In this document: in pieces, positions 1 through 45,780 of the stretch
Numbering within the stretch: the first letter of the stretch is position 1
Layout of the letters: each line of letters opens with the position of its first letter
NCBI GenBank assembly: GCA_025362055.1
Contig: JANYIM010000014.1
Coordinates: forward strand, 1-45,780
Source of the DNA: Bacteroidota bacterium
GTDB taxonomy: Bacteria; Bacteroidota; Bacteroidia; Chitinophagales; Chitinophagaceae
DNA length: 45,780 nt
Direction of reading: 5' to 3'
Notes under the pieces: generated by a model
The model's database searches: none
Told to the model about the DNA's origin: nothing
Seen by the model: the letters and a program-made list of their open reading frames with translations, nothing else
Program-made: the position numbers and the translations under genes

Positions 1-234
1 GACGCCTCCGCAGATTGTGTTCGGTATGGATTGGCTCAAGCGGAAAGCCTGACCTTCCTTCTTCATCTGATAACTCCATGCGGGAACCAACTTAGCTACA
101 TTACTAGCATTAATCTGCTTCAGCGGTGAAAAGCGTTGGCCGCCCGCGTCGTGCCCATACGTAGGCCAATCGTTTTGCGCCTGAAGATTTGGAAGGGCTA
201 GACTCACAAAAGCCAGTAACCATGGGGTTCGCAT
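1..234 (-). CDS. PQQ-dependent (quinoprotein) dehydrogenase, N-terminal fragment with signal peptide, runs off left edge
   Basis: Reverse-complement reading from ATG at 234 is open to base 1: [78 protein letters not shown]. It has a signal peptide followed by the W-P-x-Y-G-x-D-x-x-x-x-R-x-S-P-L-x-Q-I-N-x-x-N-V-x-x-L-x-x-A-W pattern typical of quinoprotein dehydrogenase N-termini. Absent from the ORF track because it has no stop inside the window. Confidence 0.8.
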
Positions 235-257
235 TGTCTTTCCTTTCGGTCTTTTGC

Positions 258-914
258 GAAGTGTATGGTTCATTGGGGGCAACAGGTTTTTTTACAGAAA
301 CAACGGCCTATGATCCACGCAGCCCCTATTCTGCATCCAAGGCCTCATCGGATCATATCGTACGGGCATTTTATCATACTTATGGATTCCCTGTAAAGAT
401 TTCCAATTGCAGTAATAACTACGGGCCCTTTCATTTTCCTGAAAAATTAATTCCGCTTTGCATTCATAATATCATCAACAATAAATCGCTGCCCATTTAT
501 GGAAAAGGGGAGAACATACGGGATTGGTTATACGTAGAAGATCATGTAGCAGCCATTGATCTCATTTTTCACAAGGGAAAAACCGGCGAGACCTATAATA
601 TTGGCGGACATAATGAATGGACCAATATTGACCTTGTAAAGGAATTGTGCAGGCAGATGGATGAAAAACTGGGCCGTGAAAAAGGCGCATCAGAAAAACT
701 GATCACTTATGTGAAAGACCGTGCAGGACATGATCTGCGCTATGCTATTGATGCAACTAAGTTAAAAGATGAACTGGGTTGGATGCCATCATTGCAATTT
801 GAAGAAGGATTGGGTAAAACGATCGACTGGTATTTGAATAACGGTGAATGGCTAAATCATGTAACAAGCGGAGATTATCAAAGTTATTACGATAAACAAT
901 ATCATAAACGATAA
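258..914 (+). pseudogene. rfbB: dTDP-glucose 4,6-dehydratase, 5'-truncated (approx. first 120 aa missing)
   Basis: Recognisable RmlB/RfbB from [57 protein letters not shown] onward. The Rossmann N-terminus (GGAGFIGS) is absent and the preceding residues of ORF 189..914 are unrelated. Confidence 0.85.
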
Positions 915-915
915 A

Positions 916-1779
916 ATGATGAGAGGAATAATTCTTGCCGGGGGTAGCGGTACCAGGTTATATCCGATTACGATGGGTATCAGTAAACAACTGATGCCGA
1001 TCTATGATAAGCCAATGATCTATTACCCGCTCAGCACTTTAATGTTGGCGGGGATAAAAGAAATTTTGGTGATCACTACACCCGAAGACCAGCAACAGTT
1101 TATTCGTTTACTCGGCGACGGTAGCCAATGGGGTTGCAGCATCTCCTATGCAAAACAAGAAATACCCAATGGCCTTGCACAGGCCTTTGTGATAGGATCC
1201 GATTTTATTGGCACTGACAGCGTAGCATTGGTGTTGGGAGATAATATCTTTTACGGTAGCGGCTTCAGTAAATTGTTACAGGGCTCGGCAAATCCAAATG
1301 GGGCGGTGATCTTTGCATATCCTGTTAGTGACCCGGAAAGATATGGTGTGGTTGAGTTTGATGAAAACAAGAACGCTTTGAGTATTGAAGAAAAACCTGT
1401 TCGGCCCAAAAGTAATTATGCAGTACCGGGATTATATTTTTATGATAACAGCGTAGTGAAGATCGCATCAACATTGGCGCCCGGCGCCCGCGGTGAATAC
1501 GAGATCACGGATGTAAACAAGGTGTACCTGCAACAAAAAAAATTAAAAGTAGGCGTACTAGACCGGGGCTTTGCATGGCTTGATACGGGTACTTTTGAAT
1601 CATTGCACGATGCAACAGAATATGTACGGGTAATAGAAAAAAGACAGGGCCTAAAGATCGGTTGCCCCGAGGAGATCGCTTACCGGATGGGATTTATCGA
1701 TGCCGCGCAATTAACAGCGCTTGCAAAAAAAATGGAAAAAAGCGGGTATGGGGAATATTTAAAAAAGATCATTAAATAA
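916..1779 (+). CDS. rfbA: glucose-1-phosphate thymidylyltransferase
   Basis: [47 protein letters not shown], RmlA signature, full length 287 aa. Confidence 0.95.
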
Positions 1780-1816
1780 ATTGCTGCAGCAATTTTTGTG
1801 TCATACAACAAGATAA

Positions 1817-3336
1817 ATGTCTTCAATTAAAATAAATATAGCTGCAAACCTGGTTGGAAAAATTTGGTCGGCAGTTATAGCAATCCTGCTCATCCCTCAA
1901 TATATAAAATACCTGGGCATTGAATCTTATGGATTGGTGGGGTTTTATGGTACACTGATAGGCTCGATGGTATTGCTGGATCTTGGATTAAGCACAACGA
2001 TCAACAGGGAACTGGCAAAATTCAAGGCAGCAAACGGTGAACCCAAAGCCATCCGCGACCTTACCTTTTCACTGGAAGTTGTTTACTGGGCAATTGGGAT
2101 ATTCATTTGTTTGTTGATCGTTTTATTATCGGGATTCATCACCAGCCATTGGGTGAAAGTAGAGCACTTACCCGTTTCCGTTGTTAAACGGTCCATCATG
2201 CTGATGGGAGCGGTCATTGCTTTTCAATGGCCTATTAGCCTTTACGATGGCGGGTTAACGGGATTAGATAAACAGGTACTCAATAACAGTATCACCGTAA
2301 TACTGAGCACGCTGCGGGCTGCAGGGGTTATCATTATCCTTAAATATTTTTCGCCTACGCTGGAAGCATTTTTTTATGGCAGGCGGCGCTGAGTTTTTTA
2401 TATGTACTTACCATGCGGATCGGATTATGGCGATCAATGCCAAAAGACCCCATGCGCCCTGTATTTTCGAAAGAGCAACTTAAAACGATCTGGAAATTTG
2501 CAGCAGGGATGACCGGCATCAGCCTGGCCACCTTTTTTTTAATGCAGATCGATAAGATCGTACTAAGTAAAATATTACCGCTATCGCAATTCGGTTATTA
2601 TACACTTGCTTTTACCATTGCTACCAGTATTGGCATGATCGTTGGCCCCATCAGCATCACTTTTTTCCCAAGATTTTCGGGGCTTGTTGCTGCCGGAAAA
2701 AATGAAGAATTGAAAACCCTCTATCACCAGGCCTGTAAACTGATGGCAACTTTTATTTTTCCCATCTGCCTTGTATTGCTGTTTTTTATTGAAGATATTT
2801 TGCGCATCTGGACAAAGAATACCGTAACAACCGGGAACACATATTTAATGGCGCAGATACTGATCATTGGAAGTATGTTCAACGCTTTAATGGTGATGCC
2901 CTATAATTTACTGATCGCAAATGGCTGTACAAAATTCACCATTTATCAAAACAGCATTGCTGCGTTTATCCTTATACCCCTGCTTTTTTGGTGGACCGGT
3001 TTATATGGCGCCATCGGCGCTACCTATGTATGGCTGATCGTGAATGCGGGTTATGTCATCATCAGCCAACCACTTATGCATCGGAAACTTTTAAAGAATG
3101 AACTGGCAAAATGGTACTGGAACGATACCCTGGAGCCCATGATAGCACCGCTGGTAATGGTTTTGCTGCTTAAATCGGGGTTGCGTTATTTTTTACCGGG
3201 CCTTCAACCCAACTTAATTTTAATAGGCTGTATCTTTGCAGTTACATTTGGGGCCTCTGTATTAAGTATGTCTGATACCAGGGTATTCATTAAAAAGACC
3301 ATTCAAAATTTACTGGTAAATGGAAGAGAAAGATAA
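1817..3336 (+). pseudogene. Wzx-type polysaccharide flippase/transporter, split by a -1 frameshift (ORFs 1817..2392 and 2413..3336)
   Basis: Two adjacent ORFs are the N- and C-terminal halves of one MATE/PST-like protein. Adding one T to the T7 run at 2369-2375 joins ...LEAFF to LWQAALSFLYVLTMRIGLWRSMP... continuously. Confidence 0.75.
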
Positions 3337-4363
3337 TCATCATGCACCGTTGGTAAGTATTGTGATCACTTCGTATAACCGGGCTCATTTTATTGAAAAA
3401 GCGATCCAATCTGCTTTGATACAGGATTATCCAAACCTGGAAATTGTGATCAGTGATAATTGCAGTACAGATGATAGTGAGAAGCTGATAAAACGGTATA
3501 CAAATGATGCAAGGGTAAAATATTTTAAAAATGCTTCGAATATCGGGATGATCCCCAATTTTATTAAAGCTACTAACGAATATGCAAAAGGAAAATATAT
3601 AAGCTTTATTTCTTCCGATGATTATCTGATAAATGACTCTTTTATATCAGAAGCCATAAAAAAAATAAAGAAGCACCCATCCATCACCGTAGTAACCGGC
3701 ATTAACATTTCTGAGGTTACCCAAAGCAATGATTTTTTTACCGACCAATCGTATCCTTTCTATAAAAAAATATTTTATAACAAACCCTTCGTTACGGGCA
3801 AAGAAGTGTTTCTTCAATTCCCGGCCTGCCATTCTATCAGTTACGGGGGCACGCTGATGAGCAGAGAAAAACTGATGGGTTTGGATGCCACGAAAGCTGT
3901 TCCCATATCTTACGACGTTCAGAATATACTGCAGCTGTTACTTACAGGCGATGCAGCATTTATAGGGAAAAAAACCTATGTAGCCCGGCGGCATGATGAA
4001 AATGCTACTTCCACAGTAACTAAAGCGCAAACCTATATTGATAACCTGGCTTATATCGATATCCCTTACCAGTATGCGTTGCACAACAAGATACTGGATA
4101 AAAAGACACTGGATAAATGGAAGACAGCGATGTATTGCAATTTTTGTGAACAATGCCTGAAGCATTATTACCGGCACGATAAAAAGCAGTATAACGTCTT
4201 TGCCTTGTTCTTAAAAACACACCACCCGGTTGTCTATAAAAAGATAACAGGCAAACTGGATTGGGCGGCGCATTATATATTGTTTGCAAATAAATCTATT
4301 GGTAATGCCTATAGGAGTTCGAGGACTTATCTTGGAAAAATAAAGCGTGGAGTTAAAAAATAA
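3320..4363 (+). CDS. glycosyltransferase family 2
   Basis: VSIVITSYNRAHFIEKAIQSALIQDYPNLEIVISDNCSTDDS; SSDD motif. Confidence 0.9.
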   Translation: MEEKDNHHAPLVSIVITSYNRAHFIEKAIQSALIQDYPNLEIVISDNCSTDDSEKLIKRYTNDARVKYFKNASNIGMIPNFIKATNEYAKGKYISFISSDDYLINDSFISEAIKKIKKHPSITVVTGINISEVTQSNDFFTDQSYPFYKKIFYNKPFVTGKEVFLQFPACHSISYGGTLMSREKLMGLDATKAVPISYDVQNILQLLLTGDAAFIGKKTYVARRHDENATSTVTKAQTYIDNLAYIDIPYQYALHNKILDKKTLDKWKTAMYCNFCEQCLKHYYRHDKKQYNVFALFLKTHHPVVYKKITGKLDWAAHYILFANKSIGNAYRSSRTYLGKIKRGVKK

Positions 4364-4373
4364 GCCTGGCAAT

Positions 4374-5147
4374 ATGAACACTATAATTAAAAAAATAGGC
4401 TATGGTTGTTTGCATATCCTGACATTTGGCAGGGGAGTAACAAAAAAAATAAACGGGATCGCTGTTAAATTCCCGACCTCATATTTCAGGTACTTCCCGG
4501 GAGATTATGAAAAAGATAATTTTTTGGTGATACAGGAGTCTGTAAAAAAAGATGACGTTGCTATAGATATCGGCGCTCATATAGGTTTAATGGCAGTAGT
4601 GCTGGGAAAGACCGTTGGCGCTAACGGTAAAGTGTACAGTTTTGAACCCACGCCAAAGTCTTTTGAGGTCTTGAATAAAACGATACAATTAAATCATCTG
4701 CAAAAAATAGTGATCCTTGTTAATAAAGCGGTATCATCAGGCTCGGGTACCATTGAATTCAACGCTGATAACGAAAATGTTTCTAATAGTATTATCTCCT
4801 ATGAATATAACACCGGCCATAAAAAGATAACCGTACAGGTAATATCGGTTGATGATTTTGTAAAAGAAACAGGATTGCAGCGGTTAAATTTCATTAAGAT
4901 AGATGCAGAAGGGGTGGAGCTGGATGTTTTAAAAGGAGCAAAACAAACGCTGCGTGATTTTGACTGTAAAATAATCCTGGCGCTTCACCCGGTGGCAATA
5001 GAAGCCAAGGGCGATTCACTTGCTGATATATATGACCTGCTGGCCGCTTTTGGATACCGCGTTTATTGGCAGAAAAAAGAGATCAGTAAACGGTCTTTTT
5101 GCGAGCAGGTAAATATGTTTGATGTTTACCTGGAAAAGATAAAATGA
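4374..5147 (+). CDS. FkbM family methyltransferase
   Basis: DVAIDIGAHIGLMAVVLGKTVGANGKVYSFEPTPKSFEVLNKTI ... NFIKIDAEGVELDVLKGAKQTL. Start placed at ATG 4374, just after the upstream stop; the ORF track starts at 4347. Confidence 0.85.
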   Translation: MNTIIKKIGYGCLHILTFGRGVTKKINGIAVKFPTSYFRYFPGDYEKDNFLVIQESVKKDDVAIDIGAHIGLMAVVLGKTVGANGKVYSFEPTPKSFEVLNKTIQLNHLQKIVILVNKAVSSGSGTIEFNADNENVSNSIISYEYNTGHKKITVQVISVDDFVKETGLQRLNFIKIDAEGVELDVLKGAKQTLRDFDCKIILALHPVAIEAKGDSLADIYDLLAAFGYRVYWQKKEISKRSFCEQVNMFDVYLEKIK

Positions 5148-5153
5148 GGAGGC

Positions 5154-6266
5154 CTATTTTTTATTTGCTAAAAGATCAAAAAGGGCCTTGTATTTTTCTT
5201 TTACACTTTCCAGTGAAAAATTTTCATTCACTGTTTTTAGCAGGTTTACAGAAAGCGGTTCCAGCATATTTTTATCTGCCGTGATATCTTTTAATATTTT
5301 CACTGTTTCATCCACCGGGTTATCACGATTCACCAGGAAACCATTATGACCCGGGATGATAGTTTCTTCAAAATCGCCTACACCATAGCATACAATGACG
5401 GTTTTATTGCAAAACGCGGCCTCTTTTGCAATATGGCTGCTTGCTTCGGATCCTGAAAGTAATAATACGATATCAGCGGCTTTGATGTAGTCAAATACAT
5501 TATATACCCATCCCGCTAGAAATATATTTTCCTGCATACCATTAGCAACTATCCATTCCTGTAAGTTTCCCTTATGTTCACCGTCACCAATGCATACCAG
5601 TTTACAATCGATACCATCGGCAACCATTTTTTTTATAGCTTCAAAGGCAAGTACATGGCGTTTCATTTCCACCAGGCGGGCTATATACAGTACCAACAGA
5701 CCAGCCTTATACTGACTTTGTATTGATGCCTCTTTTCCGGCGATATCGTTTTTATACTGCAAGGGGTCATAGCATAAATTGATACGGCATATCTTCTTTT
5801 CGCGCACATTTTCTTTTAACAATTGTTTTTTTACCATATCTGATATTGCCATTATTTTAGGGGAATACCTGCTGGCAAACCAATTCATTAATTTATCCTT
5901 TATTGAATTGGTCTCACTGTAGATAACGGAATTATGCCTTACATAAACTGGTTTTGAAAGTATGAAGTGCTTTGCAATACCGGCCACCACAGCACAGCCC
6001 TGTCCATTGCTAAAAACAATGTCTATCTTTTGTTTCCTGCAAAAACGGATTAAAAAGCGGAGCTGCCTTGCAAAGAAAAAGATACTCCTGCCCGTTACCC
6101 CTGAACTATATGCAACTGCACCAAGTTCACTAAAATTCTGATGCAGCATACCTGGCGGCATCCAGGTCAGCAAAATTACTTCATGCCCCATCTGTTTAAA
6201 CAGAACTGCCTGTGATTGCTGGTCTACAGCCCTGGCGTTAGCGGGTGAGTAAAGAAGTATTTTCAT
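5154..6266 (-). CDS. glycosyltransferase family 4
   Basis: GT-B architecture: VLYIARLVEMKRHVLAFEAIKKM ... DIVLLLSGSEASSHIAKEAAFCNKTVIVCYGVGDFEE. Confidence 0.85.
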   Translation of the reverse strand: MKILLYSPANARAVDQQSQAVLFKQMGHEVILLTWMPPGMLHQNFSELGAVAYSSGVTGRSIFFFARQLRFLIRFCRKQKIDIVFSNGQGCAVVAGIAKHFILSKPVYVRHNSVIYSETNSIKDKLMNWFASRYSPKIMAISDMVKKQLLKENVREKKICRINLCYDPLQYKNDIAGKEASIQSQYKAGLLVLYIARLVEMKRHVLAFEAIKKMVADGIDCKLVCIGDGEHKGNLQEWIVANGMQENIFLAGWVYNVFDYIKAADIVLLLSGSEASSHIAKEAAFCNKTVIVCYGVGDFEETIIPGHNGFLVNRDNPVDETVKILKDITADKNMLEPLSVNLLKTVNENFSLESVKEKYKALFDLLANKK

Positions 6267-6314
6267 AAAACTAGTGTGCTCAAAAGTACATTTTAAATCT
6301 TTTATCTTTGCAGG

Positions 6315-7214
6315 ATGAGTGAATTGATATTGTTTTCTGTCATTATCCCAACATACAACAGGGCGGATCTGGTATCAAAAACAATTGCAAGCCTTCTTGA
6401 ACAAACCTATAAGAATTTTGAATTGATCGTAGTTGATGACGGCAGCACCGACAATACAAAAGAAGTGATAGCGGCGATCACCGATCCTCGTGTAAAATAT
6501 TTTGTAAAAGAAAATGCAGAACGCGGAGCGGCAAGAAATTTTGGCTTTTCAAAAGCGATGGGTAACTACATTAATTATTTTGACAGCGATGACCTGGCCT
6601 ACCCCAAGCATTTGCAAACAGCTGCTGACCTGGTAAGCAGGGAAAAGTTTCCGGAGATATTCCATTTGGGATACGACTATAAAACAGAAGCGGGTAAGGT
6701 ACTGCACCAATTTAACAGGTTCAACGGAAATGTGGTCAACTATGCACTGAAAAAAAAAATGATCAGCCCGATATCGTTCTTTATCCGAAAAGATATCGCT
6801 GCACAATTCCCTTTTTCCGAAGACAGGCAACTGATCATGGGGGAAGATATGCTCCATTTATTACATTTGGTTGCAAGGTTCAGACTAGTGTATGATAATA
6901 CGATCACTTCTTCACTTATTCAGCATCCTCAAAGAAGTATGAGTACAAGTGATGCAACGGTTATTTTATATTGCAGGGAGCAGATCACAGCAGCATTAAA
7001 AAAAGACGATGTCTTCATGAAAGTGTATGGTAAATACCTGGCTTACGTAAGCGATGAATATTATTATCTTGCCTGTCTTGATTACCTGCAGCACCACGAC
7101 AATAAGAATGCAAGAAAGTATTTTATGTCATATATCTCATCCAATGCAATCAATATCTTTAGTAAACGTACACTGGTTTTTTTGAAAAAATATTTTTATA
7201 ACCTGATCGCATGA
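6315..7214 (+). CDS. glycosyltransferase family 2
   Basis: FSVIIPTYNRADLVSKTIASLLEQTYKNFELIVVDDGSTDNT; DSDD motif. Confidence 0.9.
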   Translation: MSELILFSVIIPTYNRADLVSKTIASLLEQTYKNFELIVVDDGSTDNTKEVIAAITDPRVKYFVKENAERGAARNFGFSKAMGNYINYFDSDDLAYPKHLQTAADLVSREKFPEIFHLGYDYKTEAGKVLHQFNRFNGNVVNYALKKKMISPISFFIRKDIAAQFPFSEDRQLIMGEDMLHLLHLVARFRLVYDNTITSSLIQHPQRSMSTSDATVILYCREQITAALKKDDVFMKVYGKYLAYVSDEYYYLACLDYLQHHDNKNARKYFMSYISSNAINIFSKRTLVFLKKYFYNLIA

Positions 7215-7239
7215 TATTCCGTTAAATTGCGGACAGCTT

Positions 7240-8229
7240 TTGTTAAGGAGAATAAATATGTATACCATCAAATTAATAGGGAAAAGGATAATGGACATAC
7301 TGCTTACGCCGTTCACTTTTTTGGCAGCGTTATGGTATAAATTTATCATTTCAAAAGGGATAAAATTTTTTCCGGTTTCAAAATCTGTCTTCATGCGTGT
7401 AGGTGTCCTGCCTGTGATCGATCATTATTATTATCCCCTTATCAATCCCCAAAAACACCTTCGGCATTCATTAAGGGAGAACAGGTTGCTCCCCGGCATC
7501 GATCTTAATGACAAGGCACAACTTGACCTGCTAAAACAATTCAATTATAATGCAGAGCTGATGGCCTTCCCTTTTAATATGGAAGGCGGCAGGGATAAAT
7601 ATTATTATGATAATCGTATGTTCTCCCAGGGTGATGCTGAGATCCTTTATTCAATGATCCGGCATTTTAAGCCCCGGAAAATAATTGAAGTAGGCAGCGG
7701 TTATTCCACGTTGATGTCATTGAATGCCATGGCAGCCAATAAAAAGGAAGGCTTGCAATATGAATGTCATTTAACCTGTATTGAACCCTATGAAATTCCA
7801 TGGCTCGAAAAACTGGATATAGAATTGAACCGGATACCCGTAGAAAAACTTGACCTTTCTTATTTTCAACAACTGGAAGCAAATGATATTTTATTTATTG
7901 ACTCCTCGCATGTGATCAGGCCGCAGGGAGACGTGTTGTTTGAATTGCTGCAAGTGATCCCAACCTTGCAAAAGGGAGTCATCATACACATACATGATAT
8001 TTTTACACCTAAAGATTATCTCGATGAATGGATACTGGGATCCCATAAAATGTGGAATGAGCAATATTTGCTGGAGGCGTTCCTGAGCAATAACGGCAAC
8101 TTTGAGGTAATGATGGCCCTTAATTATCTTTTTTATGCATACCCGGATGAATTAAATGCTAAATGCCCGATCCTAAAAGAACACCCGCATTTTGAGCCGC
8201 GTTCTTTTTGGATTAGGAAAATAAGATGA
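7240..8229 (+). CDS. class I SAM-dependent methyltransferase-like protein
   Basis: KIIEVGSGYSTLMSLNAM ... LTCIEPYEIPWL ... DILFIDSSHVIRPQGDVLFELLQVIPTLQKGVIIHIHDIF. Confidence 0.75.
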   Translation: MLRRINMYTIKLIGKRIMDILLTPFTFLAALWYKFIISKGIKFFPVSKSVFMRVGVLPVIDHYYYPLINPQKHLRHSLRENRLLPGIDLNDKAQLDLLKQFNYNAELMAFPFNMEGGRDKYYYDNRMFSQGDAEILYSMIRHFKPRKIIEVGSGYSTLMSLNAMAANKKEGLQYECHLTCIEPYEIPWLEKLDIELNRIPVEKLDLSYFQQLEANDILFIDSSHVIRPQGDVLFELLQVIPTLQKGVIIHIHDIFTPKDYLDEWILGSHKMWNEQYLLEAFLSNNGNFEVMMALNYLFYAYPDELNAKCPILKEHPHFEPRSFWIRKIR

Positions 8230-8293
8230 TAATTTTTAAAAAGGAAGGCCAATACATTCCGGTGCAATAAGAAATTTCCCTTCTTAACGAATT

Positions 8294-9373
8294 ATGGTAA
8301 AACAAAATACAAATCTCAACCTGGTACAGGTACTCCGTGGAGTTGCAAGCCTGTTGGTGGTGTTGTTGCATATGACCATAAATTCGAAGGACATTTTGAA
8401 TAAAGATTTTTGTTATAATTTTTTTTCCTTCGGAGGCTCAGGGGTGGATATTTTTTTTGTATTAAGCGGGTTTATTATCACTTATAGCTGCGGAAAAGGA
8501 CTTACTCAACCGGGCAAACTGCTGCAGTTCATTCGCAGGAGGATTGTCAGGATATTCCCTACTTACTGGATCATCATTACCCTTTTTATCCTTATCCAGC
8601 TGGCTTTGCCGGCATTTTACAGAACACATTACCCGTTTGGATTTTCTACTATCTGTTCAACTTTATTTTTACTCCCCGGCCATACAATGGTTAATGGCGT
8701 AAGCTGGACGCTGAGTTATGAATTATTTTTTTACATATTGTTTTCACTTGCATTTTTATTGCCGAATAAGAAACTGGCCTTTATGCTCTCCATGCTGTAT
8801 GCTTTAATAATAATTGCGATACCGTTGTTGGGGTATGATCTGGAGAACGGAAACAGGTGGATAAAACTCCTTACTTACCCGATGAATGTAGAATTCTTTA
8901 TGGGAGTGTTGGCTGCAGTATTGGTGCAACGCATACCAGCAGGGCTAAGCCTTCCCTTGATCTTTACCGGCAGCTTATTGTTCCTGGCAGAAGGGATACT
9001 GGCTGATCATAATTACCAGCTATTACCTAACACTTTCAATAGGGTAGTGGTTTTTGGTATTCCTTCTTTTTTAATGATCGTTGGCCTGGTAAAATTTGAA
9101 TTGACTAAAAATGTTACCATCCATAATATCCTTCTTTCATTAGGGGAAGCTTCCTATTCTCTTTATCTTTTGCATTTGCCGGTCATTGTGGCTTGTATGA
9201 AGATCATCGGCAGGTTTAATATTCAGAATGACCTTATTTTGCACGGGCTGTTGTTATTAATGATCATCGGTATCTGTTATGTGAGTATATTGTTTTTTAA
9301 ATGGATAGAACGGCCCATTATCAGTAAATTAAATGCATTGGGTAATTCAAGATACCCGGTAAGCCACAAGTAA
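8294..9373 (+). CDS. acyltransferase family 3 (OafA-like)
   Basis: NLVQVLRGVASLLVVLLHMT ... GGSGVDIFFVLSGFIITYS ... RRRIVRIFPTYW; polytopic. Confidence 0.9.
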   Translation: MVKQNTNLNLVQVLRGVASLLVVLLHMTINSKDILNKDFCYNFFSFGGSGVDIFFVLSGFIITYSCGKGLTQPGKLLQFIRRRIVRIFPTYWIIITLFILIQLALPAFYRTHYPFGFSTICSTLFLLPGHTMVNGVSWTLSYELFFYILFSLAFLLPNKKLAFMLSMLYALIIIAIPLLGYDLENGNRWIKLLTYPMNVEFFMGVLAAVLVQRIPAGLSLPLIFTGSLLFLAEGILADHNYQLLPNTFNRVVVFGIPSFLMIVGLVKFELTKNVTIHNILLSLGEASYSLYLLHLPVIVACMKIIGRFNIQNDLILHGLLLLMIIGICYVSILFFKWIERPIISKLNALGNSRYPVSHK

Positions 9374-10461
9374 TGAAAATATTGCACGTATTATATTCGG
9401 GTTTGGGTGGTCATGGTAATGTTTTTTTCTCCATGGTCAGTGCAGATCCTGAGAATAAATATGAAGCATTATTCTTTGGTGTAGAAGAAGTAAGAAATGA
9501 TTTCATTGAACAATGTGCAAAAAATAATATCCCCTGGTATTTTGCAAAGAAGAACTTTAAACTCGACCTTAAGTATTACAGGCATATAGGGCAATGTATT
9601 AAAAAGAGCGACCCCGATGTAATATTTTTACATGGCAGTGCACATATATTGCATGCCAGGATCGCAAATGTTTTCAAGAAAAAAAAGAGCAGGATCATTG
9701 TACGCGAAACGCAGGCGAATCATTTAAAAACAACAGCTCAGTGGGTATCATTGACTACAGCCATGTTCATGGCGAACCACATTGTTTGTTTAACGGAAGA
9801 ATTTAGAAAAGAGATACAAAAAAGGCTTGGATGGTTCTATAAAGAAAAAAAAGTGAATGTGATCTCAAACGGTATCAACCTGGATATTTATTGTCCGCAG
9901 GAAAAAACACCCCGCAAAGAGATCTTCATAGGAATGCAAAGCAGGCTGGTAAGGATCAAAGACCATCTTACATTATTAAAAGCATTTGCGTTATTAAAAC
10001 GAATGCCGGCTGATTATGCTCCTGCACTGAAATTGAAAATTGCCGGAGACGGAGAATATAAAGAAGAACTGGTTAAATATGCAAATGAACTTGGCATCGC
10101 TACGGATGTTGAATTTACCGGAATGATATCCGAACAAGACCTGGTTACATTTCTGCAAGACCTGGATATATATGTTCATGCTTCACTTGGAGAAACAATG
10201 AGTACCGCCATTATGCAGGCAATGGCTTGCAAATTACCAATTGTTGCTTCAGATGTAAACGGTATCAATAATATGATTACTAATAAAGTGACCGGCCTGT
10301 TGGTTACTCCGCAAAATGAAAATAAATTGTTTGCAGCAATACAGGAATGCATCATCAATCCTGATCTGAGGAAATCGCTTGCGCAAAATGCCCTTGAGCA
10401 CGCACGAGCCAATTTTTCAACACAAAAGATGATGGCATCTTATAAAAACATATTTTTGTGA
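9373..10461 (+). CDS. glycosyltransferase family 4
   Basis: VISNGINLDIYCP ... MQSRLVRIKDHLTLLKAFALL ... DIYVHASLGETMSTAIMQAMACKLPIVASDVNGINN. Confidence 0.9.
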   Translation: MKILHVLYSGLGGHGNVFFSMVSADPENKYEALFFGVEEVRNDFIEQCAKNNIPWYFAKKNFKLDLKYYRHIGQCIKKSDPDVIFLHGSAHILHARIANVFKKKKSRIIVRETQANHLKTTAQWVSLTTAMFMANHIVCLTEEFRKEIQKRLGWFYKEKKVNVISNGINLDIYCPQEKTPRKEIFIGMQSRLVRIKDHLTLLKAFALLKRMPADYAPALKLKIAGDGEYKEELVKYANELGIATDVEFTGMISEQDLVTFLQDLDIYVHASLGETMSTAIMQAMACKLPIVASDVNGINNMITNKVTGLLVTPQNENKLFAAIQECIINPDLRKSLAQNALEHARANFSTQKMMASYKNIFL

Positions 10462-10561
10462 ACTGAATTTTAAGCACCAACGGGTAAATTTGATTGGAAT
10501 TTATTTCAATGTTTTGGGTAGCAGGCCGCTATTTGTATGATCCCAGATAATTTAAAAGATA

Positions 10562-11437
10562 ATGTTTAAATCGCTATTTAAAAAGCAGGTTAATAACGCT
10601 CAAAGATTTTTTGGTACCTATGACCTGATCAAGGTGCAAAGTATCCAGCAGGAAGCCGAATATAAAAGGGTGAAGGATGAAATAGCTGCTCAATACCCGG
10701 ATAGTATTGCATTGTGTGGGTATAAAGTATACTCGCAAACAGACGAAGATGGCATCATTGAAGAGATTTTTAAGAGCATACCCAATGATAAAAGATTTTT
10801 GGAAATAGGTATTCAGACGGGAATTGAATGTAACTCCCTCTTTCTGCTTTTGCAAGGATGGAAAGGTACATGGGTAGAGGGAGATGATAAATACTGTAAA
10901 AAAATTGCGAAGGACCTCAACGGGACAAGTTTTAAAAATAAGCTCTCTGTTGAAAATGTATTTGTCGATAAAGAGAATATCATTGATATTTTTAACCGGG
11001 CAAATGGTTTTTTTGAATCAACAGAGATTGATTTCTTTTCACTGGATATTGACGGAAATGATTATCATATAATGGAACAATTATTAAAGCATTCCTTTTT
11101 CCCCAAAGTGATTTGCGTGGAATACAATGCAAAATTTCAGCCTCCTTTGAAGTTTAAGGTAAAATACAATAAATCGATCGTGTGGGATGGAACGGATTAC
11201 CAGGGATGCACTTTGCAGAGTTATGCTGACCTGTTTGCAGCCTTCAACTACACCCTTGTTTGTTGTAATATACCTGGTACGAACGCTTTTTTTGTCAGGA
11301 ATGAATTTGCATCTTCCTTTAAGACCTATACTACTACAGAGTTATATCAACCCAACCGTTATTACCTGAGCCCCATCAGGCTGGCACACAAGCCTTCTTT
11401 ACATTACCTGAAAGATATCCTGCAAGAAGGGAAATAA
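10562..11437 (+). CDS. putative SAM-dependent methyltransferase-like protein of uncertain function
   Basis: SQTDEDGIIEEIFKSIPNDKRFLEIGIQTGIECNSLFLLLQGWKGTWVEGDDKYC ... IDFFSLDIDGNDYHIMEQLL. Methyltransferase-like G-x-G and acidic motifs only. Confidence 0.5.
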   Translation: MFKSLFKKQVNNAQRFFGTYDLIKVQSIQQEAEYKRVKDEIAAQYPDSIALCGYKVYSQTDEDGIIEEIFKSIPNDKRFLEIGIQTGIECNSLFLLLQGWKGTWVEGDDKYCKKIAKDLNGTSFKNKLSVENVFVDKENIIDIFNRANGFFESTEIDFFSLDIDGNDYHIMEQLLKHSFFPKVICVEYNAKFQPPLKFKVKYNKSIVWDGTDYQGCTLQSYADLFAAFNYTLVCCNIPGTNAFFVRNEFASSFKTYTTTELYQPNRYYLSPIRLAHKPSLHYLKDILQEGK

Positions 11438-11466
11438 GTTAATACTTTAATTATAAAGCAGGCCGG

Positions 11467-12612
11467 ATGAAAAAAATAATTTTGATCGATGCAACAACGG
11501 TGATCGAAAAAAAGGATGGCCTTTCGCAGTACATTATCAGTTTACTGGACCACCTTCCCGCTGCAGCGTTTGAGCTATTTGAATTTTCCGTGTTGATCAA
11601 TAAAGGAATTAAAAGAGAGGCATTGTGGGCAGTATTGAACACCGGAAAATTTACGATCGTGGAAGCAAGGATCTCTCCCATCGGGCCAAAGCGCGATTGG
11701 GACATGTTTTGGTTCTTCCGGAAACATAAAAAAATTTTTGACCTTTTTCACAGCACCTCCAATCAATACCCGCTGTGTTTAAAGAATGGGATCGCCACCA
11801 TCCATGATATTACATTTCGCAAATACCTCGATAGTTCCTGGTGGTCATTTAAAATGGCACCAAGATTCCTGAATAAGGTCATTAAAAATGCTTTGCACAG
11901 GTCGGCGGCCGTTATTGCTGTTTCCAACGCAACAAAAACTGCACTTACAACAAATTATCAGCTGAATGAGAAATTACAAAATAAGATACAAGTGATCTAC
12001 GAGGGTTGGGAACACCTTGCTAAAGAAGACGCTGGAAGCACCACCGGCGAGGTTTATCCCATAAGAGGCAAATACTTGTTTTATGTAGGGACTACGCGGG
12101 TACATAAAAACATGAAAAATCTTTTAAAGGCCTTTTTGATCGCAAAAGAACAGCTGCCACAAAATATTGATCTTATAATAAGCGGCAATGAAACCTACCT
12201 TGATGCTGCAGATAAAGGGATCATTGATCATATAAATGCAACGCGTAAACGAATATTTTTTACTGGCTTTGTTTCAAAAAACGAACTGGATCATTTATTT
12301 AAAAATAGCGATGCATTTATTTTTCCATCATTCTCAGAAGGCTTTGGCATCCCGGTCCTAGAAGCCTTTTACTTTAATAAACCCTTGCTATGTTCCAATG
12401 CCACTTCACTGCCGGAGATAGCCGGTGATGCGGCATTGTATTTTGACCCGAACCAACCTTCGGCAATTGCCGATGCCATTCTTTATTTTTATAATGATCC
12501 AACGATAGCAGAAACATTGGCGGCCAAAGGGCGGCAGCAACTGCAATTATTTTCCTGGAAAAAAACTGCTGAAGAAACGGTAACAGTGTATAAAAATGTT
12601 CTTGGCCTGTGA
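11467..12612 (+). CDS. glycosyltransferase family 4
   Basis: GKYLFYVGTTRVHKNMKNLLKAF ... SDAFIFPSFSEGFGIPVLEAFYFNKPLLCSNATSLPEIAGDAALYFDP. Confidence 0.92.
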   Translation: MKKIILIDATTVIEKKDGLSQYIISLLDHLPAAAFELFEFSVLINKGIKREALWAVLNTGKFTIVEARISPIGPKRDWDMFWFFRKHKKIFDLFHSTSNQYPLCLKNGIATIHDITFRKYLDSSWWSFKMAPRFLNKVIKNALHRSAAVIAVSNATKTALTTNYQLNEKLQNKIQVIYEGWEHLAKEDAGSTTGEVYPIRGKYLFYVGTTRVHKNMKNLLKAFLIAKEQLPQNIDLIISGNETYLDAADKGIIDHINATRKRIFFTGFVSKNELDHLFKNSDAFIFPSFSEGFGIPVLEAFYFNKPLLCSNATSLPEIAGDAALYFDPNQPSAIADAILYFYNDPTIAETLAAKGRQQLQLFSWKKTAEETVTVYKNVLGL

Positions 12613-12631
12613 TCTCGTTTTATCGTTGCGA

Positions 12632-13969
12632 TCATAAGGCCAATTCCTTTTTTCGGTCTCCCTTGTTTTTCATATAAATGTACAATAACATAAAAAAGTA
12701 AAAGGGTAATACAGGGAGACGATAACGCACCATGGTGCCAAAATTAAAGGTAGACAAGCCAATGATAACACCCATGATGAGTGTAAAAATAAAACAAAAG
12801 AATAGATAGGGGTCGGCGAAAATATAATAAAAGAATCTCCACAGCCTGCATTTGATCAGTACAAAAAGGGTTAATAATAATGCAAGAAATGATTCCATTG
12901 ACGATAATAGCATCACCAATTTGTTAGACTCCCATAAAAAGGGCCGGAATAAAGTTGTAAATACGGCAAGTGGGCTTCTTAAAATAACCCCTGGCAGGGA
13001 AATATCAGCATCAATATTCGAAAAACCGGAGCCATTCTCATCATCATTTAAAGTGTTATAGGCGTCTTTAAAGGTTTCAATATTGTTTTTTGAATCTTCT
13101 ATGATAGAATCAAGTGTTGATGAAAAACTTACTATTAATATAACTGCACTTGCTAATAAAATAAAACTCACAATAGCCAGTTTAAAAAAACTTTTTTTAG
13201 TTCTTAGAATGATATTAAGCACATAGGCTGATACTGCAGCTACCATTAGCCCAACAGCTATATAGCTTTTAATGGTAAAAAGCAGGTAAACCATTACCAG
13301 CAAAAGAACGGGATCCCTATAACGGAATTTCTTCTTAATAAAAATTTTATATAAGTAATACGCAATAAAACCAGTTGCACCCAGGCAGACAGAGTCTTTA
13401 ATTAATCCACTTCCCCAAAAACAAACAGAAGGCACATATAAAATTGCAAAAGCAAGCAAAAGCGGCGACTTTTTTTCAATTATCTCATTGAGTGTTTTAT
13501 ATAGTTTCCATAAACCGGTAAAAGAAAACAACCCGAAAAACAACGAGATGATTAAATAACTGTTGAAGGAAAGATAGGACAGCACTGCAGAGATCTTCAT
13601 GATCATAAGGTTGGAAGCTACATCTATGCCCGTTGGAAGTGTATTGTCGCTCACATTAGCAACAGCATACATTTTTTCAAAATCATCACTCGACATGAAA
13701 AAAGGGCTAAAGGGATCGCCTGTTGAACTGATCACTTTTCTGATAAAATCGCTTCCCTGGAAAAAACCAAATGAATCACCATAGCCATAATAATACTGGA
13801 TAACGAGGCAATACAATACACTGCCTGCCATGTGTAAAAAGAAACCGATAAGGAGTATTTTTTTCAGCGGTGTGCCTTCATACTTCTTTGCTTTCATAGC
13901 AACTACAAAATAAAAAGCAAACAAATAAACCGGCAGTAAAAGATAGTCGTATATGGTTATGAAGTCCAT
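12632..13969 (-). CDS. polytopic membrane protein, candidate polysaccharide polymerase (paralogue of 26081..27466)
   Basis: 445 aa, many hydrophobic segments. Shared blocks with 26081..27466: FWGSGLIKD, RPFLWES, LLSSMES, FNFGTMVRYRLPVLPFY. Locus context suggests Wzy/EpsG-like function. Confidence 0.5.
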   Translation of the reverse strand: MDFITIYDYLLLPVYLFAFYFVVAMKAKKYEGTPLKKILLIGFFLHMAGSVLYCLVIQYYYGYGDSFGFFQGSDFIRKVISSTGDPFSPFFMSSDDFEKMYAVANVSDNTLPTGIDVASNLMIMKISAVLSYLSFNSYLIISLFFGLFSFTGLWKLYKTLNEIIEKKSPLLLAFAILYVPSVCFWGSGLIKDSVCLGATGFIAYYLYKIFIKKKFRYRDPVLLLVMVYLLFTIKSYIAVGLMVAAVSAYVLNIILRTKKSFFKLAIVSFILLASAVILIVSFSSTLDSIIEDSKNNIETFKDAYNTLNDDENGSGFSNIDADISLPGVILRSPLAVFTTLFRPFLWESNKLVMLLSSMESFLALLLTLFVLIKCRLWRFFYYIFADPYLFFCFIFTLIMGVIIGLSTFNFGTMVRYRLPVLPFYFFMLLYIYMKNKGDRKKELAL

Positions 13970-14170
13970 CAGGACGTGCTGTGATTTAAGGTTAAAGGGT
14001 ATTATGTAAAAGACGCCTGCACTGTCAACATAGCAGCCTCACCGCTATTTAATAATATAGATTGCAATATAAACAATCCTTTTTTTGAAAGTATATTTGT
14101 AAAATACCCCATGCCCAAACAGGAACTATGGGTTTGATGGCGTATTTTTATTGGCGTCAGAGAAAAATCT

Positions 14171-15133
14171 ATGAATATCGAACTGGTAAACCCTTTTAAC
14201 GGACATCAACTTACCCTCAGCGCAGATGGGTTGAAGGATAATGGCCTCATCATTTTTCCTAATGAGAACGGGGCTTACCGCATTGTGAAAGATGATAACT
14301 ACAGTGAAAATTTTGGCTACCAATGGAACAAGTTCGCCGGAACACAGGTGGATAAGACCAGCAAACTGGATATCTCTAAAAAACGATTTTTTGCCGAGAC
14401 TTCCTGGGATGCAACAGATCTTTCCGGCAAAAATATCCTTGAAGTAGGCTCCGGTGCCGGAAGGTTCACACAGATCATCCTCGATTTTACCAAAGGCAAT
14501 TTGTACAGCGTGGATTATTCCAATGCAGTAGAAGCGAATTATAAGAATAACGGGCCTAATGAACGCCTGCAACTCTTTCAGGCAAGCATATACGAAATGC
14601 CTTTTGCGAAAGCACAGTTTGATAAAGTGATCTGCATCGGCGTGTTACAACATACGCCTGATGTGGAGAAAAGCGTGCAATGCCTCATTGAAATGATAAA
14701 GCCGGGAGGAGAACTGGTAGTTGATTTTTATCCGATTACAGGTTGGTGGACAAAATTACAAGCCAAGTACCTCTTGCGTCCCTTCACTAAAAAAATGACC
14801 CACGAAAAACTCTACAAAAAAATTGACAGGAACATCGACTGGATGATCAAAACCTCCCGCTTCTTTTCAAAGATCGGGTTGGGAAGATTGTTCAACCGCT
14901 TTATACCCATTTGTGATATCGACGGAACATTGCCCAACAACCTGCCCTACGACCAGTTAAGGGAATTATGCGTACTGGATACTTTTGATATGTTCTCTCC
15001 GCAATACGATCAGCCGCAAAGAATAAATACAGTGGTTAAGTGGTTCAATAAATATGGTATGCAGGATGTATGGGGAGGTTATATCAGGTACGAGAACTGC
15101 AAGGCAGCCGTAGTGAAAGGCACCAAACCATGA
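14171..15133 (+). CDS. class I SAM-dependent methyltransferase
   Basis: NILEVGSGAGRFTQIILDF ... FDKVICIGVLQHTPDVEKSVQCLIEMIKPGGELVVDFYP. Confidence 0.85.
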   Translation: MNIELVNPFNGHQLTLSADGLKDNGLIIFPNENGAYRIVKDDNYSENFGYQWNKFAGTQVDKTSKLDISKKRFFAETSWDATDLSGKNILEVGSGAGRFTQIILDFTKGNLYSVDYSNAVEANYKNNGPNERLQLFQASIYEMPFAKAQFDKVICIGVLQHTPDVEKSVQCLIEMIKPGGELVVDFYPITGWWTKLQAKYLLRPFTKKMTHEKLYKKIDRNIDWMIKTSRFFSKIGLGRLFNRFIPICDIDGTLPNNLPYDQLRELCVLDTFDMFSPQYDQPQRINTVVKWFNKYGMQDVWGGYIRYENCKAAVVKGTKP

Positions 15134-15162
15134 ACTATCAACTATGAACCATCAACCCAACT

Positions 15163-16440
15163 ATGAACCTGGCCAAATCATTTAGCATCTATACTGCCGC
15201 TTCTTTTATTAATAAAGGAATGATGGCAATGCTGGCCTTTTTTTTATCCAATTATATCTTGCCGCCCGAGAACGGGGTGCTTTCCCTTTACAGTGTTTTT
15301 GTTTCTTTTGTACTTCCCTTCGTTATTTTAGGAATGCCAACCTCGCTGATACTGGAACACACCAAACTAAATGACAAGGAATATAAACTATATTTTAATT
15401 CTGCACTGGCACTGTCCACTTTCAGTTTTCTCATTTTATTAATGATCTTTTTAGTTGCCGGGAATTTTATATCCGGCGTTATCACCGTGCCGTTCCGCTT
15501 ATTGTTATTTGGCATGTTGTACGCCTATTTTAATCTATACCAGGAAAATATACTCGCTTATCTGCGGATGCTGAACAAACCCGTGCGTTTTTTGATCATT
15601 TCTGCCATTAAAGACCTGCTCGAGATCGCATTAGTGGTGGTACTGGTCATTCAACTGGGTAAAGGGGCCGAAGGCAGGATATTAGCAGGCATTATTGCGG
15701 GAGCCGCTATTTTTATTTTCGGGCTGCTTTTTTTTTATAAGAACGGTCTTATTCATTCACAGGTCAGCAAAAAATACCTGAAAGAAGAATTCAGGTTTGG
15801 TATTTCACAGGTTTTTTTTCAGTTCAACGTGTTTTTACTGAACGGAACGGATAAATACCTGATCAACTATTTCAACCCTCATGATAAAACCGGCCTGGGA
15901 ATATATTTTATGTCGAACCAGTTTGCATTTATTATCAACGTGCTCGTTGGGGCTTTTTTCTTTTCTTACCAGCCCATCCTGTATAAATTCCTTGCTAACT
16001 TTACGGAAGAGAATAAGCTGAAGATGCTGAAAATAAAATACATCTTTGCAGGGTTCCTGTTACTCAGCACCATCGCACTTTGTGTAGCGATCCCTTTCAT
16101 TTATCACCTATTCATTAATAAGCAATACCACCCGGGTATCCCGTATGTGGCCTGGCTTGCCTTCAGTTATTTCTTTTGGGGATTATATGCTTTGATGCTG
16201 GGCTTTTTATATTATTATAAAAAGAATAAAGTGGTCATTGTTTTTTCAGTGATCAGTGCGATTATTTGTATCGGGCTAAATTATTTTTTTATCAGCAGGT
16301 ATGGTGTAATGGGAGCAGCTTATGCTAACCTGGTCACCTATGCTGTTTTGTTTATAACATTATTCATAACCGTGAATCGTGTTTGCAAATTACAACTGCC
16401 ATGGCTGCAGTTCGGCGCAATTTTTAAAGGAACAAAATAA
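15163..16440 (+). CDS. polysaccharide flippase / Wzx-like transporter (intact, second in locus)
   Basis: Polytopic 425 aa, MNLAKSFSIYTAASFINKGMMAMLAFFLSNYILPPENGVLSLYSVFVSF; RYGVMGAAYANLVTY near the C-terminus. Confidence 0.8.
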   Translation: MNLAKSFSIYTAASFINKGMMAMLAFFLSNYILPPENGVLSLYSVFVSFVLPFVILGMPTSLILEHTKLNDKEYKLYFNSALALSTFSFLILLMIFLVAGNFISGVITVPFRLLLFGMLYAYFNLYQENILAYLRMLNKPVRFLIISAIKDLLEIALVVVLVIQLGKGAEGRILAGIIAGAAIFIFGLLFFYKNGLIHSQVSKKYLKEEFRFGISQVFFQFNVFLLNGTDKYLINYFNPHDKTGLGIYFMSNQFAFIINVLVGAFFFSYQPILYKFLANFTEENKLKMLKIKYIFAGFLLLSTIALCVAIPFIYHLFINKQYHPGIPYVAWLAFSYFFWGLYALMLGFLYYYKKNKVVIVFSVISAIICIGLNYFFISRYGVMGAAYANLVTYAVLFITLFITVNRVCKLQLPWLQFGAIFKGTK

Positions 16441-16523
16441 TAAATATAAAAGTATCGTTATTCAAATCTGTCATTGATTTCATAATATTGTGACAGTATA
16501 ACCCTGATCAAGAACCTTTACGA

Positions 16524-17459
16524 ATGAACAATCCATTGAGCCCGGTAACGGGTAGAAATAACACTACACTCACAGATATTTTTTTCAGTAAGGATATTGT
16601 AAAATTGTATAAAGACCAGCTGGGGCTTGATGTGGCTGATTTTTTTTCAGGATTGGATAGTTTCTTTTTGTATCAATGCGGTGAAACAGGTTACCGGTTC
16701 TATCACCCGAAAGGCATGGATGGAGACGGTAAATTCTATTCCACCTTACAGCAACGGTTAGGCGATGATTATTACCACGACTGGAAATTTGAGAACCAGT
16801 TGGCCTATGATGTGATAGGTCCTGGCGACAAGGTGCTTGATATCGGCTGTGGGATCGGTAAGTTTTTGATAAAGACAAAAGAGAAAGCAAAAGAAGTAGC
16901 GGGATTGGAATTAAATGAAAGCGCCATTGAAGTTTGCAGGAAGAATGGCCTTACGGTATACAATGAAATGATTGGCGAACACGCTGAAAAAAACCCGGGG
17001 CACTACGATGTGGTATGTATGTTCCAGGTATTGGAACATATCTATGATGTAAAATCTTTTTTGGAAGATGCACTGAAGTCTTTAAAAAAAGGCGGTAAAC
17101 TGGTCATCGGTGTCCCCAATAATGAACCTTATTTCCAGGGCTTTGATAAATACTGCACACTTAACCTTCCTCCTCATCACATGGGTTTATGGAATAAGGA
17201 AGTGTTTGAAAAGACCGCACAATTGTTCAACTTGAAAATGCAAAAAATAGTATATGATGTAAAAGGAAGTATCAAAACCTATGCATATCTGAAAGCGAAG
17301 TACATGGCGCATGTAAAGTCGCCGGCAGGAAAACATACTAATGGTGAAAAAATAAAAATGCTGGCATACGGCTTAATTACGGTGCCCGTGGCGATCATAA
17401 AAAAGGTCACAAAAGGGATCAATGGCTCCCATATTGCAATAGTGTTTGAAAAAAATTAA
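16524..17459 (+). CDS. class I SAM-dependent methyltransferase
   Basis: DKVLDIGCGIGKFLIKTKEKAKEVAGLELNESAIEVCRKNGL ... DVVCMFQVLEHIYDVKSFLEDALKSLKKGGKLVIGVPN. Confidence 0.88.
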   Translation: MNNPLSPVTGRNNTTLTDIFFSKDIVKLYKDQLGLDVADFFSGLDSFFLYQCGETGYRFYHPKGMDGDGKFYSTLQQRLGDDYYHDWKFENQLAYDVIGPGDKVLDIGCGIGKFLIKTKEKAKEVAGLELNESAIEVCRKNGLTVYNEMIGEHAEKNPGHYDVVCMFQVLEHIYDVKSFLEDALKSLKKGGKLVIGVPNNEPYFQGFDKYCTLNLPPHHMGLWNKEVFEKTAQLFNLKMQKIVYDVKGSIKTYAYLKAKYMAHVKSPAGKHTNGEKIKMLAYGLITVPVAIIKKVTKGINGSHIAIVFEKN

Positions 17460-17465
17460 CCGTTA

Positions 17466-18560
17466 TTGCTGCTCATGATGAAAAAAAAGATCGTTCATTT
17501 TATTTTTAACCTGGGAAGGGGCGGAGCCGAAACCATGATGGTACGGGTGATCAAAGAACTCGATGAGTACGAACACGTAGTGGTCACCATTTTTCCACTG
17601 AATCATTTTGGGAACGAATTGCAATGTGATAAATTAATATGCCTTAACCTTAGTTCATTGTTCTCCCTCCCATGGGCGGTAATAAAATTCAGGAGGCTGG
17701 TAAAGAAAGAAAAACCGGCCATGGTACATACCCATCTCTTTTGGCCTACTGTTATTGCAAGGGCCGCAGTACCCAAAAAGATCCCGTTGATAACCACCAT
17801 TCATGCATTTATCGCCAATTCGGTGGAGTATAAGTATTGGCGGATTCGTTTTTTAGATAAGCTTACTTACCGCTTCAGGAAAAGCATCATTATTGTAGTG
17901 GCGAAGGGAGCATTGGAAGAATACTTTTCTTTTTTAAAGTTAAAGCCATACAAAGCATATGCATTATATACTTTTGTAGACATCAATCGCTTTAATATCA
18001 CTAACACGAAACCAAAGGATACATCCCCGGTATTTCGCGTAATTTCTGTTGGGGCCTTGCGTGCACAAAAAAATTACGCTTATTTAATAAATGCATTTGC
18101 ACAATTGAAGGATGCTCCCGTTGAATTGCATATTTACGGCGCCGGAAACCTTCAGCAATCATTACAGCAACAGATCAATGAAACGGGCGCCAACGTTATC
18201 TTAAAAGGAGAAGTGAAAAATATAGAGCAGGTTATCCCGCAGTACGACCTTTATGTGATGTCTTCGGGCTTTGAAGGCTTTTCATTAAGTGTACTCGAAG
18301 CAATGGCAATGGGAATGCCCTTATTGTTAAGCGACATCCCTTCTTTCAGGGAACAATGCGAAGATGTAGCAACCTATTTTTCATTAAATGATGTAAATGA
18401 TCTCTCGCAAAAAATACTTGCCATTTCAATGAAAGGCGGGGATGAATTAAAGGCAATAGGCGAACATGGAAGGGAAAGGGCCATTCATAATTTTACTTTG
18501 CCACAGCATATCGAGGGTTTGCGAAAGATCTATACGGAAGCATTAACGGGCAATAATTAA
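17466..18560 (+). CDS. glycosyltransferase family 4
   Basis: KIVHFIFNLGRGGAETMMVRVIKEL ... YDLYVMSSGFEGFSLSVLEAMAMGMPLLLSDIPSFREQC. Confidence 0.92.
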   Translation: MLLMMKKKIVHFIFNLGRGGAETMMVRVIKELDEYEHVVVTIFPLNHFGNELQCDKLICLNLSSLFSLPWAVIKFRRLVKKEKPAMVHTHLFWPTVIARAAVPKKIPLITTIHAFIANSVEYKYWRIRFLDKLTYRFRKSIIIVVAKGALEEYFSFLKLKPYKAYALYTFVDINRFNITNTKPKDTSPVFRVISVGALRAQKNYAYLINAFAQLKDAPVELHIYGAGNLQQSLQQQINETGANVILKGEVKNIEQVIPQYDLYVMSSGFEGFSLSVLEAMAMGMPLLLSDIPSFREQCEDVATYFSLNDVNDLSQKILAISMKGGDELKAIGEHGRERAIHNFTLPQHIEGLRKIYTEALTGNN

Positions 18561-18604
18561 ACAGCATAGGCATACCTTTGCCGGGTAAAATTTCAATATA
18601 AACT

Positions 18605-20515
18605 ATGTGTGGCATTTCCGGATTTGTAGATTTTAATAAGAACACAGGAAGGGATGTCCTGGAAAAAATGAACCGGACCCTTGCTCACCGGGGTCCGGAT
18701 GGAGAAGGCTATGGTATCTATAATAGCGCTGCTGCAACGATCGGGTTCGGGCACCAACGCCTTAGCATCATTGATCTTTCAGCAGGAGGCAGCCAGCCAC
18801 AAACATTTCAATCATTGCATATCACCTTCAACGGCGAGATATATAACTATGCCGAAATAAAAAAGCAATTAGAAGACAAAGGCCACCAGTTTCACAGTCA
18901 TAGTGATACGGAAGTGATTTTACACGCATATGCAGAATGGGGAAACGAAGCCATTCAAAGATTTATTGGCATGTTTGTTATTGTGATCTATGATGAAGCC
19001 AGGCAAAAATTATTTGCCTGTCGTGACAGGGCAGGTGTAAAACCTTTTTTTTATTACTGGAAGGATGGCTTATTCCTTTTTGGCTCCGAATTAAAGGCAT
19101 TGATGCAACATCCCGGCTTTAAAAAAGAGATCAACATCAATGCAGCTGCAGCGTATATGCAATTCGGTTATGTACCTGCACCACATTGTATTTTTATCGA
19201 TGCCTATAAATTAAGGCCAGGGTATTTCCTTGAAATTGACCTGGGTACTAAAGCCCTGCAGGAACAGCAATATTGGAACGTGTATGATGCATATAATAAA
19301 CCCACACTAAAAATAAGTTTGCCGGATGCCATCACAGAAACGGAAAAATTATTAACCAGCGCTTTTCAATATCGCATGGTAAGCGATGTACCCGTAGGTG
19401 TTTTTTTAAGTGGGGGTTACGACAGCAGTTGTGTAACGGCATTGTTGCAAAAAAACAATACCGAGAAGATCAAGACCTTTACGATAGGTGTACCGGATGC
19501 GGGTTTGAATGAAGCGCCTTTTGCAAAAATCATTGCGGCCCACCTGGGCACTGATCATACAGAATTTTATTGTACACAAAAAGAAGCATTGGAGATCGTT
19601 CCGCAATTACCTTTCTTCTATGATGAGCCATTTGCAGACAGTAGCGCTATTCCAACTACACTGGTGAGTAAGATCGCCAGGGAAAAAGTAACCGTAGCTT
19701 TATCTGCTGATGCGGGAGACGAGATCTTTGCCGGTTACAACCGCTATGATTTTGTAATGAAATACGGGAAGAAGATCCAGAACATACCCGGCTTCATGCG
19801 CAAGACCGCAGCCGCAATGATGGATATGATCCCCGCAGGGTACATCCCGGTGTTTAATAAAAAATATTTATTCCACAGCCGTTATGAAAAACTTAAAACA
19901 CTTTTTAAGAACCCTTCCGAACAGAATATTTTAATGAGCATGACACGGCAAATGAGTGAGAAAGACATTGCTGAACTGTTCAAAACACAGGTTTCTAAAA
20001 TTGCTACCGCTTTTGATAGTAAGGAACTAACAAGAAAAGGTAATACCGTACTTGATTTTATGATGGCGATAGATTATCAAACCTATTTGCCCGATGATAT
20101 TTTACAAAAAGTAGACCGGGCAACGATGAGCGTTGGCCTTGAGGGAAGAGAGCCATTCCTTGATCAGCGGGTGATAGAATGGGCGGCACAACTGCCAATA
20201 GAATACAAGTACAACAAAGGCAATAAAAAATTCATCATCAAGGAGATCGTTCATAAGTACCTCCCAAAAGATATCATGGATCGCCCGAAGATGGGCTTTG
20301 GGATACCCATTGCCACCTGGCTGCAGCATGACCTGAAACCCTTTGTAGACCAATATTTGGATGAAAATTTTATTACAAAACAGGGTATTTTCGATAATGC
20401 TGAAATACAACGGATAAAACAATCGTTTTACCAGGGCAGAACAGAACGGGCGGAAAAAATATGGTACCTGCTGATGTTCCAGATGTGGTACGACAAATGG
20501 ATGAACAATAATTAA
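18605..20515 (+). CDS. asnB: asparagine synthase (glutamine-hydrolysing)
   Basis: MCGISGFVDFNKNTG with Cys2 nucleophile, LAHRGPDGEGYG, FNGEIYNY, SGGYDSSCVTALL, VTVALSADAGDEIFAGYNRY. Confidence 0.95.
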   Translation: MCGISGFVDFNKNTGRDVLEKMNRTLAHRGPDGEGYGIYNSAAATIGFGHQRLSIIDLSAGGSQPQTFQSLHITFNGEIYNYAEIKKQLEDKGHQFHSHSDTEVILHAYAEWGNEAIQRFIGMFVIVIYDEARQKLFACRDRAGVKPFFYYWKDGLFLFGSELKALMQHPGFKKEININAAAAYMQFGYVPAPHCIFIDAYKLRPGYFLEIDLGTKALQEQQYWNVYDAYNKPTLKISLPDAITETEKLLTSAFQYRMVSDVPVGVFLSGGYDSSCVTALLQKNNTEKIKTFTIGVPDAGLNEAPFAKIIAAHLGTDHTEFYCTQKEALEIVPQLPFFYDEPFADSSAIPTTLVSKIAREKVTVALSADAGDEIFAGYNRYDFVMKYGKKIQNIPGFMRKTAAAMMDMIPAGYIPVFNKKYLFHSRYEKLKTLFKNPSEQNILMSMTRQMSEKDIAELFKTQVSKIATAFDSKELTRKGNTVLDFMMAIDYQTYLPDDILQKVDRATMSVGLEGREPFLDQRVIEWAAQLPIEYKYNKGNKKFIIKEIVHKYLPKDIMDRPKMGFGIPIATWLQHDLKPFVDQYLDENFITKQGIFDNAEIQRIKQSFYQGRTERAEKIWYLLMFQMWYDKWMNNN

Positions 20516-20518
20516 TGT

Positions 20519-21766
20519 ATGGCCAATCCCGCAAAAAAGATCCTTTTCATTTCATACGATGGTATGACTGACCCGTTGGGACAAAGCCAGGTGATCCCTT
20601 ACCTGCAGGGGTTAAGCCATCATGGGTATGAAATATTTTTATTGAGTTGCGAAAAAGAAACCGCCTTTCAACAAAACAAAACCGGGGTTGAACAGTTATT
20701 GAAGGGTTATAACATTCAATGGCTGCCGTTGAATTATACTAAAAATCCGCCCGTACTCTCTACCCTGATCGATATCATCAAATTAAGAAAAGCAGCCAAA
20801 AAAATACACAAGGAACATTCAATAGATATGGTGCATACCAGGCCGGGCGTACCTGCACTGGTGGGTTTGTGGATGAAGAAAAAAATGGGCGTGAAATTCC
20901 TGAATGATATCCGGGAATTTTATGCTGATAGCCGCGTGGAAGGGAATATGTGGAATAATAAGAATCCTTTGTATAAAATAATTTACAATTTTTTTAAAAG
21001 AAAGGAAATAGAAGGAGTTAAACTAAGTGACGGGATCGTTTGTCTTACCCATGCTGCTGAAAAGATCATACGGCAATGGCCGGAATATACGCAAAGCATC
21101 CCCCTGGAAGTGATACCATGCAGTGTGGACCTGGCTTTATTTGATCCTGCAAAGATCAGCGCCAATAAAAAAAATGAGTTAAGGAAAGAATTGAATATCG
21201 GGGAAGGCGATCTCATCGTTAGTTATCTTGGTTCCATTGGCGGATGGTATCTCACCGCCGAGATGATGCAGTTCTGTAAATTATTAAGTGATAAAAAGAC
21301 AGGTGTAAAATTTCTCTTCATTTCCCCGCATCGCCATGATGAGATCGTTGCAGCAGCAGCAAAATATGGTGTATCTCCTGAAAAGATCATTACTAAAAAA
21401 GCAGGAAGGCAGGATGTCCCCTTATTGCTTTCCTTAAGTGATTATGCTGTTTTTTTTATCAGGCCATGTTATTCCAAACAATCTTCATCACCAACAAAGC
21501 ACGGCGAAATAATGGCAATGGGCATACCTTTGATCACCAATAGCGGAGTAGGCGATGTGAAGGAAGTGGTCATAAGATATAACTCCGGTATCGTGCTGGA
21601 TGAATTCACTGAGCCGGCTTTTGCAGCAGCGGTTGATAAGGCCCTGTCGGCGTGCAACTACGATGCAGCCGGCATCAGGCAGGGAGCCAGGGATTTTTAT
21701 TCACTCGATTCAGCCATTGAAAAATATAATAAGATCTACAGTCAGGTACTTGGTCTAGAAATGTAG
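20519..21766 (+). CDS. glycosyltransferase (GT4-like)
   Basis: ILFISYDGMTDPLGQSQVIPYLQGLSHHGYEIFLLSCEK ... VRPxx-type C-terminus PTKHGEIMAMGIPLITNSGVGDVKEVV. Confidence 0.85.
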   Translation: MANPAKKILFISYDGMTDPLGQSQVIPYLQGLSHHGYEIFLLSCEKETAFQQNKTGVEQLLKGYNIQWLPLNYTKNPPVLSTLIDIIKLRKAAKKIHKEHSIDMVHTRPGVPALVGLWMKKKMGVKFLNDIREFYADSRVEGNMWNNKNPLYKIIYNFFKRKEIEGVKLSDGIVCLTHAAEKIIRQWPEYTQSIPLEVIPCSVDLALFDPAKISANKKNELRKELNIGEGDLIVSYLGSIGGWYLTAEMMQFCKLLSDKKTGVKFLFISPHRHDEIVAAAAKYGVSPEKIITKKAGRQDVPLLLSLSDYAVFFIRPCYSKQSSSPTKHGEIMAMGIPLITNSGVGDVKEVVIRYNSGIVLDEFTEPAFAAAVDKALSACNYDAAGIRQGARDFYSLDSAIEKYNKIYSQVLGLEM

Positions 21767-21833
21767 GTTTGCACGTTGGCGTATGCATTTCTAAACTCCT
21801 GAACACTAAACATAATTATTTTACATTTACAGC

Positions 21834-22991
21834 ATGAGTAAAAAATATTTGATCATAGGTTCGGGTTTTTCGGGTGCAGTGCTGGCACACCAGCTGGCAA
21901 CAAAGTCAGATTGCACGATCGATATTTGGGATGAAAGGGATCATATCGGCGGAAACTGTCATACCGAAAGAGATCCGCAAACCGGTATCATGGTACACCA
22001 GTACGGGCCGCACATTTTTAATACCGATAAAAAGGAAATATGGGATTTTGTAAATAGCCTTGTAGAATTCAGGCCTTATGTACATCGTGTAAAAGCGATG
22101 AGTAACGGAAAAGTATATTCGCTACCGGTGAATTTGCATACCATCAATCAATTGTTTCAACGGTCATTTACACCCGATGAAGCGAAAGCATTTTTAGAAA
22201 CACTGGGCGACCAATCAATTGACGATCCAAAGAATTTTGAAGAACAGGCACTGCGTTTTATTGGCAAGGAATTATACTATGCCTTCTTTTATGGCTACAC
22301 CAAAAAACAATGGGGTTGCGAACCAACGGAATTGCCTGCGTCTATCCTAAAAAGGATCCCGGTCCGTTTCAATTACGATGATAATTATCACAACAATATC
22401 TTCACAGGGATCCCTGTTGAAGGATACACCGCTTTGATCCAAAAATTAATTGATCATCCTTGCATCCGGGTTTCACTGAATAAAAAATTCGATCCTGCAA
22501 TGGATATCTCCGGCTATGACCATGTGTTTTACACAGGCCCCATTGATGCATGGTTCAATTTTAAATATGGCCGCCTGGGTTATCGTACGGTAACATTTGA
22601 AAAATGTTATGCCGATGGCGATTTCCAGGGTACCGCACAGATGAATTATTGTGACGTGGAAACACCTTTTACCAGGATAACCGAACATAAACATTTTACC
22701 AACTGGGAAAAGCACGATACCACCATTTACTTTAAAGAATTCAGCAAAGAATCCGAACCAACCGATATTCCCTATTATCCTAAACGCCTGGAACACGATA
22801 AGGGCTTACTGCTGCAATACCGTGCAGCCGCAGCGTCCCTGCAAAAAATTACCTTCATTGGCCGCCTTGCCACATACCGTTATATGGATATGCACCATGT
22901 GATAGGGGAGGCATTGAATTATGCAACTGTTTTTTTAACTGCGCTTGCGTCTCAACAAAAGCCCCCTGTTTTTCCCAATACTGAAAATTAG
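21834..22991 (+). CDS. glf: UDP-galactopyranose mutase
   Basis: KYLIIGSGFSGAVLAHQLATKSDCTIDIWDERDHIGGNCHTERDPQTGIMVHQYGPHIFNTDKKEIWDFVNSL; YTKKQWG; RIPVRFNYDDNYHNNIFTGIPVEGYTALIQKL. Confidence 0.97.
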   Translation: MSKKYLIIGSGFSGAVLAHQLATKSDCTIDIWDERDHIGGNCHTERDPQTGIMVHQYGPHIFNTDKKEIWDFVNSLVEFRPYVHRVKAMSNGKVYSLPVNLHTINQLFQRSFTPDEAKAFLETLGDQSIDDPKNFEEQALRFIGKELYYAFFYGYTKKQWGCEPTELPASILKRIPVRFNYDDNYHNNIFTGIPVEGYTALIQKLIDHPCIRVSLNKKFDPAMDISGYDHVFYTGPIDAWFNFKYGRLGYRTVTFEKCYADGDFQGTAQMNYCDVETPFTRITEHKHFTNWEKHDTTIYFKEFSKESEPTDIPYYPKRLEHDKGLLLQYRAAAASLQKITFIGRLATYRYMDMHHVIGEALNYATVFLTALASQQKPPVFPNTEN

Positions 22992-23101
22992 AAACTTATA
23001 TTTGCAGCCAAAGCGACGCCAACACTATCGGGCCCAACGCCCTGTGAATATGCTGTCCGGCGATCGGCTATTTACTTTTAGAAAATTGAACACCAGTGTT
23101 A

Positions 23102-24082
23102 ATGAAAAATGGAAATTTTGTTATATCCCTTGATTTTGAGATTTACTGGGGAGTAAGGGATGTGCTGCAACTGAACGACTACAAGGATCATCTTTTGGGA
23201 GTACGTAATGTGATCCCCGGTCTGCTTAATTTATTTAGTAAATATGATATCAACGCAACCTTTGCCACCGTTGGTTTATTATTTTTTAATGACAAAGAAG
23301 AGTTACTGGCAGGCCTACCCGAAAGGAAACCAAAATACATGGATAGCCATATCTCTCCATATGAAGGGCATTTTGATGAAGTTGGTAAGGATGAGGCAGA
23401 AGATGTTTTTCATTTCGCCCCATCATTGATAAAAATGATACAGCAATCCGGCCAGGAGATAGGCTGCCAGACATTCTCCCATTATTACTGCCTCGAAAGC
23501 GGACAAACCATTGATGATTTCAGCGAAGACCTGAAAGCTGCCAAGCGCATTGCAGAAAAAAGGGGGGTCAATTTGAAAAGTTTCGTATTCCCACGTAACC
23601 AGTATAACGAAGCATACCTGCACGTTTGTAAAGAAGAAGGCATTAGCTCTTTCCGCGGCAATGAAACATCCTGGCTTTACAAAGCCAAAGATGCCGATAG
23701 CGAAACTACGTTGCGTCGGGCCATTCGTTTACTGGATGCATATATTAACCTGAGTGGCCATCATTGTCACGAAGTAAATTACCTGGAGTACCTGGACCTG
23801 TACAATATTCCTGCAAGCCGTTTTTTAAGGCCGTATTCAAAGAAGCTGGCTTTCCTGGAAAACTTAAGATTGAAAAGGATCATGAACAGTATGACGCATG
23901 CAGCAAAACACGGATTAACCTATCATCTCTGGTGGCACCCGCACAATTTTGGAATCAATACCGCAGAAAACCTTGCTTTTTTAGAAAAAATATTGTTGCA
24001 TTACCAGAAGCTGTCAAAAAAATATGTTTTTCGCAGTGTAAGCATGCAACAGTTGACTGAGTTATTAAAGAAAGAAAAATGA
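23102..24082 (+). CDS. polysaccharide deacetylase family protein
   Basis: NGNFVISLDFEIYWGVRDV ... INATFATVGLLFF ... EIGCQTFSHYYC ... HLWWHPHNFGINTAENLAFLEKIL. ORF track starts at 23096; ATG 23102 is more likely. Confidence 0.85.
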   Translation: MKNGNFVISLDFEIYWGVRDVLQLNDYKDHLLGVRNVIPGLLNLFSKYDINATFATVGLLFFNDKEELLAGLPERKPKYMDSHISPYEGHFDEVGKDEAEDVFHFAPSLIKMIQQSGQEIGCQTFSHYYCLESGQTIDDFSEDLKAAKRIAEKRGVNLKSFVFPRNQYNEAYLHVCKEEGISSFRGNETSWLYKAKDADSETTLRRAIRLLDAYINLSGHHCHEVNYLEYLDLYNIPASRFLRPYSKKLAFLENLRLKRIMNSMTHAAKHGLTYHLWWHPHNFGINTAENLAFLEKILLHYQKLSKKYVFRSVSMQQLTELLKKEK

Positions 24083-24849
24083 ATCATTCAAAAATAGTAT
24101 TGTTAGCAGGAAAAGGTGCTTCCACGAACATACTGTACAATGCTTTGAAAAATGATCTTACGATCGATACCATTATCCTTGAAGAACCAGTTGGTAAAGG
24201 GGACTTCTTAAAAAAAAGAATAAAAAAATTAGGCCTGTGGCGGGTTTCAGGGCAGATCCTCTTTCAGTTCATCATTGTAAAAATACTGAACCTTAGTTCC
24301 GGAAAAAGAAAGAAGGCGATACTGCAGCAATTTAAAATGGACAACAATGCACTGCCTTTAGAAAAGACGAGGCAGGTGGTTTCGGTTAATGACGAAACAT
24401 GCTTGCAGCTATTGCAGGAGATCGGCCCACAACTTGTTATTGTGAATGGAACAAGAATAATTTCAAAGCGTATCCTCGATGCCGTTAGTGCCACCTTCAT
24501 CAACATACACGCCGGCATTACGCCACAATACAGGGGCGTTCATGGCGCTTACTGGGCACTGGTGAATAACGACGAAAAGAACTGCGGCGTTACCATCCAT
24601 CTGGTAGATGCCGGTATTGATACGGGAGGAGTGCTCTATCAAAAAACAATCACTGTTGGCCGTACCGATAATTTTGTTACCTATCCCTTACTGCAGCTCG
24701 GCGAAGGGATCCCCTTGATGAAACAGGCAATTGCAGCCTTTTTGCAAAATCGCCTCGCCAGGATCGAAACTGAAAAACAAAGCCGACTTTGGTCACATCC
24801 CACCATTTGGCAGTACCTTTTTTACCGCATAGGTAAGAATAAAAGATAA
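24079..24849 (+). CDS. formyltransferase family protein (sugar N-formyltransferase candidate)
   Basis: Formyl_trans_N core: VSATFINIHAGITPQYRGVHGAYWALVNNDEKNCGVTIHLVDAGIDTGGVLYQKTITV (N-x-H ... D triad). ATGA overlap with the deacetylase. Confidence 0.85.
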   Translation: MNHSKIVLLAGKGASTNILYNALKNDLTIDTIILEEPVGKGDFLKKRIKKLGLWRVSGQILFQFIIVKILNLSSGKRKKAILQQFKMDNNALPLEKTRQVVSVNDETCLQLLQEIGPQLVIVNGTRIISKRILDAVSATFINIHAGITPQYRGVHGAYWALVNNDEKNCGVTIHLVDAGIDTGGVLYQKTITVGRTDNFVTYPLLQLGEGIPLMKQAIAAFLQNRLARIETEKQSRLWSHPTIWQYLFYRIGKNKR

Positions 24850-25027
24850 TATATAATAAAAAAACGCTTTTTTGACCCCTTTGTTTTCTACATTTCTGCC
24901 TCAAAACACCTGTAAATCAATTTTTTAGCCTCTTCCTTTATATTTTACTTTCTGTGCAATATTAGAAATATTACTACGTTATAGTACAGTCCATAATATT
25001 CTATTCTAAAAACCTAATACCGATCCT

Positions 25028-26026
25028 ATGGAGAAGGTAATTGCCCTGGTTGTCACGTACAACCGCCAGGTCCTCCTTTCAGAGTGCATTGAAGCATTGC
25101 GTAAACAATCCCGTCCTTTAGATGCGATACTCGTTGTAAATAACGGAAGTACCGATGGTACGGAAGAGTGGTTACACAACCAAAAAGACATCCAATTCAT
25201 TACTCAAAAAAATGTGGGTTCCAGTGGTGGCTTTAGCACCGGTATTAACTGGGCTTATCAAAAAGGGTATTCCTGGATTTGGTGTATGGACGATGACGGC
25301 TACCCGAAAGAAGATGCTTTGGAAAATCTGCTGGATGCCGATGATGGTAACCTGCGACTGCTGAATTGTGCAGTGATAGATAAGGAAAATAAAAGATCAT
25401 TTGTATGGAAAACGCAGCAATATAAAACACTGGATGAAGTAGATCGCAAGATCATAGAAGGCATCGGGCACCCGTTCAACGGAACGATGCTGCACCGCCG
25501 GATCATTGAAAGAGTAGGCGTACCTAAGCCTAAATTTTTTCTTTGGGGCGATGAAACAGAGTATTACTACCGGATCGTAAAGCGGAATGATATCCCCGTT
25601 TGCACAGTATCCGACAGCATTCATTACCACCCTTCTACTGCATTTTCTGTTAAACAGGACTGGGATTATACAAGCGCATGGAAAATGTATTTCTATGTGC
25701 GTAACCGCTTTCATGTACACCGTGTAAAATTCAATAACAAGGCAATTGCAACATTGCATTATTGTTGTTTTTTGATCGCTTTTGCAGGAGTTGTACTGCT
25801 TTACCAGAAAACAGACAAACTGAAAAAGATCAGTTTCATGATGTGGCCTGCAGCAGATGCCTTTACCAATAATTTTGAAGCAACACCACCATTGATACTG
25901 GAGAAATTAAAAGCCAGGTCAAGGTTCTCATTGAATACTACCATCAACGGCTACCTGAAAAACATCTGGTCGGCTGTATTAACACCATTTACACCACAAC
26001 GAAACAGAAGGGCAGCAAATGCATAA
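25028..26026 (+). CDS. glycosyltransferase family 2, galactofuranosyltransferase GlfT-like
   Basis: VIALVVTYNRQVLLSECIEALRKQSRPLDAILVVNNGSTDGTEEWL ... NVGSSGGFSTGINWAYQKGYSWIWCMDDDGYP ... FFLWGDETEYYYRI. Same locus as glf. Confidence 0.8.
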   Translation: MEKVIALVVTYNRQVLLSECIEALRKQSRPLDAILVVNNGSTDGTEEWLHNQKDIQFITQKNVGSSGGFSTGINWAYQKGYSWIWCMDDDGYPKEDALENLLDADDGNLRLLNCAVIDKENKRSFVWKTQQYKTLDEVDRKIIEGIGHPFNGTMLHRRIIERVGVPKPKFFLWGDETEYYYRIVKRNDIPVCTVSDSIHYHPSTAFSVKQDWDYTSAWKMYFYVRNRFHVHRVKFNNKAIATLHYCCFLIAFAGVVLLYQKTDKLKKISFMMWPAADAFTNNFEATPPLILEKLKARSRFSLNTTINGYLKNIWSAVLTPFTPQRNRRAANA

Positions 26027-26080
26027 ACAAGCCTGGATATTTTAACCGCTTAAAAAAACCTTGTATCGGTTCTCCCCCTA

Positions 26081-27466
26081 ATGGATGCCAATGATTACAT
26101 ACTGTTTTTTGTCTACACTTTTGTATTCTACCTGATCTTTAAGAGCCGCCGGACCTTTTATACGGACCCCATTCTGCGACATTATCACAAGGTGGGGTTT
26201 TGGATAAAGATATTTTCAACCATTGCTTTTACCGTTTTTAATTATAAGATATCCCTCGGGGATTCTGTGGTATTATATTGGAGGGAAGGTTATAATATCT
26301 TCCAGCTGATACAACATGATATTCATAATATCAAATTACTTTTCATTCACGGAAAGGAATTTGACCAGGCCTTACTGGCAGATACCTGGAACCTGGGTTA
26401 TTTCAATGACGACAATAATTACATGGTGACCAAGATCGTTGCCGTATTTTCTTTTCTAACCTTTGGAAAATACATGGTGATCAACCTCTTTTTTTCCATG
26501 ATATCTTTCTCGGGTGTATGGAGGTTATACAAGTTTTTTTATGAACAATACCCGCATTTGTATAAGCAGCTGGCGATCGCCATTTTATATTTGCCCACTT
26601 TTGTTTTTTGGAGTTCAGGCATATTAAAGGATCCAATTTGTACGGGTGCAATCGGCTGGCTTACCTACGCATTGTATGAGATGTTCTATAAGAAAAAGGC
26701 GTTCTTAAAAAATATCATCATTATCGTCTTTGCCAGTTTTGCCCTCATCAATCTAAAAATGTATATTCTTGTATCTTATGTGCCATTCTTCCTTTTATTC
26801 CTTATCCTAAAAAATGTGAACCTTATCAGGAATTCATTAGTAAAATTCCTGATCGGGCCCGCACTCATCATTGGTAGTATATTCGCAGGCCAGCAAGTAA
26901 TGAAAAAATTTGAAAAAGACCTTGGGAGCTATGCGGCGGAGGGGCTTGCTAACCAGATCAAACACCAGCAGGACACTTACAAGCAACAGGCTGCTGAAGG
27001 TATCGGCGAATCCAATTTTTCACTGGGTGTAGATTTCGACGGATCAATGGGCAGTATGTTAAAGATGGCACCGGCAGCTATTGTGGCAACATTATACCGG
27101 CCCTTTATCTGGGAATCGACCAAGATATCAACGCTGCTTTCATCACTTGAAAGCCTTGCATTGATGATACTTACTTTGTCCATTTTATTTAAAGTTGGAC
27201 CGCGTAAATTTTTTCGAACGATCATCAAAGACCCAACCATCACGTATTGTTTCCTGTTTGCCCTGCTTTTTGCTTTATTTGTTGGGGCAACTACGCCTAA
27301 TTTTGGAACACTGTGCCGGTATAAAATTCCCTGCATGCCCTTTTATGTAATTGCATTGTTCCTCATCCGGGATAAATGTTTAAATCCCAAACAGGCACCT
27401 GCTACTAAAGCCAAAATTCCCGAAAAAAATGACCACAAATTTGAACCACAACTTGAACTCGCTTAA
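26081..27466 (+). CDS. polytopic membrane protein, candidate polysaccharide polymerase (paralogue of 12632..13969)
   Basis: 461 aa polytopic; FWSSGILKD, RPFIWES, LLSSLES, PNFGTLCRYKIPCMPFY blocks shared with the product of 12632..13969. Confidence 0.5.
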   Translation: MDANDYILFFVYTFVFYLIFKSRRTFYTDPILRHYHKVGFWIKIFSTIAFTVFNYKISLGDSVVLYWREGYNIFQLIQHDIHNIKLLFIHGKEFDQALLADTWNLGYFNDDNNYMVTKIVAVFSFLTFGKYMVINLFFSMISFSGVWRLYKFFYEQYPHLYKQLAIAILYLPTFVFWSSGILKDPICTGAIGWLTYALYEMFYKKKAFLKNIIIIVFASFALINLKMYILVSYVPFFLLFLILKNVNLIRNSLVKFLIGPALIIGSIFAGQQVMKKFEKDLGSYAAEGLANQIKHQQDTYKQQAAEGIGESNFSLGVDFDGSMGSMLKMAPAAIVATLYRPFIWESTKISTLLSSLESLALMILTLSILFKVGPRKFFRTIIKDPTITYCFLFALLFALFVGATTPNFGTLCRYKIPCMPFYVIALFLIRDKCLNPKQAPATKAKIPEKNDHKFEPQLELA

Positions 27467-27543
27467 AGCACTCCGGTTTTCATATACTACATTCGTTTCG
27501 GCTAAGGTCAATATATTTGCTTTCTGTAAAAGAATACTATCAA

Positions 27544-28695
27544 ATGCCTAAACTTATACGCATAACAACGGTACCAATGGCATTGAGGTATTTATTACCC
27601 GGGCAAATGCGGTTCATGGCAGCAAACGGTTATGATGTATTGATGATAAGCGCTGATGGAAAAGAATTGAACGATGTAATAAAAAATGAAGGCTGCCGCC
27701 ATATCATTGTACCGATGACAAGAAGGATCACTCCTTTTCGTGACCTGCAATGTTTATTTCAACTTATCAGGATTTTCAGGAAAGAAAAACCGGATATTGT
27801 TCATACACATACGCCTAAAGCAGGTTTGTTGGGAATGCTCGCTGCAAAATACTGCGGCGTGAAACTCAGGATCCATACCGTTGCAGGTTTGCCCATGATG
27901 GTGGAAAAAGGTTTCAAATACCGGCTCTTGAAACTTATTGAGAAAAAAACCTATGCAGCAGCCAATCATATTTGGCCCAATAGCAATTCTTTGTTGCAAT
28001 TTATTACAAAGCAACAGCTCACAAACCCTCAAAAACTGCAGGTCATCGGCAAAGGTTCTACGAACGGTATTGATGTAAATTTTTTTAACAGGGCCACGCT
28101 CGATGAACAACTAGCCATCCGGGCAAAAACTTCCATTAATTATTCAACTCAAAATAAGTACCTCCTTTTTGTTGGCCGCCTTGTGGCTGATAAAGGCATT
28201 GTGGAACTGCTGCAGATTTTTTTAAGATTGCAAAAGCAGCATCATTCATTGAAACTTATTCTTGTAGGCGAATATGAAACAAAATTGGATCCCTTACCGG
28301 CCGCTACAATAAAAGAAATTGAAACAAACCCGGCTGTCATTCATATCAATTGGACCAACGACGTTAAATATTATATGTCCTTAGCCGATCATTTTGTTTT
28401 TCCCTCGCATCGCGAAGGATTTCCCAATGTATTGTTACAGGCCGGTGCAATGGAACTACCCATCATCTGCAGTCGCATTGCGGGCAATGTTGATATCGTT
28501 ACCCATGAGGAAACAGGGTTGATCTTTGACACCGGTAATGAGCAACAAATACAGGAACTGGTTGAACAAGCGTTGAACGATCCCGAACCTGTTAACGCCA
28601 TGGCAAAAAAATTAAAACAGGCCATTTACGAAGATTACCGCCGGGAAAATATCTGGCAAAATATTCTTGAAGCATACAAATCATTGGTAAATTAG
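27544..28695 (+). CDS. glycosyltransferase family 4 (PglA/CapJ-like)
   Basis: HTHTPKAGLLGMLAAKYCGVKLRIHTVAGLPMM ... HFVFPSHREGFPNVLLQAGAMELPIICSRIAGNVDIV. Start likely ATG 27544 (MPKLIRITTVP) rather than 27517. Confidence 0.9.
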   Translation: MPKLIRITTVPMALRYLLPGQMRFMAANGYDVLMISADGKELNDVIKNEGCRHIIVPMTRRITPFRDLQCLFQLIRIFRKEKPDIVHTHTPKAGLLGMLAAKYCGVKLRIHTVAGLPMMVEKGFKYRLLKLIEKKTYAAANHIWPNSNSLLQFITKQQLTNPQKLQVIGKGSTNGIDVNFFNRATLDEQLAIRAKTSINYSTQNKYLLFVGRLVADKGIVELLQIFLRLQKQHHSLKLILVGEYETKLDPLPAATIKEIETNPAVIHINWTNDVKYYMSLADHFVFPSHREGFPNVLLQAGAMELPIICSRIAGNVDIVTHEETGLIFDTGNEQQIQELVEQALNDPEPVNAMAKKLKQAIYEDYRRENIWQNILEAYKSLVN

Positions 28696-28712
28696 ATAAT
28701 TAATAAAAGAAG

Positions 28713-29318
28713 ATGATCTTAATTGGGTATTCCGGGCATGCTTTTGTTGTTTGCGGCATCTTAAAGGCCGCAGGACAAACCATTACCGGTTATTGCGATA
28801 AACAGGAAAAAGAATACAATCCTTTTGGGCTAGCATACCTGGGTGACGAGCTTTCGGATGGGGCGCTGGCATCCATGCAACAGAACGGCTGCTTCATCGC
28901 CGTTGGTGATAATGCGGTCCGCAATAAGATCAGTGATCAACTTTCGTTAAAGGGTATACGCATTTTTAATGCCATTCATCCGGCTGCATTTATCGATCCT
29001 ACGGCAGCAATAGCAGCTGGTGGTGTAATGATAGCCGCAAATGTTACCATCAACCCGCTTGCGAAGATCGGCACTGGCGTTATATGCAATACAGCCTGTA
29101 TCATTGAGCACGAATGCGTGGTGGATGATTTTGCCCATATTGGCCCTGGTACTGTGTTGTGTGGGAATGTAAAAATAGGCAGGCAGTCTTTTGTGGGCGC
29201 CAATGCCGTGGTAAGGCAGGGGGTTACAGTTGGGAAAAATGTAATGATCGGCGCAGGCGCGGTAGTGGTGAAAAATATACCGGATAACGTTACAGTAGTG
29301 GGCGTTCCGGCTAAATAA
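28713..29318 (+). CDS. NeuD/PglD-like sugar O/N-acyltransferase (left-handed beta-helix)
   Basis: Hexapeptide repeats IDPTAAIAAGGVMIAANVTINPLAKIGTGVICNTACIIEHECVVDDFAHIGPGTVLCGNVKIG. Confidence 0.9.
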   Translation: MILIGYSGHAFVVCGILKAAGQTITGYCDKQEKEYNPFGLAYLGDELSDGALASMQQNGCFIAVGDNAVRNKISDQLSLKGIRIFNAIHPAAFIDPTAAIAAGGVMIAANVTINPLAKIGTGVICNTACIIEHECVVDDFAHIGPGTVLCGNVKIGRQSFVGANAVVRQGVTVGKNVMIGAGAVVVKNIPDNVTVVGVPAK

Positions 29319-29373
29319 CGATCTTTGATCAAAGGTGTTCGTGTACCTTTGCAACGTTTTAAAATAAATCATT

Positions 29374-30345
29374 ATGAAGGTCTTAGTTACAGGTGGCGCA
29401 GGATATATCGGCTCAGTTTTAGTACGTCAGTTACTTGATAAAGGCCATAACGTCCGTGCATTTGATTCATTAAAATTTGGCGGCGAAGCATTGTATGATG
29501 TAATGCTGAATCCCTGCTTTGAATTCATGAAAGGCGATATTCGCATAGCGGCAGACGTAGATAAAGCTTTGCAGGGAATTGATGCGATCGCACATCTTGC
29601 AGCGATCGTGGGAGACCCTGCCTGTAAAAAATTCAGTGAGGAAGCCAATGAAACCAATTGGGATGGAAGTGTTGCACTGTTCAACGCTGCAGAAAAAGCA
29701 GGGATCAAAAGGTTTGTTTTTGCCAGCACCTGCAGCAACTATGGCAAGATGCCCGACCCTGAATCCTTTGTGGTGGAAACATCCGACTTAAATCCTATTT
29801 CACTGTATGCAGAATTAAAAGTAAAATTTGAAAAATACCTGTTGCAGGAAAATAAAGACAGCAGGATATGCAGTACTGCATTAAGGTTTAGCACGGTATA
29901 TGGTTTTTCACCGCGTATCCGTTTTGACCTTACCGTAAATGAATTTACCCGCAATGCCGCCGTACATGGAGAACAGGAGATATGGGGTAAACAGTTCTGG
30001 CGCCCTTATTGCCATGTAGATGACCTTGCAAGATCGGTGGTATTAATATTGGAAAGCCCCGAAGAAAAAGTTCGTGCCAATGTTTTCAATGTGGGTAATA
30101 CCGAAGAGAATTATAATAAAGGGATGATCATTGAAGAAGTATGTAAAATAGTACCCAACGTAAAAGTGATCTATGTTGAAAGCAGTGAAGACCCCCGTGA
30201 TTACAGGGTGAATTTTGATAAAATAAAAAATGAACTTGGATTTACAATTACCAAAACGGTCCCGGATGGTGTAAAAGAAGTATATGCCTTACTGAAAACG
30301 GGAATTGTAACCGACCCTTTTGCGCAGCGATTCAAAAATATATGA
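29374..30345 (+). CDS. NAD-dependent epimerase/dehydratase (extended SDR)
   Basis: MKVLVTGGAGYIGSVLVRQLLDKGHNVRAFDSL ... AIAHLAAIVGDPAC ... FASTCSNYGK ... YAELKVKFEK (YxxxK). Confidence 0.9.
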   Translation: MKVLVTGGAGYIGSVLVRQLLDKGHNVRAFDSLKFGGEALYDVMLNPCFEFMKGDIRIAADVDKALQGIDAIAHLAAIVGDPACKKFSEEANETNWDGSVALFNAAEKAGIKRFVFASTCSNYGKMPDPESFVVETSDLNPISLYAELKVKFEKYLLQENKDSRICSTALRFSTVYGFSPRIRFDLTVNEFTRNAAVHGEQEIWGKQFWRPYCHVDDLARSVVLILESPEEKVRANVFNVGNTEENYNKGMIIEEVCKIVPNVKVIYVESSEDPRDYRVNFDKIKNELGFTITKTVPDGVKEVYALLKTGIVTDPFAQRFKNI

Positions 30346-30430
30346 TCCTGCTTAAATAATGATCTTTATGCGGGCGTTGCAACAACGCTCCTTTTTTTTT
30401 AATAGGTTTGCAAAGCAAATTATCTTGACC

Positions 30431-31561
30431 ATGCTTTTACTCAGCGGGCCCAATATGGGTGGCAATGAATGGAAATACGTGAAAGACTGCCTGGATACAG
30501 GCTGGGTAAGCAGTGTTGGCGCTTATGTTGACCAGTTTGAAAAGATGAGTGCCGAATTTGCAGGCACAAAATACGCCGTGGCCACCAGCAGCGGAACAAC
30601 CGCTTTACACATTTGCCTGGTGATGATGGGCGTAAATGAAAAGGATTATGTAATTACACCAAACATTACATTTATTGCAACCTGTAATTCCATTAAATAT
30701 ACCGGCGCAGATCCCATTTTAATTGATGCAGATCCCGGGACCTGGCAAATGGACCTGGGCCTGTTGGAAAATTTTTTAATGGAAGAAACAGAATTGCGTG
30801 ACAATAACTGTTACTACAAAAAAGACGGCAGAAGAATTCCGGTGGTAATGCCCGTACATGTATTGGGTAATATGTGCGACATGGACAGGTTGATGGCGCT
30901 GGCGAAACAGTATCATCTAACAGTTATTGAAGACAGTACAGAAGCGCTGGGAAGTTATTACAAAGGAAAACATGCCGGAAGCTTTGGTTTGATGGGCACT
31001 TTCAGTTACAACGGGAATAAGATCATTACAACAGGTGGTGGTGGCATGATCGTTACGGATGATGAAGCATTGGCGAAAAAGGCCAAGCATTTAACTACGC
31101 AGGCTAAAAGCGACCCATTTGAATATATACACGATGAGATAGGCTATAACTATCGCCTGGTGAACGTTGCAGCTGCAATGGGTGTGGCGCAGATGGAACA
31201 ATTACCAGCCTTTTTGAAACGCAAACAGGAGATCATTGCATTTTATAAAAAAGAATTGGAAGGAGTTGCTGATATCGGTTTCCAGGAAGTGAATGCTGAT
31301 GTACAACCCAATTGGTGGTTACCTACCATTATGACCGGCAAACAAAAAACAGTACTTACAATTCTGAATGATCATAAAATGCAGAGCCGCCCGTTTTGGA
31401 TGCCAATGAATCAATTGCGGATGTTCAAAGACAATATTTTTTATAATAAAGACAACCGCTCTGACTATGTGTACCATCGTTGCCTGAGTATTCCTTGCTC
31501 AACAAATATTACAGATGAGGAATTGAAAGCGGTTGCTTATAAAATAAAAGAAGCATTTTAA
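30431..31561 (+). CDS. DegT/DnrJ/EryC1 (LegC/PglE-like) PLP sugar aminotransferase
   Basis: LLSGPNMGGNEWKYVKDCLDTGWVSSVGAYVDQFEKMSAEFAGTKYAVATSSGTTALHICLVMMGV ... VIEDSTEALGSYYKGKHAGSFGLMGTFSYNGNKIITTGGGG. Start placed at ATG 30431. Confidence 0.93.
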   Translation: MLLLSGPNMGGNEWKYVKDCLDTGWVSSVGAYVDQFEKMSAEFAGTKYAVATSSGTTALHICLVMMGVNEKDYVITPNITFIATCNSIKYTGADPILIDADPGTWQMDLGLLENFLMEETELRDNNCYYKKDGRRIPVVMPVHVLGNMCDMDRLMALAKQYHLTVIEDSTEALGSYYKGKHAGSFGLMGTFSYNGNKIITTGGGGMIVTDDEALAKKAKHLTTQAKSDPFEYIHDEIGYNYRLVNVAAAMGVAQMEQLPAFLKRKQEIIAFYKKELEGVADIGFQEVNADVQPNWWLPTIMTGKQKTVLTILNDHKMQSRPFWMPMNQLRMFKDNIFYNKDNRSDYVYHRCLSIPCSTNITDEELKAVAYKIKEAF

Positions 31562-31629
31562 AAGATACCGGGCACTGTATAAGATATGGTGCCTTTACAG
31601 GTGCAACATACCTGGCCCGAAAAAGAAAC

Positions 31630-32286
31630 ATGTACAAAATAATAAAACGCATTAGCGACATCATCATAGTGGTCATTGCATTGGTTGTGCTTTCGCCATT
31701 GCTGATACTTGCTACGTTGATCCTTTTGTGTACGGGTGAGCATGTGGTATTATTTTCTCAAAAAAGGGTGGGCTACAGGAATAAACTTTTTAAGATCTGG
31801 AAATTTGCCACGATGTTAAAGAATAGTCCCAACATAGGTACCGGGGAGATCACTTTAAGAAATGACCCGCGTGTTACAAAGGTTGGACGGATATTAAGAA
31901 TGACCAAGGTGAATGAATTACCACAGATCATCAATGTATTGACGGGGGATATGAGTATTGTAGGGCCCCGGCCATTGATGAACGTGAGTTTCAGGCAATA
32001 CCCGGATGATATCCAGAAAATAATTTACAACTGTAAACCCGGCATGACAGGCATTGGTTCACTCATATTCAGGGATGAGGAAAAAATCGTTTCGGAAGCA
32101 CCCGACCCCCAGGCAATGTACACAACCATCTACGCATTCAAAGGGTCGCTGGAATTATGGTATCAAAAACACGCTTCCTTCTACACCGATTTTATGATCA
32201 TTTTCCTTACCGCCTTTACCATTCTCTTTCATAAGAATACACTTACCTACAAGGTATTTAAGGATCTGCCCCGCCGCCCTTTTTAA
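31630..32286 (+). CDS. initiating phosphoglycosyl transferase (PglC/WcaJ-type sugar transferase)
   Basis: KRISDIIIVVIALVVLSPLLILATLIL ... VLFSQKRVGYRNKLFKIWKFATM ... RVTKVGRILRMTKVNELPQIINVLTGDMSIVGPRPLM. Confidence 0.93.
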   Translation: MYKIIKRISDIIIVVIALVVLSPLLILATLILLCTGEHVVLFSQKRVGYRNKLFKIWKFATMLKNSPNIGTGEITLRNDPRVTKVGRILRMTKVNELPQIINVLTGDMSIVGPRPLMNVSFRQYPDDIQKIIYNCKPGMTGIGSLIFRDEEKIVSEAPDPQAMYTTIYAFKGSLELWYQKHASFYTDFMIIFLTAFTILFHKNTLTYKVFKDLPRRPF

Positions 32287-32296
32287 AGATTACCGT

Positions 32297-32304
32297 TATA
32301 TTTG
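32297..32304 (+). promoter_or_regulatory. candidate Bacteroidetes -7 element (TATATTTG) upstream of the carH-like gene
   Basis: Matches TAnnTTTG, ~72 bp before the ATG; no convincing -33 TTTG found. Confidence 0.3.
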
Positions 32305-32375
32305 TTAATTCTTTTGCCTTTGTTTTTAAACAAACCGGGCTTGCAATTGTACTACCTGTAGTAAAACCTGTAATA

Positions 32376-33254
32376 ATGCATTCGTTCACCATCAAGGACC
32401 TGGAGAATCTATCGGGCATAAAAGCCCACACCATCCGGATATGGGAACAACGCTACTCTTTTTTAAAACCCAATCGTACGGGTACCAATATACGCTTCTA
32501 CAGCAACGACGAATTAAAGAAACTCCTCAACGTTGCACTCCTCAATAAATACGGCTACAAGATCTCGCATATTGATAAAATGAATGAGAAGGAGATCAAG
32601 GAAAAGATCCTTTCTCTTAACCAGTCACAGGCACAACAGGAGCGGATAGTGAATGAACTTATCCAGAATATGGTAGATCTTGATATTGAAAAATTTGAAG
32701 ACATACTGGACAACTATATCCTGTTACGCGGTATCGAAAAAGCCATACCGCAGATCATATTCCCTTACCTCGAGAAGATAGGCATACTGTGGCTAACCAA
32801 TCATGTAAACCCTGCACAGGAGCACCTTGTAACCAATATCATCCGGCAGAAACTGATCGTTGGAATAGATAATATCAGTAGTTCCGTGAGCGTTGATAAA
32901 ATGGTATTACTGTTTCTTCCCGAAGGGGAATATCATGAGCTGGGATTATTGTTCATGCACTACCTGCTTAAATGCAGGGGAGTTGCTACCATTTATCTTG
33001 GCTGTAGTATTCCGCTCGATGACGTGGAATACATTGTTAAATTAAAGCAACCGGATTACCTGTATGCACACCTGACATCGGTAGGACATAAATTCAATTT
33101 TGATAAATTCATTGCACTGCTCAACAAAAAATTTCCAACGCTTCCAATTGTTATCTCGGGACAATTGACCCATCATTACGAAAAGCGCATTCATCCCCCC
33201 ATTTATTTAAAAAGATCGTTCGCTGAGATACTCGAATTTGTAGCCGCACTGTAG
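32376..33254 (+). CDS. carH: MerR-family regulator with cobalamin-binding domain (CarH/LitR-like photoreceptor candidate)
   Basis: MerR HTH FTIKDLENLSGIKAHTIRIWEQRYSFLKPNRTGTNIRFYS; B12 domain with WLTNHVNPAQEH (W-x9-EH) and EYHELG (ExHxxG), then YLGCSIP. Confidence 0.88.
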   Translation: MHSFTIKDLENLSGIKAHTIRIWEQRYSFLKPNRTGTNIRFYSNDELKKLLNVALLNKYGYKISHIDKMNEKEIKEKILSLNQSQAQQERIVNELIQNMVDLDIEKFEDILDNYILLRGIEKAIPQIIFPYLEKIGILWLTNHVNPAQEHLVTNIIRQKLIVGIDNISSSVSVDKMVLLFLPEGEYHELGLLFMHYLLKCRGVATIYLGCSIPLDDVEYIVKLKQPDYLYAHLTSVGHKFNFDKFIALLNKKFPTLPIVISGQLTHHYEKRIHPPIYLKRSFAEILEFVAAL

Positions 33255-33305
33255 GGTTTCCTTTAAACCATCCGTAGCTTTCAATAATTCATTGATTTAC
33301 AATCT

Positions 33306-33388
33306 GTTTAACTATTTAACAAAAAAATTAAACGGAATAAGGCGTTTCTTCAATCCAATTGTTTAATTTTATCGTATAATTATTAAAC
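33306..33388. promoter_or_regulatory. tandem pair of inverted repeats GTTTAA-N16-TTAAAC, candidate operator upstream of the sigma factor gene
   Basis: GTTTAA 33306-33311 / TTAAAC 33328-33333 and GTTTAA 33361-33366 / TTAAAC 33383-33388; identical 16-bp spacers, copies 55 bp apart. Confidence 0.5.
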
Positions 33389-33394
33389 ATATCT

Positions 33395-33895
33395 ATGTCC
33401 ACGATAGAATTCAGCCAGGCATTGATGAGTAATGCCGATCACCTTAAACCATACGCTATCACCCTTACCAGGGATACTGAAACGGCAAAAGACCTTTTGC
33501 AGGAAACCATGTACCGGGCATTGGCGAATGCCGAAAAATATAATGCAGGTACAAATATCAAAGCATGGTTGTACACCATCATGCGCAATATTTTTATCAA
33601 TGATTACCGGCGCAAGGCAAAACAAAACGTAATTTTTGATGGTAGTCCCAATGATCATTTGTTGAACCATAATGTAGTAAGCATTGTAAACGGTGCAGAA
33701 TCAAATCTCGTATTCAAAGACATACAGGCAGCGGTTCACCAATTGCCCGAAATTTTTAGAAACCCCTTTATCTTATATTTTGAAGGATATAAATATCACG
33801 AGATCGCCAAAATACTGACAGAGCCACTAGGTACCATCAAGAGCCGCATACACTTTGCCAGGAAATTATTAAAACTACAACTAACGAGGATTTAA
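33395..33895 (+). CDS. ECF-type RNA polymerase sigma factor
   Basis: LTRDTETAKDLLQETMYRALANAEKYNAGTNIKAWLYTIMRNIFINDYRRKAK; sigma4-like LPEIFRNPFILYFEGYKYHEIAKILTEPLGTIKSRIHFARKLLK. Confidence 0.93.
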   Translation: MSTIEFSQALMSNADHLKPYAITLTRDTETAKDLLQETMYRALANAEKYNAGTNIKAWLYTIMRNIFINDYRRKAKQNVIFDGSPNDHLLNHNVVSIVNGAESNLVFKDIQAAVHQLPEIFRNPFILYFEGYKYHEIAKILTEPLGTIKSRIHFARKLLKLQLTRI

Positions 33896-33993
33896 CAGGT
33901 AATATTGAATATTTATGCCGTGGTTGGTGTTTTCAGTAACTACAAAATGAAACGAAAATTACATTTACATTGCAATAGCTGTATTTTATATCA

Positions 33994-35514
33994 TTGAAAA
34001 AAGTTGTAATAATAGGAAGCGGGCTGGCAGGATTATCGGCTGCATCTTTTATGGCGAAAGCTGGCTGGGATGTTACGGTATTGGAAAAGCACGATACGCC
34101 CGGCGGACGTGCAAGACAACTGAAAGCAGCAGGTTTTACTTTTGATATGGGGCCAAGCTGGTACTGGATGCCGGATGTGTTTGAACGCTTCTTTGACTGT
34201 TTTGGGAAAAAAGTCACTGATTATTATCAATTAGTTCGACTGGATCCTTCGTACAGGATCTATCGGGAAAATGATTCGATGGACCTGCCTGCAAATTACG
34301 GTGAAGTAAAAAGCCTGTTTGAAAGTATTGAACCCGGCGCTGCTGCAAAGCTTGATCGTTTCATGAACGAAGCTGCCTATAAATATAAAACCGGCATACA
34401 TAAACTAGTTCATAAACCGGGGCGTTCCATCACAGAGTTTTTTGACATAGGCCTGCTGAAAGGTATTTTTAAACTGGATGTGTTCACTTCAATGAGAAAA
34501 CATATCGCAAAATATTTTAAAGATCCGGGGTTGCAGCAGTTAATGGAGTTCCCGGTACTCTTCCTTGGTGCATTGGCAAAAGATACGCCGGCATTATACA
34601 GCCTGATGAATTATGCTGATATAAAACTAGGGACCTGGTATCCCAAAGGGGGCATGTATAAGATCGTAAACGGAATGTATGAACTGGCAAAAGAACTGGG
34701 GGTTAAATTCTTCTTCGATCATGATGTTGTTGAAATAAAAATTGATAAGTATTTAGCGAGGGCCGTAATTGCGCAAACGGCCAACCTGCCTGCCATCCGT
34801 TCATTTGATGCTGACGTTGTGATTGGTGCGGCAGACTATCATTTTATAGAAACAAAATTACTACCCGAAAACTGTAGAACTTATACGGCACAATATTGGG
34901 ATAAAAGAGTAATGGCGCCGGGTTGCTTATTATATTACATCGGGTTGAATAAAAAACTGCAGGGTGTTTTACATCATTCTTTATTCTTTGATACCGATTT
35001 TGATGTTCATGGTAAGGAGATATATGCTGACCCGCAATGGCCCACAGCACCATTATTCTATGTAAGTGCAACGTCGGTTACTGATGATGCCGTGGCTCCC
35101 GAAGCTTGTGAAAACCTGTTCTTCCTGATCCCGGTGGCAGCTGGCCTCAACGGGGATACAGCAGCGCTAAGGGATGAATATTTTGAAAGAATATTGAGTA
35201 GATTTGAAAAAAAGACAGGACAGGCAATAAAGGATTCCATCATATTTAAAAGATCTTATTCATTGAGTAATTTCGTAAGTGATTATAATTCTTTTAAAGG
35301 AAATGCTTATGGCTTAGCGAACACTTTAAGGCAAACAGCTGTTTTAAAACCAACACTAAGGAGCAAAAAAATAAAGAACCTGTTTTACACCGGGCAATTG
35401 ACCGTGCCGGGGCCCGGAGTGCCACCAAGCCTTATCAGCGGGGAAGTAGTGGCAAAGGAAGTGGTAAAATATTTTGGAGGGCAAAAACCCACGGCCCCAT
35501 ATAAGGGGGACTGA
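33994..35514 (+). CDS. crtI: phytoene desaturase
   Basis: KKVVIIGSGLAGLSAASFMAKAGWDVTVLEKHDTPGGRARQ ... FTFDMGPSWYWMPDVFERFF ... NLFYTGQLTVPGPGVPPSLISGEVVAKEV. TTG start. Confidence 0.93.
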   Translation: MKKVVIIGSGLAGLSAASFMAKAGWDVTVLEKHDTPGGRARQLKAAGFTFDMGPSWYWMPDVFERFFDCFGKKVTDYYQLVRLDPSYRIYRENDSMDLPANYGEVKSLFESIEPGAAAKLDRFMNEAAYKYKTGIHKLVHKPGRSITEFFDIGLLKGIFKLDVFTSMRKHIAKYFKDPGLQQLMEFPVLFLGALAKDTPALYSLMNYADIKLGTWYPKGGMYKIVNGMYELAKELGVKFFFDHDVVEIKIDKYLARAVIAQTANLPAIRSFDADVVIGAADYHFIETKLLPENCRTYTAQYWDKRVMAPGCLLYYIGLNKKLQGVLHHSLFFDTDFDVHGKEIYADPQWPTAPLFYVSATSVTDDAVAPEACENLFFLIPVAAGLNGDTAALRDEYFERILSRFEKKTGQAIKDSIIFKRSYSLSNFVSDYNSFKGNAYGLANTLRQTAVLKPTLRSKKIKNLFYTGQLTVPGPGVPPSLISGEVVAKEVVKYFGGQKPTAPYKGD

Positions 35515-35570
35515 GTGTAAAATGGATTAAAAAAGAGTTTAAAAAACAAAAATTTAAAACATAACAGGGC

Positions 35571-36407
35571 ATGATAAGACTGTTTCATGAATTAAGCCAG
35601 GAATGCAGTAAGAGCACTACCGAGAAGTACAGTACTTCTTTCAGCAGCGCTATTAAATTATTGCATAACGACCTGCGTGCTCCCATTTATAATATCTATG
35701 GATTTGTTCGTTTTGCTGATGAGATAGTAGATACTTTTCATCAGTACCAAAAGGAAGAATTACTCCTGGAGTTCAAAAAAGAAACTTTTGCTGCCATGCA
35801 AAGAGGGATCAGCCTTAATCCCATTCTCAACAGTTTCCAAATCACGGTCAGTCAATATGCCATCGCCCCCGAGCTGGTCAGCGAGTTTTTTAAGAGCATG
35901 GAAATGGACCTTAGTAAAACCACGTATAACAGTAACGGGTACAAGCAATATATTTACGGAAGTGCTGAAGTGGTTGGATTGATGTGCCTGCACGTTTTCT
36001 GTGAAGGCGATGCGGCGATGTACGCCAAACTAAAACCTGCTGCACAATCTCTTGGAGCAGCTTTTCAAAAAGTGAATTTTTTGCGTGACGTAAAAGCAGA
36101 TTATGAGCAGTTGAACAGGACCTATTTCCCGGGAGTGGATTTCAGGAATTTTACGCCTGCCATGAAAAAACAAATTGAAGATGATATTGCCCGCGATTTC
36201 AATGATGCATACGAAGGAATAATTCAACTGCCGGCAAAAGCGAAATTTGGAGTGTATGTAGCCTATAAATATTACCTGTCCTTATTTAAAAAGATAAAAA
36301 AGACAGCGCCTGCCAATATCCTTGAGCAGCGCATACGCATACCCGCTTATGGAAAAGCCTATATCCTGGCAAAGGCCGGGTTGAGGAGCCAGTTCAATTT
36401 ATTATAA
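35571..36407 (+). CDS. crtB: phytoene synthase
   Basis: APIYNIYGFVRFADEIVDTFH ... YIYGSAEVVGLMCLHVF ... SLGAAFQKVNFLRDVKADYEQLNRTYFPGVD. Confidence 0.95.
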   Translation: MIRLFHELSQECSKSTTEKYSTSFSSAIKLLHNDLRAPIYNIYGFVRFADEIVDTFHQYQKEELLLEFKKETFAAMQRGISLNPILNSFQITVSQYAIAPELVSEFFKSMEMDLSKTTYNSNGYKQYIYGSAEVVGLMCLHVFCEGDAAMYAKLKPAAQSLGAAFQKVNFLRDVKADYEQLNRTYFPGVDFRNFTPAMKKQIEDDIARDFNDAYEGIIQLPAKAKFGVYVAYKYYLSLFKKIKKTAPANILEQRIRIPAYGKAYILAKAGLRSQFNLL

Positions 36408-36420
36408 TTATCCTGCCACT

Positions 36421-36942
36421 ATGAATCTTATCCTTGTCAATGAAAAAGACGAGCCCACAGGCACGATGGAAAAAATGGAAGTTCATCAAAAAGCCCTGCT
36501 CCACAGGGCTTTCAGCATTTTTATTTTTAACAGTAAAGGCGATATGTTATTGCACCGGCGGGCTTTTAATAAGTACCACAGCGCAGGATTATGGACAAAT
36601 GCCTGTTGTAGTCATCCCATCGATGGACAGGAAACAATAACTGCTGCCACAAAAAGATTACAGGAAGAAATGGGATTTACCGTTTCACTTCAAAAAGCAT
36701 TTGATTTTACTTATAAGGCGGCCCTGGATAACGGCCTCACCGAACATGAATATGACCACGTTTTCATTGGTTACTATGATGGCGAAATTCATCCTGATAA
36801 AGAGGAGGTACAGGATTTTTGTTTTGTAAACATGTCAGCAATACAAATTTCCATTCAAACACATCCTCAAAAATACACCGAGTGGTTCAAAATTGCTTTT
36901 CCCAAAGTGGAAGAGTATCTTGCACTACATGCAGCACGCTGA
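36421..36942 (+). CDS. idi: isopentenyl-diphosphate delta-isomerase, type I
   Basis: LHRAFSIFIFNSKGDMLLHRRAFNKYHSAGLWTNACCSHPIDGQETITAATKRLQEEMGF ... EHEYDHVFIGYYDG. Confidence 0.95.
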   Translation: MNLILVNEKDEPTGTMEKMEVHQKALLHRAFSIFIFNSKGDMLLHRRAFNKYHSAGLWTNACCSHPIDGQETITAATKRLQEEMGFTVSLQKAFDFTYKAALDNGLTEHEYDHVFIGYYDGEIHPDKEEVQDFCFVNMSAIQISIQTHPQKYTEWFKIAFPKVEEYLALHAAR

Positions 36943-36972
36943 CCACTTAAACGGAAATTCCAACTAAGATCT

Positions 36973-38460
36973 ATGCAATCAAAGGATGCAATCATCATCG
37001 GGAGCGGTGTTGCAGGTATGGCAACGGCCATTCGTTTGGCAGTGCAGGGCTATGCGGTACAGGTGTATGAAAAAAATAGCTATCCCGGCGGCAAATTATC
37101 AGCATTTGAAAAAGAAGGCTATCATTTTGATGCCGGCCCGTCTTTATTTACACAACCGCAAAACATAGCAGCACTATTTGAGCTGGCAGGCGAACCTATT
37201 GAAGATTATCTTACGTACCAACCCATTGATATTGCCTGTAAATATTTTTATGAGAACGGGAAAACAGTGCAGGCCTATACCAATGCTTCCGGCTTTGCGG
37301 CAGAGCTGCAAGAACAGGTCAATGAAAAACCCGAAAATGTCATTGACTATTTGAATCGATCTGAAAAGATATATGAAAATATCGGCAGCATTTTCCTGAA
37401 CCATTCCCTGCACAAAAGAAAGACATGGCTGAATAAAAGAATCGGTAAGGCTTTGGCAACTATCCGTTTCCGTTATTTGTTCAGGTCACTTCACCGGCAT
37501 AACAATAAACAGTTTTCCTCCCCGGAAGCGGTACAGTTGTTTGACCGCTTTGCCACTTATAATGGAAGCAATCCCTACAAAGCCCCGGCCATGCTGAGCC
37601 TGATCCCGCACCTGGAACAAAACCAGGGAACATTTTATCCACGGGGAGGTATGATCAGCATCGCCAATGCCTTATATCATTTGGCCAGGGCAAAGGGCGT
37701 TCAGTTTTATTTTAATACCCCGGTGCAACGCATCATCCATCACGAAGGAAGGGTAATGGGCGTGGTGGTGCAGGATAAGAATATTACAGCCGATCTTGTG
37801 GTAAGCAATGTGGATGTTTATTTTACTTATAAGAATCTATTGCATAACCCGGCCAAAGCAAAAAAATTATTAAAGCAGGAGCGCAGCAGCAGCGCCGTTA
37901 TTTTTTATTGGGGGATAAAGAACAGTTTTCCTCAATTACAACTGCATAATATCTTTTTCAGCATAGATTATAAAAAGGAGTTCGATACTATTTTTAAAAA
38001 ACGGCAGCTAAGCGAAGACCCAACAGTGTATATCAATATCACGTCAAAAATGGAGCGCATACAGGCACCCGATGGCAAAGAAAACTGGTTTGTGATGGTA
38101 AATGCACCGGCCAATGTTGGGCAAAACTGGGAAGAGGTAAAAATAACCTTACGCAATAATATTATCGGCAAATTAAACCGCATGTTAGGTATTGAACTGG
38201 AACCGCTGATAGAAACGGAGCACATCATGGACCCGGTAATGATAGAAGCACAAACGGCTTCCTATATGGGCTCTTTATATGGCACAAGCTCTAACTCAAA
38301 ATTGGCGGCGTTTTTTCGCCCCGCTAATTTTACCGGTACCATTAAAGGATTATATTTTTGCGGAGGCAGTGTTCATCCGGGTGGCGGGATTCCATTATGT
38401 TTAAAAAGTGCAAAGATCGTGAGTGAATTAATTCAGCAGGAAAATAAAAGAAAGCATTGA
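36973..38460 (+). CDS. second CrtI-family carotenoid desaturase (CrtD-like)
   Basis: DAIIIGSGVAGMATAIRLAVQGYAVQVYEKNSYPGGKLSAFEKEGYHFDAGPSLFTQPQ ... YFCGGSVHPGGGIPLCLKSAKIVSELI. Confidence 0.88.
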   Translation: MQSKDAIIIGSGVAGMATAIRLAVQGYAVQVYEKNSYPGGKLSAFEKEGYHFDAGPSLFTQPQNIAALFELAGEPIEDYLTYQPIDIACKYFYENGKTVQAYTNASGFAAELQEQVNEKPENVIDYLNRSEKIYENIGSIFLNHSLHKRKTWLNKRIGKALATIRFRYLFRSLHRHNNKQFSSPEAVQLFDRFATYNGSNPYKAPAMLSLIPHLEQNQGTFYPRGGMISIANALYHLARAKGVQFYFNTPVQRIIHHEGRVMGVVVQDKNITADLVVSNVDVYFTYKNLLHNPAKAKKLLKQERSSSAVIFYWGIKNSFPQLQLHNIFFSIDYKKEFDTIFKKRQLSEDPTVYINITSKMERIQAPDGKENWFVMVNAPANVGQNWEEVKITLRNNIIGKLNRMLGIELEPLIETEHIMDPVMIEAQTASYMGSLYGTSSNSKLAAFFRPANFTGTIKGLYFCGGSVHPGGGIPLCLKSAKIVSELIQQENKRKH

Positions 38461-39149
38461 CCAATCGTTTTACAAAATACCAGGTAGCTACCTCCATCGC
38501 TGTGTTGTTTCATGCGATCGGCATCATTGGTATCCTGTTTTTTGATGAAAATTTTTTCATACAGTCAACCGCCATTAACCTTTTAGGGATGTTTGCCTTG
38601 CTGGTATGGACCCAAAACGAAAAGAACGCCCATTTCCTCATCTTTTTCCTGGCGGTATTTTTATTAGGGCTTGCAGCAGAAATAAGCGGCGTAAATACCG
38701 GGGCTGTTTTTGGTGACTATACTTATGGAAATGTGCTGGGGTATAAAATAAAAGGGGTGCCGTTAATCATTGGCATCAACTGGTTCCTTATCATTTACTG
38801 TTGCGGTATCAGTATCAATACCCTGCTGATGAAAGCCATTAACCACATCTCTTCCAACACCGGCACAAAGCCAATGGCGCTCAAAGCCTTGTCTGTTATC
38901 ATCGACGGGGCAACCCTTGCCGTTTTCTTTGATTGGGTGATGGAGCCGGTAGCGGTTAAACTGCATTATTGGCAATGGGGTGGAGATGGGGCCGCACCCT
39001 TGTATAATTATTTGTGCTGGTTTGCAATAAGTCTTCCGTTGCTGGGCATATTTCATTTCGCCAAATTCGATAAGCAAAACAAATTCGCAGTAAATTTGTT
39101 GTTGATCCAACTCATGTTTTTCCTGCTTTTAAGAACATTCATGAAATGA
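38457..39149 (+). CDS. cruF: CruF-like carotenoid biosynthesis membrane protein (C-1',2'-hydratase candidate)
   Basis: Polytopic; AEISGVNTGAVFGDYTYGNVLGYKIKGVPLIIGINWFLIIYC ... DWVMEPVAVKLHYWQW. TTG start overlapping the upstream stop. Confidence 0.8.
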   Translation: MTNRFTKYQVATSIAVLFHAIGIIGILFFDENFFIQSTAINLLGMFALLVWTQNEKNAHFLIFFLAVFLLGLAAEISGVNTGAVFGDYTYGNVLGYKIKGVPLIIGINWFLIIYCCGISINTLLMKAINHISSNTGTKPMALKALSVIIDGATLAVFFDWVMEPVAVKLHYWQWGGDGAAPLYNYLCWFAISLPLLGIFHFAKFDKQNKFAVNLLLIQLMFFLLLRTFMK

Positions 39150-39158
39150 TACTTACTT

Positions 39159-39641
39159 ATGAACTGGTTAGTCTTTATAGCAATTGTTTTGGCCACTTTT
39201 TTTATCATGGAAGGGATCACCTGGCTTACGCATCGGTTTGTGATGCATGGGTTTTTATGGTACCTGCACCGCGATCATCACCAGCAAGGCCCGGGTTTTT
39301 TCGAAAAGAATGATGCTTTCTTCCTGATATTTGCCATACCCAGCTGGCTTTGTATCATGCTGGGATTAAAAGGCCACCATTACATTGTTGCCGCCATCGG
39401 TTTTGGCATTGCCCTGTATGGCCTTGCTTATTTCATCGTACACGAGGTGATTATCCATCAACGTTTAAAATGGTTTACACGGAGTAATAATACCTATATC
39501 CGCAGCATACGCTGGGCGCATAAAATGCATCATAAGCACCTGCATAAGCAGGAAGGTGAAAGTTTTGGGATGCTGATGGTAGCAAAAAAATATTGGGATA
39601 AGGTGCGTAATGATAAGAAGATGATCAACCTAAAATCCTGA
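39159..39641 (+). CDS. crtZ: beta-carotene hydroxylase (CrtZ-like, fatty acid hydroxylase superfamily)
   Basis: Histidine motifs HRFVMH, HRDHH, HEVIIHQR, HKMHHKHLH. Confidence 0.9.
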   Translation: MNWLVFIAIVLATFFIMEGITWLTHRFVMHGFLWYLHRDHHQQGPGFFEKNDAFFLIFAIPSWLCIMLGLKGHHYIVAAIGFGIALYGLAYFIVHEVIIHQRLKWFTRSNNTYIRSIRWAHKMHHKHLHKQEGESFGMLMVAKKYWDKVRNDKKMINLKS

Positions 39642-40318
39642 TGAACCCGCACTATACTTATTTTTTGATCTTAGCCTGCTCCCTTGCAGGGCCCTTGCTG
39701 CTTAGCTTTGATAAAAAAGTGGCGTTTTATAAAAAATGGAAATACCTTTTACCGGCAATGCTCATCCCGGCGATGCTTTACATAGCATGGGATATTTATT
39801 TTGTTTCAAGGGGAGTATGGGGTTTCAATGAAAACTATGTAACAGGCATAAAGTTATTCAACATTCCCCTGGAAGAAATACTTTTCTTCTTTGTAGTGCC
39901 GTATTGCTGTGTATTTATCTATGAATGTATTTGCGTTTATTTTCCCGGGGTAAAAAACAAAAAGGGCGGCCGTACGATCTTACTAGGCCTGGCGATCATA
40001 TTACTGACCCTTGGGCTTTATTTTTACGGGAAACATTATACTTCCTGGACATTTTGTTTCACTGCTGTCTTTATTGCTTTTGTTTTTTTGTTACGAAAAT
40101 ATTGGGGCTCATTTGATGCTACGGCTTTTTTAATTTCGTACGTTATCATTCTTATCCCTTTCCTGGTTGTGAATGGATTTCTTACTGCCATCCCCGTTGT
40201 ATTATATAATAATGCGGAAAACCTGGGATGGAGAATTTATACGATCCCTTTTGAAGACGTATTTTATGGAATGCTGCTGGTGATGATGAATATTGTCATT
40301 TATGAAAAATTAAAATAA
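39641..40318 (+). CDS. lycopene cyclase, fused CrtYc-Yd type
   Basis: Two repeated domains with WDIYFVSRGVWGFNENYVTGIKLFNIPLEEILFFFVVPYCCVFIYE and NNAENLGWRIYTIPFEDVFYGMLLVMMNIVIYE. Confidence 0.88.
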   Translation: MNPHYTYFLILACSLAGPLLLSFDKKVAFYKKWKYLLPAMLIPAMLYIAWDIYFVSRGVWGFNENYVTGIKLFNIPLEEILFFFVVPYCCVFIYECICVYFPGVKNKKGGRTILLGLAIILLTLGLYFYGKHYTSWTFCFTAVFIAFVFLLRKYWGSFDATAFLISYVIILIPFLVVNGFLTAIPVVLYNNAENLGWRIYTIPFEDVFYGMLLVMMNIVIYEKLK

Positions 40319-40323
40319 TTATC

Positions 40324-41232
40324 ATGGAATTCGGAAGATTACCTGCGGAAACATTGGACAGCATTGATTTCAGGCTGCCTAAAGAACCTGCTTTTAACAA
40401 GACGGTGCTGAAAGGCAAAGCTGTAAAGGATCCTAAAGTGTATCTCGGCTGCGCCAAATGGGGGCGTACAGAATGGGTAGGAAAAATATATCCACCCAAA
40501 ACAAAAGAGAAAGATTTTCTGCAACATTATGTACAGCATTACAATAGCATTGAGTTGAATGCCACGCATTATAAAGTATATGATGAAGCGGGAATAAAAA
40601 AGTGGACCACCAATGCTGCAGGAAAAAATTTTATGTTTTGTCCAAAGATGTACCAGGGCATTACACACCGTGGCAGTTTAAAAGGGAAGGATTTTATCAC
40701 CAATGAATTTTTTAAGGGTATCATTGCTTTTAAAAAAAACCTTGGCCCCATCTTCATACAATTCAATGAAACATTTTCTCCCAAAAGAAAAGAAGAACTA
40801 TTTACTTTTCTCCGGGCATTACCAACCGACCTCCAATTCTTTTTGGAAGTAAGGCATCCCGAGTGGTTCGCAAAAGAAAGTGTCCGTAATGAATTATTTA
40901 CAGCACTCAGCAACATCAATATGGGCATCGTTATTACGGATACCAGCGGACGGCGTGATTGTGCACACATGCATCTCACCGTTCCAAAAGCTTTTATCCG
41001 TTATGTAGGCAATAGTTTGCATGCAACGGATTATACGAGGATTGATGAATGGATCAAAAGAATGAAGTACTGGCTGGACAATGGTTTACAGGAATTATAC
41101 TTTTTCATGCACATGCACGATGAAGCCACATCACCAGAATTAACAGTGTATTTAGTAGATAAGATGAATGCGGCAATGGGACTACGTTTGATAAAGCCAA
41201 CATTTGTTACACAGCAGCCCGGTTTGTTTTAA
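40324..41232 (+). CDS. DUF72 domain protein
   Basis: VYLGCAKWGRTEWVGKIYPPKTKEKDFLQHYVQHYNSIELNATHYK ... FCPKMYQGITH ... FLEVRHPEWF ... YFFMHMHDEATSPELTVYL. Confidence 0.88.
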   Translation: MEFGRLPAETLDSIDFRLPKEPAFNKTVLKGKAVKDPKVYLGCAKWGRTEWVGKIYPPKTKEKDFLQHYVQHYNSIELNATHYKVYDEAGIKKWTTNAAGKNFMFCPKMYQGITHRGSLKGKDFITNEFFKGIIAFKKNLGPIFIQFNETFSPKRKEELFTFLRALPTDLQFFLEVRHPEWFAKESVRNELFTALSNINMGIVITDTSGRRDCAHMHLTVPKAFIRYVGNSLHATDYTRIDEWIKRMKYWLDNGLQELYFFMHMHDEATSPELTVYLVDKMNAAMGLRLIKPTFVTQQPGLF

Positions 41233-42512
41233 CCAACTTTAAATAATTCTTCCCATCTTGTAGTATAACGCGGACTTCTTAATTCCTGGCGCATTTTCCA
41301 GTCCCTTGTTGTTCCCGACGCTGCAAATTTTATCATATCATCCCTCATGGCAAAATTCACATTGTCGAGCATGCTCATTAAAAAACGATTGCTGTTTTTG
41401 TTCTCCCGCATAAATAAATTTCCCTGTATCGTAGTATCGGGAACAATACCACTCAACATTACGCCGGCCTTTTTATAAATTCTCCCTTGTTCATATAATT
41501 TATCGACCAACTGCACGGCCGGTTTTATTAATTCATTGGTAGCAGAAGTAGCAATTGGTAATGTTACATGACTGCTGATGGTAGGCCCATGCCTGAAATA
41601 AGTATTATGGCTTTGCTCTTTTGGTACCACAAATACACTGATGGTATTGGCAGCGCTCAATTGCCTGCGTAATTTTTCTGCTGCTCTTGATGTATAGGTT
41701 GCTATTGCTTCTTTAATGTCACCGATATCTTTTACGGGGTTGCCAAACATCCTTGTGGTAGCGATCATTTTTTTTATGGTCAGCTCTTCTTTCATTTCAT
41801 TGGCGGATTCACCCTTTAATTCCTTTATGAGCCTGGTACCAACCACGCCACCTAAATTTTTATATGCCCATTCTTCCGTTTTTTTTGTGAGATCATAAGC
41901 GGTGAATATGGCATTCATTTCAACCAGCTTTTGCGCGTATTGTCTGCCTATACCCCACACCTCACCAATAGGGGTGTCCTGTAGTGCTTTGCTTATTTTT
42001 TCTTTTGTATCCAGCACAACCACGCAACTGGTAGCTATCTTATTTTTTTTAGCGATATGATTGGCTACTTTAGATAACACTTTGGTAGGCGCCACACCCA
42101 CAGACACTTTTATTCCTGTCCATTGCTCTACGGTCTCTCTTATGTTTATTGCAACCTCTTCAATGTCTTTTTCTGCAAAGGCATCTAAATTTAAAAATGC
42201 CTCATCTACAGAATACACTTCCACATTTTCTTTCCCCAGCATTATCCTTAATGTTTCCATCACCCGCCAGCTCAGGTCGCCATATAAATTATAGTTACTG
42301 GAAAAAGTAGCTACACCGTGTTTCTCTATCAAGGGCCTTGCTTTAAAATATGGCCCCGCCATTTCTACACCTATGCTTTTTGCCTCATCACTCCTCGATA
42401 TGATGCAGCCATCGTTGTTGCTTAATACAACAACGGGCTTTTTATCCAGGTGTGGAAGAAATAATCTTTCACAACTGCAATAGAAACTGTTACAATCTAC
42501 AATGGCTTTCAT
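41229..42512 (-). CDS. umuC: Y-family DNA polymerase UmuC-type
   Basis: MKAIVDCNSFYCSCERLFLPHLDKKPVVVLSNNDGCIISRSDEAKSIGVEMAGPYFK ... YSVDEAFLNL ... VGVAPTKVLSKVANHIAKK. Start set at 42512; the 28-aa extension in the ORF track is repeat-derived. Confidence 0.95.
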   Translation of the reverse strand: MKAIVDCNSFYCSCERLFLPHLDKKPVVVLSNNDGCIISRSDEAKSIGVEMAGPYFKARPLIEKHGVATFSSNYNLYGDLSWRVMETLRIMLGKENVEVYSVDEAFLNLDAFAEKDIEEVAINIRETVEQWTGIKVSVGVAPTKVLSKVANHIAKKNKIATSCVVVLDTKEKISKALQDTPIGEVWGIGRQYAQKLVEMNAIFTAYDLTKKTEEWAYKNLGGVVGTRLIKELKGESANEMKEELTIKKMIATTRMFGNPVKDIGDIKEAIATYTSRAAEKLRRQLSAANTISVFVVPKEQSHNTYFRHGPTISSHVTLPIATSATNELIKPAVQLVDKLYEQGRIYKKAGVMLSGIVPDTTIQGNLFMRENKNSNRFLMSMLDNVNFAMRDDMIKFAASGTTRDWKMRQELRSPRYTTRWEELFKVG

Positions 42513-42517
42513 GTTGT

Positions 42518-42529
42518 GGGCTAAAGCCC
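42518..42529. repeat. palindrome GGGCTAAAGCCC (REP-like)
   Basis: 5-bp arms with AA loop, 5 bp upstream of the umuC ATG. Confidence 0.7.
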
Positions 42530-42550
42530 TTTGTAATTTTTTTTCATTAT

Positions 42551-42570
42551 CCCTGGCCTGAAGGCCAGGG
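42551..42570. repeat. REP-like hairpin CCCTGGCCT-GA-AGGCCAGGG
   Basis: 9-bp perfect arms with 2-nt loop. Confidence 0.8.
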
Positions 42571-42614
42571 CAATTTAGAAGGCTAGGGCAATTCATGACC
42601 TGCCTCGCCCTGAC

Positions 42615-42640
42615 TATCCTCGCCCTTCAGGGCGAGGATA
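42615..42640. repeat. REP-like hairpin TATCCTCGCCCT-TC-AGGGCGAGGATA
   Basis: 12-bp perfect arms with 2-nt loop. Confidence 0.85.
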
Positions 42641-42657
42641 AAAATTAAAAAATATAT

Positions 42658-42669
42658 GGGCTTTAGCCC
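42658..42669. repeat. palindrome GGGCTTTAGCCC overlapping the transposase stop codon
   Basis: Same palindrome as 42518-42529 and 43156-43167. Confidence 0.7.
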
Positions 42670-43097
42670 TCCATCATCCTAAATCCATATCTCTCCACAA
42701 ATTCATCATGCTCCTCCTGAAAAGTTCTCTTTTGATGATGCGCTTCCTGGTTTTTAATGTATTCTCTTACCCTGTTTACTCCCGATTCACTCACTGATAC
42801 AGCAAAATATTCGGATTGCCATTCAAATTTTTCTTTACATAAATTGTTCTTATTGATCCAGAAAGAACTTTCACCTTTCAGCAACTGCATTATATTGGCA
42901 ATCTTCTGATCCGGGTTTAATGAAATGAGGCAATGCACATGATCAATATGGCCATTAACAAAATCAATATGAATGTTTTTTGTTTTTGCATTTTCCCTGA
43001 TGTGCGTAAACACCAGTTGCCGGATATCTTTCGTTAGCAATGGCGATCTTTTTTTAGTTGCCCAAACTAAATGGATCCAGATTTTAATGAATGGCAT
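42663..43097 (-). mobile_element. REP-associated tyrosine transposase (RAYT; IS200/Y1-like TnpA)
   Basis: MPFIKIWIHLVWATKKRSPLLTKD ... IHIDFVNGHIDHVHCLISLNPDQKIANIMQLLKGESSFWIN ... EWQSEYFAVSVSESGVNRVREYIKNQEAHHQ; HxH (HVH) motif and Tyr in the C-terminal helix; palindromes on both sides. Confidence 0.88.
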
Positions 43098-43117
43098 ATA
43101 AATAATTTTTAGTTTTC

Positions 43118-43156
43118 ATGAATTGCCCTGGTGAATTGCCCTGGTGAATTGCCCTG
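43118..43156 (+). repeat. three tandem 13-bp units (A/G)TGAATTGCCCTG
   Basis: Units at 43118-43130, 43131-43143, 43144-43156. ATGAATTGCCCT recurs inverted at 42585-42596. Confidence 0.85.
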
Positions 43157-43169
43157 GGCTTTAGCCCAG
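43154..43169. repeat. hairpin CTGGGCT-TT-AGCCCAG overlapping the umuD stop codon
   Basis: 7-bp perfect arms; contains GGGCTTTAGCCC. Confidence 0.75.
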
Positions 43170-43595
43170 AGGCCTTATAATATATGTAACAACCCCCCAG
43201 ATCTTACAATCATCGAACTCACTCACATCGATGGGCGAAAGTTTTGGTGTTTCGGGTATCAGCCTTATTTTGTTCATGGTTTTTTCCAATCGCCGTATCA
43301 GCATTTCACCGTTAATGACAGCGATCACGATCTTTCCGTTCGTGGGTTTTATACTCCTGTCCACGATCACAATATCGCCGTCATGGATAGAAGCCCCGGT
43401 CATGCTATTGCCCGTTACCCGCATGAAATAGGTGGCCGGCTTGTTTTTGATCAGTTGCTCATTCAGGTCGATGCCCCGCTCCATGTAATCATCAGCGGCG
43501 GCGGTAAAGCCCGTGGCATTGGCGGTGGGCACATCCTGTTGCGTGAATCGCTTGCTGCCACCGTACCCTGCGGCAAAGAATTTTTCCACTTCCAT
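43161..43595 (-). CDS. umuD: UmuD-like S24/LexA-type auto-cleaving protein
   Basis: NKPATYFMRVTGNSMTGASIHDGDIVIVDRSIKPTNGKIVIAVINGEMLIRRL; catalytic Ser in GNSM and Lys in NGKIVIA. Confidence 0.93.
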   Translation of the reverse strand: MEVEKFFAAGYGGSKRFTQQDVPTANATGFTAAADDYMERGIDLNEQLIKNKPATYFMRVTGNSMTGASIHDGDIVIVDRSIKPTNGKIVIAVINGEMLIRRLEKTMNKIRLIPETPKLSPIDVSEFDDCKIWGVVTYIIRPLG

Positions 43596-43682
43596 ATAAT
43601 TATATTTGTATTAACTAATTAATTTAGTAAATTTATGCTAAAATAATTAGCTAACAAATTTAGTAACCAAAATATTTTAGCC

Positions 43683-44300
43683 ATGAAAGGAATAACAGGC
43701 AATTTGCTGCCGGGCTACAGGATATATGAATACCTGCTGGCCCTCAATCCGCACGAAGAACTGCGGAATAAAATATTGGATGTAAAAAAAGATTTTTACG
43801 ATAAATACAAGGCCGATACGGCCCACTGGGGAAAACCGCACATCACACTGGTCAACTATTTACAGTACGAAATGATGGAAGAACGGACCGTTAACCGCCT
43901 GCACCAACTTGCGATGGGATACCCACCGGTAAAGATAGAGCTGAAAGACTATGGAAGTTTTCCCAGTCATACCATCTATATCAATATCACAAGTAAAGTA
44001 CCCATACAAAACCTGGTGAAACAAATACGTGCCGAAGCGCAAAGATTAATGAAACTCAATGACGATAACAAACCGCATTTCATCATGGAGCCGCACCTAA
44101 CGATAGCGCGTAGACTACAACCCTGGCAATACGAACAGGGATGGCTCGAGTACAGTCACAAGCATTTCACCGGCAGGTTCATTGCCGATGCCATGTTATT
44201 ATTAAGGCGGCCTGCGGGAGAAATGAAATACCAGGTGCTGCAGCGATTTGAATTTCAGAATTTACCGGTTGGGACGAAGCAGGGGGAGTTATTTGGCTAA
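43683..44300 (+). CDS. 2H phosphoesterase / 2'-5' RNA ligase superfamily-like protein
   Basis: Two HxT/S motifs: KPHITLVNY and EPHLTIARRL, ~105 aa apart. Confidence 0.75.
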   Translation: MKGITGNLLPGYRIYEYLLALNPHEELRNKILDVKKDFYDKYKADTAHWGKPHITLVNYLQYEMMEERTVNRLHQLAMGYPPVKIELKDYGSFPSHTIYINITSKVPIQNLVKQIRAEAQRLMKLNDDNKPHFIMEPHLTIARRLQPWQYEQGWLEYSHKHFTGRFIADAMLLLRRPAGEMKYQVLQRFEFQNLPVGTKQGELFG

Positions 44301-44491
44301 GAGCTAAAAGAGAAAAAGAATTTTTTGTACCCGGCATCTTAGCATTGTGCGTCTTCGGCGGCGTCGCACTCTTGTACTATAGCTCATTATTGAACAATTC
44401 AAGTTGATAAATCTATTCTGTGCTTCCGCGCCTTTATGGCAAAAATAATTCGTGTAATTCGTTTCTTCAATTCGTGTAATAAAAATTTATC

Positions 44492-45628
44492 ATGGCAAAC
44501 AAACTCCCACAAGACCACCACAAAGTAACTCCCCAAAACCACGAACAACCTAGGCCCTCTCCCGAAGGAAGGGTGGGCGAAGGTTATCTCCAGGGCAGGG
44601 GTGCACAGATCAACACAAAGAACCGTTTCTTAAAAGACGAAAAAACAAAAGAGCATATTGAAGCCATCGACGATTGGGAAGAAAGCAATACGCCTACGCA
44701 ATACCTGGAGCAATCATCAAAGACCATCGTAAATAAAGTGGAAAGCCCGGATGTAGGCATGGGCTACAGCATGAATCCCTATGCCGGTTGCGAGCACGGC
44801 TGCATTTACTGCTATGCCCGTAATGTGCACGAATACTGGGGTTATAGCGCCGGCCTCGATTTTGAAAGAAAGATCATAATCAAAAAAAATGCACCGCAAC
44901 TGCTGCGTAAATTTTTAATGAACCCTAAATGGGAATGTGCCCCCATTATGCTCAGCGGTAACACGGATTGTTACCAGCCTGCCGAGCAGCACTACCGTTT
45001 AACAAGAGGCCTTCTCGAAGTGTGCAACGAATTCAACCAGCCCGTGGGCATACTCACCAAAAATTCCTGGATATTAAAAGATAAGGACCTGTTGCAGGAA
45101 ATGGCTAAGAAAAAAATTGTTTCTGCCATGGTATCCATCACTTCTTTTAATGAAGACCTGCGCCGCATCATGGAACCACGCACCACCACGGCCAAACAAA
45201 AATTAAAAGTCATCAATGAACTCAGCAGCGCGGGTGTGCGCATGGGTATCATGATGGGGCCAATGATACCGGGGTTGAATGAACACGAAATGCAACGTAT
45301 CATGAAAGCTGCAGCCGACAATGGTGCCACCTTCACCGCCTACACATTCATCCGCTTAAATGGCGCTATCAAATTTTTTTTTCATGATTGGCTTTATAAG
45401 AACCTGCCCAATCACGCCGATAAGGTTTGGCATCTGATTGAACAAAGCCACGATGGAAAAGTGAATGACACCCGCTGGGGCGTGCGCATGCGGGGAGAGG
45501 GCAGCATTGCCGATATGGTAGCGCAGCAATATAAAAAATATGGAAAACTATATCATATGAATGCGGAGGAGTGGAGTTTGAATACGAAGATATTTCAGCG
45601 GCCGGGTGGGCAAATAAATTTATTCTGA
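44492..45628 (+). CDS. PA0069-like radical SAM protein
   Basis: NPYAGCEHGCIYCYARNVHEYWGYSAGLDFERKIIIKKNAPQLL (CxxxCxxC: CEHGCIYC) ... SGNTDCYQPAEQHYRLTRGLLEV. Confidence 0.92.
   Translation: MANKLPQDHHKVTPQNHEQPRPSPEGRVGEGYLQGRGAQINTKNRFLKDEKTKEHIEAIDDWEESNTPTQYLEQSSKTIVNKVESPDVGMGYSMNPYAGCEHGCIYCYARNVHEYWGYSAGLDFERKIIIKKNAPQLLRKFLMNPKWECAPIMLSGNTDCYQPAEQHYRLTRGLLEVCNEFNQPVGILTKNSWILKDKDLLQEMAKKKIVSAMVSITSFNEDLRRIMEPRTTTAKQKLKVINELSSAGVRMGIMMGPMIPGLNEHEMQRIMKAAADNGATFTAYTFIRLNGAIKFFFHDWLYKNLPNHADKVWHLIEQSHDGKVNDTRWGVRMRGEGSIADMVAQQYKKYGKLYHMNAEEWSLNTKIFQRPGGQINLF
44555..44584 (+). repeat. in-frame GC-rich repeat-like segment encoding PSPEGRVGEG
   Basis: ccctctcccgaaggaagggtgggcgaagg resembles the GC-rich intergenic repeat often translated as PSPxGRxGEG; it sits in the low-complexity N-terminal linker of the radical SAM ORF. 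Confidence 0.45.
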
Positions 45629-45711
45629 TTTTTTATTCTGCCGAAACTATTGATATTACTACCTTTCATAACATTCTGCAATCCCACTATTGTAACTATT
45701 TTAAAAATAAA

Positions 45712-45744
45712 TTTGGCTATTCAAAAAAAAATAATTCATCTTTG
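45712..45744 (+). promoter_or_regulatory. candidate Bacteroidetes promoter (TTTG-N21-CATCTTTG) for a gene running off the right edge
   Basis: -33-like TTTG 45712-45715, -7-like CATCTTTG 45737-45744, ATG at 45764 (MLRSN...). Confidence 0.3.
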
Positions 45745-45780
45745 CATTGCAAAAAATTAAAAAATGCTACGCAGTAATTT

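Follow-up and report, generated by a model that had tools for sequence, protein, structure and literature searches.

Among the Y1 transposases, TnpA subclass 1.2 (Quentin et al. 2018, PMC6006769) is a low-copy group from Bacteroidetes, with proteins of about 148 aa that carry DHVH, WQ and YIKNQxxHH motifs. It was described as REP-free and, in general, as lacking IS200-type ends, although the lack of an associated REP belongs to the description of the subclass rather than to its definition, and no follow-up on it was found in the open-access literature, to which the search was confined. A single-copy Y1 gene is likewise at the heart of the RAYT/TnpAREP REPtrons (Nunvar et al. 2010, PMC2817692; Corneloup et al. 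2021, PMC8266576). The SOS regulator of Bacteroidetes, for its part, has CTAA-N5-TTAG as its operator (PMC8565304). The locus studied here brings these subjects together, as a subclass 1.2 transposase gene with its own hairpins lies between umuD and umuC, a position for which no report of a transposase was found in the same open-access literature. The reading favoured here, with a probability of roughly 75%, is that of a REPtron-like cassette sitting at the umuD/umuC stop-start seam, for which the seam is a protected niche, which is swapped laterally, and for which damage-linked expression is likely a by-product.

The coordinates of the features within the window (the whole stretch of 45,780 nt that was analysed) are collected in Table 1. 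As the earlier note had described, a same-strand transposase ORF and a set of palindromes separate umuD from umuC, and the precise wedging between the two genes of a transposase that has a hairpin family of its own is supported. umuC matches NF002955 with E=2e-107, at a score below the cut-off of that model. The umuC frame also continues without a stop upstream, across the REPs, as far as an ATG that lies in a REP foot (window 42513-42596; ORF 41229-42596), and an N-terminally extended UmuC encoded by this longer ORF is possible.

Table 1. Features of the umuDC region in the window; the REP models were trained without this genome
Feature	Position	Strand	Details
umuC (Y-family polymerase, Pol V catalytic subunit)	41229..42512	-	PF00817, PF11799, PF13438
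REP unit A	42516..42578	-	AATTGC foot, hairpin CCCTGGCCT-TC-AGGCCAGGG, A-rich spacer, GGGCTTTAGCCC; R1 model E=1.7e-18
Imperfect 15-bp tandem pair, partial REP duplication	42596..42625	+	TGACCTGCCTCGCCC / TGACTATCCTCGCCC
REP unit B	42610..42671	+	Foot, hairpin TATCCTCGCCCT-TC-AGGGCGAGGATA (42615-42640), spacer, GGGCTTTAGCCC (42658-42669); R1 model E=1.6e-13
tnpA, 144-aa HUH/Y1 transposase, IS200-like subclass 1.2	42663..43097	-	Pfam PF01797 E=7.5e-30; motifs DHVH, WQ, YIKNQEAHH
REP copy C, partial third unit between umuD and tnpA	43119..43175	+	R2 model E=8.8e-4 at 43144-43175
umuD (S24 peptidase, Pol V accessory)	43161..43595	-	PF00717 E=3.8e-28; NF007621 141.5 bits vs cut-off 110
SOS operator-like site 1, CTAA-N5-TTAG	43614..43628		ACTAATTAATTTAGT
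SOS operator-like site 2, CTAA-N5-TTAG	43637..43651		GCTAAAATAATTAGC

The 222 non-coding nucleotides of the insert contain three centres with perfect arms of at least 9 bp, one of which has arms of at least 12 bp. Dinucleotide shuffles of the insert gave any arm of 9 in 8 of 1000 cases and an arm of 12 in 0 of 1000, hence these palindromes lie beyond chance expectation. All those listed previously are present, namely the hairpin with 12-bp arms that belongs to unit B, the 9-bp-arm hairpin at about 42552-42571, three copies of GGGCTWWAGCCC (starting at 42518, 42658 and 43156) and the inverted ATGAATTGCCCT pair (42585-42596 and 43118-43129). However, they do not stand as separate elements, instead resolving into two full two-hairpin REP units and a partial third. 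The two full units face each other in inverted orientation between tnpA and umuC; the GGGCTTTAGCCC of unit A, at 42518-42529, stops 5 nt short of umuC, and the GGGCTTTAGCCC hairpin of unit B overlaps and supplies the tnpA stop codon. Copy C is made up of three tandem 13-bp foot/5'-arm repeats, TGAATTGCCCTGG (43119-43157), followed by a hairpin around GGGCTTTAGCCC (43156-43167) which overlaps the 3' end of umuD and provides its stop codon, TAA. A search against Rfam gave no match above chance, and a simple promoter and terminator scan returned counts near the shuffled expectation, with none of the REPs containing a site that resembles a terminator. Tandem copies of the REP foot and 5' arm lacking a 3' arm, as found in the window at 43119-43157, were also seen at two other loci (L053 and L059), and their copy number differs between genomes G089 and G092.

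The transposase had been labelled a RAYT, which is not borne out. TnpA scores 79.9 bits against the IS200/IS605 TnpA model NF033573 (cut-off 55) and 32.3 bits against the REP_Tyr_transpos model NF047646 (cut-off 80). The NP(L/V)(R/K)xG motif is absent from beside the catalytic tyrosine of TnpA, where YIKNQEAHH is found, and the cognate REP lacks a GT[AG]G head, its foot being AATTGC. What is RAYT-like is the arrangement: inverted REPs flank tnpA, further copies are dispersed over the genome, and the family follows the gene from genome to genome. The protein has the motifs of subclass 1.2 (DH[IV]H, WQ and YIKNQxxHH, in about 148 aa) together with its low copy number, there being one close tnpA copy in this genome; its closest relatives in the PDB are of the IS608 (ISHp608)/ISDra2 type, and both the DHVH and the tyrosine align with those of ISHp608 TnpA. 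A relative of a second, unrelated transposase type found at the seam in other genomes (T2, see below) is also encoded in this genome (59%), outside umuDC (L160, G000:C304).

That an ordinary IS200 insertion sequence came to sit here by chance is barely credible. The IS200 family score is what would be expected of one, but the multiple near-identical copies typical of IS200/IS605 elements (subclass 1.1) were not found; neither this genome nor the relatives searched contain a near-identical tnpA, the best match being 77%. The single close copy per genome contradicts such an explanation, and the dispersed cognate hairpins tied to this TnpA clade and the purifying selection on tnpA across a long divergence, both described below, count against it as well.

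The REP unit consists of the AATTGC foot, a stem of 8-9 bp that has TTYA at its tip, a spacer (18-33 nt in the copies collected, and mostly A-rich) and the smaller hairpin GGGCTTTAGCCC. Twenty-five REP hairpins were collected from other genomes, 21 of them forming the two-hairpin alignment; some genomes carrying the tnpA clade found here (T1) contributed one or two of these training copies, and this genome (G000), G092 and G062 contributed none. The TTGC of the foot is invariant in 25/25 copies. In the 21-copy alignment, compensatory changes are seen in seven of the eight pairs of the main stem and 99.2% of cells are paired, which was matched by none of 500 shuffles. Hairpins of this kind are found close to tnpA at held-out loci of the clade (e.g. 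L080, L081, L083, L085 and L086, and further L095, L227, L252 and L257), in records spanning Chitinophagaceae, Flavobacteriaceae, Ignavibacteria, Cloacimonadota and Chlorobiaceae; by contrast, none was detected near tnpA at any of the distant subclass 1.2 loci tested.

The genome-wide count called for by the earlier note bears out a dispersed family. The model, built without this genome, gives 25 matches in it, listed as 19 distinct places, since a palindromic copy may be hit on either strand. Among 18 copies checked at other places in the genome, 11 lie outside ORFs of at least 90 aa by a crude test. Nineteen listed places is a low copy number beside classical REP families, and the count of the GGGCTWWAGCCC pattern alone is weak (7, against 1 for the control). 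All 11 of the checked genomes carrying the TnpA clade have between 11 and 32 model matches each, while of the 29 genomes lacking it 18 give no match, the median being 0 and the maximum 12 (p=3e-7 for the comparison of counts). The counts rest on model and pattern searches; the sequence evidence as a whole establishes that the TnpA clade has a specific, covarying REP family, which flanks tnpA and is dispersed in the genomes that carry it. The clade-free genome with 12 matches (G022, L232) has no close TnpA of the clade that could be found, and its matches are possibly relics.

The junction between umuD and umuC was compared between relatives by searching the genus (93 genomes) and the order (299 genomes), yielding 98 scorable umuDC loci. 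In 51 of the 98 the two genes are less than 120 nt apart, often with a 4-nt ATGA stop/start overlap where the sampled seam is unoccupied, in agreement with the expectation that they are normally adjacent. The seam holds T1 at 11 loci, T2 at 7, a third Y1 gene (T3) at 1, a DUF559 gene at 1 and a four-helix-bundle gene at 1. T2 is a class-2-type Y1 gene, unrelated to T1 and with its own long inverted palindromes. All 19 of the Y1 genes are co-oriented with umuDC, and both polymerase genes stay open; at several occupied loci a palindrome provides the umuD stop codon. Within the genus, 14 of 61 umuD/umuC loci contain a Y1 gene, compared with none of 181 control junctions taken from the gene block adjoining umuDC in the window, none of which has a gap of 400 nt or more; the associated Fisher p of 1e-9 is indicative only, the loci being phylogenetically linked. 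These comparisons show the seam to be a recurrent docking site across this bacterial family, used by two or more unrelated Y1 lineages, by a third Y1 gene in one case, and by small genes of other kinds.

Other features were observed in the same gap. Elements of approximately 140-180 bp with CCCCCTAACCCCCTAAAGGGGG-type ends are present at the seam in L049, L052 and L060, and similar ends flank the DUF559 gene at the seam in L255, which suggests a non-autonomous derivative. The four-helix-bundle gene (TIGR02436, in L285) is flanked by GGATTAATGGATTA-type tandem repeats.

The earlier note proposed a recent, boundary-marked RAYT transposition into the SOS operon of this genome. Such an event would account for the sharp palindromic boundaries, and in the UmuC tree the nearest relatives sampled (G033, G035 and G099) do have a transposase-free seam, although this distribution fits a gain in one lineage and a loss in the others equally. 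Nevertheless, a single recent insertion is very unlikely: this junction is occupied by the same clade in 11 scored species from at least three genera, amid empty, T2-bearing and other loci, no near-identical copy was found in this genome or in the relatives searched (best 77%), and the motifs are not those of a RAYT. Occupants are scattered over the UmuC tree, with parsimony requiring 12 changes. The T1 proteins located at umuDC nonetheless form one clade with moderate support (89/91 in one tree, 88/64 in another), and those of T2 nearly do so.

Pairs of loci indicate how such a pattern might arise. In G089 and G092 the cassettes are mostly 95-100% identical, and this level of identity runs on through roughly 87 nt of umuC before dropping to about 75%; correspondingly, dS is 0.06 for tnpA and 1.71 for umuC. 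Conversely, the sister loci of G089 (T1) and G086 (T2) have umuC genes about 90% identical and unrelated cassettes. The identity step and the cassette mismatch together point to homologous recombination, and one cassette has apparently been swapped recently between species. This pair, the clearest case of exchange, is to be read with caution and may conceivably reflect misassembly, since the two genomes were binned from a single metagenome (339R) and each contig starts within tnpA.

The tnpA gene is maintained under purifying selection, with omega of 0.06-0.12 between T1 pairs. One copy, in L072 (G084), is decaying, with an in-frame TAG stop and HVY in place of HVH. Members of the clade are also found at other operon seams, where their neighbours are mostly co-directional: within type I restriction-modification operons, where they separate hsdR from hsdM (L081 and L085), directly 3' of hsdM (L079), adjoining the urocanase gene hutU in two taxa (L093 and L095), and adjoining a PurT-like gene in Ignavibacteria (L089 and L091). 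The notion of an SOS-specific cassette was dropped in view of these positions at hsdR/hsdM, beside hutU and beside purT.

Both CTAA-N5-TTAG sites in the window lie upstream of umuD, in keeping with the operator of the Bacteroidetes SOS regulon, and most of the 51 umuD genes compared have the motif upstream, many of them as a paired arrangement. This makes the suggested coupling of the transposase to DNA damage plausible. A genome-wide scan allowing two mismatches gave 20 matches, compared with 28 for the reversed-pattern control, and as this is not above the control no claim regarding the regulon is made. As the seam of the damage-induced umuD and umuC genes repeatedly holds small transposase genes with hairpin repeats of their own, here and in many relatives, an enzyme acting on ssDNA probably rides under the control of the damage response.

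Whether such control is the reason for the cassette's presence is a separate matter. Under SOS domestication, the transposase would be kept for its useful damage-induced expression, several Y1 lineages having converged on umuDC, to the benefit either of the REPs, with the enzyme present when ssDNA is abundant, or of the host. Unrelated Y1 lineages sharing one seam, their uniform co-orientation and repeated gain and loss, the strong purifying selection on tnpA and the operator motifs upstream of umuD would all fit this scenario. It is nonetheless unlikely, given that the distribution is patchy, with most umuDC loci having no Y1 gene, that the clade also occurs in restriction-modification, histidine-utilisation and other junctions, and that DUF559 and four-helix-bundle genes use the same seam; selection against antisense or polar insertions, moreover, would also lead to co-orientation. 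A protected niche at an operon seam is the likelier explanation, because the same clade occupies other such seams, and it makes fewer assumptions.

According to the favoured reading, then, the cassette comprises one intact HUH/Y1 ssDNA transposase gene of the IS200-like subclass 1.2 and its own REP family, and would have entered the seam without breaking umuD or umuC. By analogy with IS608 TnpA and the TnpAREP of E. coli, TnpA would nick and join REP hairpins in ssDNA, guided by the AATTG foot. Passage between species would take place mainly through homologous recombination in the conserved flanks of umuDC, and not by a new transposition on each occasion. The tnpA gene is predicted to be co-transcribed from the SOS-regulated umuD promoter and so induced by damage, this expression being a likely by-product of the niche.

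These results assign REPs to a TnpA class previously described as lacking them, and the AATTG foot and two-hairpin layout, both new, widen the known range of REP recognition. The SOS operon seam is a natural and repeatedly used docking site for HUH transposases; consequently, the idea of damage-responsive ssDNA transposition is directly testable in culturable Chitinophagaceae. It is doubtful that unrelated ssDNA transposases converged on the SOS polymerase operon through damage-induced expression delivering them when ssDNA is plentiful, but were this true, the spread of REPs would be triggered by damage and coupled to mutagenic repair.

Compared with the systems described previously, the umuDC of the window falls under the same motif as that of the Bacteroidetes SOS regulon, with two sites upstream of umuD, in an account whose text makes no mention of transposases (PMC8565304). 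The TnpA shares an HUH motif, a catalytic tyrosine and a hairpin with a conserved 5' foot with IS608 and ISDra2 of the IS200/IS605 family (subclass 1.1), but is not multicopy here and has no TnpB gene at this locus. As in the RAYT/TnpAREP REPtrons, inverted palindromes flank the gene, recur at dispersed places in the genome and are found where the gene is present; unlike them, the enzyme belongs to class 1 rather than class 2 and has no NP(L/V)(R/K)xG, the foot is AATTG instead of GT[AG]G, a second conserved hairpin, GGGCTTTAGCCC, is present, and the REP copies are fewer. TnpA-Y1 subclass 1.2 (PMC6006769) has the same motifs, low copy number and occurrence in Bacteroidetes; the difference is that this subclass was described without REP, whereas the clade found here has a clear cognate REP family.
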